From: Leptodontidium sp. MPI-SDFR-AT-0119
Taxonomy: Eukaryota > Ascomycota > Leotiomycetes > Helotiales > Leptodontidiaceae
Assembly (NCBI GenBank): GCA_020726505.1
Contig: JAHLEZ010000010.1
Location: 806,001 to 870,000 of the forward strand
Length of the DNA stretch: 64,000 nucleotides
Direction: 5' to 3'
Shown here: in pieces, positions 1 through 64,000 of the stretch
Position numbering within the stretch: position 1 is the first letter of the stretch
How the letters are laid out: each line of letters opens with the position of its first letter
The notes under the pieces: generated by a model
What the model was told of the DNA's origin: nothing
What the model saw: the letters and a program-made list of their open reading frames with translations, nothing else
Database searches by the model: none
Made by a program: the position numbers and the translations under genes

Positions 1-1389
1 AGCCCAACATGCGAAACAAGAGCCCCCCGTGGATCTCAGGTGGAGCAGCCTGAAAGAGCCACCAGATAAACAATTGTGGGAACTGCCGCAGATGTGGACC
101 TGAATAATGGATACCTACATACCTTCAAAGATCCACCTGCATTTATCAAAGACGGGACCTAAAGAAAAGAAAAAATCCTGCGATAAGGAAAGCGGGCCCG
201 CCCCTGCCTAAGCCTAAGTATGGCGTTTTCTGCTTTGCCCTGTGCAGATCGGGCTGAAATACCCACGGTTGGTGACTGTAGGATCCAGTCTTTTTCCAAC
301 GCCACAATCGCGAAGATGAGGCAGGAGGCGTTACTCTAAGCAGCGTGCGTCTACTGCACGAGTAGGGGACATACCATAGTTCTATGGCGTTAAGTGGCTG
401 CGTGGCTGCGTGAGTACCGCCGCGATTGAAAAGTCAAAATTCTTGACCACTCACTAGAGGGTTCAGATACTGTACCGATAGATTGATGCAGGACAGGAAC
501 ATGCGGCTCATTGATTGCTCTTGCCTCCTGAGTCAATGACAAGTCGATCAGAGACTTTCCTTTACAAGGTTAGATAAAAGAAGGGTCCCTTTTTTTCTCT
601 TAGGACACCGATTTCTCCCGATATGTCTGAGTTCTCAGTTCCAGACTCTAGGTACCTGTGTATCTTTCCCGAATATCTCCGTTTGAGATGAGATGATTGT
701 AGATTGCGGATTGCCTATCAGTAAGGCCAGGTAAGGCAAGGTAAGCAGTTAGAATCCCGGACTGAAAAGAAAAGACAAGGAAGAAATTTTGAGACATTAC
801 TTGCGGAGATCAGACGGGAAGGAATCAGAAAATTAAAATTACGGAAGAGGGGAGAGGAGAGAGGAGAGAGGAGAGAGAAAAGACAGACATGTGCATATGC
901 ATATGGATAACAGGATAACAGTTTAGGTTTATGAGAGGCTGATGAGACTAGAGCAAGTATAACTTCAGCCCAGCACATGTGAATAAGTATCCACTCTGAT
1001 CTAGGTCCAGTCTTGCATTTACCTATCTGAGGCAGATAAGAAGAACTTTCAGGTGAGAAAAGTCGCTGTACTGAGGCTCAGCTGGATATTAATGGTCCGA
1101 GAGAGAGACAGTAGTAAGCTTAGCTTTGATGACGGGCTGGTTGTCGGAGGTTGATATCAACAACATTACACGTCATGTGACACGCAACAAATCGAGTCAA
1201 TCTTCTTTCCTTACTTGAGTAGAGAGACATGTGAATCATCATTAACTCCAATGACTTATCAAATTACAAGCAATCTTCCAACCTCGTACCCCGAAAAACT
1301 GTCAACGTTCCAACCCACCACATGCAAAGTCACCAGATCAGTCATCAAACTTTAAGCGAACATACCCCTATCACCTTCACTAACAACAG

Positions 1390-1420
1390 CATCATCATCA
1401 TCATCATCACCACCACCACC
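1390..1420. repeat. CAT/CAC trinucleotide microsatellite
   Basis: A run of about six CAT-type units passes into about four CAC units. It lies in intergenic DNA and no gene is supported around it. Confidence 0.8.
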
Positions 1421-2590
1421 CAACCTCCCCAACTTGAATCACCAAAACCTTTCCCCTTTCCACATCCCCTTTCCTTCACCCCAAAATCCCACACCGCACC
1501 AATCCACACATCCCAAGAGTCCGCAGATCCGATCTCCGAAACTCTGGAGCGTCTCCAATAAAAGTTTATCCCCAAACCTTAACACCCAAACACGCAGTTA
1601 ATCCCTTTCGCACCTGCGGAGAGTTTACTTGGCTGAAGTCTTTTGGTTTGAAAGGGCGGAGCGGACAGTACAGTCCAGTGAGGTCTGAACTTCTGTCGAT
1701 AGAAGGTTTGGTCAAGCCCTCACTAATGATCATGGCAGTCTCGTCTAATCAATGCTACAGTACAGCAACTCGGATTGACTTTTTGCAATGCGAAAACTCT
1801 CTCATGTCTTGTTGAGGTTGACTGGCTGGCATGTATGAAGTTGCCAGATGTCAATTGAAAGTCTGACTTGTCTGTCTTTGAACTCAATGAGAGTGAGCAT
1901 CTTTCTGACTGCCCTTCAACTCTATTGCTATTCACATCGGGTTTGCTTACTGGAAAGTTTATATCGCGACTGCTACTCGTACAATCCTAGTAAACAGCAC
2001 AGATTCAACTCGCGAAACATGCACACTGTCCCCAATGACAGTCAGCTAGTACGATCAAAGTCAAAACTCGCGAATCCAATCATCTCGCCTTGGGTTCTCG
2101 CTTACAGACTACACCATCCTCGTACAGTACTGTACCATCTCACAGCCCCTTTCCCTTTTCAAAACATGTCGCGAATTCCCAAAAGACAAGAATTTCATCC
2201 GTTACAACACCAAGATCGAGTATGGAATTCGTCTCAACTTGCATTTAAACTTCCGCGTCTCGGGTTTTCGCATTGTTCTTCTCTTCTGCGATCACAGCTA
2301 GGCGTCAATCATCTGGTGCTCGGATGACATTGTCACCGTCACCCGGCATGTCTGGTTGAAGCCCATTACCATCTGCAGCGATGTGAGTTGCTTGTGCGGC
2401 ACTTCTTAGATGCACATGGGAGGTATATATGCGAAGGGGGGAAGGAGAGCAGAACATATAAGTACAGTACAAGAACCCTTACTTACCATCTGTCTTATCA
2501 CTTCGCATCTTCCCTTCTTTTCTTCTCAGTGCTGGCTCACATTCTTTTCCTGTTCCTGTACAACATATTCAACTTTCGTTCTTGGATATA

Positions 2591-2651
2591 TATACACTTT
2601 CATTCAGCTATACACTTTCATTCAGCTATACACTTTCATTCAGCTATACAC
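2591..2651. repeat. 18-bp tandem repeat, 3.4 copies
   Basis: Three perfect head-to-tail copies of an 18-bp unit (TATACACTTTCATTCAGC) at 2591-2608, 2609-2626 and 2627-2644, plus seven further bases of a fourth. It ends 95 bp before the GH131 start codon, so it lies in the core promoter or 5' leader. Each unit carries a TATACA string. Confidence 0.95.
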
Positions 2652-2745
2652 TACAATACATCTATATCTACCACTACATCCACGAAGGTCAAGCACTGGT
2701 TGGTTCATAATTAATACAGTCATTGCCCCTCGACATCTCGACACG

Positions 2746-4093
2746 ATGAAATTCCACCCCTCAACCCTCATTTCCCTCCTCATCCTCTCCGCCACTGCCT
2801 CACCCCTCAGCAGCCGAAATCAACAGGCCAAAAAGCCAGCCGCCTGCACCGTAGGCGGTGGGAAAGCAGCCAACAACGCAACCAAACCCGTCGAAGCCCC
2901 TAAACCAGCTGCAAACGGAACAGCAAATGGCAATACAACTGCAGCAGTCGCTGTACTTCCAGATGGAAGGATCGCCCAGGGTGCTGTGCCTGAGGATTTC
3001 AATGTGCTAGCTAGTAAATTCAAGAGTGCTGTTGTGAAGGCAGATGGTAAGTCTATACTACGCGATCATGGGTTTATAATATCATCTTTATCTTATCTGA
3101 AACGTTAATTAACTGACCTTTAAATAGGTCTTGTATTCAGTGATATTGTTGCTTTCCCTGCTGTCGAGCAATCACTTGTGCGTTCTCCCCTCTGCTCACG
3201 ACTTTTTCTTGATATACCAATATAAGAGTACTTGATTAACACAGGAGCCAGTTTGACATCTCAACAAACACCAAGGCCTTCTCCCTCTCCATCTCCGACG
3301 CCGCAATATTCACTCCCAAGGGCGGTGCACCCGACCTTCTAACCCGCCGCGCCGACCTCCTCCCCAGTATCGCCAGCACGCTTGCAAACATCGCCACGAC
3401 CGGCAAAAAGACAATGCATTTCTCCTTCCAACAAGACGCCGCCACCCCTCTGAACCTAACCCACGATTACCAAGTCGCATTCCTCGAGACCGCCGACTTC
3501 GCAACGCACCAGTTCGACGTCCGTGTCGGGAAGGTAGTCGACGCGGCTCCTGGATCGCCGGGTGCAGATGGTACGAATATCGTGGTGAATGGGAATAGTA
3601 AGAATGCGGCTGGTGTGCAGACGCTCTTCTCGACACCCTTTACGGCTGGGTTTCAGAATTTCGCGGTGCAGATGGATTTTGATCTGAAGTGAGTTTTGAG
3701 TATTGCTTTCTCTCTTTATTTTCCTACCTGTATCTATCCACATCACTGTCCTCACGAGTCACGAGCCACGATATTGTGAAATGCCAAAAGAGAAGTAGAG
3801 TCTGACGTGCAAAACAGTACCATCCAAATCTTCCACAGCACGGAGAATAACCCCTTAGTGCAAGTCACCGAGCCGCTACCTAATGGTAAGAAACACCGTC
3901 CTCCCGCGATTTGACAATGCAGGAAGATATATACTGACAGGGGGTAGACAACTCCGGTAATGGCGAGTACCACTTCGCAGTCCTGAAGAACGCGGTTGGT
4001 GGCCAGCAGCCACCTATTGCTGGTTCCGAAGCTGTGATATTTGGAGGGATCTTTATGCAAGATACTGCTGTTGATGCCGTGTTGTTGCAGTAG
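2746..4093 (+). CDS. Secreted GH131 family beta-glucanase
   Basis: Five exons: 2746-3046, 3128-3177, 3252-3688, 3818-3885 and 3948-4093, giving 333 aa. The start opens with a typical signal peptide (MKFHPSTLISLLILSATAS), followed by a low-complexity Ala/Asn/Pro/Lys linker to about residue 85. The rest matches the glycoside hydrolase 131 fold as I know it: the stretch HFSFQQD..LNLTHDYQVAFLE, the VQTLFSTPFTAG block, the IQIFHSTENNPL strand and the C-terminal GEYHFAVLKN and GGIFMQD motifs. GH131 enzymes cleave beta-1,3/1,4/1,6-glucans of plant or fungal walls outside the cell. Exon 3 must start at 3252; the AG at 3244 would give an immediate stop. No carbohydrate-binding module is visible. Family assignment is from recalled motifs; the exon junctions are read directly and keep the frame throughout. 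Confidence 0.88.
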
Positions 4094-4860
4094 ACAGATG
4101 AGAGGAGAGGAGGGATGTAAACAGGTGTATGATAGATGTCTAAGTGCAGTCACGATTTACCGAGGAATTTTACACGACATCCAACTGGAAATCAAGCCAG
4201 ACTGGACATTAAATGGTTTCAAATTTCCAACCATATCGGATTCATTTGTTTCTCTTCCTAGTGCCTAGTGGCTGACTGAGTTCTTGAGTTAGATCTCCAC
4301 GCCACTAAACTACCATGCCAATCTCATCAAACAGCATCAACTAACTGACTTTGCCCATCCCAGACTACAAACCACTAAACAAAGGATCGAGAGACATCCA
4401 ATGCCAGACTCCCATTTCCTCGGAGCTTCCTCCGTCATGATGCAGTCCACTCGACTAAACAAAGCCAAAGGTAGAGAAAGAAGACCTCGTAATCTGCCCA
4501 ATCACAAGCGCCTAGATCCAAATACAATAAATTATCACACGCTCAAAGGTAAACAAAGACGAGGAAGAGCTTCGTAAATTGTCCAATACAATAAATCAGC
4601 ACACGCTCAAAGGTAAACAAAGATGTGGAAGAGCCTCGTAAATTGTCCAATACAGTGAATTAGCACACGCTCAAACGTAAACAAAGACGAGGAAGAGCTT
4701 CGTAAATTGTCCAATTATCATTCAGCAATCCAGCCAGGAAAAAAAAATCTTCATTCCTAAATTCCCGCTCCCACGCCTCGCAACCCATCCACCGCCGAAA
4801 TTCCAAAACAACCAAACTCGGACCAGAAAAACAAGAATCCAATTATACAATTGAACAGAT
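4094..4860. other. Convergent intergenic region with minisatellite
   Basis: This is the 3' flank shared by the GH131 gene (+) and the 4861-5508 gene (-). The only structure seen is the 64-bp minisatellite at 4472-4713. Confidence 0.8.
4472..4713. repeat. 64-bp minisatellite with forkhead-like core
   Basis: Head-to-tail copies with an exact 64-bp period begin at 4536, 4600 and 4664 (the last truncated near 4713). A diverged copy precedes them at about 4472-4535. The three good copies differ at only a few positions. Each contains GTAAACAAAG, which fits the forkhead core RTAAAYA, and a purine-rich GAGGAAGAGC-like segment. No open frame runs through them. Confidence 0.92.
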
Positions 4861-5508
4861 TTAAGCCATAACGCCTACAATCCTTGCACTCAAAGCTTCC
4901 CTCTCCAGCCGTCTCAAATACTCAATCTCACTCTTATCCATCGACACCTCAGGCGGGAGATGTAAACAGAATCCCCTTTCGAATTCCTCCTCCTCCTCAC
5001 TCTCACCATCTCCTCTCCTGCTTTCATAACCGACTTCCCATTCTCTGCCCCATACATCCTCGTTCTCCTCCTCACTATCGTTTCTCTGCTTCTGCTCGCG
5101 CTCTTTTTTCTGCTGGTGATTGTGATTGTGTTCTTCTCGTTTAGAGACGAGACTAGAGAATGAAGACCGCAGGCTCTGGAGGATATGCGTGGGTCTTATT
5201 ATAGGTAGAGGGAGTTGAAGGGGCAGATGAGTAAGGGATTTTGTGGCGAGCGAGGCGCGGCGGAGGGACCAGGAGAGGCGTTTTTGTGGTTGGGGGGAGG
5301 AGGGACAGCTTGTTGAGCGTGTGAGGTGGTGGGTGAGATTTTGGGTTTGGGTTTGATGTTGATTTTGATTTTGATGGTGAGGTATTTTGGAGGTTGGTGA
5401 GAATGGGTCTGTAAAAGGAAGCGTGATGGGTGAGATTGGTGAGATGTCAGAGAGGGGTGGGAGTTGAGGCGCTGTTTTAGAGCGCGTGTAGAAGGAGGGT
5501 CGGGGCAT
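4861..5508 (-). CDS. Hypothetical basic/acidic low-complexity protein
   Basis: A single uninterrupted frame of 215 aa starting at the ATG at 5508. A TATATATATA box lies at about 5552-5561, some 45 bp upstream, which supports transcription. I do not recognise a family. The N-terminal part is rich in Ser, Pro and Thr, then come a Gln/His/Asn-rich stretch (about residues 45-60), an Arg/Ser-rich middle, a highly charged Glu/Lys/Arg segment (about 120-175) and a more ordered C-terminus with a helical SEIEYLRRLEREALSAR segment. There is no signal peptide or membrane segment. The composition suggests a mostly disordered intracellular protein; function unknown. Confidence 0.6.
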   Translation of the reverse strand: MPRPSFYTRSKTAPQLPPLSDISPISPITLPFTDPFSPTSKIPHHQNQNQHQTQTQNLTHHLTRSTSCPSSPQPQKRLSWSLRRASLATKSLTHLPLQLPLPIIRPTHILQSLRSSFSSLVSKREEHNHNHQQKKEREQKQRNDSEEENEDVWGREWEVGYESRRGDGESEEEEEFERGFCLHLPPEVSMDKSEIEYLRRLEREALSARIVGVMA

Positions 5509-6049
5509 CTTGATGACGGGGAGGAGATTTAGAGGATTTGGATTTTGAATTAGATATATATATGTAGATAGGCTTGTAGGTATGGATGGTATTTGTGTGA
5601 GAGAGATTGAAGATGAGGAAGGTATGGTTTGTTTGTGTTTGGTCTGGAGAGAGTTGGGACGAAAACGTAGATATCAATCAGTATGATATGGATCTTCAAA
5701 AACGAGACTCATGCATTCCGTTCACAGACATATATACCCCGCAACGCAGAAATGCTAGTGCACTACCAGCCCAAATATCTTTCTTTGAGAGTGTAACTAA
5801 CGATCCTCAATTTGAGCATTGTATAGCCAGATCAAGATGTGCTCTTTGTATTCGAGCTTTCTTAGTGTCCACTCAAGAGTAAGTCTTTAGATACTCTTTT
5901 TTGTTTGAAAAACTGGTCGGGGATATATCCCAAAAAGGATCTATTCCGGACCGTGCCCATTGTTGCATTCCTCAAAGGTTGGGCCACCTGATGGGTGGAT
6001 AGGGGCTGATAAGTTGCCGCATTCCTCGATGTCTGGGGTAGATGCCTCA
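5509..6049. other. Intergenic region between two minus-strand genes
   Basis: It holds the promoter of the 4861-5508 gene (TATATATATA near 5552) and the 3' flank of RTP1. The short open frame at 5607-5882 has no support. Confidence 0.6.
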
Positions 6050-8869
6050 TTAGTCGATCTCTTCGATTCTGGGCCGGACTCGTCCACTCGCGTCTTCGAC
6101 TCCTCGAGGTGTGATTCTCAGTCCCGCTAATTCTTTGATTTCCGTTTGCTCGTTCTGAGGACGAATCAGAGAGTTAATCTGCCATGCTTCGAGACTTTCG
6201 ATCACGTCCTTTGCGTGCTGTCGTACCAAGCCATCGCCATCGGTTCCTTCAATGTACTCCAACACTCTGCGAACGTCATCGAGACTCTGGCCGACAAAGC
6301 CAAAGCTCAGCTTCTTTCCTTCTGTCCTAGCTGAATCTAGAGCCTTCACGAAATTCATGACGAGGAGGATCGCAGAGCGGCGCAGGATCCCCATCTCTGG
6401 TTCTAGCTCAAGTGTAAGGATGTGAATGCTCACATCGACTGCAGTGGATATCAATCGCGAACCAATGCCCTCGATGTTTGCTTCAATCCCTGAGCCAAGA
6501 ATAGCGAGTGCTGATGCGCGTATCCGAACGTCTTCTTGTCCACGCTTGCTTTCCCAGCCTGCAACGATCTGAGCGAGGATCTCATTGTCCTCTTGAGTCT
6601 CTGACCCGAGAACCTCATCGAGTTGAGGAACTTCCCCACCCCATGCTTCGTCAGCTTCGCTGTTCTGCTTCCGTTTGAGCTTGTTTTTCTTTGCTTGCTG
6701 TTGCTCGGTCTTTGGCCTGTAACCTCGGCGACCAGCAATGAAAAGGAGTCCTTCGCAGACCATTTTCGACGTCTCGCTTGAAAATGCGACGGCATTGTTC
6801 TGAATGACTTGGAGAAGCGCCTCGCCAAGTCGGAGTCGTTGGTCAAGTTCGCTCTCCTCTTGCGGATCGACATATCGATCGATGAGGTCCTTCATGACAG
6901 ATTTTGGGTGTTTCTGAGACAGCTGGATGAAAGACTTGATGGCACGCAGATAGATATATTCCTCGTTGTCCTGGAGAAGTGACGAGAAGAGAACCAACAA
7001 AGCTGGGATATCCAAAATTGAGCTGTGTGAGCGAATGAGATTCGACAACAGCTCTAGACCTTGCACTCTGACTGGCGGAGGTGAGTCTGTTGCTGTCAAG
7101 TAAGACATTGCAAGACTGTAGCTCTTCTTATCCTCAACCTGTCGACCTGTAGGCGTGCTCATATTGACATCGTCCGGCTCATCTATTGTGCTGCGGAACT
7201 TCAATAGCATAAGAAGATTTTGAGCAGTTGATGAGATCTCTAATTTCTTGCGACCTATTGAACTCAGGGAAGTTTCAATAGATACCATGCATGGCTCGAT
7301 TGTTTGACTTGCCCGGAAACTTGGAGAGGTCAGGATGATGTTGAGGAGACTGAGAGCAACAGCTACTGACTCGTCGCCAAGATCACTGTTGGCAAGAAAG
7401 TCCAACAGAACCTGCTCAACAAGATCAAGTACTTGGCGTGAGTCGTCCACGAGGTTCTCAGGAAACGAAGTCATCATCTTTCGCATGACGGTTACTTCAA
7501 TAAAAGTCCCTTCCATATGATCACTATCGTTTTCGACAGCCTTGCTGAGTTGGGTGGCAATATTTGGCTTACTGGCTGCCGCTGTACTCGCAAGCCATTT
7601 CTTGCATAAACTCATGAAGAGCTTTGAGATTTCTGATTTTAAGTCGGGCACAGCTTGGAGCAGAGAGATAAAAGCATCGCTGGCAACCTCGATACTTGCA
7701 ACATCAAATGGATCTTTGACTGCATCTTCAACTGAAGCATTCGCCTCCTCGATGTAGATGCCGCCATTATTATCAGAACTATAGGCCCATCTTTGGCCAG
7801 GATGTGCTCTACCCTTGAAGGTAAGATTTTGTAAGATATTTGATAAAAGATTGAGTGCAGATGGCGGCCCAGGCTGCTTCGATTCGTCGTTGGGCGCTGG
7901 GGATAGTTGAAGCAACGTTTTCAGCAGCTTTCTCGCTGGCTTTCGAAATGTTTCCTCTGTTTTCTCGCTTCCATGACGCCAACAAGAGATGGCCCAGAGT
8001 GGAAGAAGAATAGGACGTAAGAGGCGCTTGGAAAGAGCAGGATGCGGATGCGAGGTCAACAATGTTGATAATCTGTGCAGACCTTTGAAAACTTCGCTAG
8101 CAGGAACTAATGTTTTGCGAATTCCTAGCGTCTGAATAGACTCCGTTTGAGCTTTCTTGGTTTTTGGGGAGATCAAAGTAGGATCAAGAGCACTTAGAAT
8201 GGGTTCAATGAATGCGTTCCATCCGGAAGTACCTGTAACAATTAGTCAACGAGTCATCTAGGCTCAAGAGGGACATACCGGGTGCCCCGTATTGCTTCCG
8301 ACCCAGAATACCAAAGCCGATCACAAATGCAGCAGCTCTGTCCATTTCAGGTTCTCCATCGCCATCGAGGAGCGACAGTAGTTGTGGAGCAATACCATCG
8401 AACCACTCCTCAGCTAACATCCCAGCGGGGGGAGATGAGAGCAGTCGAGATGCGGCATTGAGCGCTTCGTGAGAAATACTTGCTCCTCTCCCTGTGTTTG
8501 CCGATGAATTGCTCCCCGAAGTGCTCGGGTGGACAGAGAGAACAAACTCAACGGTATGTTGAACTCCTCGAGGTCGTAAAGGTAATCGCGCAAGAGTTGA
8601 AATCAGTGGCGTTCGTAGCCATGGTTGTACTCGACCAGGCTGTATGAGAAGATTCAGAACCGGTATGAGAGCCAATGTACCCGAGCTGCGAGGGTTTAAT
8701 ACATATTATTTGCGTGCCCTGTTCGGACTTACCTCTCTAGAAGAGTATTGAATTTGGAAATATTTGTCCTTCTCGTGTTCTCTGGCACCTCAGGGTCGAA
8801 CGCTTGCTTTCCACATTGCAAAATACTGTCGACCAGAGGAGGTTGAGTTTTCTTGCCTTCTTCAGACAT
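6050..8869 (-). CDS. RTP1: RTP1/TANGO6-type RNA polymerase II assembly and import factor
   Basis: Three exons on the minus strand: 8869-8733, 8685-8279 and 8232-6050, giving 908 aa. The ATG at 8869 opens MSEEGKKTQPPLVDSILQ. The protein is built from HEAT-like alpha-helical repeats. The region around residues 140-180 (LLSLLDGDGEPEMDRAAAF, then GFGILGRKQYGAPG) is the conserved segment I associate with the RTP1 family, and the C-terminal part (VRRVLEYIEGTDGDGLVRQH) matches the RTP1 C2 domain. A Lys-rich stretch (QQQAKKNKLKRKQ) may be a nuclear signal. In yeast, Rtp1 helps RNA polymerase II subunits assemble and enter the nucleus; the animal relative is TANGO6. Both introns (46-47 bp) have good donors (GTAAGT, GTATGT) and keep the frame. 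Assignment rests on recalled motifs and architecture. Confidence 0.85.
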
Positions 8870-11687
8870 CTTATCTTGGTGGATATAGGCGGACTGAAAC
8901 AGTTGTTTCAGATTTTCAATGTACCTAGGTATTTGGAGTATTTAGAATATCAGAGAAGACTGGAAATATTGCCCAACGCTCGAATTTCGAGAAGATTGCC
9001 TTCAGGCAAATACGTGGTATGACACTCGCATGTCACTGTAAGAGCGAATGTTTCCAGCTCGCGAACCTTCGATTCTTGGATACTAAGATTCTTTCGTGGG
9101 TAGGGCCTTTTTTGTGAGAGACAGAAACTATGCAGGTTCGTACAAGTTCTAAAAAGAGGTCGAGGTAGCTCGGAGGCAAAGAGCTGCACCACGAACTTCA
9201 GCGCTTGTCGCTTGTCTTGATCACGTTGTTTGGTGACGGAACCCCTGCAGTCTTGGCGCTCGACGCGCAGCTATTTCAATCCATCTCGCGTCTCCAACCT
9301 CCTCTCCTCTCTTCTCTTCAACATCCACATCAACCACTCCCTCTCGAATGTCGATTGCAATGCCCCGCAATTCCTTCTGCTGCCCTTTTATTGCATCTAC
9401 ACCTCGATTGATCTCGACTGATGATGGCTTCGAAATCTAATTGCAGCACCAAACGCCCTTGACCCTCCAAGAACGCGACCGGAACCTCACTCCAAGCGTA
9501 GCCACGAAGCTTCTCTCGCTCTCCGGAGCCCCTGCAAACTAAGCACCTCTCCCTCCAAACAGTCCTCTGATACCACCTTCCGAAAGGAAGTTCTGGAATC
9601 AGAACTTAACCCTAAGTATTTGTTGGTTCTAGCTTTGCGGTCACAGTTGTTCCTCCAGATTATTAGGTCCTCGCCGGCCGAGTGACGATGGCAATGCCGA
9701 AATGCGGAGCGATCTGATCTTGGCTTGGGGATTGAAAGGCTGGAGGGATAGTCCAGATGTCGAGAGACAGAAAACAGATTTCTCCTATGAGCCGTTCTGG
9801 TGATACCTCCATGCGGGGGAGCTCGTCAGGGTCTTCGGCTGGGCGTTATACTCTGATTACGATGGATTGTCTTCGTCGATGCGAACACGGATGGTTTAGA
9901 GGGGAGATATTATGTGGGAGGGTTCAGGCTCTTCTTCGAGAAGTCGTCTTTGGGATCTTCATCAAGCTGTTCGAATCAGTCAACGCGTTCTCTACAAACT
10001 CCGACGACAAAGTGGCTGGGGCTCTTTTGGAATATCTGGCTGGGCACAATATCCTTTTTGGAAGTCTACAAACAGACTGTCTCTACTGCGCGTGTTTCCA
10101 CTTCCTCGAGGTTGTGATTCGGCCTTGATCTCACTCGTCTGAACCACTTGTTCTTCAGGTGCCGCGAGATTTCATGCCGCCAAACAGAAACACGTTGCTT
10201 GAGATGGTCCTTCAACGTGCCTCGGCGCTGTGAAGACCTGACGTATTGCCTATGCTCCTGAGTCATGGTATTCCAGCCGACCACCCCTTTCATTGCGTCT
10301 GAAGAGATGAGCTCGCGCGGTTCTACGGCGAAGATGTCCCGTACCTCTCCTATTCTAAGCAGCTTCGGCAGCGAGGACATTGCATCCAACCTCTCCTACT
10401 ACCAGAAACTCGCGTCCAACGCGCAGTCAGCTCACAAGACCATTGCCGCGGCAGCAGCCACAGGCTTTGTCACACAAGTGTGATCCCAATCAGCCGCATC
10501 AACTTTCTCCCCTAGGCTAGGTCCTATGGTGATGGGAGACGCCAACACAACGTCTCTCATCCTTGCGATGCTTGACACAACTCCCTCCCCGTCCCATCTT
10601 ACCCATAGATGGACACGGCAGAGACGGCAAGCGGTTTTTGTTGATGCCTTTTGTCCGCTGTTGCCCTGCTTCGATTGCATATCGAGGCAGCGGAAACATA
10701 AAACTAATCTCAGAGGGTCCTGCCATTCAAACAGAGAGAAGCTTCGTCGGTTGCGTCAAGGTATCTGGACATTCTTGGCTCGGTCTCTTGGACGTCCGGT
10801 CCACTGCGGGTTTCGAATCAAGCTGGAGTTGGGAGACGGATCAATCATTTGGGTGGGATATAATGGCGGGATCAGTTGATACGAGTTATGGGGTGCGAAA
10901 GACTAGATGCCGTGGTGAGAACGTCCTATCTATCTAACTCATACCGCATCCACAGACTTGGTACACTTCACACGAGTAGAGAGGATGTCACTCAGCGTCC
11001 AGGACGGGACCCATCTCGCGTTGGAGTCAGAGCCTAGTGCTTGTCTGTCCTGGGGAGCGCGGGGTCGATTTGCCCGACTTCTTGTTTTGGAGCGTAGCTT
11101 CTTCGGTGGTGCTGTGGTGAGTTCTGGACGGGCTTGCGTTGTGGATGTTCTGTTGCTCTTTTGTGTTTGATTGGCCTATCGAAGGACAGACCCTGTTGGT
11201 GGGGTAGTCCTGGGCTGTTCTCTTGTCTGGTAAAAAGGACTTGAGGCAGCCCCTCCTTTTTGGGGGATAAGTCTACCTTTCCTGCTGCTTGAGGTTGAGT
11301 GTGTGCTAACATTGCGTAGGTTCGCACCTACGACTTGGTGGTGGAAGAGCGGAGTGTGGAAGGAAGTTGAAGTCTGAAATAGTTTAGAGAGTCGTTGGGT
11401 GGAGAGTAAATCAAAGATGGCTGGCTATTGGAGATGTAACCTTCGACGTGGAATCAGGACAACAGATTCTGTGGTGTACACAGGATGGGGGCCATCAATG
11501 ATGCAGGGGGCAATGACAAATAGTTCAAACGCATCGATTCAAATCCATGCTATTCAACAACTAGAGAATCGAAATACAATACTCCCATCCTCATTTGTGT
11601 TGGTCTATTTCCCATCATCTTCACGTATCATGCAGAATGTACATCATATGCCCAAACTCCAAATGCAAATTCCCACCCATTACTCTC
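8870..11687. other. 2.8 kb interval with broken coding-like frames
   Basis: No intact gene could be assembled on either strand. From about 9440 to 11000 (+) several frames read like protein but are interrupted. One runs through 9446-9697 (a segment ending in KYLLVLALRSQLFLQIIRSS). Another covers 10150-10380 with two TGA stops. A third covers 10563-10937. I do not recognise the parent family. The palindrome GTACCTAGGT lies at 8921-8930, about 50 bp upstream of RTP1. A decayed gene or several small unidentified exons are both possible. Confidence 0.4.
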
Positions 11688-13298
11688 TCACAAAGCCCCC
11701 AACACCGCCGAGAAAAGCATAACCAACCCCGCGACCGCAATCGCATAGCCTACTTCCACTCTCCCAGCAGCAGCCTTCTTACTCAACCCAAAAGGCAAGC
11801 CTTGATAACTAAACGTGACCGACTGCTTCACGGTCGAATTAACACATTGGCCATTCATAACATCCAAGCCCTTCAAATCATCGGGCACATTAAAGAACAT
11901 ATACGTGCTATTATCCAGACCCTTGAATCCCGACGTATCATAGGGGAACTTGTCAGTGGGATCCGTTGAGGAGGTGTTCCGCAGGAAGATGCACTGCACC
12001 TGGCCGGGGTAATCGGTCGCCATCTGTGGGTAGTCCTTCATGACGTCCGAGTTGGACGTGTCAGCCACGAGGATGAATTTGCGGTTCGGGTACGTTTGGA
12101 AGATACGATCGAGGAGGTATTTTCGGATCGAGAGCGTGGCGGATACGTCGCTGAAGTTGAGCGGCCGGGTGTCGAATGAGCCACCTGGGTAGGTCTTGTA
12201 GATGAAGTCCATGTAGTTCCGCGTCACCTGCTCGGGAGTCGTGGTTAGGTAGTGGAAGTGGAAATCAGGGATGCTCTGGCTCCAGTTGGCGTAGATCTCG
12301 GGCATGTTCATCCAGGGTACGAAGGCGCGGGCGAAGGAGTTCAGGAGACCTTCGGCAGGGTCGTAGATCTTCGTTATGCGGAGGATGTCGTCGATATCTG
12401 AGATGATGGTTAGGCCAACGGTGGGGACGAGGTAGGATGTTGCGTTTCCGGTGTTCGTTCCCGTGGCGTAGACATTTAGTCTTTGGATGTTCGTCGTGTC
12501 GTTTCCAGGTTCGAGGAAGCCGCCTGGACCGGAGACGTTGGCGATTGGGAGGAATTGGTCGTAATCTCCTTGGTCGGTCGTTTGGCCTACAAGTGTAATA
12601 TTCTGGGATCCTCCGCCAGGAGTAACTGCGTTGCTGCCGCCATTTGTACCATCGTTGCCCTGGCTCGATGCAGGTTCGATGTTGAAGGAGACATTTCGGT
12701 CGCCTTGCTGGACGACGTAGATCTCCGCTGTCAGGTTGCGAGCCTGGGTCTGTTGTGCGGGTGGGAGGTCTTCGATTTTCGTGCCGATCAGGAAGATGTT
12801 CGCTAGGTCGTTGAGTTTCGATTCAGAGATGTTAGGTTGTTTGAATACGTTTCCACGGAATCGGAGGCTCCATCCTTGCTCTGTCCAATTGGCATAGGAG
12901 CTGTGAATCTGTTAGTACTTATTCCTCGGAGTGCAATTGATGGGCGTCTTAGTAGAAACTTACGGAATATTCAAAACTTGTGTAGGAGCAGCAGCCAGAT
13001 CTCCGTCACTTATGCTCAGACTACTCTGCACTGCAGTTCCTGTTGGGAAGTCCTGGAAGAAGTTGGGTACTCCAGACGCAACGTATGAGGGAAACGAGCC
13101 CAGAACACTCTCCACATAACTTCCAGCGCCTTTAATCGAGTCGAGAAGATCGCGATTCTGGACTCGGGTGGGTGTCCGGTCGGTCAATGATGCACGAGGT
13201 GTGATCATAGGATGTGGAACGGCGACAGGAGCTGGAGCTGGAGCCGCAAGTGTAATTGGAAGCACAAGCAGTGCGATTTGAGTGAGGGATGTCAACAT
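11688..13298 (-). CDS. Secreted, GPI-type APP1-like phosphatidate phosphatase domain protein
   Basis: Two exons: 13298-12964 and 12900-11688, giving 515 aa. The ATG at 13298 gives a clean signal peptide (MLTSLTQIALLVLPITLAAP); the frame is open upstream but has no earlier ATG. The C-terminal half matches the APP1 phosphatase catalytic domain (formerly DUF2183): GLTIISDIDDI at about residues 275-284, then GLLNSF, PWMNMPEIY, FHYLTTTPEQV, a PGGSF loop and KFILVADTSNSDV. The C-terminus (VEVGYAIAVAGLVMLFSAVL) is hydrophobic after small residues, as in GPI anchors. Many NxT/S sequons fit a cell-wall or plasma-membrane location. In the HAD-type DxDxT motif the final Thr is Ile (DIDDI). Cytosolic yeast App1 is the better-known relative; the substrate of secreted fungal versions is unknown to me. 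Confidence 0.82.
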
Positions 13299-14283
13299 CT
13301 TGGCTGCGCTGCGATGTGGACCTGGCAATATCTTGTGCTGGTGCTTAAAATGGAGGCGGTCTCTTGGCTGGGGAGCTGCTATTGGTGGAGTTTGACAGGA
13401 GGTGAAGCGGTGCGACTGGGCGAAAGCTTGAAGCTGTGCTGCCAATCTTCAATCAACAACTACAAAGCTGAAAACCACGTGCTCTTCTCACGATCTTCGA
13501 AAGTCTTCGAGAGAAAGGAAGAGGAGGAGGTGAGGTGAGGTGAGGTCGAGAGAAGTGGAAATTGGGTGCGGGTAAATTGCTCATTTATTAGATGTTTGGG
13601 AATGCTGCTTTCAGCTCACAGTTCCAAGGCAGAGCTCACCCCCCTCGTTTGAGCTTGTTGACAACGACGTCATGCTGCAGCTGTTGCTCGTCAACATCCC
13701 CATCCCTCCTCGTCTATGGGAAAGCTACCCAATGGCCATCGAAACGTATGAATCTGAGACTAGGATAATGTAGAAGGTTTATTATTTCCAGGTTTATGGG
13801 CTGCGCTTAATCTTCTTGACAAATCGGAGGTCGTGGGGATGATATTTAATCTGTGGTGATCCTAGTGGAAATCAGGATCTGGATCTGGGGAGCGAGGGCA
13901 TGCAGGTACTGTACAGCACATCTTGGTTTTGCGAAGAGCTGGGAGGGGAACGTGGGAGATTGATGGTTGGTGGATAGTTACCACATACGGTATGGCTGGG
14001 ATAAGCAGGTATGTATCAGACTAGTTTTATTCTTTGCAACACGATCGCTATTTCAACACAACAGTTTGAACAAAGTACCTAGGCACTCACGAGATGATGA
14101 AGAGCGGATAATTCCCATTTGAACATCACTTCATGTACTGTACGTACCAGACCGGTATGGGAAACCTCAGATTTTGGCAACTATTTATATTTCTTTCTAC
14201 CAACACCACAAAGTGTACTTGTAACAGAGAGCGAGTAAATCCTCTCTGAAGGTTATCCCCGAAGGAACATACAACTTGCAATT
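13299..14283. other. Intergenic region upstream of the APP1-like gene
   Basis: No gene is supported. A short GAGGT tandem run lies near 13517-13545, within the likely APP1-like promoter. Two GTACTGTAC motifs lie at 13916-13924 and 14135-14143, and a TACCTAGG motif is at about 14077-14084. Confidence 0.6.
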
Positions 14284-15152
14284 CTAGCGCACACTCCTCT
14301 TCCCTCCATACAAGCAACCCGTCCCATCCTCCCCCTCAGCAACAGGACACCAAGCCAGCTCCTCAATAACCAAACCCGTCTCATTAAGATACATGGTCAA
14401 CTCTCTCCCAAAATTAACCAAACCCTCCACGCGCATCTCATCGATCAGCTTATTCTTCAACTTATGATAGCTCTTGCGGAACTGGTTGGGCTTCCAGCGT
14501 CTCTCCTTCGCGTCCTGCTTGTTCGAGCATCGCAGGTTGAAGGCGTGCGTCGAGTAGTAGCAGAGCGTCTTCTCATTGAAATCTTGCACGTCGGTCCATT
14601 TCTGCTTGAGTTCTTGCTCTTTTTGAGAGGCGGGTTTGGATTCTTCGGCGAGGTAGGCCGCGATTGCTATCCAGTAGAGGTCTTTGGTCTTTTGGTCTGA
14701 GGTGGGGAGGAAGGGTGTTGGGATAGTGACATCGGATGGGAGAGAAGGGGTGATAATGTCGTCGTGGTCGATATAAACTGTTACAATCGAGTCAGTATCA
14801 TCTCCCGGTTTATCTTTCATTTCACACAACCACACATTTCCTGGGAAAGATTCAAAAATATCAAAAATATCAAAAATCAAAAAAATCAAAAAAATCAAAA
14901 AAAAATCCGGGCTCTCAAAGTCATACTAAACGTACCTTGCTTCATATCTACAGGATACATTCTATCCAAATTATCAGCCATGGCATAGTGTGACCAAGGC
15001 TCTTCGCGCCAATCGTAAATCGGAGGATTCTGCGGTGGCAGAGCCTGGGTTTGATCCCCTTTCTGCTCAATCTTTGGAATTTCCTCAGCAGGAGCAGCGA
15101 GAGCATCAGGGCAGGCAAGCGAAGCCAGAGCAAGTGCTTTGCCCAATTGCAT
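14284..15152 (-). CDS. Small secreted hypothetical protein
   Basis: Two exons: 15152-14936 and 14777-14284, giving 236 aa. The N-terminus (MQLGKALALASLACPDALAAP) is a probable signal peptide. I do not recognise a family. The mature part has a YDWREEPWSHYAMADNLDRM segment, a charged helical middle and four cysteines arranged as two pairs (CYY..RCSN and WCPV..GCLY), which could form disulfides. There is one N-glycosylation sequon (LNET) near the C-terminus. The 158-bp intron is unusually A-rich, with repeated AAAAATCA-like units, but its borders (GTACGT donor, TAACAG acceptor) are good and the frame is kept. A secreted protein of this size could be a cell-surface or effector-type protein; this is inference. 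Confidence 0.68.
14845..14905. repeat. A-rich microsatellite inside an intron
   Basis: Repeated AAAAATATC and AAAAAAATC units run through the intron of the 14284-15152 gene. Read on the minus strand it is a T-rich tract, which may serve as an extended polypyrimidine region. Confidence 0.85.
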
Positions 15153-15898
15153 CTTGAATGAAGTGGATGTGAATTGAGAGAAGTTGTGCGATTGGAGTTT
15201 TTGTTCAGGTGGGAGTGATGAGAAAAATGGAAAGGAAGTTGTGGGAGGATAGTTTTATTCTGTTAGTGCAGATGGAATTTAGGAGTGACTTCGCTACCTA
15301 GGTACCTTACTTTCAAGCGGGGGTTGGGGTTCTTGATCTCACGATGATCGCATCTATGTCGGCTATTTTTTGTTTACCATGGTTGGAAAGGGTCCCGTGT
15401 CCGCACTACGCAAGCTCCTGGTAGGGATATCTTCAAGTAGACAAATTCAATGTTGTACTACCACTGATCTATCCGATGTATCATGAATAATAATGGACAT
15501 TGGAAGAGATACAGCTTAGTTTTAATTGTCCCAATGTACCAATCTAATTCGTGACATGCAATTGTCGGGAGCCGCAGTGAGGCATAAATACCTGGCCAGT
15601 GATGGCACTATAATGACCGCATCCCGTTGGCTATCTGCGGAAATATTGCCTCACTAGGTGCAAATAGGTTACACCAACGTCTACCAACTGCTCTAAAATC
15701 ACTAAAATGCAAGGTGTTTCCATCAAAGTAATAAACCGCATACTAGTGAACGGCTGATTCCGTTGTGCATCAAGAAAGGCAGGTGCGGACCCAGATCCAC
15801 TTGCTCAGTAACATATTCTTATGGAAATTTCTCCGAGATGAGCACCCATTCTATATCGGAGCCTTACTGATCTGAACATAAAGACCTAATCAAATGCA
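15153..15898. other. Divergent intergenic region
   Basis: It separates the secreted protein gene (-) from the F-box-like gene (+). The palindrome TACCTAGGTA lies at 15295-15304, about 145 bp upstream of the minus-strand start. Nothing else is supported. Confidence 0.6.
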
Positions 15899-16978
15899 AT
15901 GAATTACCTTCAAAGGTTTCTTCCTTATCGCCGTCCCCAACATCAGCACCCCCACCAGAGACCTGTTGCATTGTCATCGTCGGTCCTCAAACATGTCCCC
16001 TTGGAGGGTCTCTTGTGTATCATGGACCACCTTCCTCCACATTCAGCTGTGTCATTCTTCTTATCCTGCTGGCACCTAAAAGATTTACTCGGCCCCGAGA
16101 AATTCTCCAAGTTCACCTCCTCCACCGACCACAAACTCGAACTTCTGGATCTTCTCGCCATTGATCTGCCAAATTCCATCGTCTGCATTCCTTGCAAACG
16201 CCTACACAAAATGGAGAACATGCAAAGATACAACATGCAAACTCAAAGCTCTTTACGAGCTCTAGCCTGTGTTGCCAAAGACTTTCGAGACAACTTTGAC
16301 GACATTTCTCAATTGTTCGGAACAACCGCATTCAAGATGGCCGTCAAAAGACATCACCAACAACCCGAATGTACAGAGTTACTATCGCTGATGTCAAGTG
16401 AAAGAGCGCAGACCGCACAGTCCGGAGATTACGTCCGACAATCCCAAGAAGAATGCCGTGTCATCCAAGGACATCTAATGCATCGTCTACAGAGTGTCCA
16501 AGTCTCTCGAAGAAGTCTAAATGGCACAACCTTTACCAACGATTTGTGCCCTAAGATGATATGCCCACACATGAAGCTCAGAAATAGCATCCAAGAAAGC
16601 AAATCTGGGATCAGAAGATGCCGGAAATGCTGCACGGAATATAGCATTGACTACACCTACTTTGACGGCCGTGGAAAGGCGATATTCTTCACGAGATGGA
16701 AGGACTTGGGATCTGGTCCGGAGAGCGAGGTCTGGAAACAGCATCTGAGAGGGGATGAGCTGGCTGATTTATGGGATGGTTTCTTTCGGTACGAGGCTCA
16801 GACTCACATCGTGACCGAGGTGGAAGCGCAAGCTGAGGTCGAGCACCAGCCTCAAGCGGGGGAAATTGCTTTGGCATTCGGAGATGGGGATGCCTTCGAG
16901 TTCGATTCATGGATGACGCCCAAGAACAAGTCTGAATTACTCCGGCTTCAGCAGCAATGTGTCTTCAGGCAACGGTAG
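15899..16978 (+). CDS. F-box-like protein with cysteine clusters
   Basis: A single exon of 359 aa. After a His/Pro/Gln-rich start, residues 26-75 (LSSSVLKHVPLEGLLCIMDH..SAVSFFLSCWHLKDLL) look like the two-helix F-box of fungal proteins that hand substrates to SCF ubiquitin ligases. A CIPCKRLH cluster follows at about residues 99-106. Later come CPKMICPHMK and CRKCCTEY clusters that could bind zinc. This layout, an F-box followed by paired-cysteine motifs, recurs in expanded families of filamentous ascomycetes. The C-terminus is acidic and Gln-rich. The substrate is unknown. The F-box is divergent, so the ubiquitin-ligase role is inferred. Confidence 0.72.
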   Translation: MNYLQRFLPYRRPQHQHPHQRPVALSSSVLKHVPLEGLLCIMDHLPPHSAVSFFLSCWHLKDLLGPEKFSKFTSSTDHKLELLDLLAIDLPNSIVCIPCKRLHKMENMQRYNMQTQSSLRALACVAKDFRDNFDDISQLFGTTAFKMAVKRHHQQPECTELLSLMSSERAQTAQSGDYVRQSQEECRVIQGHLMHRLQSVQVSRRSLNGTTFTNDLCPKMICPHMKLRNSIQESKSGIRRCRKCCTEYSIDYTYFDGRGKAIFFTRWKDLGSGPESEVWKQHLRGDELADLWDGFFRYEAQTHIVTEVEAQAEVEHQPQAGEIALAFGDGDAFEFDSWMTPKNKSELLRLQQQCVFRQR

Positions 16979-17694
16979 ACTGTTCTATGGACGTAAATAC
17001 AAAGACAGCACCAAAGTTTCACTTGCTTAGGCAGTGACCAGTCAAGTCGCTTACTTTGAAAGAAAATATCCTGGGGGTTTGGAGAAAGCAAGATCTTAAA
17101 GCTCAGTCGAGTTTTTATGAATTACTTCCTTCATTAGCAACCAATATCTTACACAATCTAAGCCTCCTCATGACTACGACGGTATCGACCGCTGACGATG
17201 ATCTATCCGATCTCTTTCCCATCCAGAGCCAACAGAAGGTTCGAAATCGCAAAGTTGCCCAATAGTACAAGTTCCTCACCGACGCCCGCTTGAACAACCG
17301 AGTCGACAACGGATGGGGTACTGAAATAGTAGACAATGAGGGATACCCATCCTGCATCTCTAAATTGACCAATGTGGAGAGAATGGCGTGGTGTCAGCCC
17401 TGTAGCGAGCCAATCAGGGGTTCACGAGAGCGAGGTGATCGACGCCTGGGGTCCTCGGCTATTCAGGGGGAGGCGTTCGAGTCGAGATATTTTGCTCCGA
17501 CATCTTCGTTCCTGAGACTTCTCCATTCGACAATTCTTTCTCACGACTCACTTCATGCGTTTTGCTCACTAGAAGCGCTCTCAGGGCTGGCTTCACTGAT
17601 CACAAGTTGATATTCGCTTCGCTCACCCTAGCTATTGAGAGTCGGAAGTGAGCCGAGTACACAACAGTCCAATAGTAAACAAAGCTGTGGCGAG
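16979..17694. other. Intergenic region, tandem plus-strand genes
   Basis: It holds the 3' flank of the F-box-like gene and the promoter of the Zn2Cys6 gene. Short open frames at 17056-17265 and 17290-17610 have no recognisable content. Confidence 0.55.
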
Positions 17695-19116
17695 ATGCGG
17701 GCAGGACACAGGAAGACGAGGACAGGATGCACGCAATGCAAACGGCGTCGAGTGAAGGTAAGCCTTCCACACATACCATCCAATCCACATATAAAAACCA
17801 TTAGTACTCACAACACACAGTGCGATGAAGCAAAACCAACATGTCAAAACTGCCATCGCAACGACCTTTCATGCAGCCTCGACTTCCTAACTCCCCTCAC
17901 ATCCCTATCCCGCCACAACAGAAAGCCCTCTTACCAACAAGAACCCAAAGCCAAGCGACGTAAACTCATAAAAATGTATCCCCTCTCCACCCACCTCATC
18001 CCCTCCCTCTCACCCACCAACTTCTCCCCCCAGACCAACGAGCTCCTCCACCACTACACAACAACCCTCTACAAAACCCTCTCCATCGAACGCAGCCGCT
18101 CCGTATGGCGCATCGAGATGCCCCTCCTAGGAATAGCGCACCCCTTTGTTCTCTCCGGTCTACTCTCCCTCTCCGCATTACACTTATCATCACTGATCCC
18201 CTCTCGACGGCGCGAACTCCTCAATTTCGCAGTGTCGCAAGAATGCGCCGCTCTCCCCTCCTTCCGCGCCCATATGGCCAATCCAAGTCCACACACTATC
18301 GATGCAGTCTTCACGTTCGCAGGGAATGCTATATATTACGCTATGGCCTCGCCGCGAGATATGTACGGTGCTGGAACTGGAGAGGAATCGCAGCAGTGGC
18401 AAGCCGATCGGTGCCGCTTACCGAGTCGGAATGATGAGTATGCGCATTGGTTTATAATGATGCGTGGACTGATGGCTTTCCTATCTAAGAACTGGGCTGG
18501 AATTGTGAAGGGACCTTTTGCGCCGTTGTTACAGGGTGATGCGGGACCAGTTTATGCGGAGCTTAATCCTGATGATGGGGAGCTTGTGAAGTTGGAGAGG
18601 TTGTTTGAGTTTGGAAGTGAGAGTGAGTCTTTGTCTTTATCCTCATTACCACAACCCTCGGAATCGGTACCATCAGAAGGTCTCCCAATATCACAACCAC
18701 AACCACAACCACTCCTCCGCCCCACCCCCTCCTTCTCGTCTCCATCTTCCTCACCCCACCCACACCAACAAACATACACCCTCGCCCTCCTCGAACTCCG
18801 CCGCGTCTCCGCCCTCCCATTCTCCCCCAACAGAACAATCTGCGCCCAAACAGCAGCGCACATGTGGCCCGGTAGCGTGAACCAGGATTTCATCGAGCTG
18901 ATCTACGAGCGTGACGAGCGGGCGTTGGTGTTACTGGCGCATTATTGCGTTTTGTTGAAGAGGGTGGATCATGTTTGGTATCTTAAGGGGTTGGGGGAGG
19001 GGCTGTTGAGGAATATTTGGGGGGTGCTTGGGAGGGAGGGGAGGTCTTGGATTGGGTGGGCGGTGGAAAGGGTGCTTGGAGGGATGGCTGGATGGGAGGG
19101 GGTTTTGAGGGAGTGA
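17695..19116 (+). CDS. Zn2Cys6 fungal transcription factor
   Basis: Two exons: 17695-17757 and 17821-19116, giving 452 aa. Splicing rebuilds a perfect binuclear zinc cluster in residues 12-39: C12, C15, C22, C29, C32 and C39, with the basic KRRRVK stretch between C15 and C22. The intron falls exactly before C22. Downstream is a basic segment (KAKRRKLIK) and then a helical fungal-specific region (IEMPLLGIAHPFVLSGLLSL) of the kind seen in sterol-uptake-control (Upc2-like) factors. A Gln/Pro/Ser-rich linker lies at about residues 310-355. The 63-bp intron is a multiple of three without stops, so retention would insert 21 residues into the zinc cluster. The target genes are unknown. Confidence 0.85.
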   Translation: MRAGHRKTRTGCTQCKRRRVKVSLPHIPSNPHIKTISTHNTQCDEAKPTCQNCHRNDLSCSLDFLTPLTSLSRHNRKPSYQQEPKAKRRKLIKMYPLSTHLIPSLSPTNFSPQTNELLHHYTTTLYKTLSIERSRSVWRIEMPLLGIAHPFVLSGLLSLSALHLSSLIPSRRRELLNFAVSQECAALPSFRAHMANPSPHTIDAVFTFAGNAIYYAMASPRDMYGAGTGEESQQWQADRCRLPSRNDEYAHWFIMMRGLMAFLSKNWAGIVKGPFAPLLQGDAGPVYAELNPDDGELVKLERLFEFGSESESLSLSSLPQPSESVPSEGLPISQPQPQPLLRPTPSFSSPSSSPHPHQQTYTLALLELRRVSALPFSPNRTICAQTAAHMWPGSVNQDFIELIYERDERALVLLAHYCVLLKRVDHVWYLKGLGEGLLRNIWGVLGREGRSWIGWAVERVLGGMAGWEGVLRE

Positions 19117-19463
19117 ATGTTGATCTCGCTTAAGGAACAATAAACAACATAGGCTTGACGTTACCCCTGACTCTCGCGTGAGACCATCTCTCGTGATTTT
19201 CGTGGCGTGGCAATTTTCGATGATGAGTTAGGTACTTCAGACTTGTAGCTCGTTTCACAGGGAAACATTCTCCTCATCACAATTTCAGGAAGACAGATCT
19301 TGGACATCAAACCTTGTGGCATTCTACGCTTTTCATAACCCTACCAAATACTCGACATGTTCCCTACTCCGTCATAATCATTAAACCCGTCACAACCAAA
19401 CATGAACCAATCCATCTCAAAACCTATCGACACCTCCATACCACAATCGAAAACCCAAGTAGC
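19117..19463. other. Convergent intergenic region
   Basis: 3' flanks of the Zn2Cys6 gene (+) and ARG4 (-). Nothing further is seen. Confidence 0.7.
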
Positions 19464-21030
19464 TTACTGATCGAACGACTTCTTCAAAGCCTGCAGCTGC
19501 TCCAACACCGCACTTCGACTAGTACCGCCAGTAGTAGCCTTCATCTCAACCGAGCGCTCGTAGTCAAAGACGCTCAGGACATCAGCGCCGAAACGCTTGT
19601 CGACGCTCTGGAATTGCTCGACTGTGAGTTCATCCATGCCTTTCTTTTCGTTCTCGGCTAGGGCAACCATCCTGCCTGCCAGGTGGTGAGTCTCACGGAA
19701 TGGGACACCTATTGAGATCAGCACATGATACCACAATACAGCAAGCAAACTCTCATATTATTTGGGGAGGGGGAAGAATAGCTTACCTTTGCGAACTAGA
19801 TACTCAGCAAGATCCGTAGCCAACATATCCGGGCTGAGAGCAGCGCGCATCTTCTCGGGGTACACGGTAGCAGTAGCAAGCGACCTCGCAGCAATCTGCA
19901 AACTATCCTTCAGAGTCTTAACCGTATCCAACATAGGCTGCACGCTCTCCTGCAGATCCTTGTTGTACGTCGACGGGATGCCCTTGATACTCATCATCAG
20001 ACCGGCCATGGCGCCGAAGATCCTGCCCGACTTGCCACGGAGCAGCTCGAGGGAGTCACTGTTCTTCTTCTGCGGCATGAGGGAGCTGCCGGTCGTGTAG
20101 GCATCCGCGAGCTTGACGTAGCCGAATTCGAGAGAGCTGTAGATGATCAGGTCTTCGGACCAACGTGACAAGTGGCTCCCGATCGTGGCGGCACATTGGA
20201 GGACCTCGACGACGAAGTCGCGGTCGCCGACGGCCGACATGCTGTTCATGATGAGGCCCTCGAAACCGAGCTCCTTCGCCATAGCTACGCGGTCAATGCC
20301 AAACGCATTACCGGCCACAGCACCGCAGCCAAGAGGGGATTTATTGACAGTCTTCTTCGTGAATCGCAGACGCTCAAGATCCAATTGGAAAGCTACCGCG
20401 TAGCTGAGAAGCCATTGGCTCCATCGGATGGGCTGGGCTCGTTGGAGATGTGTGTAGGCCGGCATGATGTAATCGATATCCTGCTCGGCGCGCTGGGCAA
20501 TGACCTTCAGCAGATCAACGAGGTACTCCTCGATTATGTTCAGCTCGTCCCGAAGCCACATGCGCATATCGGTCGCTACTTGATCGTTCCGGCTGCGTCC
20601 TGTGTGTAGCTTTCCTGCAATATGTGTACCGATGATCTCACCGAGGCGGCGTTCGTTGGCTGTGTGGATATCTTTCCTTCCCATCCCAATTAGCAATTGA
20701 CTTGCTCAAGAACTGCTCAATGGGACAAACAAAAACGCCAATTGGCATCTCATATTCTGAAGCTTGCTTACCTTCATCTCCTGGGCGCGATACGAACTTG
20801 CCCTCCTCCCACTCCTTCATGATCTCCCCCAATCCCTTCTCAATGGTATCGAACTCCTCCTGTGTAAGAATGCCCGTCTTGACATTCGCCCTGGCATATG
20901 CAATCGAACCCTTGATATCCTGCGAGTACATGACGCGGTCCACCGAGAGACTCTCGTTGTACTGATCCATCAACGGGTCCGAAGCACCTGTGAACCGGCC
21001 GCCCCATAGTCGAATTGGCTGCTGAGCCAT
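19464..21030 (-). CDS. ARG4: Argininosuccinate lyase
   Basis: Three exons: 21030-20772, 20671-19787 and 19708-19464, giving 462 aa, the usual length for the family. The enzyme splits argininosuccinate into arginine and fumarate, the last step of arginine synthesis. It opens [15 protein letters not shown]. It contains the [13 protein letters not shown] segment and the superfamily signature [10 protein letters not shown] at about residues 281-290, with the catalytic serine in that loop. It ends with the ALKKSFDQ C-terminus. The first intron is joined so that GDE runs into [10 protein letters not shown], as in the family; the second joins RKG to [16 protein letters not shown] element lies at 21072-21078 in the promoter or leader, matching the Gcn4/CPC1 site of cross-pathway control. 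Confidence is high. Confidence 0.97.
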
Positions 21031-21725
21031 AGTGGAATGGCGGAGTGGTTTTCGAGGGTGTAGTTTGGTATTGACTCAGAAGTTGGAGTGTGAAGAAGGT
21101 GGAGGTTCAATTGAAGTCAATTGGAAAGAGGATGTATGTCGAAGATATTGAAATTCGAAAATTCAGTAGTCTGAGGAGGAGGGGAGTACCTGAGGCTAGG
21201 TACAAGTGCACGAAAATAGAGGGGTCAGGAGGGGAGGGGTCTGGCAGGGAAAAGAAAATTGTCGTCAGGCCTGGAGAAAAAAGAGCAATCCGATCTTCGC
21301 TGCAGACCCTTGAAAGCGGGCGCCGGCCCCGCATGAGAACTTTCCCCTCTGCCGAGAACTTCTTGTGGTAACAGACTGCTATTTTCTACAGTACCTCTTG
21401 GAATGAGGAGGATTATATTTGTTACAGTTCGTGTTAAGTTGAAATTTACTTTACGGATGTCCCTCTACTGTAAAGTGCCAAAAATACCCAAGTATCAACG
21501 CTAAGTCCGAAGTCGTAGGCATATCACTCAACATTGCAAATCGTCCCCCAATTGACAAAGGATAGTCCAGTGGTATTCAACAGTGTATTAATGATTAAAA
21601 GTCCACGCTGTCTAGCATACAATATATACCAACACTATCCTACATCCATCCAATTTATATATTTAAGAGCTTCCTAATTGGGAAACACTGCAATCTCTCG
21701 CTTCTACCCCCCAATTACCGAGATC
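21031..21725. other. Intergenic region between ARG4 and the alpha/beta hydrolase
   Basis: It holds the ARG4 promoter, with TGACTCA at 21072-21078, and the 3' flank of the hydrolase gene. The 21090-21371 frame has no recognisable content. Confidence 0.65.
21072..21078 (-). promoter_or_regulatory. Gcn4/CPC1-type TGACTCA site
   Basis: A perfect TGACTCA lies 42-48 bp upstream of the ARG4 start codon. The known role of Gcn4/CPC1 (CpcA) is to activate amino-acid biosynthesis genes such as ARG4 on starvation. It is close to the start codon, so it could lie in the leader rather than the core promoter. Confidence 0.55.
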
Positions 21726-24700
21726 TCATGAAGCTGGCTTCGAGAGACTCAGGATATCAGGAGCCGTAACGAAAGTCTCAATAGGTGGTCTCTCAGCGCT
21801 AACAATCTCTCCGTTCTCAACGGCCTTTCCCTCACTGGTACCTGGAGCCACAACTCCTTCATTATCTTCCTTAACCGCTTCCGAAGAAGGCTGCTCAACC
21901 TCTCGACCAGCTTTCGCTTCCTCGGTACTCATTCCCGTCGAAGTCGTAGCCTCGACATCAGCTTCATTTTGAGGAACTCCACTGTTGAAAGTTCCCGAGT
22001 TTCGAACATCGCTCGCAGGCGGTACGCCAATGGCGCTAGTGAGCGTTGTCATGCTTGCACTTGTTTGGTGGCCTTTCAAGGAGAATGGGAAGGCGATTCC
22101 TTGTGCTTTGGGCCGTTTGAGGTCGTACTCTTCTTTGGGTGGTTGGTTGAGGAGAATGGCGGGAGTGGTTGTTGAGGAAGAGGCTTCATCTGAGGGAGAC
22201 TGTCTGGATGCAAAGGCCGGAGTGAGATGTTCATCGCGAGGTGCTCCGCCTTGCTGCTTTCGGATTGCGAGCAAGTCGAATGCGGGCGTGTTCTCGTCAA
22301 CATCGCTATTATTGTCGGTTTGACGCTCATCCGTAACGGTCCTTCGTCGCGATCTGCTGCGACTATAGATAGGCTTCTGACCTCTTTCCATGTCCTTGCC
22401 TTGGCCTTGGGTTGTCTTTGTATCATCCAGCGGTCGCGCACCAGCTCCATCTACAGCAGAAGCTGTGGTAGTCTCCGGTGCTTTGTCGGCTTCCTTTTCC
22501 AGAATCATAGTCTTTTCATCATGCTTACTTCCCCACAGAGCCCATAAAGTCATACCCATACTCTTGGTCTTCTTCTCTTCCTTCAAACTTTCTCCAGCCT
22601 TACGTCTACCGGCCAAAGCAGAAGGGGGTGGGGCTTCTCCATTTTCGAACTGAGAATAGCCCTTTGCCATCTCCTTTGCTCGCTGCTTTTGAACTCGTCG
22701 CTTAGCAGATGAGAACTTGGTGTCCCATTCCTTTTTTGCCGCCATCCATTTCTTCACCGGCCCCTCTTTGATAACGCCAACTTCGCTTGCAGGAACGTTG
22801 CACCCAGGGAGCTCGGATGCAGGCTCAAGGTTGAAAATGTTGCCATGGCGATCAACGCGCTGCCGAATCATGTGGTTCTTAAAGGGAGGAAGAGGGTCAC
22901 CAGCCTTACCAACTTGACCAGCGGCTTGCCTTGGGTCCAACTCTGCAGCTCTCTTCTGTACAATCGTCAGCACGTTTTCAACTATGTGGGAGGACACACA
23001 TACCTTCTCAGCCGCTTCTTCTTCAGTATCAGACTCCGATTGAGAAATGACCGAAACGTCATCATCATCCAAAATCTCAATTTCAGTCTGCTGTGCTCTC
23101 GCAAGTGCCCAAGCACCAAACTGCGCAATTGACCTGTACATATACTTTGCAGGACGAGTGAAACTGAGAGTAGGTGCCACATGGCATAAATCGTCCCAGA
23201 CTTGAAGCTGCACATCCGTTGGCTTCCATCGGTTGACTTGGTTTCTGTTATGATCGTGGGGACTATCGTCAAGATAAGCATCTCCTGGTGGGTATTTCGT
23301 TGGATTTGCCGCTTTATGAGCTAGATATATTTGCTCATCTCTGAGCATTTCTCCCCCTCCAGTCAAAATGAGTAGCGGAGGAAGTCCTCCCAGAGATGGC
23401 TGCAGGACTGGTGATACCAGAGGATGGGATATCAGCTGGTTCGAGGCATACATCTGAATTTGGTCTTTGATCTCGACTAATTTCCCATCAATCATGATCG
23501 AGAGATTATGACCAGAACCCGGTACCGTGTTTGCAGTTGGGACATTGCCATTCGTGCCTGCGGCTGCATCATCGTTCTGGATCCCAGATGGTGGATTTTG
23601 TTCAACATGGAAGCCCTGTACAGCATCTGCTTCGGTTTGTGGATTTGGGTTTATATTGTGATCCTTCTTCGTCAGATTCTTCACAATACCCTCCTCAATG
23701 GCCAATATGTCATCAGAATTTGGTGGTGGCCATGAGGGGGATGGTTTTTGGTGGAATCCATGGGGTGGTATATAATCTAGAGGATTGTCTTCGGCCACAC
23801 TAGGGAAAGAATGGGTCAAGTCCACCCAGGGAGAGATTAAGATAGCTCCTGCAGGTAGTGGGATACCTCTATCACGCATAGTAACCAACATACTGTAGAT
23901 TGTTAGCCATGTTCCAGACTAATGACTGACGACATACCTAAGAACCATTCCTCCACCAGCAGAGTCCCCAGCCAATATGATAGTCGTTGGATCTTGAACT
24001 GTAAGAAGATACAAATATGCAGCCAAGCAGTCATGGAGTCCGCAAGGGAAAGGGAATTGCGGTGCCAAACGATAACGTGCTACAAAACATTAGAACATTC
24101 ATCGAGTTGGAAAATCACCAAAAACTCACTACAGACAGTTAGTAAACAAAGCATAAAAGTTTCATCCAAGTAAATCACCTACCGAGCAAAAACTCTACAC
24201 TTCAACTTCCGGGCATGTCTCTGCAATTGGTAACGATGCTCATCCACACTCCCAAAGAAGTACGCGCCGCCATGCACATATAGCATAACCCTCGTGCCAG
24301 GGTTCTTGGTGGCTTTCCTCTCATTATAATCAGACCTCATCTCAATCCACTCGGCCTTCACCTCGCCTCCAGGTCTGCGCCATTGCCACCAAGTCTTCCC
24401 CCCGACTCTCTCGATGCCGTGGTGGCCCAGTTGTTCTTGTATATGCTCCGCCGCTTTCGTGACATACTCGTCTGATATCTTGACTTCATCCACCTTGACC
24501 CAGCGCGGGTGGGGCACCCATTGTGAAGTGAATCGCTGGATGTCTTCGACTGTGTGGTGGGAGGCGTAGAGGAGGAACTTGCGGATCAGGTGAAGGCCTT
24601 CGTCGTAGGAGATGTGTGCGGTGGGTTTCTGCGCGAGGGGTTTGCGGTTGAGGTACTGTGTTGATCAGTATCTGGCCCCTTATAACTTAACTTCTAAGTG

Positions 24701-24792
24701 ATGATTTGGGGAGGAGGACGTACATGGCTCAAGAACGTCTTGATAACCTCAGGAGTAACCGCGCCTCCGACAGTCGCTGTATTAAACACCAT
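21726..24792 (-). CDS. Alpha/beta hydrolase-fold esterase/lipase (HSL-like) with long C-terminal tail
   Basis: Exons as read: 24792-24724, 24655 to 24183/24184, 24079-23938, 23892-23004 and 22955-21726, giving about 933 aa. Motifs of the hormone-sensitive-lipase type are clear: the oxyanion-hole HGGAYFFGS, RYRLAPQFPFP, the nucleophile GDSAGGG and ILISPWVDL. GGGEMLRDE probably carries the catalytic Asp and DDLCHVAP the catalytic His. After the catalytic part come some 400 residues of charged, low-complexity sequence. It should hydrolyse short acyl esters; the substrate is unknown. Oddity: the second intron's only good donor (GTAGGT, exon end 24183) joined to the TAG acceptor shifts the frame by one base. 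The conserved reading needs the exon to end at 24184, where no GT follows. The 48-bp intron 23003-22956 is in frame and stop-free. Confidence 0.8.
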
Positions 24793-25355
24793 GATGCCCG
24801 AGTCTCTCGTACTGTTGAATCAACCAATGGAAGCTTCCGCGATGGACGTCTCGAATTGGGATGCCCAGCCTAAGCAACGATCGCTATGCAGCACAACCGT
24901 GTTTGATAAACACAAAGGAGAAGAAGAGGGAAGGAAAGAAAGGACAATTCAGTTCAATTTAGCCCCCTCTGACAAAGATCAATTACACATTAAAGAAGTG
25001 AAGATCAGTCGCTACTGTGGGAAACGCGACGTCAAAGTCAAGTGAGGAAACAAATGGCACAGCAGCGCAGCTGCCCCAATTCGGTCACCATCGCCAAATT
25101 GCACCCTCCATCTGAACCCTTGTCATATCAGTCACGACGTCATAAATTAACCGAGATTCCCCAGACAATCGGCATGTTGAAGCACCGATAATTTTTGGGG
25201 GGGGCTTATCCATTATCCATAAAAATTTATCGAGGCGTTTTGATATCCCACTTCAACCCCGCTACCGTGCCGAAGCAGCAGCCTTGCACACACACTCTCT
25301 TTCTTTCTCTCTCCAGCATTCGATCGCCTGCCTGCCTGGGCAGATACCTGACAAT
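24793..25355. other. Divergent promoter region, hydrolase/TSR2
   Basis: It separates the hydrolase (-) from TSR2 (+). A T/G-rich tract near 25191-25207 and a pyrimidine-rich stretch (25295-25318) precede the TSR2 start. The short frame 24698-25045 has no recognisable content. Confidence 0.6.
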
Positions 25356-26011
25356 ATGAGTAACTCGGCGGGTTCTAGTTCGCAGAATGCGCCTTCACCA
25401 GGTCTGTCATTCCTATGAAAAGAACGTCTAGTGTAGACTTAAGGGAGAAACTAATGGGTTCAACAGAACAATGTCAAGCGCAATTCGAACTCGGCATCGC
25501 ACTCTCCCTCTACTCATGGCCATCCCTCTCCCTCGCGGTAACGAACAACTGGGGCGGGCCGGACAGCGAAGAAAAGCGACAATGGTTCGTGGGCGCCACG
25601 ATCGACGTGTTGAAGGAGCACCCCGACGAGGACGGCGAGTGGATCGAGACGTTCCTGCTGCAGGTTATGCTGGATGAGTTCGAGGTAAATGTGGATGATG
25701 AGAGTGGGTATGAGGTCGCCGAGCAGATTGTTAAGCTGAGGAGGGATTGTGGGAAGGGTGATTTTAAGGAGGTTGAGGAGATGAGGGGAAAGTGGGAGAG
25801 TAAGGGGGGGAAGAGTGCGGATATTGGGAAGATGTTTGCGAAGAGGGAGAGGACTGAGGAGGAGGATGAGACGGATGGGTCGGAGGAGGAGGATGATGAG
25901 AATGAGGATGTTGATATGGATGAGGCGCCGCCGTTGGTGAGGGTTAGGGAACCGGTTGTGGCTGAAGTCGATGAGGATGGGTTCACGAAGGTCACAAAGA
26001 AAAAGCGATGA
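25356..26011 (+). CDS. TSR2: Pre-rRNA-processing protein TSR2
   Basis: Two exons: 25356-25401 and 25467-26011, giving 196 aa. Splicing joins the short N-terminus (MSNSAGSSSQNAPSP) to EQCQAQFELGIALSLYSWPSL. The WGGPDS motif of the family (WGG) follows in exon 2, then the LLQVMLDEFEVNVDD helix. A very acidic Glu/Asp tail runs over the last 70 residues and ends in basic KKKR. TSR2 is known as the escortin for ribosomal protein eS26 and acts in late 20S pre-rRNA processing in nucleus and cytoplasm. The length fits the family (about 200 aa). The donor is GTCTGT, slightly off consensus, but the frame and the conserved region require this junction. Confidence 0.92.
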
Positions 26012-26244
26012 TATGTGTCTGGAAGGAATAGAGAGTACAGAGAATTGGCGTTGTGCATTGCATAGAACGGCGTTCAGGGGGATATCCGTGCTGCATTAAA
26101 AACATCCTGTCTACAGGCAGTGCAGACTCAAAAAGAGCTCGATGAATAAAAAGTCCTTGACCCATAACGCCATAATCACAAACCCCGCAAGACTAGTCTC
26201 TTGAACGCCTATGAACAAATCAGGAAGTCGGATATACCAAGGGT

Positions 26245-27568
26245 CTACTCCCAATCCTCCTCCTCGCTATCATCGCCCTTTCGTGAGTCTTTGGGACTGC
26301 CAGGAGCTCGACTTGGAGCACCAGATGCAGCTCCCACCACATCGTAAGAACCGTCGCTATCTGCTTGAGATTTCTCATCATGAGACCTGCGTGATTCTTC
26401 TGGTTTGAGAAGTGTGGGATCTTGGGCTTGTGTTGCTGGGTGAAGTGTTGTTGATGATTCGGTTGAAGCAGGGCGAGCTATTTCGGATTTAGGCTTGACA
26501 ACCTTTGGAGAGCTCTCATCCTCAGAATCCTCATCCCACCCAACCTCTTCTTCTGTAGAAGCCGCTGCTCCTAGATAATGTCAGTACGCATGTGGCACAG
26601 CTCAATTATTTCACTTACCTTTGAGCAAGTCTCTTCTTCGGGCTTCAGCGGTTTCTATACTATGTCTGAGGAAGTAGTAACGGGTCCAGAAATCACCATA
26701 AGCAACAGTATCAGGGACAAGCTTCTCCATCGAAGATCTTAGCTCGGTAAAGCTCTCAAGGTCCTTGCTAATATCGTCCGTCTTGCTGTCCACGTTGAAG
26801 GTCTTCTTCCATGGCTCATATTCCTCACTAACCGGATCTTTCGTAAAGCTATCCTGGGACGAATGGATAACATGGAGCTGGGCATCAAATCGTGTTGTAT
26901 GGATCACCCTCTTTCCCGAAGCATCTTTGCTCTCAAAGAGGACTGTGCTTCCCTGTGCACCAGCTTCCTCTGACGGAGGCGCGATTGTAACTGCATCCCG
27001 TAGGAAGTTCCGGAGGTTTGTACCAAATTTCAGAAGAGCTTCATCTGCAGCATCTTCAGCCTTCTCAATCTCCTTCAATCGTTTGGCAGCCTCGGATCGC
27101 AGTCTAGCCAGAACGCCCTCGGATTCCTTTAATGCCTCCTCGGTTGATATCTCCTTCGCCCCGCTGGCCTCTCCCTTCTTCTCTTTGTCGGCTTCATCGC
27201 TGGCTACTGGTGCTTGCGCAGTGGACAGGGCTCGGGTTCGACTGATAATGGACGACCGCAGATCCGTAAATCCTTTGGTTGCTTCTTCACCCACCGCAGT
27301 GAGTTCTTGTTGGCCTTGCTTGTATACAGACTCGCCCTGCAAAGATGTGAGCCTGATGTGCTTCAGCTGCATAGCGAGTATCAGTCACCTGCTTGACTAC
27401 ATTTCCGAAGAAGCCTCCCAGCCTTGCACCCCACGGACTTGAGGAGATAGCTTTGTATGCTTCTTGGAAGTCGGAGTTGAGGGTGGATTCAGGCTTCTTC
27501 TCCTGCTTCTCTGCTTCGTTTTCAGGAGCCAGGGCCTGCTCCTGGATGTGATCATAGGCAAGATCCAT
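26245..27568 (-). CDS. BSD-domain protein, DOS2-like
   Basis: Three exons: 27568-27389, 27336-26619 and 26570-26245, giving 407 aa. The N-terminus contains the [21 protein letters not shown] segment common in this group, followed by charged coiled-coil-like helices. The BSD domain lies at about residues 231-285, with YEPWKKTF, the [17 protein letters not shown] core and its diagnostic FW pair. The C-terminal third is acidic and disordered and ends in SEEEDWE. BSD domains occur in TFIIH p62 and synapse-associated proteins. The closest yeast relative is probably DOS2, whose role is poorly defined. Convergent with TSR2, 233 bp apart. Confidence 0.85.
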
Positions 27569-28051
27569 GGCTGGGTATTTCTGCTGTGGTAAAGGGCCAG
27601 AAGTTCCCTTGAGCGCGGCTCTTACAGCTTCATGGAGAAGTGGAGTGAGTGGCTGGCTCGTCGATCAAGACAACACTCCGAAAGCGTCTTAGCGGGGTCA
27701 CATGATGTTTTACTGTGTTGTATGAAGCCGGGATGAAGTCCCTCCCTCTTCCTGGAGTCTTTCTTTGCAAGCTCTGCAAGCTTTGCAGCAGGCTGGAGGC
27801 TGGCTCTTGCTCCAGATGGGATATGCCTGTCCAGTGCATGAACACAACTCAAACAGCAATTACAATACGAAGTAGACTTAAAAGATGCCACGCTTGCCGC
27901 TCCAAAGTTAAGTACACTGTCTGTCCTGAAGCTCAAGCTCAAGCTCAAGTTGAGACTTCAAGGACCAACCTCCGATTTAAGTCTGCATCCCCCGCTCCCC
28001 CCCTTCCCTCTTTTTCTCTACAATACATGCGCCTCGCCTCTTCTGTTTCAT

Positions 28052-28069
28052 GCATGCATGCATGCATGT
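28052..28069. repeat. GCAT self-complementary tetranucleotide repeat
   Basis: About four and a half GCAT units in a row; the unit is its own reverse complement, so the tract can form a hairpin. Confidence 0.8.
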
Positions 28070-28647
28070 TGTGTGCGCTCTTGGCTTGGCTGGGTAAGTA
28101 AAGACGCTTGTGCCTGGGGATTTCGATCTGACCAGGCAAGGACGAGGACCTTTTGCCACCTGGACTAGCTGGAGATAAATATTTATTCATCGCCTTCATG
28201 CGAGGTAGATTAGATGCCGTCTGAAAATAAGTAGTGCAAAGCCATCCATCCCTCCCGTACGCACAATGGCGTCAGCGTAGCATGTTTCTTACCCTCCCTC
28301 ACCCGCCGCAAGAGTCACACGCGGGTAAGTATGGTTCTAGATTGGAGAGAGAGAAGAGCAGGCCAAAACCCTAGAGCAAAGGGATTGCCTAGGTAAAGAG
28401 TACGGAATAGGCAGAGTGAGGACCAGACGGTAGAGGTGGGTGATCCATGCTACCGTTCTCGTTCTCGTTCTCGAACGTCGTCGATTCTGCGGCCTTCGAA
28501 ATTCGGAGTTAGCGGATTACAAATGCTCGATCCCCTCTTCCCCACCAAAAGCCGGCTCTCACCTGTCCTGTCACCCAGCCCTTCCCTTCCCTCTGCGTGT
28601 GTGCGTGCATGCAAGCAACGCAACGCAACGAGTCAATCTCAAAGCCC

Positions 28648-28909
28648 TTGTCTTGTCTTGTCTTGTCTTGCCTTGCCTTGCCTTGTCTGGTCTGGTCTGG
28701 TCTGGTCTGGTCTTCTCTTATCCCTTGATCACTCAACTCATCAATTCTGTCCATAAGATTTCTGCACAACTTTCTCCGCTCTCCTTCCTTGTCTCCATCC
28801 ATCCCTCCCTCCCTCCCTCCGTACCTACCTACCTACCTTACCAACCTACCTTACCTCTCCCCTTCCTGCATTTTCTTCCTGAGGCTGCTGCTGCTGCTGC
28901 TGCTGCTGC
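28648..28909. repeat. Cluster of pyrimidine-rich microsatellites
   Basis: TCTTG and CCTTG pentamers followed by TCTGG pentamers (28648-28712). Then TCCC tetramers and TACC tetramers from about 28800, and about eight CTG units ending at 28909. All lie within the 600 bp upstream of the AP-1 start codon, probably in its 5' leader. Confidence 0.9.
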
Positions 28910-29223
28910 ATCTCCTTGTGCGTACCTACCTACCATACCTACTGCCGTTGTCGCTTTCCAGCCCCTCCATCAATCAGGGTCAGACCCTTGGATATCCGCC
29001 GGCATATTCCTGCTGCGAGCTGACACCGACCTACTGCCTACCCTACCTACCTACTTTGTGTCTGTCTGTCCTCCGTCTGCTTCGCCTCAACTTCCTCCCT
29101 TGACATCACAATCACCATACCCTCCCTCCTCTACTGCTCCAATCTACCACCATCCAACGAGGCCGGGACTGATTGCTGACAGTCGCCTCTTCAGTCCGTA
29201 TCTAACCCGGGAGAACATTCCCT

Positions 29224-31277
29224 ATGGATTCTACTCAAGCCCGCTCCAATACAGTCAATCCGCGACTCACCCTGTCTGCCCGTCAAGAGGAATTACTGTT
29301 TGCGGCTCTCAATTCCAACAACAAAGTCTCCAACATAGACACCTCCAACATTCAATCAAAGGATCAATTCGCAATGGCTCCCGGCTCTTTCACTGAGTCT
29401 CCTCTTCAAGCCCCCGGCTCTGGTACCTTGAATGGCTTTGAGGAGAGCCCTTTCATCGATTACGACTATGAATTCGACGGTGACGGAAGCTTTGACTATG
29501 GCGACTTCAACAACGACTCGCAGGCCCAGATGATTGGCAATCTGCCTGGTACTTCTTCGGATGGAGGTGATAATGAGAATCACGATAAGCGAAGCCATCC
29601 GGATGATGATGGCGACGAAGAGGAGGGTGGCGGAAAGCGAAGAGAGGGCGATGAAAAAGCCGCAAAGAAGCCAGGACGAAAGCCCTTGACATCTGAACCT
29701 ACTTCGGTGAGTGCTCCTTGGTAATCACCTTCACTGCGACTGTTGCTGATACTTCCGAACAGAAGCGTAAGGCTCAAAATCGCGCTGCTCAACGAGCATT
29801 CCGGGAACGTAAGGAGAAACATTTGAAGGACTTGGAGACCAAGGTCGAGGATCTAGAAAAGGCATCGGAATCGGCCAACCACGAGAACAGTATTCTACGT
29901 GCTCAAATAGAAAAGATGTCGATGGAGTTGCGAGAGTACCGCAAGAGGCTTTCTCTCAACGGAGCTGCCGGACGCAACACTTCCCTCACCAACGGCTTGC
30001 CCCCATATCTCGCAGGCAAGGGTTTCGGCAATGGAGGTCTCAATAACCCAAATGATGTCAATTTCCAATTTGAGTTTCCCAGATTTGGTCGTCTCCCTGG
30101 ACCACCAGCTACTACCACCGTCAATCCTGCGAGGAGTTCCACTTCACCATCTGTTGCAAGTAAGCAAGGTCTAAGCCCCGTCGAGAAGGGACAAGTCAGT
30201 CCTCGCAACCAATCATTGCAGTACCCAGCGAGCAACGGCTCCAATGCTGGTCTAACCCAAACCCCCGCTCAACTTGAGGGCGAGGACATGTCAAGTCTTT
30301 CGGGTCTCTTCAGTCCATCACTACTTGAAAGTGTCGGAAAATCTCCACCATTTGAGTACTTCGCGAACACTAACAACGGCTCAAACGGATCGCGGTCTAG
30401 CACGGATTCTGCTAATGGCAACATGAGTACTGGCCACAGCACATCATACAGTTCTCCTTCAGCATCGTCGAATTCGAACCATGGACCAAGTTCGTCTTGC
30501 GGTACCTCTCCGGAGCCTACCATGCAATCTCCGGTTTACAACAAGCCTTTGGACAGCACACTGACCACCATTGGCGAGGAACACTCCGCAACAAATGCAA
30601 CTGGCGAAGGTGAGCTCACCTTCTGCGATAAGCTTAACATGGCTTGTGGCAACTCCAACAATCCCATCCCACGTATAATGTCTGAACCTGGTGCAAATTC
30701 AGGAACTTTCGGAACTCCCGCTTTTGACATCAACGGAATTGACTGGTTCGCCCAACAAAACAACAACCAATTTGACCCTCAACTCTTCGGCGATTACAGG
30801 GAGCCTCAAGACAACATTCTGTCAAGTGAGCCTTATGGAGATACCTTCTTCACTGATGCTTTCGCCCTGGGAGACTTCACTAGTCCATTCAATGTGGCAC
30901 CAAGTCCTGCTCCACCTAAGAAGGATCTGGTCGCCCGGATTGATGAGAAGCAGAATGAGGAAGACGAGGTTGTCCCAGGAGAGGATCCCGCACAAATGCT
31001 CAGCTGTAACACAATCTGGTATGCACCCCGCCTCTGACTCGCTTAACGAGAAATGAGACCCTTTCTCCTGCCCGAATAGATTGCTAACTCGAGTCCCAGG
31101 GATCGTTTACAAGCCTGCCCCAAGGTTAAGGAGGGTGAATTTGACCTTGACCTTCTCTGCAAGGACCTCCAGAAAAAGGCCAAGTGCTCAGAAACCGGTG
31201 CTGTAGTCAACGAATCCGACTTCAACAAGATCATGAAGTCGTACGTTGAGTCTCAGGCGAAGCCTACCGGAGCTTAG
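29224..31277 (+). CDS. AP1: AP-1-like bZIP transcription factor (Yap1/Pap1 family)
   Basis: Three exons: 29224-29706, 29763-31018 and 31100-31277, giving 638 aa. Residues from 162 form the basic region and leucine zipper: AQNRAAQRAFRERKEKHL, then DLETKVEDLEKASE. A PAP1-type region follows. The n-CRD cysteines lie at about residue 450 (FCDKLNMACG). The c-CRD is at the C-terminus, with SCNTIWDRLQACP and LLCKDLQKKAKC, overlapping the export signal. In this family, peroxide links the two CRDs by disulfides, blocks Crm1 export and turns on antioxidant genes. The last intron falls inside the c-CRD (between NTI and WDRL), so its splicing decides whether a redox-responsive form is made. The upstream leader is long and repeat-rich. 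Confidence 0.95.
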
Positions 31278-33479
31278 ATGGGATGAATACCGGCCCACAC
31301 TTGATACCAACAGCAGCAGACAGCAAGCATTTTACGGATTATGGAGGCGTTGAACAGATACAAAAGGCCGTCTTCATGATGAGAGCCACGGAATATATTA
31401 TGGAATGGTCACAATCGGCGTCGGGGGTTACACGTGAAACCCCTCTTTATGGATTGCTTTTACTGAGGTACTTGGGATGAATGGGTACACGTTTTTTTCT
31501 CGCTCTTTGTGAACGAACGAAATGGTATGGACTGGAATGGGAATCTTGATGAATTATCATGTATTGGAGTTTTTCTGGCTTTTCTTGCCTCGGTGTCACT
31601 TTTACAGTTGCTTTGCTTGCTTGCTTGCTCAATTGCACAAATATTTTTCTCTTTGCGATGCTACAAATACAAAAATAAGAAACTATACAAATCAACACTC
31701 CTCTTTATTGATCATCGGCTATATCTGTGAGAACAGCAAATAAGATGACATTGAGTCAACTATCCATCTGCTCGGGATACGTGTGCTTACACTTCTGATT
31801 TTCAGCAAAGATTCGGTTGCAAGAGTTCACTAGGTCGGGTCCACTTGTGGACATGGAAGAAAAGAGGTCAGTCAATAGGAGAGTCAACCTCCAACGCCCC
31901 CGAGCACAGCACCAAGCCGAATTATAAGTAGGGGCTTAGCTCACTATCATACTACGTACTCTACAGAATCTACTTACTGACCAGTTACTTTCTTGCTTCT
32001 TCGCCACTTAAGTAAGTACTTTAGGTATGAGGATCTATATGAAGCTTGAAATGAGTTTAAAAATGAGGGGTAGAGAAAAGGGCTGTGTCTGGATTGAGGT
32101 TTGAGACTTGGCGAGGAGAATTTGAAGGATGAATGAATGGACAGACGGATGAATGGGGTGGATTGGGTGGGTGAGTATCGTGAGGACGGTTAGTTTAGGG
32201 GGGAGGGGAAAGAGAGGGGGAGGATGGATAGCTTGGATGGCTGGATGTGGTGGGTGAAGTTGTGAGGTATGTTGGATGCTTGGAAGTGAGTTGAGGTTGG
32301 AGTAGTAGATGTTGGAGTGAGTTAACACAAGAGTAAGTAAAGATTGAAAGAAGTAAAAGGAGTGAGTGAGGCTGAAAGTGAGTATATATTAGAGTAAATA
32401 AAACCTCAATGTGAGTAGATCCATCATGTTGACTAAAAGGAAACAGTGGATAGAAAATTACAAAAGTCAATATGTGCAGATGAAGTGAATAAATCCCAAA
32501 ACGGATATTAAAGTCAAAATCTAACCAGACGCCCCCCTACTACCCTTCGAGAAAACTATTCGGCTAATTCAAGTCGCAAAACAAACAATGAAATCAACTA
32601 CCTCCAGATAACTAGAAGAAGAAGAAAAAAGGCCTCAATTCTTTACTATCTCGCTATATAGTGACAATATTAGAACATTAACAGAAAAGCGCCAGTCAGT
32701 CAATTAATGACGGGATATCTCTCACGATTCCATATCTCCGGCACAAGGCAGCTACTAACCGACACTCCTCCCTATATTTCTACAACAATCAAAGTAAACA
32801 AAACGGGTTTGTAGGAGAAATCAAGTTGCTGAGTTGGCGGAATGACACACGCAGCTTACTAGAAATAGTAGAGCAAGACCAGAGGAGAAGTACTAATATT
32901 GGTATCATATCTACTAGCTACGTCATTCCTTCACCTGCGTATCCCTGGCCAAGCAAGCAAGGCATTCATTCATGTATATCCTCCACCTATCCACGCCACT
33001 CGGGGATAGATGCCCCCCACAGATCCCCAGCCCCAGACCCTCCCCAGCCATTCTCCCCCCACTATGCTATTCCTCCTACCCTTCCAAATCCCTCACTCCA
33101 TTTGGCATCCAAGCGTAACCCCCAATCGAACCGACGGAGAGACAGAGAGAAAAAAAAGGACCACAAAGCTCCGTCCCAATGACCATAAATTAATGATAAA
33201 CTCCCGCTTGTTTTGTTCAGACCGAACAGAACCGAACCAGACCACACCTCGCAATGCATGGAATACTACCAACCCAGCCCAGCCCGCCCAGCCCAGGCGC
33301 AGCGCTGCGATACCTTTCAACTCTTCCAAACTATGTGCTGAAACAGTTACCCAAATTTGTACCCCTTCGCTTCCTCCGCTGTATTTCAGATAGCGTGCCG
33401 TTGCTACTGTCTATGCTTTTTGTGCTGAGATGGATGTCATCTTCTCGTTTCTTCGTGCTGGGTGTCATGTTCGTTGGAA
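31278..33479. other. 2.2 kb convergent gene-free region
   Basis: It lies between the 3' ends of AP-1 (+) and the YANK kinase (-). The only open frames (for example 32035-32328, 32195-32470 and 33010-33393) are low-complexity Ser/Pro/His/Leu translations of repetitive GGAT/GAGT-like sequence. Long 3' UTRs or unannotated transcripts could account for it; nothing coding is supported. Confidence 0.6.
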
Positions 33480-35560
33480 TCATTCCCCGCTGTTAATCAC
33501 CACTCTCGCTCCCTCTTTGCCGAGAATTCCACGCTCTTGTGGCTTCGGGCTATGCCCTCTACCTTTCTTTCTTCCCAAGAATGAGAGCATACCCGTTGGT
33601 TTCGGCGCCACCTCGAGCTTTGCATCCGCAGGTAAAGTCGTGTCGTTTTTGGCCAGATCAGACCAGCTGCCCGTCTCGCCCAATATCACTTGCATACCAC
33701 CACCCATTGATTCCTTACGTGTCCCAGTCGGTCGTTGTGAACGGCTGTACGATGGCTGATATGGCGAGAGAGGGGGAGGCTGACTAGGGCCCTGACGTCC
33801 TTGTTGTCTAGAAATCGAACTTGGTTGGCCGTTAGGAAGCGGTGGTGGGGGCATGGATGGTGGTGATCCCGAAACTGATGAACCTTGTGATTTCGATTTC
33901 GATCTCTTTCTCGATGTGGAACTTTTGCTGATTGCTCGGCCGATACTGGAGGATCGCTCGTTCGGTATCGGGGGGGGTTGGGTCCAGTCAGATGGAGATG
34001 TGTTGGTTGGGGCATTCGGGTCGGAGGCTTCCACAAACCTGGCGAGCCTAGTTAGTGTTAGAGAGAGTGCAATGGAGGAGAGGGGCAGACCTGTCATACG
34101 CTGCAGTTGTGTAGTCGAATGGTGTGAACTGCACTTCAATCATTTTATATAGTTCGTCCTCCCGAATCTCCTTGTCCGTTGCATCGTCCTTGAGTTGTTC
34201 CCTAGGCTTTTGCCTGCGAGCCCGAGCCTCTAACGGTGCTTCCTCCAGCAATAGCTCCTCGAGATCATATGTGGCATCGAAATTCGTCTTCTCGGATGAT
34301 GGTACGAAGACAGGCTCTATCTCTTTTCTCTCCAGAGCCTCGAAGTCTATTGGTCGGAAGAACGGGTTATCTGTGAAGCTATAGAAACTTGCAGATCCTA
34401 TACGTTTCGTTGGATCCTCTTCCAGAAACGAACTGATTGCATGTAGACATGGCATCGACACCGGAGGATCTGTCACTGGGAACTTTGGGTTGGCTTTTGT
34501 GATTTGCACAGCCAGTGTACTCTGTGTACTGCCTTCAAAGGGTCTCTGTAGGTCGATGCGTCAGCCCAGAGCCTCAAATAAAGAGAGGTAGTTTTTCCAT
34601 ACCTTGTTGTATATGCATTCGTAGAACAAGACCCCCAACGACCACCAATCTGCTCCATCAGAGTATCCTGTTCCCTTGTAGACTTCGGGTGCAAGGTATG
34701 CAAGAGTTCCCGATTTACTCGTCAATGGCTTTCCTGGAGTGAAGTCGGATGCAACATTCTAGTGAATATTAGCAGAGCATCTTTTTCAATCGTAATCAGA
34801 TACCTACAAAGTCTGCCAAGTGTATGTGACCTTCCGAATCCAGCAAGACATTGTCTGGCTTAATATCTCGGTGAATGATTCCCTGTTTGTGGATATATCT
34901 CAAGGCACATCCCAACTCCGCAATCCAAAACCGCACAGCCTCCTCTGTGAAGGTTTTCCTCGAAATATGGAACCGCAGGTCACCTCCGTTCATCAAGTCG
35001 ATTACCATATACCTGGGGAATCCATTAGTAGCCGTTTCGGGTTCGAAAAGTATCATCCCTCACATGTATTCGATGTCCTGGAAAGAGTATCGCAGATTGC
35101 AAATGAATTGGTAGTTCAAGTGCTCCAGCATCCGCCTTTCCCTCAGTATGTTCCGCACGCTCTCGGATCGAACGACTAGACATACAGTCAGCAGGTGCTA
35201 CATACAGCATGGAAATCCTACTTGCGTACCTTCATCCTTCCTAATGTATCTTCAAGATATCATGTCAGCACTTTCCCAGCTAGGGGACATTGGAGATGCG
35301 TACTTTAGGGCGAACGTCAAGCCAGTATCTTTCCTCTCCACAATCCTCACCTTCCCAAAGGCACCTTTCCCGACAACTCGCAACAGCCTGAAGTGGTTGA
35401 GGTTGACTGCAGCGGAGGTAAAGGTTAGCAGATGTCCCCGATTGGATGCGACCACACAATTGAGGATCTTGGGGTTGTTTTTGGTTGCGAATGTCTGCAA
35501 TAACGGGAACATGCACATACCTTCATCTGAGAAGCACACAGCAGACTGGCCGTTACCCAT
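33480..35560 (-). CDS. AGC-family Ser/Thr kinase, YANK (STK32-like)
   Basis: Eight exons: 35560-35521, 35406-35304, 35249-35230, 35175-35064, 35012-34808, 34758-34603, 34545-34091 and 34038-33480, giving 549 aa. It starts MGNGQS, a possible N-myristoylation site. Kinase landmarks: glycine loop GKGAFGKV (26-33), catalytic Lys48 in FALKYIRKDE, and HRDIKPDN with Asp141. The magnesium motif is DFN (159-161) instead of DFG, which is characteristic of the YANK group. Next come an [11 protein letters not shown] activation segment and the ADWWSLGV helix. After the kinase domain come an AGC-type tail and a disordered Ser/Pro-rich region ending in INSGE. Exon 3 is only 20 nt. Fungal YANK kinases are poorly characterised; substrates are unknown. 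Confidence 0.9.
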
Positions 35561-36932
35561 TGGCGCGTTGTAGAATTGCCAGCCAAAGTATCACCTGTTG
35601 AGTTGGATGTTCAGAATGGAGTTGTTGCCCGCGGGCATGCTAGCATGTGATAATTTATCATGCACGGAAGACGAGCTGAGCTGGAAGAGTTGGATAACAC
35701 AACCGCAGGCCGTTGTCTGGGTTCGAGATTCGAGTGGAGGTTGCGAGGTGGGTGATACGAAGTTCTTTCCCAGTCTTCTAGAATAGACTTTTTTCCCGAT
35801 AGCTTCAAAACGATCCGTGCCAGCGAAAGCGAAAGGGAAACGCAGCGCGCAACACAGCGTCTTCTAGATGGAATGGAAGGAAGTTCGTGGTCGATCCGTC
35901 GCTGATGGGGGTGGCCCGGATGGAACAAAGGGGAATTCTCGAATGTTTCCTCTCTGACTGTGTCTGAGACTTTGGCTGCAGTGTACTGCACTCCACTCCT
36001 TCTCACTCCACGCCTATCCTGTGCTTGTGCCTCCTTGCCGAGATGTCTCTCAATTATTTGTTTGGGTGACTTTCTGCCCCTCGGATTTCTTTCCTTTCCT
36101 TCAGCTCGCTTCTAGCCAACGAACGAGGGACGATCGGGTGTTAAGATCAGGATCCAAGGCGTCGGCGTCGTTTTCTTCAACTGGCGTGTTGATGGGCAAG
36201 CCCAAGCCACGGGACCAGGCTGGTAGTTAAAGCTCCGCCAGAGTCCAGCAGCAGGGGATGGGGGGAGGGGGGAGGGGACTGATCACTAAGCCTGGCCTGG
36301 ACAGTGGAGAAGCAGCAGCAGTAGTAGCAGTCCACTGCTTCCCTGGCGATAGCAGTCGTGAACCCTGAACAGTCCAGCGTTTGGCCAGTCAGAGAAGATG
36401 TTCGAGTTCCAGGGTACCGCAGAAGTACCTACGGAGGGAGGTACAGTAGGCAGTTTGCTGGACAGCACGGCCGATGCAGAACGGAGGTCCAGCTCACTGT
36501 TGAGACACTGCCGACGGACGTCTTGCTTGGGCTGGTGCTGATGCTGAGGCGGATGTTGCTCTCTGATACCGCGGTGTCGTCCTTCAGACTCATGCATGCC
36601 ATGCTCGTACTCGTTCAATTTCATTCATGCTCGTTCATCTTCATCCTGAAGCTGCTGCCTCTTCTCGTTCTGGTGTCGAAGGGATGGCGCAGGATCAATA
36701 GTGGCATCCGATCCGTGGCACGGCATGGCATGGCATGGCCTGGCAGGTTTGGCACATGGCGGAAAGGAATAATGGTGGAGATGGCGCGCGTGGACGACTG
36801 ATGGATGAACAGGGGCAACACATGGCATGGACAGGGGAAGGGCACCACACCTTCACCGTGGCAGATTGGGGGAGGGCTGGCGCTGCTGGCGTGGCACCCG
36901 AAGGAAAGCCGGTCTCTCCTAGGGCAAGTGTA

Positions 36933-36962
36933 AGACAGACAGACAGACAGACTGACTGACTG
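36933..36962. repeat. GACA/GACT tetranucleotide repeat
   Basis: About four GACA units followed by three GACT units in gene-free DNA. Confidence 0.85.
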
Positions 36963-39900
36963 CTGGTAGACTATCCACCTCGAGACGATGTCAGGAATGC
37001 CTTCAACCGTGAATATCTCAAGTCAGATACAGAACATATCACTACTTGGTAAAGATAGTGAATGCAATTGGCTTTATGGATTAATTTAACCAATTTCAAA
37101 CTCTATCAACAAGTTCAAGTCTGGCTTTCTTCTATTACATTCAGATCATGCAGAATCCTATCACGAAGCCCCCCACTGTCCAGGAATAGAGCCTCTTCTC
37201 CGTTATCACAATCAATCTCGGAGACAGCTAACCAGGATTGATCATCAACAAGACAAAGAGATAGGAGGTGGAGACTCAACGAGACTCTTGTCAAAAACAT
37301 TTCGAGGAGAGGAAGTCCATGCAAACAAAACAAAATAAAAGACACAGGCTTGCCGAGACTTACTCAATCACAAAGCAATCCCTCTTCACAGCCAAGCCAA
37401 ACTCACCAGCCCCCTTACTTACCCAGATACCTATCAAAACAATATTTCCTTCTATCTTTAGCTCTCATGTGCTGGCTACACCGCAATTGTACCTCCGTAA
37501 TCATCAGCGTCTACATTATATCTATCAAAGATAAACTGACGCCCTTCTATTCGATGCAGTTACAAAAATACATGCGCTCTTCCTATCTTTCCCCCATACT
37601 TATCCCTATCCGACCGATCATCGACCACCGATCTCCATCATATTTTGTCATAAGTGCGGTGAGCAAAAGCTGGTCGGCATTCCTTTTCGGGACTGCCTGT
37701 CTGTGCAAGCTCACGAGATATTCAAGTATGGGCCAATCAACCTACCCAGCTACCCCATATCTCATCGGACTTACAGGCCCCATGAGTCCATGTGAGACAG
37801 CGCCTTGTTGTTTCACCTCCCGGCATATCCTTCTCGTCTTCCTATCTCGTCGCCCCAAGATCAATTCAAATCAATTCAAACAGAAGGAAACATTAACAAG
37901 TGGCAGTCTTCATATCTCGGATAAAATAAGTACAAGTAGTATGTATCATCTCAAGCCTCAAGTTTTCCACCTCGCTTCCACCAGAAACACAAATAAATTG
38001 TCAAGAAACCGGGTTGCTGAAAGGAAACATGTCAGCCGTTCGGACTATCATGCACACCCATACAAACACTTACCGCCCCTCAAGGAATAATAACCTTAAA
38101 CGCCCAAATGATTTTCATTTATTCCGCCGTTGCCGAACCCTCGAACCCTGATCGTCATAATCGCTTCCCAAAATGATTACCAGAGGAGGACGAAGACGAC
38201 GACGACTATTACTCGCCCCCTTTCCAGTAACTATTGATTTATTCCCGCAATAGATTAGAGAGCCGCATTGTATGAGATTCGTCACATTTCATATTCCCGG
38301 CTTCCTCCCTTTCCACGTGTTATCTGCAAGGGCTCCCATCAGAAGTACCGCGTACCTGCATCCTCATCACCCTCCCTTCAACCCCTAAAAAAGAAAAAAG
38401 CAATACAATCCGAAAAAGAAACGGACAGAAGAGCAACATCCGACGGAATTAATTCCCGTCTCTGCCTCCCTTCCAGAAGGAAGATCTGTAACTCTGTGTA
38501 AGCGGACGTCCACTCCTTGCTTCTGAGACCGGTTGAGACGGCCGGCAGGCCTTCTAGAATGCAGGTCTCAAACCTCCGTCCTTCTTCATGTTCATGCTCA
38601 TCATCATGCCATAAACCTCTTTAGACAGAAGGCATATCATGATCTGATCTGATCTACGAACTCATCCTCGCTTTCGGCACATCAGTTTCTGGTCTCGTAT
38701 GCCTTCCGAGACGTCTTGAACCGCTCGGTTGAAAATGCTCTTCGTTCGTTTCCGTCCACCTTTTGACATCCACATACCAATATATCAATATGTCACTGCA
38801 TCATTATCATGATCATAGCCACCTCGTTAACTCATGTACCTTCGACAAACACATCGCGGTGCAGTACACGAGCGGGCCCCAGATCCTTCAAGCCACAATC
38901 CAATTTGCTACCATGTCTTCGTCCTCGACTCGAGGTACAAATCTGCACCTCATAGGTGCATATTCTCTCTTCAAAGCCATGAATTGAACCCTCTGAGGAG
39001 AAAAAGAAAAGAAACACCCAGGGTCCTCATCCGATGCATCTCATCTCCAAAGTACCTAGGTACTATATCTTCGGGACGCCACATCAAGCCACAAAAACAC
39101 CCCAGGGTGTCGGTCCTCCCGATACTAACAAAAACGTACCTAGGTAAAAAGAAGTAAATTTAATCGAACCTTCGTCCCACCATCACTAGAAGCACCAATC
39201 AACCAATCAGCTACAGTTTCTCGTAAACGTAAATGTACAACAGAGCAGAGAGGAAAAGCTTAAAATCGTAAAGGGAAATATGGCTTGAATTTTATTAGAT
39301 TGGTACGCGGAATAATGCTCGTATTTATTTGATTTAGACGAACAGAAACAGAAACAGAACAGGATGGGTTAATGATGAGTTCATGGCGTTATCGATCTGC
39401 AAGTGCATGGGGAGTGGAGTGGTGGTGGCTGGCTGAGGAGTTGTGTGTTGCTTGTTTCCTGAACGTTGAAGGTCTAGACCGCTCGAAGAACAAGTATATC
39501 TTTCGTGCGGAGGAAGGAGATATCTACGTGAGTCAATCAGCCTAGTATTTATCCTTTACATGACAGGCGGATGGATGCCCTGTACAGAAGGCGTCGAAAT
39601 CGTATGGTTTGTCTTTTCAGCCAGGCAAGATTTGGGCTTTGAAGTAGGGAAACAGAAAACTGGTAGGGAATCTGGCAATACGGGGAGGCAACCACAGCTG
39701 TAAGGGCATGTGGTAAGAGATATTTGAATACTGACATTACTCCAATTGACATTTACTGAACAGTGATAATAGAACGATAGATGGATCATGCGAAGAAACC
39801 GAGCAGAAATCAACATCGCTTCCTCCCATTCTGGAAATCTCCTCCCCGCTGTGACATATCACACACCTCTCCATCCCCACAAACCCCAAACCTTCTCCCA

Positions 39901-40672
39901 CTTCCGTTTCCCCAAAAGGAAATCCTCCAGCGCACAGCCATTGCCACCAGCACGGGAATAACAAGAAACGAAAATGGAAACAAGAACATGGCAGGAAAGA
40001 AATGAAAACTGCCGTACACAAAGCCAGACAGCCAAACACCGTTCTCGAACTTCTCGTCTATCAAGACTACTGCAATTTACTGTCAGAACCAGCCACTGTA
40101 CTGCATAACTTGCACACACTAGAAGCAGGACCAAAACCACGAACTATGCCGCTAGAACCATTTCTTGAGAGACTAGAAAACCACGCACGTAGAGGTACAG
40201 TAGCGAGGTTACAAACCGGCTTTAGTTTAGGAGCAGCCCACCCCAGATGTCGTCTGAACTACTGCACGCTGCGAGTAATGTACAAGCGTCGACTTCGAAT
40301 CATCAATCACATGGATGTCATTCGATGCCAATTGCCAACCCGTCGGTAATGCGGCTAATGCCAGATAAAAGGCCACCGAGGTATCTTCTGAATGCGCGAG
40401 ACGAGGAAGAGCGAGTTTGATAAATCGGTTCTTTTGTAATTTTTCATGTGCAGACCACACATGCTGTATCTACACTGAAAAGATTACAACAAACAGCCCT
40501 TTCTCCCTTCCCTTACCCTCCTTTCATTTCAGTCCTTTTTTGCATTTCCCTTTCCTCGCTGATGGGTTGGACCAGCACCGCATGTATAGACAGACAGACA
40601 GGTACAAGCAAGCAAGTAATCAAGCAAGGAAGTAGGCAACCCGCTTCCCTTCCCAGTAAACACGCGAGCTGA

Positions 40673-40689
40673 TGGATGGATGGATGGAT
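40673..40689. repeat. GGAT tetranucleotide repeat
   Basis: About four GATG/GGAT units in a row in the DBF4-side flank of the gene-poor region. Confidence 0.75.
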
Positions 40690-41025
40690 GAGATGAAGAA
40701 ACAGAAGGCGCCCATGTAAATGCAAGTCCCCCACAAAAAACACAGAACAATCAGTGAATGCCCGCTCCTGCCCAAAATGCACGCAAGCCTGGCTGAAATG
40801 CGTCGAAGAAGCTTGGTATGGTATAGTTGCAAAGCCGGGACAAAAACAAGAAGCGAAAAAGCACATTGTACGTGGCCTAAAAGCAGGCTCGTACCACAAC
40901 TTCCAGAACACCTTTCCCAGGACGCCGATATGAGGATTATGTAGGTTTCATTATACGTTGGGTTCTGGACTTTACACATGACGGTGCGTTTTGTGAAGCT
41001 GTCCAAGGCATGGCGGTGATTCGTC

Positions 41026-43220
41026 TTAATAGGCGGCGTCACGAAGAGGCCGGACTAGTTGGTTCAACAAGGCATCAAGTTCCTTCCAATTCTCAGGCTT
41101 CTCGGCGAATTTCCGATGTTTTCGAGACAAGACGTGCTGGAACACATGTTAGCATTGCATCTTATTCAACGATGGTGAAGCAACCATACCTCGTCAAAGT
41201 CCTCGAACTTATCCTGGCAGTTCTCACAATATCCAGGTTTGGGATCTCGCTTCTCGAGTTTCCTCTGTTGAACAGCCTTTGCTTTTCGAGTAGCTTCAAC
41301 CTTTCTTGCTGCGTCCTCGGCTTCGGATGGATCGACGTCTTCCTCAATCAGAGTAAGTTTATCTTGTGCTCGCAATCTAGATGGCCGAGCTGCCATCTCC
41401 TCTCTAGCAGCACCGACAATGTCGGTCATACGATGGGAGCTTGTCAAGCCGTGTGAGCCAGGGCCACCACTATTCTTCTCCAGGACCTTTCTTTGCAGAC
41501 CATGGACCTCCTTGCTGGTTCCAGCTTTGGCTCCTGGCTGAGCTGCGGTTGAAGAAATCACATTGGATCTGATGGCTGATGTTATGTTTGATGGCTGAAG
41601 TCCTGATGCAACAGGTTCCCCTCCAAACAGACGGCCGGCACCAGCACGGCTGACGAATGCGTTTTGATTGCCGCGAGAAGAGGCCTCATGTTCCGTCTTT
41701 TGCGAAAATGTGTTGTTACTAGGAGCAAATGGATTTGTTTGTTTGGTTGAGACGGTGACGTTCCGATTTGAGGCACTATCCATTTCAGATAGTGTTCTCT
41801 TACCAGTGACCTTGGGTGGCTGCATTCTGGCTGCTTGCACAGCCGTTGCGGCACGAGTCCGTGGAATCATTGCCTTCTCCTTTTCCTGCTGCCTTTGAAG
41901 TCGAATCGCTTCCTTCTCTTTCTCGGCTTCCCGTTGGCTGTAGTCAACCTCCTCAACGAAGGGGCATTTCCCATTAGCCACACTTCGAAATTGCGGCCAG
42001 TCGCCATCCTCTTTGTGTGCTACTTTGGCGTATTCTCGAACCATTATTGGCCGTTGCTTCTCGTCAATATCGTGAATATAGATAAATGGGCCCTTGAAAA
42101 GCGTGATCTCTTTGGTAGCCACAGTAGGATCACGGTCTGAAGGTCCATTGATCCTCTCGTTACGCAGTAGCTGCGAAAGATCCGCCTCGCGTGCTGTTCT
42201 AGGAAGTGTCGTTGACACTGAATTGCTCCTGGTGTTGTGTCCGTGATTTGTCTGTCCTGTCTCCGCATCAAACATAGCGGTCATCATTCGTTGTAGTTTC
42301 TCCAGTGCCCATATTTTCATGCCCAATTCCCGGGCTCTATACAAAACATCTGCATTACGACCTTGCTGTCTCCTAACATCTGCATCTTGGCCATGTGGTG
42401 CCAATCGCCTGTTGATTGGTGCCTCAAATGTAAACTTTCCCCTTCCACCCAAGTCGGAATATGTGTTTGCCGATTCTGATGACCGGTCTAGAAGGGAAGG
42501 ATTGATCGTCTGGGGTTGGCTGTTCTGCGAGTCGTTGGTTGAAGAAGTAACGGGCGGTTCTGTTGAGTGACTTGGCTGAGCTGGAGGAATGGATCGAGTT
42601 GTCACAACATGGGTTACTGCATTCGAGAAGAACTTTTCTTCGCGCTACAAACGGTCTTAGTACTCACAATAATGAGGGGGAAGCCATGGTTCAAGACTTA
42701 CTGCTCCAAGTGCAACTACTTGCTTCGTATACTTGATACGCACCTCCTCTGAGATACTCTCAAAGTAGAATACAAAAGTTGGAAATATCTTCCGGTAATG
42801 CTTCTGCCATTGTCTGATTGTGTCCAAGTTTTCTTCAGTTGTCTTGTCCGCCTTCGTAACCGTCTGCTGAGGTTTCTCCCTCTCCCTGACTGCAACCAGC
42901 TTCCGTTCGAACGCGGACTGCTGAGAGGCATTAGATTTTCGAGTAAACACACGTCCTTCCACGGAGTTCTGGCTCAATTGTTGACGAGGCGGCGTTCTGA
43001 TTGTCTGGTAGTTCTCGAGCATCTGCTTCTTAGCGGGCGGTGGTTGGCCATATGCTTCTTCGCGCTGAATGGTGGCATAGGATCGTTTCTGCTTGGACGC
43101 AGCAGCTGCTACTGCTCTATAAGGTGAATTGACAGCATTGGGATTGCTGGACAAAGGCACTCTCTTCCCTGACATGGTGGATAGATTGAGAGGCAAGGGT
43201 GATATCGATACTGCTGCCAT
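41026..43220 (-). CDS. DBF4: Dbf4/Dfp1/NimO regulatory subunit of Cdc7 kinase
   Basis: Three exons: 43220-42702, 42644-41190 and 41136-41026, giving 694 aa. Three hallmark Dbf4 blocks are present. Motif N (BRCT-like) lies at about residues 145-190 (IFPTFVFYFE, then NAVTHVVTTR across intron 1). Motif M, which binds Cdc7, reads LFKGPFIYIHDIDEKQRPI. Motif C is a CCHH zinc finger: CENC in exon 2 and H-x5-H (HVLSRKH) in exon 3, so intron 2 splits the finger. Linkers are disordered and rich in Arg, Gln and Ser. Dbf4 activates Cdc7 to phosphorylate MCM helicase at origins; the Aspergillus orthologue is nimO. It is divergent with ICP55. Confidence 0.93.
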
Positions 43221-43732
43221 ATGAAGGTACTCTTAAGCTTCCGGCAGCCTCACGAGGTGAAGGAGTGGGGTGGGTATACACGCGACAGTGTACGTCCGAC
43301 CAGCAGCTTTGGACGAGAATTATAAAGACATTGGGGGAAGAATGATGCTTTACTCGTGGTGAATAGCTTGCGAACGGCGCGAGTACACTGGGAAAGGAGC
43401 GTGGAGGGATAAGGAGGACTCGTCTTGGGTTCCTGGATGTTTGGATTCGAAGGTCAGGCAGGTTCAAGGTCAACAAGCAATCCTGTGCGCTCGGACCCAC
43501 CACAGAGAAAACGAACGCGACTTACTCGACCACCCAGCAACGTCGCTGACAAAGCTGCACCGCAGTTATGCGCGCAACATAACTTAATTATGCTTGATTG
43601 ACTTGAAGTTGTGCCATTGCCTTGCGCTTTCGAGATGGAGAGCTTTTACAATTGCTTCTAGTCCACAAGTCATGATATGACATTGTCTTTCAACTTATTG
43701 GTATATTAGCAGGCACGAATACTTCCCAAGCT
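43221..43732. other. Divergent promoter region, DBF4/ICP55
   Basis: A 512-bp interval between two divergent start codons. No repeat or additional gene is seen. Confidence 0.7.
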
Positions 43733-45318
43733 ATGAAACTCCGGAGACCTGCCTTGCAACAACTGCACAAAGCATTCCAACCCTCACGTCCAAGATGTCC
43801 GTCCCAAGTTCTTGCATCTGCAGTTAGAAGTCGCACCACAACCCAACCTCGAAGAACATATGCCTCAGTATCCGCGGCGGATCTCCAATTTGGACAACCT
43901 GTTTATGAGACACATCCCCATCTACTAAGGCCGGGCGAAAGTATGTACCTGCTTCAATTCTGGGTGATGTTGGCTAACATGTTCTTCAGTTACTCCCGGC
44001 ATCACGGCCCAGGAATATGCAGACCGACGAGCAAAGCTTGCTGCAAGTCTCCCTGCCAATGGGATAGCTATTTTGGCTTCATCTAACACGAAATATCGAT
44101 CAGGCGCTGTCTTCTACGAATTCCACCAGGAACCAAACTTCTTGTACTTGACCGGATTCACTGAACCAGAGGCAGTGGCTGTCATCCAGAGAGTGGGATC
44201 ATCTGCAGACTACATTTTCCACCTTTTTCTCCGGTCGAAGGATGCAAAAGCAGAACAATGGGAAGGCGCAAGATCTGGCGAACAAGCGGCATTAGATGTG
44301 TTCAATGCGGACGAGGTTCGTCTACCCGTTGAAACTTCTGAGTAAGTGCTGATGAAAGTAGTCGGGTGACATCAACCAGTTGCACGCTCTCCTTCCACCT
44401 TTGATTGCAGGCGCAAGTGAGGTCTACACCGATATAGCAAAGTGCTCTGGATTTGGACTTTTCTTCCGGAATCAAGATGCACCACCAAACGACTTCCAGA
44501 AGATGATAAAGGACAGCAAAGTCAAGCCACTCAAGCCATTGATGCATGACCTGAGGATCATCAAAAGTGAAGCTGAGATTACCAATATGCGTCTTGCGGG
44601 GAAATATTCTGGAAGGGCAATCACTAACGCAATGCGCCGACAGTGGACGAAAGAAAAAGATCTAGCAGCTTTCCTTGACTACGACTTCAAAGTATGTGGT
44701 TGTGATACGACTGCATATATTCCAGTTATCGCAGGAGGCAGTAATGCTCTAAGCATTCATTATGTTCGAAATAACGATGTGCTTCAAGACGGCCAAATCG
44801 TCCTAGTGGACGCGGGTGGAGAGTATGGTGGTTACATTACAGATATCACAAGGTCCTGGCCTGTCAACGGGAAATTCTCAGATCCCCAAAGGGACCTTTA
44901 CGAAGCTATACTACGAGTTCAGCGGAGCAGTGTATCACTTTGCAGGGAGAGTGCAAACATGACCTTGGATAAGATCCACCAAATCACAGAGCATGGGTTG
45001 AGGGAGGGGCTCAAGTCTCTGGGCTTCAATATGAATGGGGATGCCATGGATGTTCTCTTCCCTCATCACGTTGGGCACTACGTCGGGCTAGATGTGCATG
45101 ACTGCCCTGGATATTCCCGCTCGACACCGCTGAAAACTGGCCACTGTGTTACCATCGAGCCAGGAATATATGTTCCAGATGATGAAAGATGGCCGGAACA
45201 TTTTAGAGGCATGGGGATCAGGATAGAGGACAGCGTTTGTGTCCAAGATGATTCACCACTCATTCTGACAACAGAGGCCGTCAAGGAAGTTGTGGATATT
45301 GAAGCTTTACGGGATTGA
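43733..45318 (+). CDS. ICP55: Mitochondrial intermediate cleaving peptidase, Xaa-Pro aminopeptidase family
   Basis: Three exons: 43733-43940, 43990-44315 and 44362-45318, giving 496 aa. The N-terminus is Arg-rich, without acids, as in mitochondrial presequences (MKLRRPALQQLHKAFQPSR). Then comes the aminopeptidase-P N-terminal domain (YEFHQEPNFLYLTGF). The pita-bread catalytic domain follows, with metal ligands visible: Asp in LVDAGGEYGG and in DITRSWP, His in HHVGHYVGLDVHD, Glu in VTIEPGIYV and Glu in GIRIEDSV. In yeast, Icp55 removes one residue from presequence-processed matrix proteins and stabilises them under the N-end rule. Both introns keep the frame. Confidence 0.92.
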
Positions 45319-45676
45319 AACACATGTAACATATCGTGTTTGTAGGACTAGCTTGTACATTGTGTAAGAGGATGATTCACAACGTCACTATGACTTCTGG
45401 AAGGAACAAGTCATATTTACCACTGGGACATTCAGAAACAAACATTGTTGATTATACCAAACAAATTTGATGGCACTTTCTTGAACAGTTTAGATTGAAC
45501 AAAAGTGTAGCGCTTTGCATTTCTTTCCCCCAATTCCTATTAAATATGTCTGGTTGAAGCCTGATACAGTGCCCTCGGACGCCTCGCCCTTGGGAATACT
45601 TTAGCGATATCGCGATCTTCAGCCTTGCGTTCAAACTCCCAATCTTCAACACCAACACCACAAACCCACCGCCAAA
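45319..45676. other. Intergenic region, ICP55 to ATG12
   Basis: 3' flank of ICP55 and promoter of ATG12, both on the plus strand. Nothing further is seen. Confidence 0.7.
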
Positions 45677-46223
45677 ATGTCCTCACCATCCCCAACAACC
45701 TCGCGATCCAGCACTCCAGCAGACAACAACAATGCCATCCCTGACTCCGCAGACCACGACCCGGACATCCCTCTCACGCTAGCCTCGTCCATGATCCTAA
45801 CCTCGCTGCCTCGCGACGCAGCCACAGCCCTCTCCACGGCGGGGGACTTCCCCAAGCCCAAAGTCGCCGTACACTTCAAAGCCGTCGGGAGCGCGCCTAC
45901 GCTGCGTAAACAGGTCTGCAGTATCTCGAGCTCGCAGCGCTTTGAAGTCGTGGTTGCGTATCTGAGGAGGGTGCTGAAGGTGGGCGAGATGGATAGTGTG
46001 TTCTTGTATGTTAATTCTAGTTTTGCGCCGGCGCTGGATGAGGTAGTGGGGAATTTGCATAGGGTAAGTTATACTACTCCTTTTTCCTATTCTTGTTTTG
46101 CTGTTGATTTTGGGTTTCATGGCTGTGGGAACTTTTACTGATGTGTTGTGGATTTGGTAGTGCTTCAAGGATTCGAAGGATCAACTTATTGTCACTTATT
46201 CGATGACGCCGGCATTTGGATGA
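45677..46223 (+). CDS. ATG12: Ubiquitin-like autophagy protein ATG12
   Basis: Two exons: 45677-46063 and 46161-46223, giving 149 aa. The N-terminal 60 residues are disordered and Ser/Pro/Asp-rich. The ubiquitin-like fold starts at [15 protein letters not shown] and continues through [10 protein letters not shown] and [20 protein letters not shown]. Exon 2 supplies [20 protein letters not shown]. The final glycine is the residue that Atg7 and Atg10 activate and join to Atg5 when the E3-like Atg12-Atg5/Atg16 complex is made for autophagosome growth. Length and C-terminus fit the family exactly. Confidence 0.95.
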
Positions 46224-46417
46224 AGAAAAATTCTAGAGTCTGGAGAGGATAATCAAATAGAGATATCAATAGGCTGCTACCGCTACCGCTACCTGCCGCC
46301 CAAAACAATATCCCAACATGCTAGAGAAACGTACACCGATAATGCAATGCCAACGGTTGGCACGAGAGGCTACAAACACGCTACCCCGAAACATGCAATA
46401 CACCCAAATTCAATAGA

Positions 46418-47478
46418 TCAAATGGCTTTCGTCTCCAACATACGCTCAAACTCGGCGAGTTCCTCTTTTGAAATCGGATAAGTGTGTTCCGGCGCAGGAT
46501 AGGAGCGGTCCTTTGTCTCGTCTCTATACGCTTCAATGGCTTTCAAGCTTTCGTTCCACACATCACCATACTTTTTGACGAACTTCGGAATGAATCGACC
46601 GGGTGGGAAGTTGCCGGTCATGTCTACCTGGACCAGCACTTGGCCAGAGCAGCCGTTTCCGGCACCAATACCGATCGTTGGGATGGAGAGTTTCTTTGTG
46701 ATCAGAGCGGCGACCTCTTGAGGGACGGCTTCGACTACTGTTGCGAAGCACCCTGCTTCTTGGATGGCTAGGGCGTCTTCGAGAACGCTCATGGCGCCCG
46801 CAGATGTTTTGCCTTGGACACGGAATCCCCCTAGGGCGTTCTGGCGTTGTGGTGTTAGTCCAATGTGGCCGAGGACTGGGATGCCCGCGGCCGTGATTTT
46901 CTTGATGGTTGGAGCCATTTCCAGGCCACCCTCAAGTTTGATGCCTTGCATACGGCCAGTCTTGACGAATTTGATTGCGGTTTCCAAGGCCTGCTCCGGA
47001 GATATCTCATATGATCCCATTGGAAGATCTCCGACCTGAAGATGAGAAGTTAGTTTTGTTCTTTGATGGGCACGTGGTTGCATACAGTGAAGGCCGTGTT
47101 TGCGGCTCGAGCTACCGAACGACAATGAAGTAGCATTTCTTCCACCAAGACCTCGCTGGTATCTTCCATTCCTAGTGCTACCATTGCGAGACTGTCTCCT
47201 ACAAGTATGATTTCCATTCCAGCAGCGTCAGCAACATGGCCACTAGGGAAGTCGTGAGCCGTGAGGACAGTAATAGGTTCCCCCTTTTTATACAAGGAGC
47301 GAAGCGTATTCAAAGTGACTTTCTTCCTCTGACTTGGCCCCGATGATCCCATAGGAGAATGAGAGCTGTATCTGCTCTGGTATTGTGACATGCAAGGTCT
47401 AGCAGCAAATACAGCTGGGCGAAATGACAGCGAAAGAAGGGTACGAGAGCTTTTCATGATGGAATGTGCTGGTGACAT
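46418..47478 (-). CDS. panB: Ketopantoate hydroxymethyltransferase
   Basis: Two exons: 47478-47086 and 47035-46418, giving 336 aa. The ATG at 47478 gives an Arg/Ser-rich N-terminus typical of mitochondrial targeting; upstream frame has no other ATG. The TIM-barrel motifs of PanB are evident: ITVLTAHDFPSG, IILVGDSLAMVALG with the metal-binding Asp, GIKLEGG, IPVLGHIGLTPQ, and VVEAVPQEVA with TIGIGAGNGCSGQVLVQVD. The enzyme adds a hydroxymethyl group from methylene-tetrahydrofolate to 2-oxoisovalerate, the first step to pantothenate and CoA (yeast ECM31, Aspergillus panB). The intron joins AFT to VGDLPMGSYE. It is divergent with the UBC8 gene. Confidence 0.95.
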
Positions 47479-48474
47479 GGCGGCAAAAGGTGGTTGTTGC
47501 GCAAACGTTGGCAATTGTGATGACTGAAATGAGTCTTAACGGAAGAGAAAGGAAAGAGTAGCATTTTGCGGGGAGGGTTGAATTTTTATTGTAATGGGTC
47601 GTGATGAACTTCACGCAGTTGATTCTATACTGCCTCGCCTCTGACGAAGACGGGCGGTTCTCAGTTGAGACCGATTTGCCTCGGGCCAGGCTAGACCGTT
47701 CTTGGTGGCTGGAATTACGGGCCTGATTGGAGCTAGGATAAGAGTTGACACGGAGTTTGGTGCTTTCTTGTCAGCTTTTCAGGGAACAAAATTCTTAAAA
47801 TTGTAGAAGATTACATACCATTTAGAATGGCTGAGCATGATGCCCGAGGTTGTAGAGCCACTGTATTGTGGCTTAAGTCCAAGGATGCATCTGACCAAGT
47901 CATGGATTCGAAGGTGACTCGTGTGCAACTTCCCAGGTAGGGTTTGCAGTTCCTTTCTTCATGATTCAATGCTCGGTAGGTAATTCGTATCTTTGATGGA
48001 ATTTTCTGAATATTAAGCCTTCTTTCTAGACGCGTTTAGCAACACAAAACAAAGTAGGTAATAGCACACCAACTCATCCCGAACCAGTGGCAGTTGAACA
48101 CAAAATACCCCGCGCCAAAAAGGGAAAGTCTTCGAAGCGAGCCAGCCGATAACGCTAGCGATAAGGCCAGGCCAGGCCCACCTCTTCGCCTTCGTTCACT
48201 TGCTTCCCTCCGTCATTCTTCAACTCACTTTCACAACCACCGACAATTACCTACCTACCTACCCACCACAAACCTTCACCGAATCCTTCCCTCTAGAAAG
48301 CTGATCCCGCATACTGGAACCCATTTCTCCCGACGATAACAAATACACACTTCAAGTTTTCAAGAGCACCATTCTGCAGGAACCCCCGCTTCCTTCCCAA
48401 ACCCTCCAACTACCCTCCCGATCGCGTGTGCAACGAAACCACACCCAACCCAAGTATCCAGGACCAAGACCAAG
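47479..48474. other. Divergent promoter region, panB/UBC8
   Basis: About 1 kb between divergent start codons. A pyrimidine-rich leader-like stretch with CTAC units (48246-48265) precedes the UBC8 start. No other gene is supported. Confidence 0.65.
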
Positions 48475-49466
48475 ATGTCTTCCCCACGACGACGTATTGA
48501 GACGGATGTGAGTGAAGAATATACCTTGGAACCTGTAGAGGAGAGTGGCAGAGACTGACTGATGCTTGTCGTTAACAGGTCATGAAGTGAGTTGAGCCCT
48601 CCCGTTGTCCGACCAGGGAAGCACTGCTAACGAATATTTCTAGGATGTATGCGCTACCCTTCCGAACTTCGCAGGAGGATACTGATGGTTATTAGGTTGA
48701 TGAGCGACTATGAGGTTACTCTAGTCAATGACAATAGTAAGTATTGCTCCATCTCAACGTCCTTTTCTGCGTACTGATTCCCGTTTAGTGTACGTCCTCC
48801 CCATTTCCGAGATCACCACATGATGTATTGATAAATTGGCAACAGGCAGGAATTCTACGTCCGATTCAAGGGACCCGAAGAGAGTAGGTTCGACGCAAAT
48901 GCGATGTGAAATAGAGGTCTGACCAACTGTAGCACCATTCCAGGGTGGCTTGTGGAAGGTTCACGTCGAGCTGCCAGATCAGTACCCCTACAAATCACCC
49001 AGCATCGGCTTCGTGAACCGCATATTCCACCCAAACATTGACGAGTTGTATGGACCTTTCCGGAACAAGTGGACATATTCTGATGAAGAGCTAGATCCGG
49101 TTCCGTTTGCCTCGACGTGATCAACCAGACCTGGTCGCCCATGTTCGACATGATCAACATCTTCGAAGTCTTTCTCCCACAACTCCTTCGATACCCAAAT
49201 CCTACAGACCCTCTGAACGGCGAGGCTGCTGCGTTGCTGATGCGGGAACCCAAGAGCTACGATGCTAAGGTCAAGGGTAGGTAAAATATGGTTAGAGACA
49301 TTTTGGATATAGCTGATGCTCTACAGAATACGTCGCCAAATATGCTAGCAAGGAAGCCGCAGACGAAGCCGGAGCCGAGACGGACGATGATGACGATATG
49401 TCTTCCGTCGGAAGTTTTGGTGATGATGAGGACGAGGAGCCAGCCGGACAAATGGAGGAGGTATAA
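48475..49466 (+). CDS. UBC8: Ubiquitin-conjugating enzyme E2, UBC8/UBE2H type, with micro-exons
   Basis: Nine exons give a 186-aa E2: 48475-48507, 48579-48586, 48644-48646, 48696-48736, 48789, 48846-48883, 48933-49047, 49095-49276 and 49327-49466. The protein reads [20 protein letters not shown]..., matching the family through [26 protein letters not shown], the HPN motif (FHPNIDE) and the active-site Cys85 in [13 protein letters not shown]. It ends with a C-terminal acidic tail. Yeast Ubc8 and the GID/CTLH ligase degrade gluconeogenic enzymes when glucose returns; human UBE2H is the CTLH partner. The exon sizes of 8, 3 and 1 nt are needed to keep both frame and conserved residues. Each of these small exons is bounded by a YAG acceptor and a GTRNGT-like donor. 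See findings. Confidence 0.93.
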
Positions 49467-49856
49467 ATCTTCGAGCCAGTCTCGTGCCTATTTCTCCACG
49501 GCAGTGATCATATGGCGCAATGGAACTTTTTTTTCATGCATATTGCTACGGTGTTCATAGGAGCTTGGGGGATGGATATGGAGTTGCTTTTTATCCCACG
49601 GCGTACGCGGCTGGGGGCATTTCCGTGAGCTTTTTTGCCTTGCTTCGCTTCTGACGCAGAGTTTCTGGCGCAGAGTAGTTCAGATAGGAATACAGAGTAA
49701 TCTCGACTCAGTCAGGCTGGCAGAGAACTTGCAAAATTTCACAACAATAGTTTAGATAGAATTTGCGTCTTCTGCTGCATATTATTTTGCATGTTTAACT
49801 ATGTATTCTACATTCCATCCATGTCAGATGCCTTTTCTCCACCTAGATTGAGTTCC
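49467..49856. other. Convergent intergenic region
   Basis: 3' flanks of UBC8 (+) and the MFS gene (-). Nothing further is seen. Confidence 0.7.
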
Positions 49857-51300
49857 TCAATCACTGAGATAGTGATGAAAGATACCCGAAGTTAACACCA
49901 GCAACCCGCTACAAGTCATGAATACCAAATTCCGATACTCTGGCCCCTCCTTGATCAAAGACAAAGCCACTACAACAAAAACATTCAATGGAATCCTCAA
50001 CATACCATAAATCCTCGCTCTAATCCCATCCTCTATAAACCTCCCCTTCAGATACCCCACACTAGGCCAATACATACCCACACACGCCTCAAAGACGCAG
50101 AAACTCCAGAACGTCAACGCCTCGTCTTGCACCACGACCGTGACGAGCAGACTGCTGCTCGCAGTGGCAAAGATGATGGTTAGAAGACGAGCGTGGGAGA
50201 TTAACTGGTATTTCGAGACGAGGAGGTTGAACCCCAGCGAGCCGGCCATGACGGAGCCCATGAAACAGGCGAATATCATGCCGAGAGGGAGATCTGGAGA
50301 TTTAGCGAGTGACTGAGCGGCCTTCAGAGCGGGCGTCCAGAAGAATACGAAGAGGTACATGCTGCCTTCGAAGAAACAGGATGCGAGGCCTAGTGTGAGG
50401 ATACGTTTGTCTGTGAAGAATGTCTTCAAGGCGTCTTTGGGCGGAGTGGAGGACTCGGATGATTGGTGACTATCGCCGTAATTCTCGGTCTGTGGAGGTG
50501 TGAGTATGTGTTGTATGATGGGGGAAGAGTGGGGATGTTCTTACCCAGCAGACTAGTATTATCCAGAATGCTATCATGAGCAACCCGGCGCTGGCCATGA
50601 AGGGAGCTCGTTTGGTTTTCGTAAAATTGACGAGCCACTCGCTGAATACACCTGACAGGATTGCAACGATACTATTCAGTGTTGTCATGATCCCATACAT
50701 TCCACTTAAGCTCGACCCAGTTTTGTCGATTTGTCTTTTGTGGTATTCAGTGACCATCCAGCTCTCGAAAGCGCTGTACATCAAGCTTGTGCTTAGACCG
50801 CCGAAGACTCGGCCGAAGAAGAGGGCTGGCACGCTGGGGATGAGCGTTGAGAAGCAGGCGATGGAGTAGGTGACGCAGAAGACGAGACACGCTGTCTTAC
50901 GGCCATATCGATCGGCGAATTGGCCTACGAAGTATCCGGTTATGCCCCCTGAGAGGAACCCAGTTGTAAAGAGGGCTGCGACAGTACGTTCTGGAAGCCC
51001 GAATTGGTCTTTGTATAAGCTGTATACGTAGGGCCCTAAGGTTCGTTTGTATTAGGACAGATGTATGGAATCCTGAGAAGTGGTCATACCCTGAAGCCAA
51101 TCTGATCCCATCACTAGACAATATACCGTGAGGAAGAGACGTGTAAATTGGCTAGCTTCTGCCTTTGCTCGTGGAGTAACCAGCGCCTGGCTGAGAGATT
51201 TCTCATCTGGGTACTTCTCGCTATTGTAATACTGCCGCCAGCTGAGAATACCACATCCTGTCACCAGCAGAAGGAAGGCCGAATCGTAAAAGTTCATCAT
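49857..51300 (-). CDS. MFS transporter, MFSD5/molybdate-anion transporter-like
   Basis: Three exons: 51300-51090, 51035-50545 and 50489-49857, giving 444 aa (the second ATG, at 51297, is equally possible). It opens MMNFYDSAFLLLVTGCGILS, the first membrane helix. The major-facilitator signature is seen as GYFVGQFADRYGRKTACLVF between helices 2 and 3. FFGRVFGGLSTSLMYSAFESW and a second six-helix half (FFEGSMYLFVFFWTPAL) follow. These blocks resemble the MFSD5 (MOT2) group, implicated in molybdate uptake in algae, with unclear function in fungi. A short polar loop (NYGDSHQSSESSTPPKD) separates the halves. It probably sits in plasma or vacuolar membrane; substrate uncertain. Confidence 0.85.
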
Positions 51301-51890
51301 AATGAGATAGTGGAAGAGAAAGCTGCCAGCGCTGAGGCGAAAGTAATGAAGAGAAAGAGAACGGAAACATATACAGACAGCTTTAAGGACAGAGAATGTT
51401 GGATGTGATGGGCATAGCAAAGACCAGGGGTTATCTTTTCAGCACAAACAAATAAGTCATACTTCAAACGAAACATGTCATCCCGTCGACTGTGTGAGAC
51501 GCCGAGCAGGGACTCTGAGACGACGCGTGCAAGGTACAAGCTCCAGAGTTAAGGTAGTAGTACCACTCACCTGCCAGATCAGCGATGCAAGCGACTAGAA
51601 AGTGAAAGGATATCATAAAGCACGGCTACGAAGCTAGAGTAATGGAGCGTGGAAATCAAAGAAATCAAACATCAATCGCTAATAATACTTCCTGTAAACA
51701 ACATCGGGAAACAATCCTCAAAGTTGATGGATAGCTCAGCTGACTAATCGCCAACCACCGCCCAATATTGGCTAGCTACTTCAAGACGGCAGAAACCACA
51801 GCATTCCAGCCCGCTTTCAGGCTTTGAAGGTTCATTTTGCATTTATTGATACCCCACCATGGATTGGTAGAGCAAAATCGAGCAGACTTG
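51301..51890. other. Divergent promoter region, MFS/PAN2
   Basis: 590 bp between divergent start codons. No repeat or gene is seen. Confidence 0.7.
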
Positions 51891-54800
51891 ATGGATGGCG
51901 ATTGGGAGGAAGTAAGTCACTTCACATCTGCAAGCCAATCTTTGCGTGCGGGGGTTGAAGAGGCATATCCAAGGCCGACCTCAGCGGGGCTTCAGCCTCG
52001 AGGGAGGACCTCAACATCCTCGATAGCTTCACCTTTGATTAAAATCATACTAAATTGTTCTATGACAGGTCGGGCGTCTGCTCCTTCCGCCTCCTGGGCC
52101 TCAAGCGCTCCCAACGCCCGTGTCTACATTCTCATTCGACAACTCGCAGGAATTGCTCTGGTCTGGGAATCAATTCGGACGTGTCTCTGCTTTCTACGGC
52201 AATGAGCTCCAGCGATATACCTCCTTCAAATGCGGAGATGGCCCTGTACATCAGTTGCTATTCCATGATAAGGGAGTTATTGCTTTGGGATCCAAGAGTG
52301 TGCATATGGCAATGAGAAGGGGTCCTCCAATATGGCACATCACGTACGGCCGCCCAGAACGGATATTGGAACAAGGCTGATATATGTGTATAGTCACAAT
52401 GAAATGAAGGACCTCCGATGCATGAGTTACACAAATAAAGGGACCGGGGAAATTCTAGTTGCCGGGTTACAAGACCAAATGTTTGTAATTGATGTAGAGA
52501 AGGGCACTATCGCGAAACAGGTACTTAGTAAACTCAGACCCCAAGGGCACTTTCATACTAAGATTTCTAGATCCCAACTAGTGATCAATATACCATGATG
52601 AGGCGAAGTCGATACATCTGTGCTGCCACCCAAAGAGGCTCTATCAATATCCTCGACCCCTCTGACTTCCGTGTTGTCAAAGTCTGGAACGCTCATTCAT
52701 CACTAATTCATGATATGGATGCACAAAATGACTTCATTGTCAGTTGTGGATGTCAGCTGCGGCAAGGGCAGCCCTATATTCTAGATGTGATGGTCAATGT
52801 CTTTGATCTGAAGAACATGGTTGCCTCGAGTCCGGTTCCTTTTCCTGCTGGGGCAGCATACCTACGGATGCATCCGCGAATGTCAACAACTTTGATTGTT
52901 GTATCCCAGCATGGCCAAATGCATATAGTTGATCTCATGAACCCCAATTCAAGCAACATAAAGCAAGTAAGCACTCTGGCCTACATTAGCATGATTGAAA
53001 TCGCCCCATCTGGGGAGGCCCTAGTCTTGGCAGATGCTGAATGCAACATCCACTTGTGGGGATCTCCTTCGAGAATGCGCTTTGGAGATGTCAGTAATCC
53101 GGTTGAGTTTGCCGATCCAGAAGAATCCCATATCGAAGTTGACTGGAGTCCAAATACGTAAGCATAATCACCAAAACACAAAACACACTTCTAATCGTTT
53201 TCAGCCCCCTGAGTAGCATCGGCATGCCATACTACCGTGAGCAATTACTCTCATCTTGGCCAAGCCATCTGATCTTTGAGACCGGCGCTCCACCTCCAAA
53301 GATAGACCAACAATTTCTAGCATCACTGAAGGTTACTGAATGGGGCGGCTATGGGCGAAACAACCGCACCTCAAAAAGAAACCAAGTCGAAAATACCAGG
53401 ATTTTTGAGAAAACACCTGCTAGCTTACAGGCACCCAAATTCTTAAGTGAAAAAGCGAGAGAGGCGTCTAACGATGGATCTGGAGAACGAAGATCTAGTA
53501 ATGCCGACGACATTGGGGCCAATGAGGTTCTGAGTCTGAAAGCGGACGTGCCAGTATGGTATGAAAATGTGGAGATCAAGTACAGCAAATTTGGGGTGGA
53601 TGACTTTGATTTCGGGTAAGTCTTCATCTATGGACTAAACTAGGCATGACTAACCAACCCTAGATACTACAATAAGACAAAATACTCTGGACTGGAGATC
53701 CACATCCCAAACTCCTATGCCAATCCGTTGCTGCAGATTTTGCACTTCACTCCGCTTATTCGCAATCTTGCTTTGCAGCATACTGCAACCAGATGTGTTA
53801 ATGAGCTGTGTCTGTTGTGTGAGATGGGCTTCCTATTTGACATGCTTGAGCGGGCCGAAGGGTCTATTTGCCAGGCTACAAACTTCTTGAAAACGTTCAG
53901 TTACCAACCACAAGGTACAGAGATTCCGGCTACCTGAAAAGCGCATATTTACTGACTGATATCAGCTGGGCCCCTCGGTTTACTGGAAGAAGATGCATTT
54001 GGCACGTCCCTAACAACTTTGCTACAAGGACTGAACCGCTTTCTATTGGATCGGCTTACTCAAGATTGGAAAAGCATACTTCCACAGAATCCAGTCTTCG
54101 ATCAGGTAACACCTACTATTATTATTCTGCAAAACCTCGCTTACACTGAGGGTAGATTTTGGCCACTTCAGCAACGACTGGGATTCGCTGCATGGCTTGC
54201 CGAAGCGAGCACACCAGACCTGGGACTACTTTCGTGAATGAGCTTCTCTATCCATTGCCTGTAAGTCAAACATATGCCCATACTAGATCATTACCTGACC
54301 AGTAACAGAAAATCCTGGTGCGGAATGCAAGAGCTCAGAAACCGTCCTTTTCTCAAATTCTCAAATCAAGTGTTGAGCGTGAGACAACTAGTCGAGGATG
54401 GTGCAGCAGATGCCAGCGATATCAGTCTCTTGCAACGAAAAAGACCATCCATGGCGTGCCCGCTATCCTAATGCTGAATGCGGCTGTCAACAGCCCCGAA
54501 GCCAAACATTTCTGGGCCGTACCCGGTTGGCTACCAGAAGAGATTGGAATAATCATAGACCAAGGGCAATTCTTTTGCTACCAAGGCGATGATCTAAAGC
54601 TCCATATCCAGCGTGGTATACACAATATCACCGTGTATTCATTGATCGGAGTGGCTGCGGAAATTATGAGTGGCATAAATCAGAAGGCACATCTTGTCTC
54701 TCTAGTAAACGGTAAACAATACCTGCCGTTGTATTTCCCAAAGCTCACAGATTGTAGTTGCACATTCACTGCCGTCGAAACCAGATGAAAGCCGATGGCA

Positions 54801-55925
54801 TCTCTTCAACGACTTCCTGGTCCGCCCTGTCAAAGCGGCAGAAGCACTGACTTTCAACACAACATGGAAACTGCCTTCTGTGATCACATATCAGGTCAAG
54901 GCATATAACAACAAGATTGACGATAGCTGGAAACAAACGTTGGATACAAAAGTGCTCTATATGGATGCCAAGTAAGTCACAGTCTTCTCTACAGCCCAAC
55001 ATTTCGCTAAGACTTACGCCTTCACAGTGCCAATCCAGTGAAAACTTATCGACCTCTGGCATTCCCCCAAGAAGCCCCAGTTGATGGAACAATCATTGCA
55101 CTAGACACAGAATTCGTCTCCGTCAGGCGACCAGAAATAGAAGTGAACGCCAAAGGCGACCGAACAACCGTTCGGCCCATAGTCTACGCCCTCGCCCGGG
55201 TATCCGTCGTCCGCTGCTCAGGCGAAGACGAAGGCCTCCCATTCATCGACGACTACATCCACATCCGCGACACAGTAGTCGACTACCTAACCGAGTACTC
55301 CGGGATCCGCAAAGGCGACCTGGACCCGGGCATCTCCAAACACAACCTCGTCGCCTTGAAGGTCGTGTACAAGAAACTCTGGATCCTGCTTAACCTGGGC
55401 TGCCGATTCCTCGGCCACGGCCTCAAGCAGGATTTCCGCGTCCTGAACGTCCATATCCCGAAGAGTAAAGTCATCGATACCATCGACCTCTTCTACAGCG
55501 CCTCACACCTCCGGCGCCTATCCCTCTCCTTCCTGGCGTCATACCTCCTCAAGGAGGAGATCCAGCTCGAGACGCACGATAGTATCGAGGACGCGCGCAC
55601 GGCGCTGAAGCTGTACAAGAAGTTCCTTGAGTTCCAGGACGCTGGGATCCTCGAGCTGATGATCCAGGACATCTATCAGAACGGGAGGAGTATGGGGTTT
55701 AAGGCCCCAGCTGCGAGGAAGGATGGCCACCTTATTGAGAGGACGCAGACGCCTGATTTGGCTGTTGAGGGCGCCCATCATGGTGTTGCTGCTGCTGGCT
55801 CGGGCTCGGGTCCTACGACACCGGTTAGGAAGCCGATTGGGCTTGCGCCTGGGACGGGGAGTACGACGTTTAGTTCTGGGTGGACGCCTGGGAAAGGAGC
55901 ATTAGGTGGGTCGCCTTTGAGGTAG
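51891..55925 (+). CDS. PAN2: PAN2, catalytic subunit of the PAN2-PAN3 deadenylase
   Basis: Eleven exons: 51891-51911, 52069-52343, 52394-52520, 52571-53157, 53205-53615, 53664-53914, 53966-54105, 54156-54260, 54309-54711, 54758-54971 and 55028-55925, giving 1143 aa. A first exon of seven codons is joined to [15 protein letters not shown]. An N-terminal WD40 propeller follows ([13 protein letters not shown] onward), then a linker that would bind PAN3, and a pseudo-ubiquitin-hydrolase domain with CMAC and WCSRC zinc-type clusters. The C-terminal DEDD exonuclease has LDTEF near residue 871, [18 protein letters not shown] and [15 protein letters not shown] (catalytic His and Asp). PAN2-PAN3 starts mRNA poly(A) shortening. 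All junctions keep the frame. The last exon is visibly more GC-rich than the others. Confidence 0.95.
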
Positions 55926-56449
55926 GAGGTATATGGGGTAGGATGGTGGCGGATGAGAGGATCGATGGATGCGCTGCTATTGAGTTGATGAGTTGACGAA
56001 TAAACAATGCACTTCCAATTCCAAAAACAAAAACAAAAACAAAAACAAAAACAAAAAAACTATAAGCGAGAGGGGAGAAGGAGAGGAGAGATGTCAAGTT
56101 TGTCATGATATGATCAATTTATTGGTCGACCGTGAAGTATCTTCTATTCGCCATCATTATGAACATCTTGTCTTTCCTTGTCTCTGATAAGCCAGCCCAT
56201 TGCAGCGTCCTGTAATACTAGCAGTGGTAGACACATTTCTCCACCATTCATTCACATCGCCAAAGACGCCTCCGGCCTCCAAATCACACAGCCAGCCAGC
56301 CACCCAAAACCAGGGCATCGGCTTTGGCTCCATCGCTTAACCCTCCCATCCCAGATTCCTATCGAACGCCATGCGAGAAAAGTGTCGAATGGTAGATAAC
56401 AAGTACAATACGCAGAGTTCCGATCCCTCCCGAAGAAACACTTCACTTC
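55926..56449. other. Convergent intergenic region, PAN2/TCO89
   Basis: It contains a CAAAAA hexanucleotide repeat (56021-56057) about 100 bp past the PAN2 stop. Nothing else is supported. Confidence 0.7.
56021..56057. repeat. CAAAAA hexanucleotide repeat
   Basis: Six near-perfect CAAAAA units in the 3' flank of PAN2. Confidence 0.9.
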
Positions 56450-57994
56450 TCAATCAGCACTCGCGCTGAAATCATAACTCTTATCCCACATGCTTCGAAG
56501 GATAGCTCCTTGGTCACTATTGTCACCACCTCTATCACTCATATTGCCATCCTCCAGACTTCCAGACTGGCCTTCGTAGCTTGAGGTCGCACCATTGACA
56601 TTCTGCTTATTTCCCTCCTTGGCTCGACTCCGCGACTCCTTCAGGCTCTGGCTGAGTCCGTAGCGGCCGGTATTGGCGCCTTGCTCGGTACTGGTCTTCG
56701 GTCTGTGTGCTGGTATCCTGCGGTTCTTCTCTGCGCCAGGGAGCTGGCTGAGTCGTTTTATGGCTTGGCCGATGGGGTCTTGGTGGCGTCTTACAACGAG
56801 GTATTCCAATCCCGTCCGCTCGAGTTGGAGTTTGATCCGTGGATCTCGTCCGTCGTAACCTGCTCCTCCTACAAGTGATGTTCCCCCAATACCTCCATGT
56901 AAGCCTGCGAGGCCGTTCATAGCTACACCTGGCGCCATCTGCTGGGGCTCGATGTTCGAGCTTGCTCTTTGGAGCCACAGTTTCTGTTGCGTGCGCGATT
57001 GCTGGGGTGGGACGTATGCGTGGCCTGTGGAGGACTTTCTCGATCTGGGTGCTAGAACACTCTCTTCCTCATCATCTCTATCCTGGTCCGGTCTCGTCAA
57101 GTTGCCCATCGATTGCGCCCTCTTCATATCATCATTGACCTGCTTCGCCCGTCCTTCATTCTTGCGGTTGTTGAGGAATGGGGAGTTCTCGCTCGGTGTA
57201 CCTGATCCACCTACAAAACGAGAGACCACTTCATTTCCACCACTCCCAACAGTCGGGGTGCCGTTCTGACTCTTCTCCGGGGAGTCGGGGGTGTATCCTG
57301 AGGGTGTCGCCGTAGCTAAAGACATCTTGGTTGTGTTCTGCGAGTGTGTACGTTGGAGAAGTCGTTCAGTAATAATCTTTGCATCTGCAGAGTGGCGCGA
57401 AGCTTGCTTTTCCTCGAAAACATTCGCAGGAGCGCTAGATTTCGATGAACCTGCAGGCGACTGTGGTGGTGAATGTGATTGTGAATTGCTGGCGCTGGGC
57501 TTCGAAGATGAATGGCCGCTTGCAGGTCTTGAGGCAGATCTGGACAAAGCTGGCGACGCCGACGAACTCGCGTTCTCCCAAGCGTCGTCTTGATCACCAA
57601 TCTCGAAATGGACCGATGCTGGTCGCTTTACCTGGTCCTGGGTTGCCTTCGAACGCTTGGCCACGTCTGCAGATGAACGATTGCGCTTCAAGGTGACATG
57701 TGAAGAGTTCTTCTTCAGGTCCTTTGAGGAGGAATTCCGTGCCAGCTTCTTCAGATCCGTGTGTGACCCCTCGTTGCCGTGGGCGGCCTTCGTGAGCTTG
57801 TGCAGCGCTTTACTCGATGGTACTCGGGCATGACCTCGTCCTCCTCCTCCGCCAACTACGTGCTTCTTAGGCTTGCCATGTTGCGGCGGTGTCGTTGAGG
57901 GTGAGTCCGTTTGGCTGTTGACAGAATTCGTCGAGCGATGATGGCCGAGGGAGGGCCGCGACTGCGATTGCGAGGGTAAATGCTCCGATGGCAT
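56450..57994 (-). CDS. TCO89: TORC1 subunit TCO89-domain protein
   Basis: A single exon of 514 aa from the ATG at 57994; the open frame extends further upstream but without an ATG. The protein is almost entirely Ser/Lys/Arg-rich and disordered. It contains the conserved blocks I associate with the TCO89 domain: GHARVPSSKALHKLTKA near the N-terminus, VHFEIGDQDDAWENASSSAS in the middle, a TPSGYTPDSPEK region and a C-terminal LERTGLEYLVVRRHQDPIGQ segment. In yeast Tco89 is a TORC1-specific subunit that helps vacuolar association and nutrient response; fungal TCO89-domain proteins are assumed to do the same. Many SP and RxxS sites suggest phosphorylation. Assignment rests on recalled motifs. Confidence 0.82.
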   Translation of the reverse strand: MPSEHLPSQSQSRPSLGHHRSTNSVNSQTDSPSTTPPQHGKPKKHVVGGGGGRGHARVPSSKALHKLTKAAHGNEGSHTDLKKLARNSSSKDLKKNSSHVTLKRNRSSADVAKRSKATQDQVKRPASVHFEIGDQDDAWENASSSASPALSRSASRPASGHSSSKPSASNSQSHSPPQSPAGSSKSSAPANVFEEKQASRHSADAKIITERLLQRTHSQNTTKMSLATATPSGYTPDSPEKSQNGTPTVGSGGNEVVSRFVGGSGTPSENSPFLNNRKNEGRAKQVNDDMKRAQSMGNLTRPDQDRDDEEESVLAPRSRKSSTGHAYVPPQQSRTQQKLWLQRASSNIEPQQMAPGVAMNGLAGLHGGIGGTSLVGGAGYDGRDPRIKLQLERTGLEYLVVRRHQDPIGQAIKRLSQLPGAEKNRRIPAHRPKTSTEQGANTGRYGLSQSLKESRSRAKEGNKQNVNGATSSYEGQSGSLEDGNMSDRGGDNSDQGAILRSMWDKSYDFSASAD

Positions 57995-58693
57995 TCTGTG
58001 GTTTCGTTTGCCTGCCTGCCTGCTTGCCTGGCCTGCCTTGATTCCTCTTGCAGTGCAGGGCAATAATTGCTTTTCTGGTTGTGTGTAACTGGATGGTGTG
58101 TCTGTCTGTCGTGAGAGAACATATGGTTGGGCAAGCTAGTCAGGACGACGCTCGGATGCGTTGGCTGGAGCTCGGCCTTGCCCCTCCCGCTTTCTAGACT
58201 TTCTTACATGTCAATTTTCATTGCTGCCCAATTTCAACATTTAACTCTGACTTTTGATAATTATTGCAAGTATACCTCAGGGATGTTAAATACCTCGATT
58301 CATGCCTAATACTTTTCTATTATAAATCCCTCATCGAAAGTTTCACTGTACCTTACCACCACCAATCAGAACGAAGACTTACATATCCGGCCAGCTTCAC
58401 TTAGTAAGATTTGTTGAGCCGAAAATCCTCTCCAGCATCAGCTGGCGAATACAAAATGGTACGTCTCTCCGATGGCAGTGGCCCTTAAGTTTGATACTAA
58501 AGTACTGTTAAGCAAGTTTCTCTGTCACAAGTGAAGACATCACAATACTATCAATCTACACAGAAGAAGTTGGCCAGTTTTACAATGTTTTTGTATTCTT
58601 GTGATGCTTGCTTATGCTAAAACAACATCAGGGGAAGCTCTTGCAATTTATTACCGCTGATGTATCCAATCCTTTCGCAAAACGGGGAATATC
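57995..58693. other. Intergenic region, PCK1 3' flank to TCO89 promoter
   Basis: Two minus-strand genes flank it. On the plus strand an ATG at 58456-58458 is followed directly by GTACGT, with possible acceptors at about 58600 and 58631. This could encode only a tiny peptide (see findings). A TATA-like TATTATAAAT lies at about 58318-58327, upstream of it. Confidence 0.5.
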
Positions 58694-61095
58694 CTAAACC
58701 TTCACCTCTGGGCCGGCCTTGATCACATCCTCTGTGGCCTCATCAGAGTACTTCTTGAAGTTCTCAACAAACAGACCACCAAGCTTCGTTACCTCCGCCT
58801 TGAAGCTGTCATGTCCTTGGCTCCATGCGTTTCTTGGGTTCAGGAGTTCTGAAGGAACGTTTGTGCAGGTCTTTGGTACGGCAAGGTTGAAGGTCTCGTA
58901 GGTCTCGTACTCGACCTTAGCGAGCTCGCCGGAGTGGATGGCATCGAGAATAGCACGAGTGTACTTCAATGGGCAACGCTTTCCACCTGTGGTAGCACCA
59001 GCTCCAACCCATCCAGTGTTCAACAACCAAGCGTTGGCCTTGTGGTGCTCGATCTTGTCAGCCAACATCTTGGCGTATCTCATTGGGTGCAGAGCCAGGA
59101 AGGGCTGTGCGAAGCAAGACGAGAAGGTAGCTTGTGGCTCAGTAACACCATCTTCTGTACCAGCCATCTTCGAGGTATAACCGGAGATGAAATGGAACAT
59201 AGTCTGTGCCGAGTTGAGTTTCGAAATTGGTGGCAGGACACCTCGGGCATCACAGGTGAGGAGAATGATATTGCTTGGGTGGTTTGATGACAAGCAGGGG
59301 ATCTTGGCGTTCTCGATGTATTCGATGGGGTATGCGCAACGAGTGTTCTCGGTGAGAGTTGCGTCATCATAATCAACAAGACGGGTCTCGGGGCTGAAAA
59401 CAACGTTCTCAAGAACCGAACCGAACTTAATGGCACCGAAAATATCTGGTTCCTTCTCGGCTGAAAGGCCAATACATTTCGCGTAGCACTAGTCATAGTT
59501 AGCAAATATTGCATGAAGCTGCTTGGGAAATAACTTACACCACCCTCAATGTTGAAAACACCACGATCACTCCAGCAGTGCTCATCATCACCAATCAACG
59601 CACGGTTGGGGTCTGCAGACAAAGTTGTCTTTCCGGTACCCGACAGACCGAAGAAAACTGTGACATCTCCATCCTTACCCTCGTTTGCGGAGGAGTGGAG
59701 AGTGAGGACATTGTGCTTGACTGGCATCTCATAGAAGAGAACTGTGAAAACACCCTTCTTCATCTCTCCAGCGTACTCAGTGCCGAGAATGACCATCTCC
59801 TTGTCTGCGAAGTTGATGGCGACTGAGGTACCAGAGGTCATGCCCTCGGTATATCTGTTGGCAGGGAATGATCCGGCATTGTAGATGGTGTAATCGGGGT
59901 GGAAATGCTCAAGATCTTTACGGTCAGGTCGGATGAGCATATTCCTCATGAACAGAGCATGGTAGGCACGGGCGCAGACAACTCGGACTTTGATCTGATA
60001 CTTCTTGTCCCATCCTGCAAATCCGTCGACGACGTAGATACGGTTTCGGGTATTCAGGTAATCGATAGCTCTTTCTCTGTTGATTCTCCAGACCTATAGA
60101 GACGCAATTAGCAAGAGGTCGTGTGCAAAGCTTGTCGTCGAAATAAAGTGGTCTGGCCGAGAGCCACGTGATGGAAAGGGGGGTGTCCAAGCCTGCACGT
60201 GTGGGGAAAGCTATGACATAATAGTGCAGCAAGCCCCTCGATGCGAAATGCGGGGTTTGGGACAACAGCCGAATCTTGTGACGTTTGATTCCGTTGCTCC
60301 CCGAAAAACTGTAAAAGGGCGGTAGGAAAGGATGCTGATGTGGTGGTGACGAGGTGATGAGGTGATGAAGTTGGGAAGTTGGGAAGTGTGGAAAATGACA
60401 GAGGTTGCGGACGGAATGGGGGAAGCAATGACGATTTACTGGAATGTAACCTCCAATGGCATCGAACATTGAGAGCCATGAATGGAAATGGGACAACAGC
60501 CCACTGGATACAGAAATCTGAAGCAAATAGACTTTTCGTGAAGTTCAAACTTACGTCGGGTGTCATTGGTTTGTTAACAGGTCTATGAAAAAGTTAGAAT
60601 GGGTCCATGAAGCTCTGTATGGATTGTGTTTGCTTACCCCCACCAGATCTCGTTTTCTGAGCTGGGTTCCTTAACAATTCGTTTGTCTAGAGGTGATCGA
60701 CCAGTCTTTGCTCCTGAGTATGCGGTAAGGGCACCAGTTGATGTGATGGCAGAGCCAGTTTCGTAGACGAGGGCATCTTCGTAGAGGGCAGCGACACTTG
60801 GGTTGGGGACCTGTAAGAGAAGACGAGTTAGTACTTTATTCGGAGCGTGGTATTGAGATGGACTTCATCTGCTAGGCAGCACTTACAATTGCTACTCGGT
60901 CATAGTCGATGTGTGCCTTCTCGTGAAGCTCCTCCTCCAACTCTGTGTGCTCCTTGACAGGCCTATTGAGGGGTAAGTTCTTTGTCTTGTATAGCAGGGG
61001 GGAAGCCGGCAGTGGCAGCGACGGCAGATAGATTCAACGTACTGTACTCCACCGGGGTGGAGGGCCGTCTTGTTGACAGTGTTGATGGTAACCAT
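58694..61095 (-). CDS. PCK1: Phosphoenolpyruvate carboxykinase (ATP)
   Basis: Six exons: 61095-61043, 60962-60887, 60810-60638, 60582-60555, 60093-59539 and 59488-58694, giving 559 aa. The start chosen ([19 protein letters not shown]) matches fungal homologues. In-frame ATGs at 61242 and 61413 could add Ser/Arg-rich N-termini, but a TTAAATAA-like box lies between them and the chosen start. The P-loop GLSGTGKTT lies at about residues 259-267, the metal/ATP region continues through LIGDDEHCW, and TGWVGAG is further on. The enzyme converts oxaloacetate and ATP to PEP in the cytosol, the committed step of gluconeogenesis (Aspergillus acuF). Intron 4 (between exons 4 and 5) is the longest at 461 bp. 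Exon 4 is only 28 nt. Confidence 0.95.
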
Positions 61096-64000
61096 GTTTC
61101 TTAAGCTGGTGCTGTGATAATTGCCAGTGCGAGTGGTGAGGATTTTGGATTTGGGGCCAAGTTCACGGGGATCTGGATAGGGAGAGGAAGTTCTTTCGAC
61201 GGGGTCGGCAGAGTTATTTAAGTAGGGCGAGGGCTTCGACATCTTGAAGGACCGGCTGTGATTGCGGGTCTTGATGGGCTGGTCGGTTTGGCTCTGGCTG
61301 CTCTGGCTATGGCTACGGGATGCTGGTGGTGAGTAGTGGTGGGGAGGAGGTTTGGTTCTGGGGCGAACCGAGGTGGACGATATCCTTCTTAGCGAATCAC
61401 GAATGGCGGGCATCCTCGTCGTCCTTGTCAACTGGGGCTGAACCGAAAACAATACGGGCAAGCTGAGCAGAAGTATCGGGCAGATACGGAAGGAGCAGCA
61501 GTTTCACGACTTTCCAGTTGACTTTTGGCTTCGATCACGGCGATCGTGAAGGCGTTCGCATCATTGGCAGACAGGCATTAGGGTAAGGGTTGGGTAGGGT
61601 TGTGGTTGTTGTTGTCGGAGGTTGCTCGTCGAGGGCCAGCACCATCAATCAGCACAGCCAGCCGAGTGAGTCCCTTCACATGCATCGATTGGTGATTGCA
61701 ACTGCAAATGCACCTACTGTAATGGGAACTGCCGCCGACGACTTTATCCAGTGTTACAGACCAACCTCCAACCTCCAAAAAGCACAAGCACAAGCACAAA
61801 TGCAGTACTTACTTAGTCTTGAGGCTCTTCAGTGTCACTCACGGGAAGCCATGCTTGCTCATAGCACGAACTGGGACGATCTGTGGGGAATGCTCACAGC
61901 GACGACAGTAGTGGGATGAAAACGATGGAGACGGTGGGAGTTCGGGAAGGCTTGGGGGTTCGCCATGGCTGATGCAAATGCAATTAATTCCATCTTCCGT
62001 GCCTTGCCTTGCCCTGCCTTTACCCTGCCTTGCCTTGTCCCTTGTATCCAGCTGCATGCATGCAAAGTCCTGTACTGCTGTACTTACTGTAGCACAGCCC
62101 TCCTGCACACGAGGGAGCGCCCCGAGTTTGTCCTTCCCCACAGCTCGGTATTGCTTGGGACGCCAAGAGCAGTTATCTATCGCCCGGTGATTCTTTGGTC
62201 TGGAACCTCGCTGGGGCTGACTGGCCAGGGCTCGCTCTGGGATCGGGATCAGATCAGACTACCTAAGCAACTGCTGTTGTGTTGTACTGTACCTACCGGT
62301 CGAGCGGTACGGGTACATGATGCGGCGGTATGATGTATCAATTCCATTGTTCGAACATCGTTGGCCAGGTCTTGTATTTTCTGTGTTGCATTTCGTAACA
62401 ATCACTCACACTGGGCTGTCCTGCCCTGGCCCTGACTTGTTCTATTTGCCAAAACCAAAAGCAGGCAATCAATCACCAGGTGCGAAAGTCTCACAGTATT
62501 GACCACCACAAAAGTTTGTACAGTAATGGTCTATTCTGATTGGTCTCCAGGAATATTCCACGAATACCTCTGCGGCAAAGAATTTTGCCTTGTTACATAA
62601 TCCCCCTCCACTTAGGCTGGGCTGCATCGGGCAGAGTTTCCATGGCGGGGCAGAGGATGGAGGGGCACGGAATGTGGGGCTCTGGCTTTTCTCTTTTTCC
62701 AATTCCTACCCATGGTTCCGACGGCATGAAGCTGACGCTCAAGCTGACTCCCGAGTTGGGGAAGCCAAGGTTGACCAAGGTCCAGACAGCGACAGCACAG
62801 AAGTGACATGTCTCTGCACACACACAGTACCTACGAACTAGACATGTGATTCTGCAATCAATTTTACTCGCTCTTCAACATCCCGAGAATGCGAATCCCC
62901 GTAATTTTATTCATTCCATCCATCCATCCATCCATCCATCCATCCAGTCAAACTCAGCTTATGAGACGCCCTCGGACATTCCCCGAAACGGCGCGGAATG
63001 GCGGGGTTCTTCCGGCCAAGACGTCCCGGATTAACCCGATATATAAAGGAAGGCGATGATGGCGAAGTAACTTCACCACTTTCTAGCTTATCGTGCCCCA
63101 ACTTGCTGCATGAAATTTAAAATTACTTTTGTCCGTTGGTGCGAAGACTTTCGGAACCCTAGTTTTTAGCGTTCGGGTTGGGGTTTCGTATCGTTTCTAT
63201 CTTTGAGTTTTTGTGTGAAGTGGTCTGAAGTAGCGCGAACAACTTGGGACTTATTCACTTCTACGTTATCTTCTATGTCGGCCCATAGGGGCAATAATTT
63301 TAAGATTTTCGCAAAGCTTTTGTCGTACTTGTGTACTTCTAGTTCGGCTTTCATCTTTTGGTTCATTATGTGTCCTGTTGTCTGGTTTCTGTTATATATA
63401 ATTTCGACTTTCGTATCAAGACCAACCTTCTTTGACTTCGGAAATTATAGCAGTAGTCAGCTTTCTTTCTTACCACCTCAAAAATACCGCACCCATCAAA
63501 CCTCACTTCCTTCCTATGGCCCTTCTTCCTATCCGCCAATCTCTCATCATAATGCCTCGTCGATCCCCCGAGCGTCAATGAGGCGATTCCGTCGCATTTC
63601 GGCATTTCCACCACCTTGTCAAACCCTCAAGTTCCGGACCCATACCCAATAGCATCATAGGCATCTACGGAGTATTGAGGCATTATATCTCATCATGCTG
63701 ATCACAAGATAAAAAATTTGATAGCAGAGCCACGTCAATCTTATCATGATTTGTTACTGATTTTCGTGGTTCGGGTAGTGTTTTGTGTTTGTTTGTGAGG
63801 CTATTTTCTCGATAAATGCTGACCACTGAGAGTGATGATGGTGCTGGCAGTGCTGACAGCGCTGAGAGCGCCTCATATTGGAATAACCCCGCATTATCGA
63901 TTCGAAGTTGCGGACATGTGAAAAGGGGTAGGTGGACATTTTAGAGAGAGGTGGTATCGAGAGCTGTTCGGATGTTACATCCCTCTCTTCGAAATCGAAG
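61096..64000. other. PCK1 upstream region and gene-free window end
   Basis: No gene is supported. It holds the PCK1 promoter, with a TTAAATAA-like box at about 61212-61220 and a CCAT tetranucleotide repeat at 62916-62945. A GTACTGTAC motif lies at 62284-62292, and the stretch is more AT-rich from about 63050 on. Open frames at 61965-62333 and 63203-63652 (+) and 63166-63366 (-) show no recognisable domain. Confidence 0.5.
62916..62945. repeat. CCAT tetranucleotide repeat
   Basis: About seven CCAT units in gene-free DNA upstream of PCK1. Confidence 0.9.

Follow-up and report, generated by a model that had tools for sequence, protein, structure and literature searches.

Coding exons of a single nucleotide form a tiny class. 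In nuclear genes they are known from APC11 (PMC4674806; PMC8831610), VPS55 (PMC8831610), and CYP621A (PMC12940212), and the Fusarium CYP621A paper presents its case as the first from a fungus and as number two overall (PMC12940212). An earlier note on the present DNA had called examples very rare and mentioned an Arabidopsis gene; the class, though very small, is less sparse than stated there. APC11 of Arabidopsis and other land plants resembles the UBC8 gene described below in that one frame-critical base lies between GT-AG introns and was missed by annotation (PMC4674806; PMC8831610). The exon is retained in most land plants (PMC4674806; PMC8831610), and intron definition with sequential removal is proposed by Guo and Liu (PMC4674806). 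The APC11 exon is a plant one consisting of an A, lies 333 nt into an intronic stretch, and is documented by cDNA and reporter constructs (PMC4674806), whereas that of UBC8 is fungal, consists of a T, is flanked by two introns of about 55 nt, and is predicted here from sequence. VPS55 of land plants likewise harbors a conserved 1-nt exon absent from reference annotations; it differs in being a plant gene for which, in some species, isoforms with and without this exon are described (PMC8831610). CYP621A is a fungal nuclear gene for which the same frame and motif logic applies, orthologues lend support, and annotated transcripts are mostly wrong (PMC12940212). Its description concerns Fusarium, with 20 orthologues given in the abstract and 24 genes in the discussion, and includes a G in AGGGT and RNA reads (PMC12940212), while the UBC8 exon apparently extends over several Pezizomycotina classes, is a T, has a 3-nt exon nearby, and is deduced from DNA and protein sequences.

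Two further systems are related in lay-out. Fungal stwintrons also comprise two adjacent short introns that are removed consecutively; in them, a splice signal of the outer intron is interrupted by the inner one and no base is kept, whereas in UBC8 one base is kept and both introns are complete. One-base exons between introns are also found in mitochondria, i.e. in placozoan cox1 (PMC5436844) and Ophiostoma rnl (PMC12308204). These cases are organellar, and the Ophiostoma rnl exon is described as lying between group II, non-spliceosomal introns (PMC12308204). No report of a UBC8 single-nucleotide exon was found in the literature searched, which consisted mostly of the main texts of open papers.

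The gene in question lies on the plus strand at 48475-49466 of the window, the whole stretch of 64,000 nt that was analyzed, which is part of contig 2 of a genome of 77 Mb in 69 contigs. It encodes a UBC8/UBE2H-type E2 with a 186-residue translation in nine exons, separated by introns of 47-71 nt that are GT-AG in 8/8 cases (Table 1). Among PDB sequences, the translation matches the E2-24 kDa chain 8pmq_E (E 2e-70), which we take to be yeast Ubc8, and the E2 H chain 8pjn_2 (E 7.5e-68). The UBC domain (PF00179, UQ_con) was matched with E 1.1e-39 on P0002, a protein 96% identical to that of the window. A Cys motif and an acidic tail, the defining marks of the UBC8/UBE2H family, are both present in the window protein; Cys85 presumably plays the catalytic role. 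By analogy to yeast, an E2 of this type would work with the GID/CTLH ligase. The same genome yielded 20 protein matches, of which three are the UBC8 gene itself; the remaining 17 score lower, with E values no better than 1.9e-15 and partial alignments of up to 51% identity, and probably represent other E2s. Judged by its reading frames, the neighborhood appears to be ordinary fungal gene space, with Pfam matches to a PAP1-type bZIP factor (29718-31034, plus strand), Dfp1/Him1 with a DBF4 BRCT (41166-42602, minus strand), peptidase M24 (44380-45315, plus strand), and ketopantoate hydroxymethyltransferase (46421-47125, minus strand).

Table 1. Exons, introns, and related features of the UBC8/UBE2H-type E2 gene (positions in the window).
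Feature	Position	Strand	Description
Exon 1	48475..48507	+	33 nt; 11 residues, translation agrees with UBC8 orthologues
Intron 1	48508..48578	+	71 nt, GTGAGT..AACAG
Exon 2	48579..48586	+	8 nt, GTCATGAA
Intron 2	48587..48643	+	57 nt, GTGAGT..CTAAC..TTCTAG
Exon 3, micro-exon GAT	48644..48646	+	3 nt, yields VMK-M-LMSDY; consistent with orthologue pattern
Intron 3	48647..48695	+	49 nt, GTATGC..CTGAT..TATTAG
Exon 4	48696..48736	+	41 nt, 3' end ..GACAATA
Intron 4	48737..48788	+	52 nt, donor GTAAGT, acceptor TTTAG
Intron 4 branch motif CTGAT	48774	+	distance of its A to 3' splice site, 11 nt
Exon 5, predicted single-nucleotide exon T	48789..48789	+	Met29 codon, middle base
Intron 5	48790..48845	+	56 nt, donor GTACGT, acceptor AACAG
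Intron 5 branch-like motif TTGAT	48828	+	distance of its A to 3' splice site, 14 nt
Exon 6	48846..48883	+	38 nt, begins GCAGGAATTC
Intron 6	48884..48932	+	49 nt
Exon 7	48933..49047	+	115 nt
Intron 7	49048..49094	+	47 nt
Exon 8	49095..49276	+	182 nt, contains SGSVCLDV motif with Cys85
Intron 8	49277..49326	+	50 nt
Exon 9	49327..49466	+	140 nt, stop codon included, acidic C-terminal tail
Rival single intron	48741..48845	+	donor GTATTG, protein would read NDNSKQEF

The coordinates given in the earlier note were confirmed base for base, with exon 4 ending at 48736, GTAAGT from 48737, TTTAG up to 48788, and T at 48789; the same is true for the donor GTACGT at 48790, the acceptor AACAG up to 48845, and the start of exon 6 (GCAGGAATTC) at 48846. 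One coding base is thus enclosed by canonical GT-AG introns (TTTAG-T-GTACGT). Joins between the anchors SDYE and EFYVR were enumerated with GT/GC..AG boundaries and introns of at least 30 nt, yielding six one-intron and eight two-intron solutions in frame. NDNMQEFYVR results from only one of the eight two-intron solutions, that removing 48737-48788 and 48790-48845 with the T in between, so that the statement that only A+T+G restores the conserved NDN-M-QEFYVRF proved right for the enumerated joins, and the T is required for both the reading frame and the motif. The further statement that a direct join of exon 4 to exon 6 is out of frame holds from donor 48737, but it overlooked the in-frame rival donor at 48741. 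The best one-intron solution leads from this donor (GTATTG) to the acceptor at 48845 and replaces M by SK. When the T is skipped (48737 to 48845), a frameshift with a stop at codon 69 ensues, ahead of Cys85, and read-through from 48789 into intron 5 yields MYV... The predicted spliced junctions are AATATGCAGGAA with the T, AATAGCAGGAA for the frameshifted form skipping it, and AATAGTAAGCAGGAA for the rival donor 48741 (NDNSKQEF).

Splice sites were judged by U1 pairing and by comparison with the gene's own eight introns. At the intron positions, U1 pairing amounts to 6/6 for donor 48737, 5/6 for donor 48790, and 3/6 for the rival donor 48741, and a branch-like motif is located 10-20 nt before the 3' end in 8/8 introns (CTGAT, CTAAC, CTGAC; TTGAT in intron 5). 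Two features count against the one-base exon: the intron 5 donor in its AGT/GTACGT context has a poor U1 energy that does not surpass that of the rival (+1.3 versus +1.0), and its TTGAT deviates from the CTRAY of the other introns. The pattern YAG-N-GTRNGT occurs eight times in 128 kb (both strands, the 48789 site included), and its chance expectation in the 19 allowed positions, i.e. those leaving 45 nt on either side within the 109-nt gap, is 0.0012, or 0.0004 with T in the middle. The gaps 48587-48695 and 48737-48845, hiding the 3-nt and the 1-nt exon, respectively, each measure exactly 109 nt. The likeness of introns 4 and 5 is no better than that of shuffles (816/1000 as good), leaving an origin by duplication of these introns unsupported; that of introns 2 and 3 is borderline (57/1000 shuffles as good).

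Orthologues were collected by three protein searches, the best 120 of 5727, 5757, and 5676 matches being taken, respectively, which gave 229 distinct proteins. These were sorted by hand into 114 NCBI-annotated proteins of Pezizomycotina, 40 NCBI-annotated proteins of other fungi, and 73 remaining ORFs; two plant proteins (P0001, P0078) were excluded from the counts, and P0044 and P0053, each stemming from an annotated as well as another source, were placed with the annotated proteins. The remaining ORFs lie mostly on short contigs (P0020 and P0207 are without stated length), which, from their lengths and open frames, are probably cDNA. Under one strict pattern the one-base-exon junction is intact in 17/114 Pezizomycotina, 36/40 other fungi, and 68/73 remaining ORFs, counts in which several genera are sampled more than once and best-scoring matches to an intact query favor intact proteins. 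The four misses among other fungi and the five among the remaining ORFs are substitutions only; Met, Leu, or Ile stands there without insertion or deletion in 40/40 and 73/73, respectively. A relaxed pattern lets 19/114 pass, the extra two (P0018, P0085) being S-M-Q insertions, so that 17 was kept, and another gives 16/114, 38/40, and 72/73.

At the ordinary junctions, the number of intact proteins among these 114 is 95 (1/2), 111 (6/7), 113 (7/8), and 110 (8/9), the 8/9 pattern suiting other fungi less (31/40). In the first search only, the one-base-exon junction is intact in 14/75 annotated proteins, a set that includes the non-Pezizomycotina Saitoella, versus 43/43 (Fisher P 2.5e-20); the ordinary junctions give P values from 0.054 to 1 and the 3-nt exon 8.6e-9. 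Distributed over classes, intact junctions are found in 0/11 Leotiomycetes, 8/44 Sordariomycetes, 4/20 Dothideomycetes, 2/29 Eurotiomycetes, 0/3 Pezizomycetes, and 3/7 others. The 17 intact annotated proteins are a further point against the one-base exon, as an intron may have been lost in some lineages. Around the 3-nt exon 48644-48646, the junctions are intact in 46/114 Pezizomycotina, 70/73 remaining ORFs, and 37/40 other fungi; among the non-intact Pezizomycotina, this exon is left out in 34 (VMK-LM) and read through in 11 (VMKMY..), and the other 23 deviate in different ways. To judge from these protein models, it is misannotated much like the one-base exon.

The way in which the 97/114 non-intact Pezizomycotina proteins fail is informative. 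Their junctions fall into S-x-Q (16), further S-initial (25), MY/MF (13), K-F (12), R (6), other M (4), other (17), and unparsed forms (4, one of them P0097), next to the 17 intact ones. Inserts resembling read-through of the intron 4 or intron 5 donor account for 54/97 (41 S-initial plus 13 MY/MF); the remaining 43/97 are not decoded as either kind, which counts against the one-base exon. An S after NDN corresponds to AGT, i.e. the A of exon 4 followed by the intron 4 donor GT being read through. The residue after S is K in 18 of the 41 cases, T in five, E in five, M in three, R in three, and another one in seven, where K, T, E, and M match the donors GTAAG, GTACG, GTGAG, and GTATG, respectively. 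MY represents A+T+GTAY and thus read-through of the one-base exon together with the next donor; the MY/MF signature is present in Leotio-, Sordario-, Dothideo-, and Eurotiomycetes. Five annotated proteins read NDNRQEF and P0163 reads NDNRSEF (set: P0023, P0030, P0057, P0098, P0145, P0163); this could be an annotation error, or the one-base exon could have given way there to one simple intron next to an Arg codon, a possibility that counts against the proposed exon. Twelve annotated proteins (e.g. P0041, P0123) carry NDN-K-FYV/FFV and have lost MQE, for which our guess is that CAAG within exon 6 was wrongly taken as the acceptor in genes with CAA for Gln. Taken from these models, the pattern suggests that database UBC8 proteins of filamentous ascomycetes are often wrong at this spot.

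Two close relatives bear on the junction directly. P0002, with 96% identity over 186 residues, the same length, and 239 member sequences, reads NDNMQEF, and its frame is complete on a contig of 928 nt compared with a genomic span of 992 nt here, from which we infer that it stems from spliced cDNA. In Cadophora sp. M221, the annotated P0097 begins with an ATG within exon 4, reads intron 4 in another frame, and is joined to exon 6. When the window is read in this way, 176/178 residues agree with P0097, both differences lying inside the intron 4 part, and the sole GT-AG join reproducing it among those scanned uses donor 48790 and acceptor 48845; the donor just after the T is hence employed in the annotation, made independently, of a closely related genome. 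Accordingly, the fungus carrying the window is probably a Cadophora-like member of the Helotiales. Orthologous fungal UBC8 DNA was not found in the genome-contig collection, which held three distant prokaryotic E2-like loci, or in the viral-contig collection, and to judge from wrong protein models (the 13 MY/MF forms and P0097), orthologous DNA may have the one-base arrangement.

Four other explanations were weighed. The in-frame single intron of 105 nt from 48741 (GTATTG) to 48845, giving NDN-SK-QEFYVRF with a one-residue insertion and dispensing with the one-base exon, gains from the S-x-Q insertions of just such kind in 16/114 annotated Pezizomycotina, including Drepanopeziza P0003. The inserted residue, however, is K, M, T, or E in 13/16 of these proteins, the codons obtained from GTAAGT, GTATGT, GTACGT, and GTGAGT when the +5 GT is used, so that the form looks like an artefact of software that rescues the frame by splicing at this GT, four bases into the true donor. 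Such an insertion is present in 0/73 remaining ORFs and 0/40 other fungi; moreover, the donor with its 3/6 pairing overlaps GTAAGT with 6/6, and the branch motif and acceptor of intron 4 would be left unexplained. This reading is therefore considered very unlikely. Still less credit is given to a five-base exon TGTAC with a donor GTCCTC at 48794 and an acceptor at 48849: NDN-MY-EFYVR would be in frame and of the right length, but the donor is very weak (U1 2/6 intron positions, +2.6) and the Gln found in most intact orthologues is lost.

With lengths of only 52 and 56 nt and directly neighboring positions, introns 4 and 5 resemble fungal stwintrons in lay-out, and a nested or regenerated intron might be removed without retaining a base, by stwintron or zero-exon recursive splicing. 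Complete removal, however, amounts to the one-intron joins, which are out of frame from the GTAAGT donor, and the Met codon requires the T. Introns 4 and 5 are both complete, neither splitting a splice signal of the other, and the site reads AG-T-GT with a required T instead of a zero-length recursive splice site, which makes this reading scarcely conceivable. Loss or gain of one base in the assembly near an ordinary 109-nt intron was considered because the models differ by one base only. Against it stand the 97/114 annotated Pezizomycotina deviating at this place in five classes, the insertion or deletion at the same junction in 0/40 other fungi, and the near-identical Cadophora protein, which fits the DNA from exon 4 via intron 4 to the T; an assembly error is thus exceedingly improbable.

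We are highly confident that T 48789 is a constitutive one-base coding exon of the UBC8/UBE2H-type E2; its flanking introns would be removed sequentially, and its origin probably lies early in the Pezizomycotina. The earlier interpretation as a single-nucleotide exon is upheld as the best model, backed by orthologous proteins; the comparison of UBC8 orthologue proteins that the earlier note had proposed favors the one-base exon and speaks against the SK form. It is very probable that this fungal gene, itself widely conserved, has an exon of one nucleotide, which is apparently ancient. From the protein comparison, it seems common to many Pezizomycotina and hence no private trait of one genome. 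Each flanking intron, being short and complete, would be recognized by intron definition. As the acceptor of intron 4 overlaps with the donor of intron 5 (TTTAG-T-GTACGT), both sites could hardly be bound simultaneously, and the two introns are expected to be excised in succession, whichever goes first, which in this species would leave the T joined to both neighbors. A+T+G would then form the conserved Met29 codon, while skipping of the T would lead to a frameshift and a stop ahead of Cys85. An early ancestor of the Pezizomycotina probably already possessed the double-intron arrangement, which has presumably been kept since and on which gene callers would frequently fail. A doubtful further proposal is that the 1-nt and 3-nt exons arose in the Pezizomycotina ancestor and were kept as a splicing-controlled on/off switch. 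Productive splicing would then be two sequential reactions through overlapping sites, the skipped form, frameshifted before Cys85, would undergo mRNA decay, and splicing efficiency would set the amount of E2.

If the constitutive one-base exon is real, UBC8 would join the handful of nuclear genes known to have a single-nucleotide exon and be, among the literature found, the second fungal case after CYP621A. It would reside in a widely conserved gene, apparently in several classes, in comparison to CYP621A described from Fusarium. Given short introns, even a minimal exon could then persist through deep evolutionary time, and laboratory moulds would offer a tractable system for studying the order and fidelity with which two introns with overlapping sites are removed.
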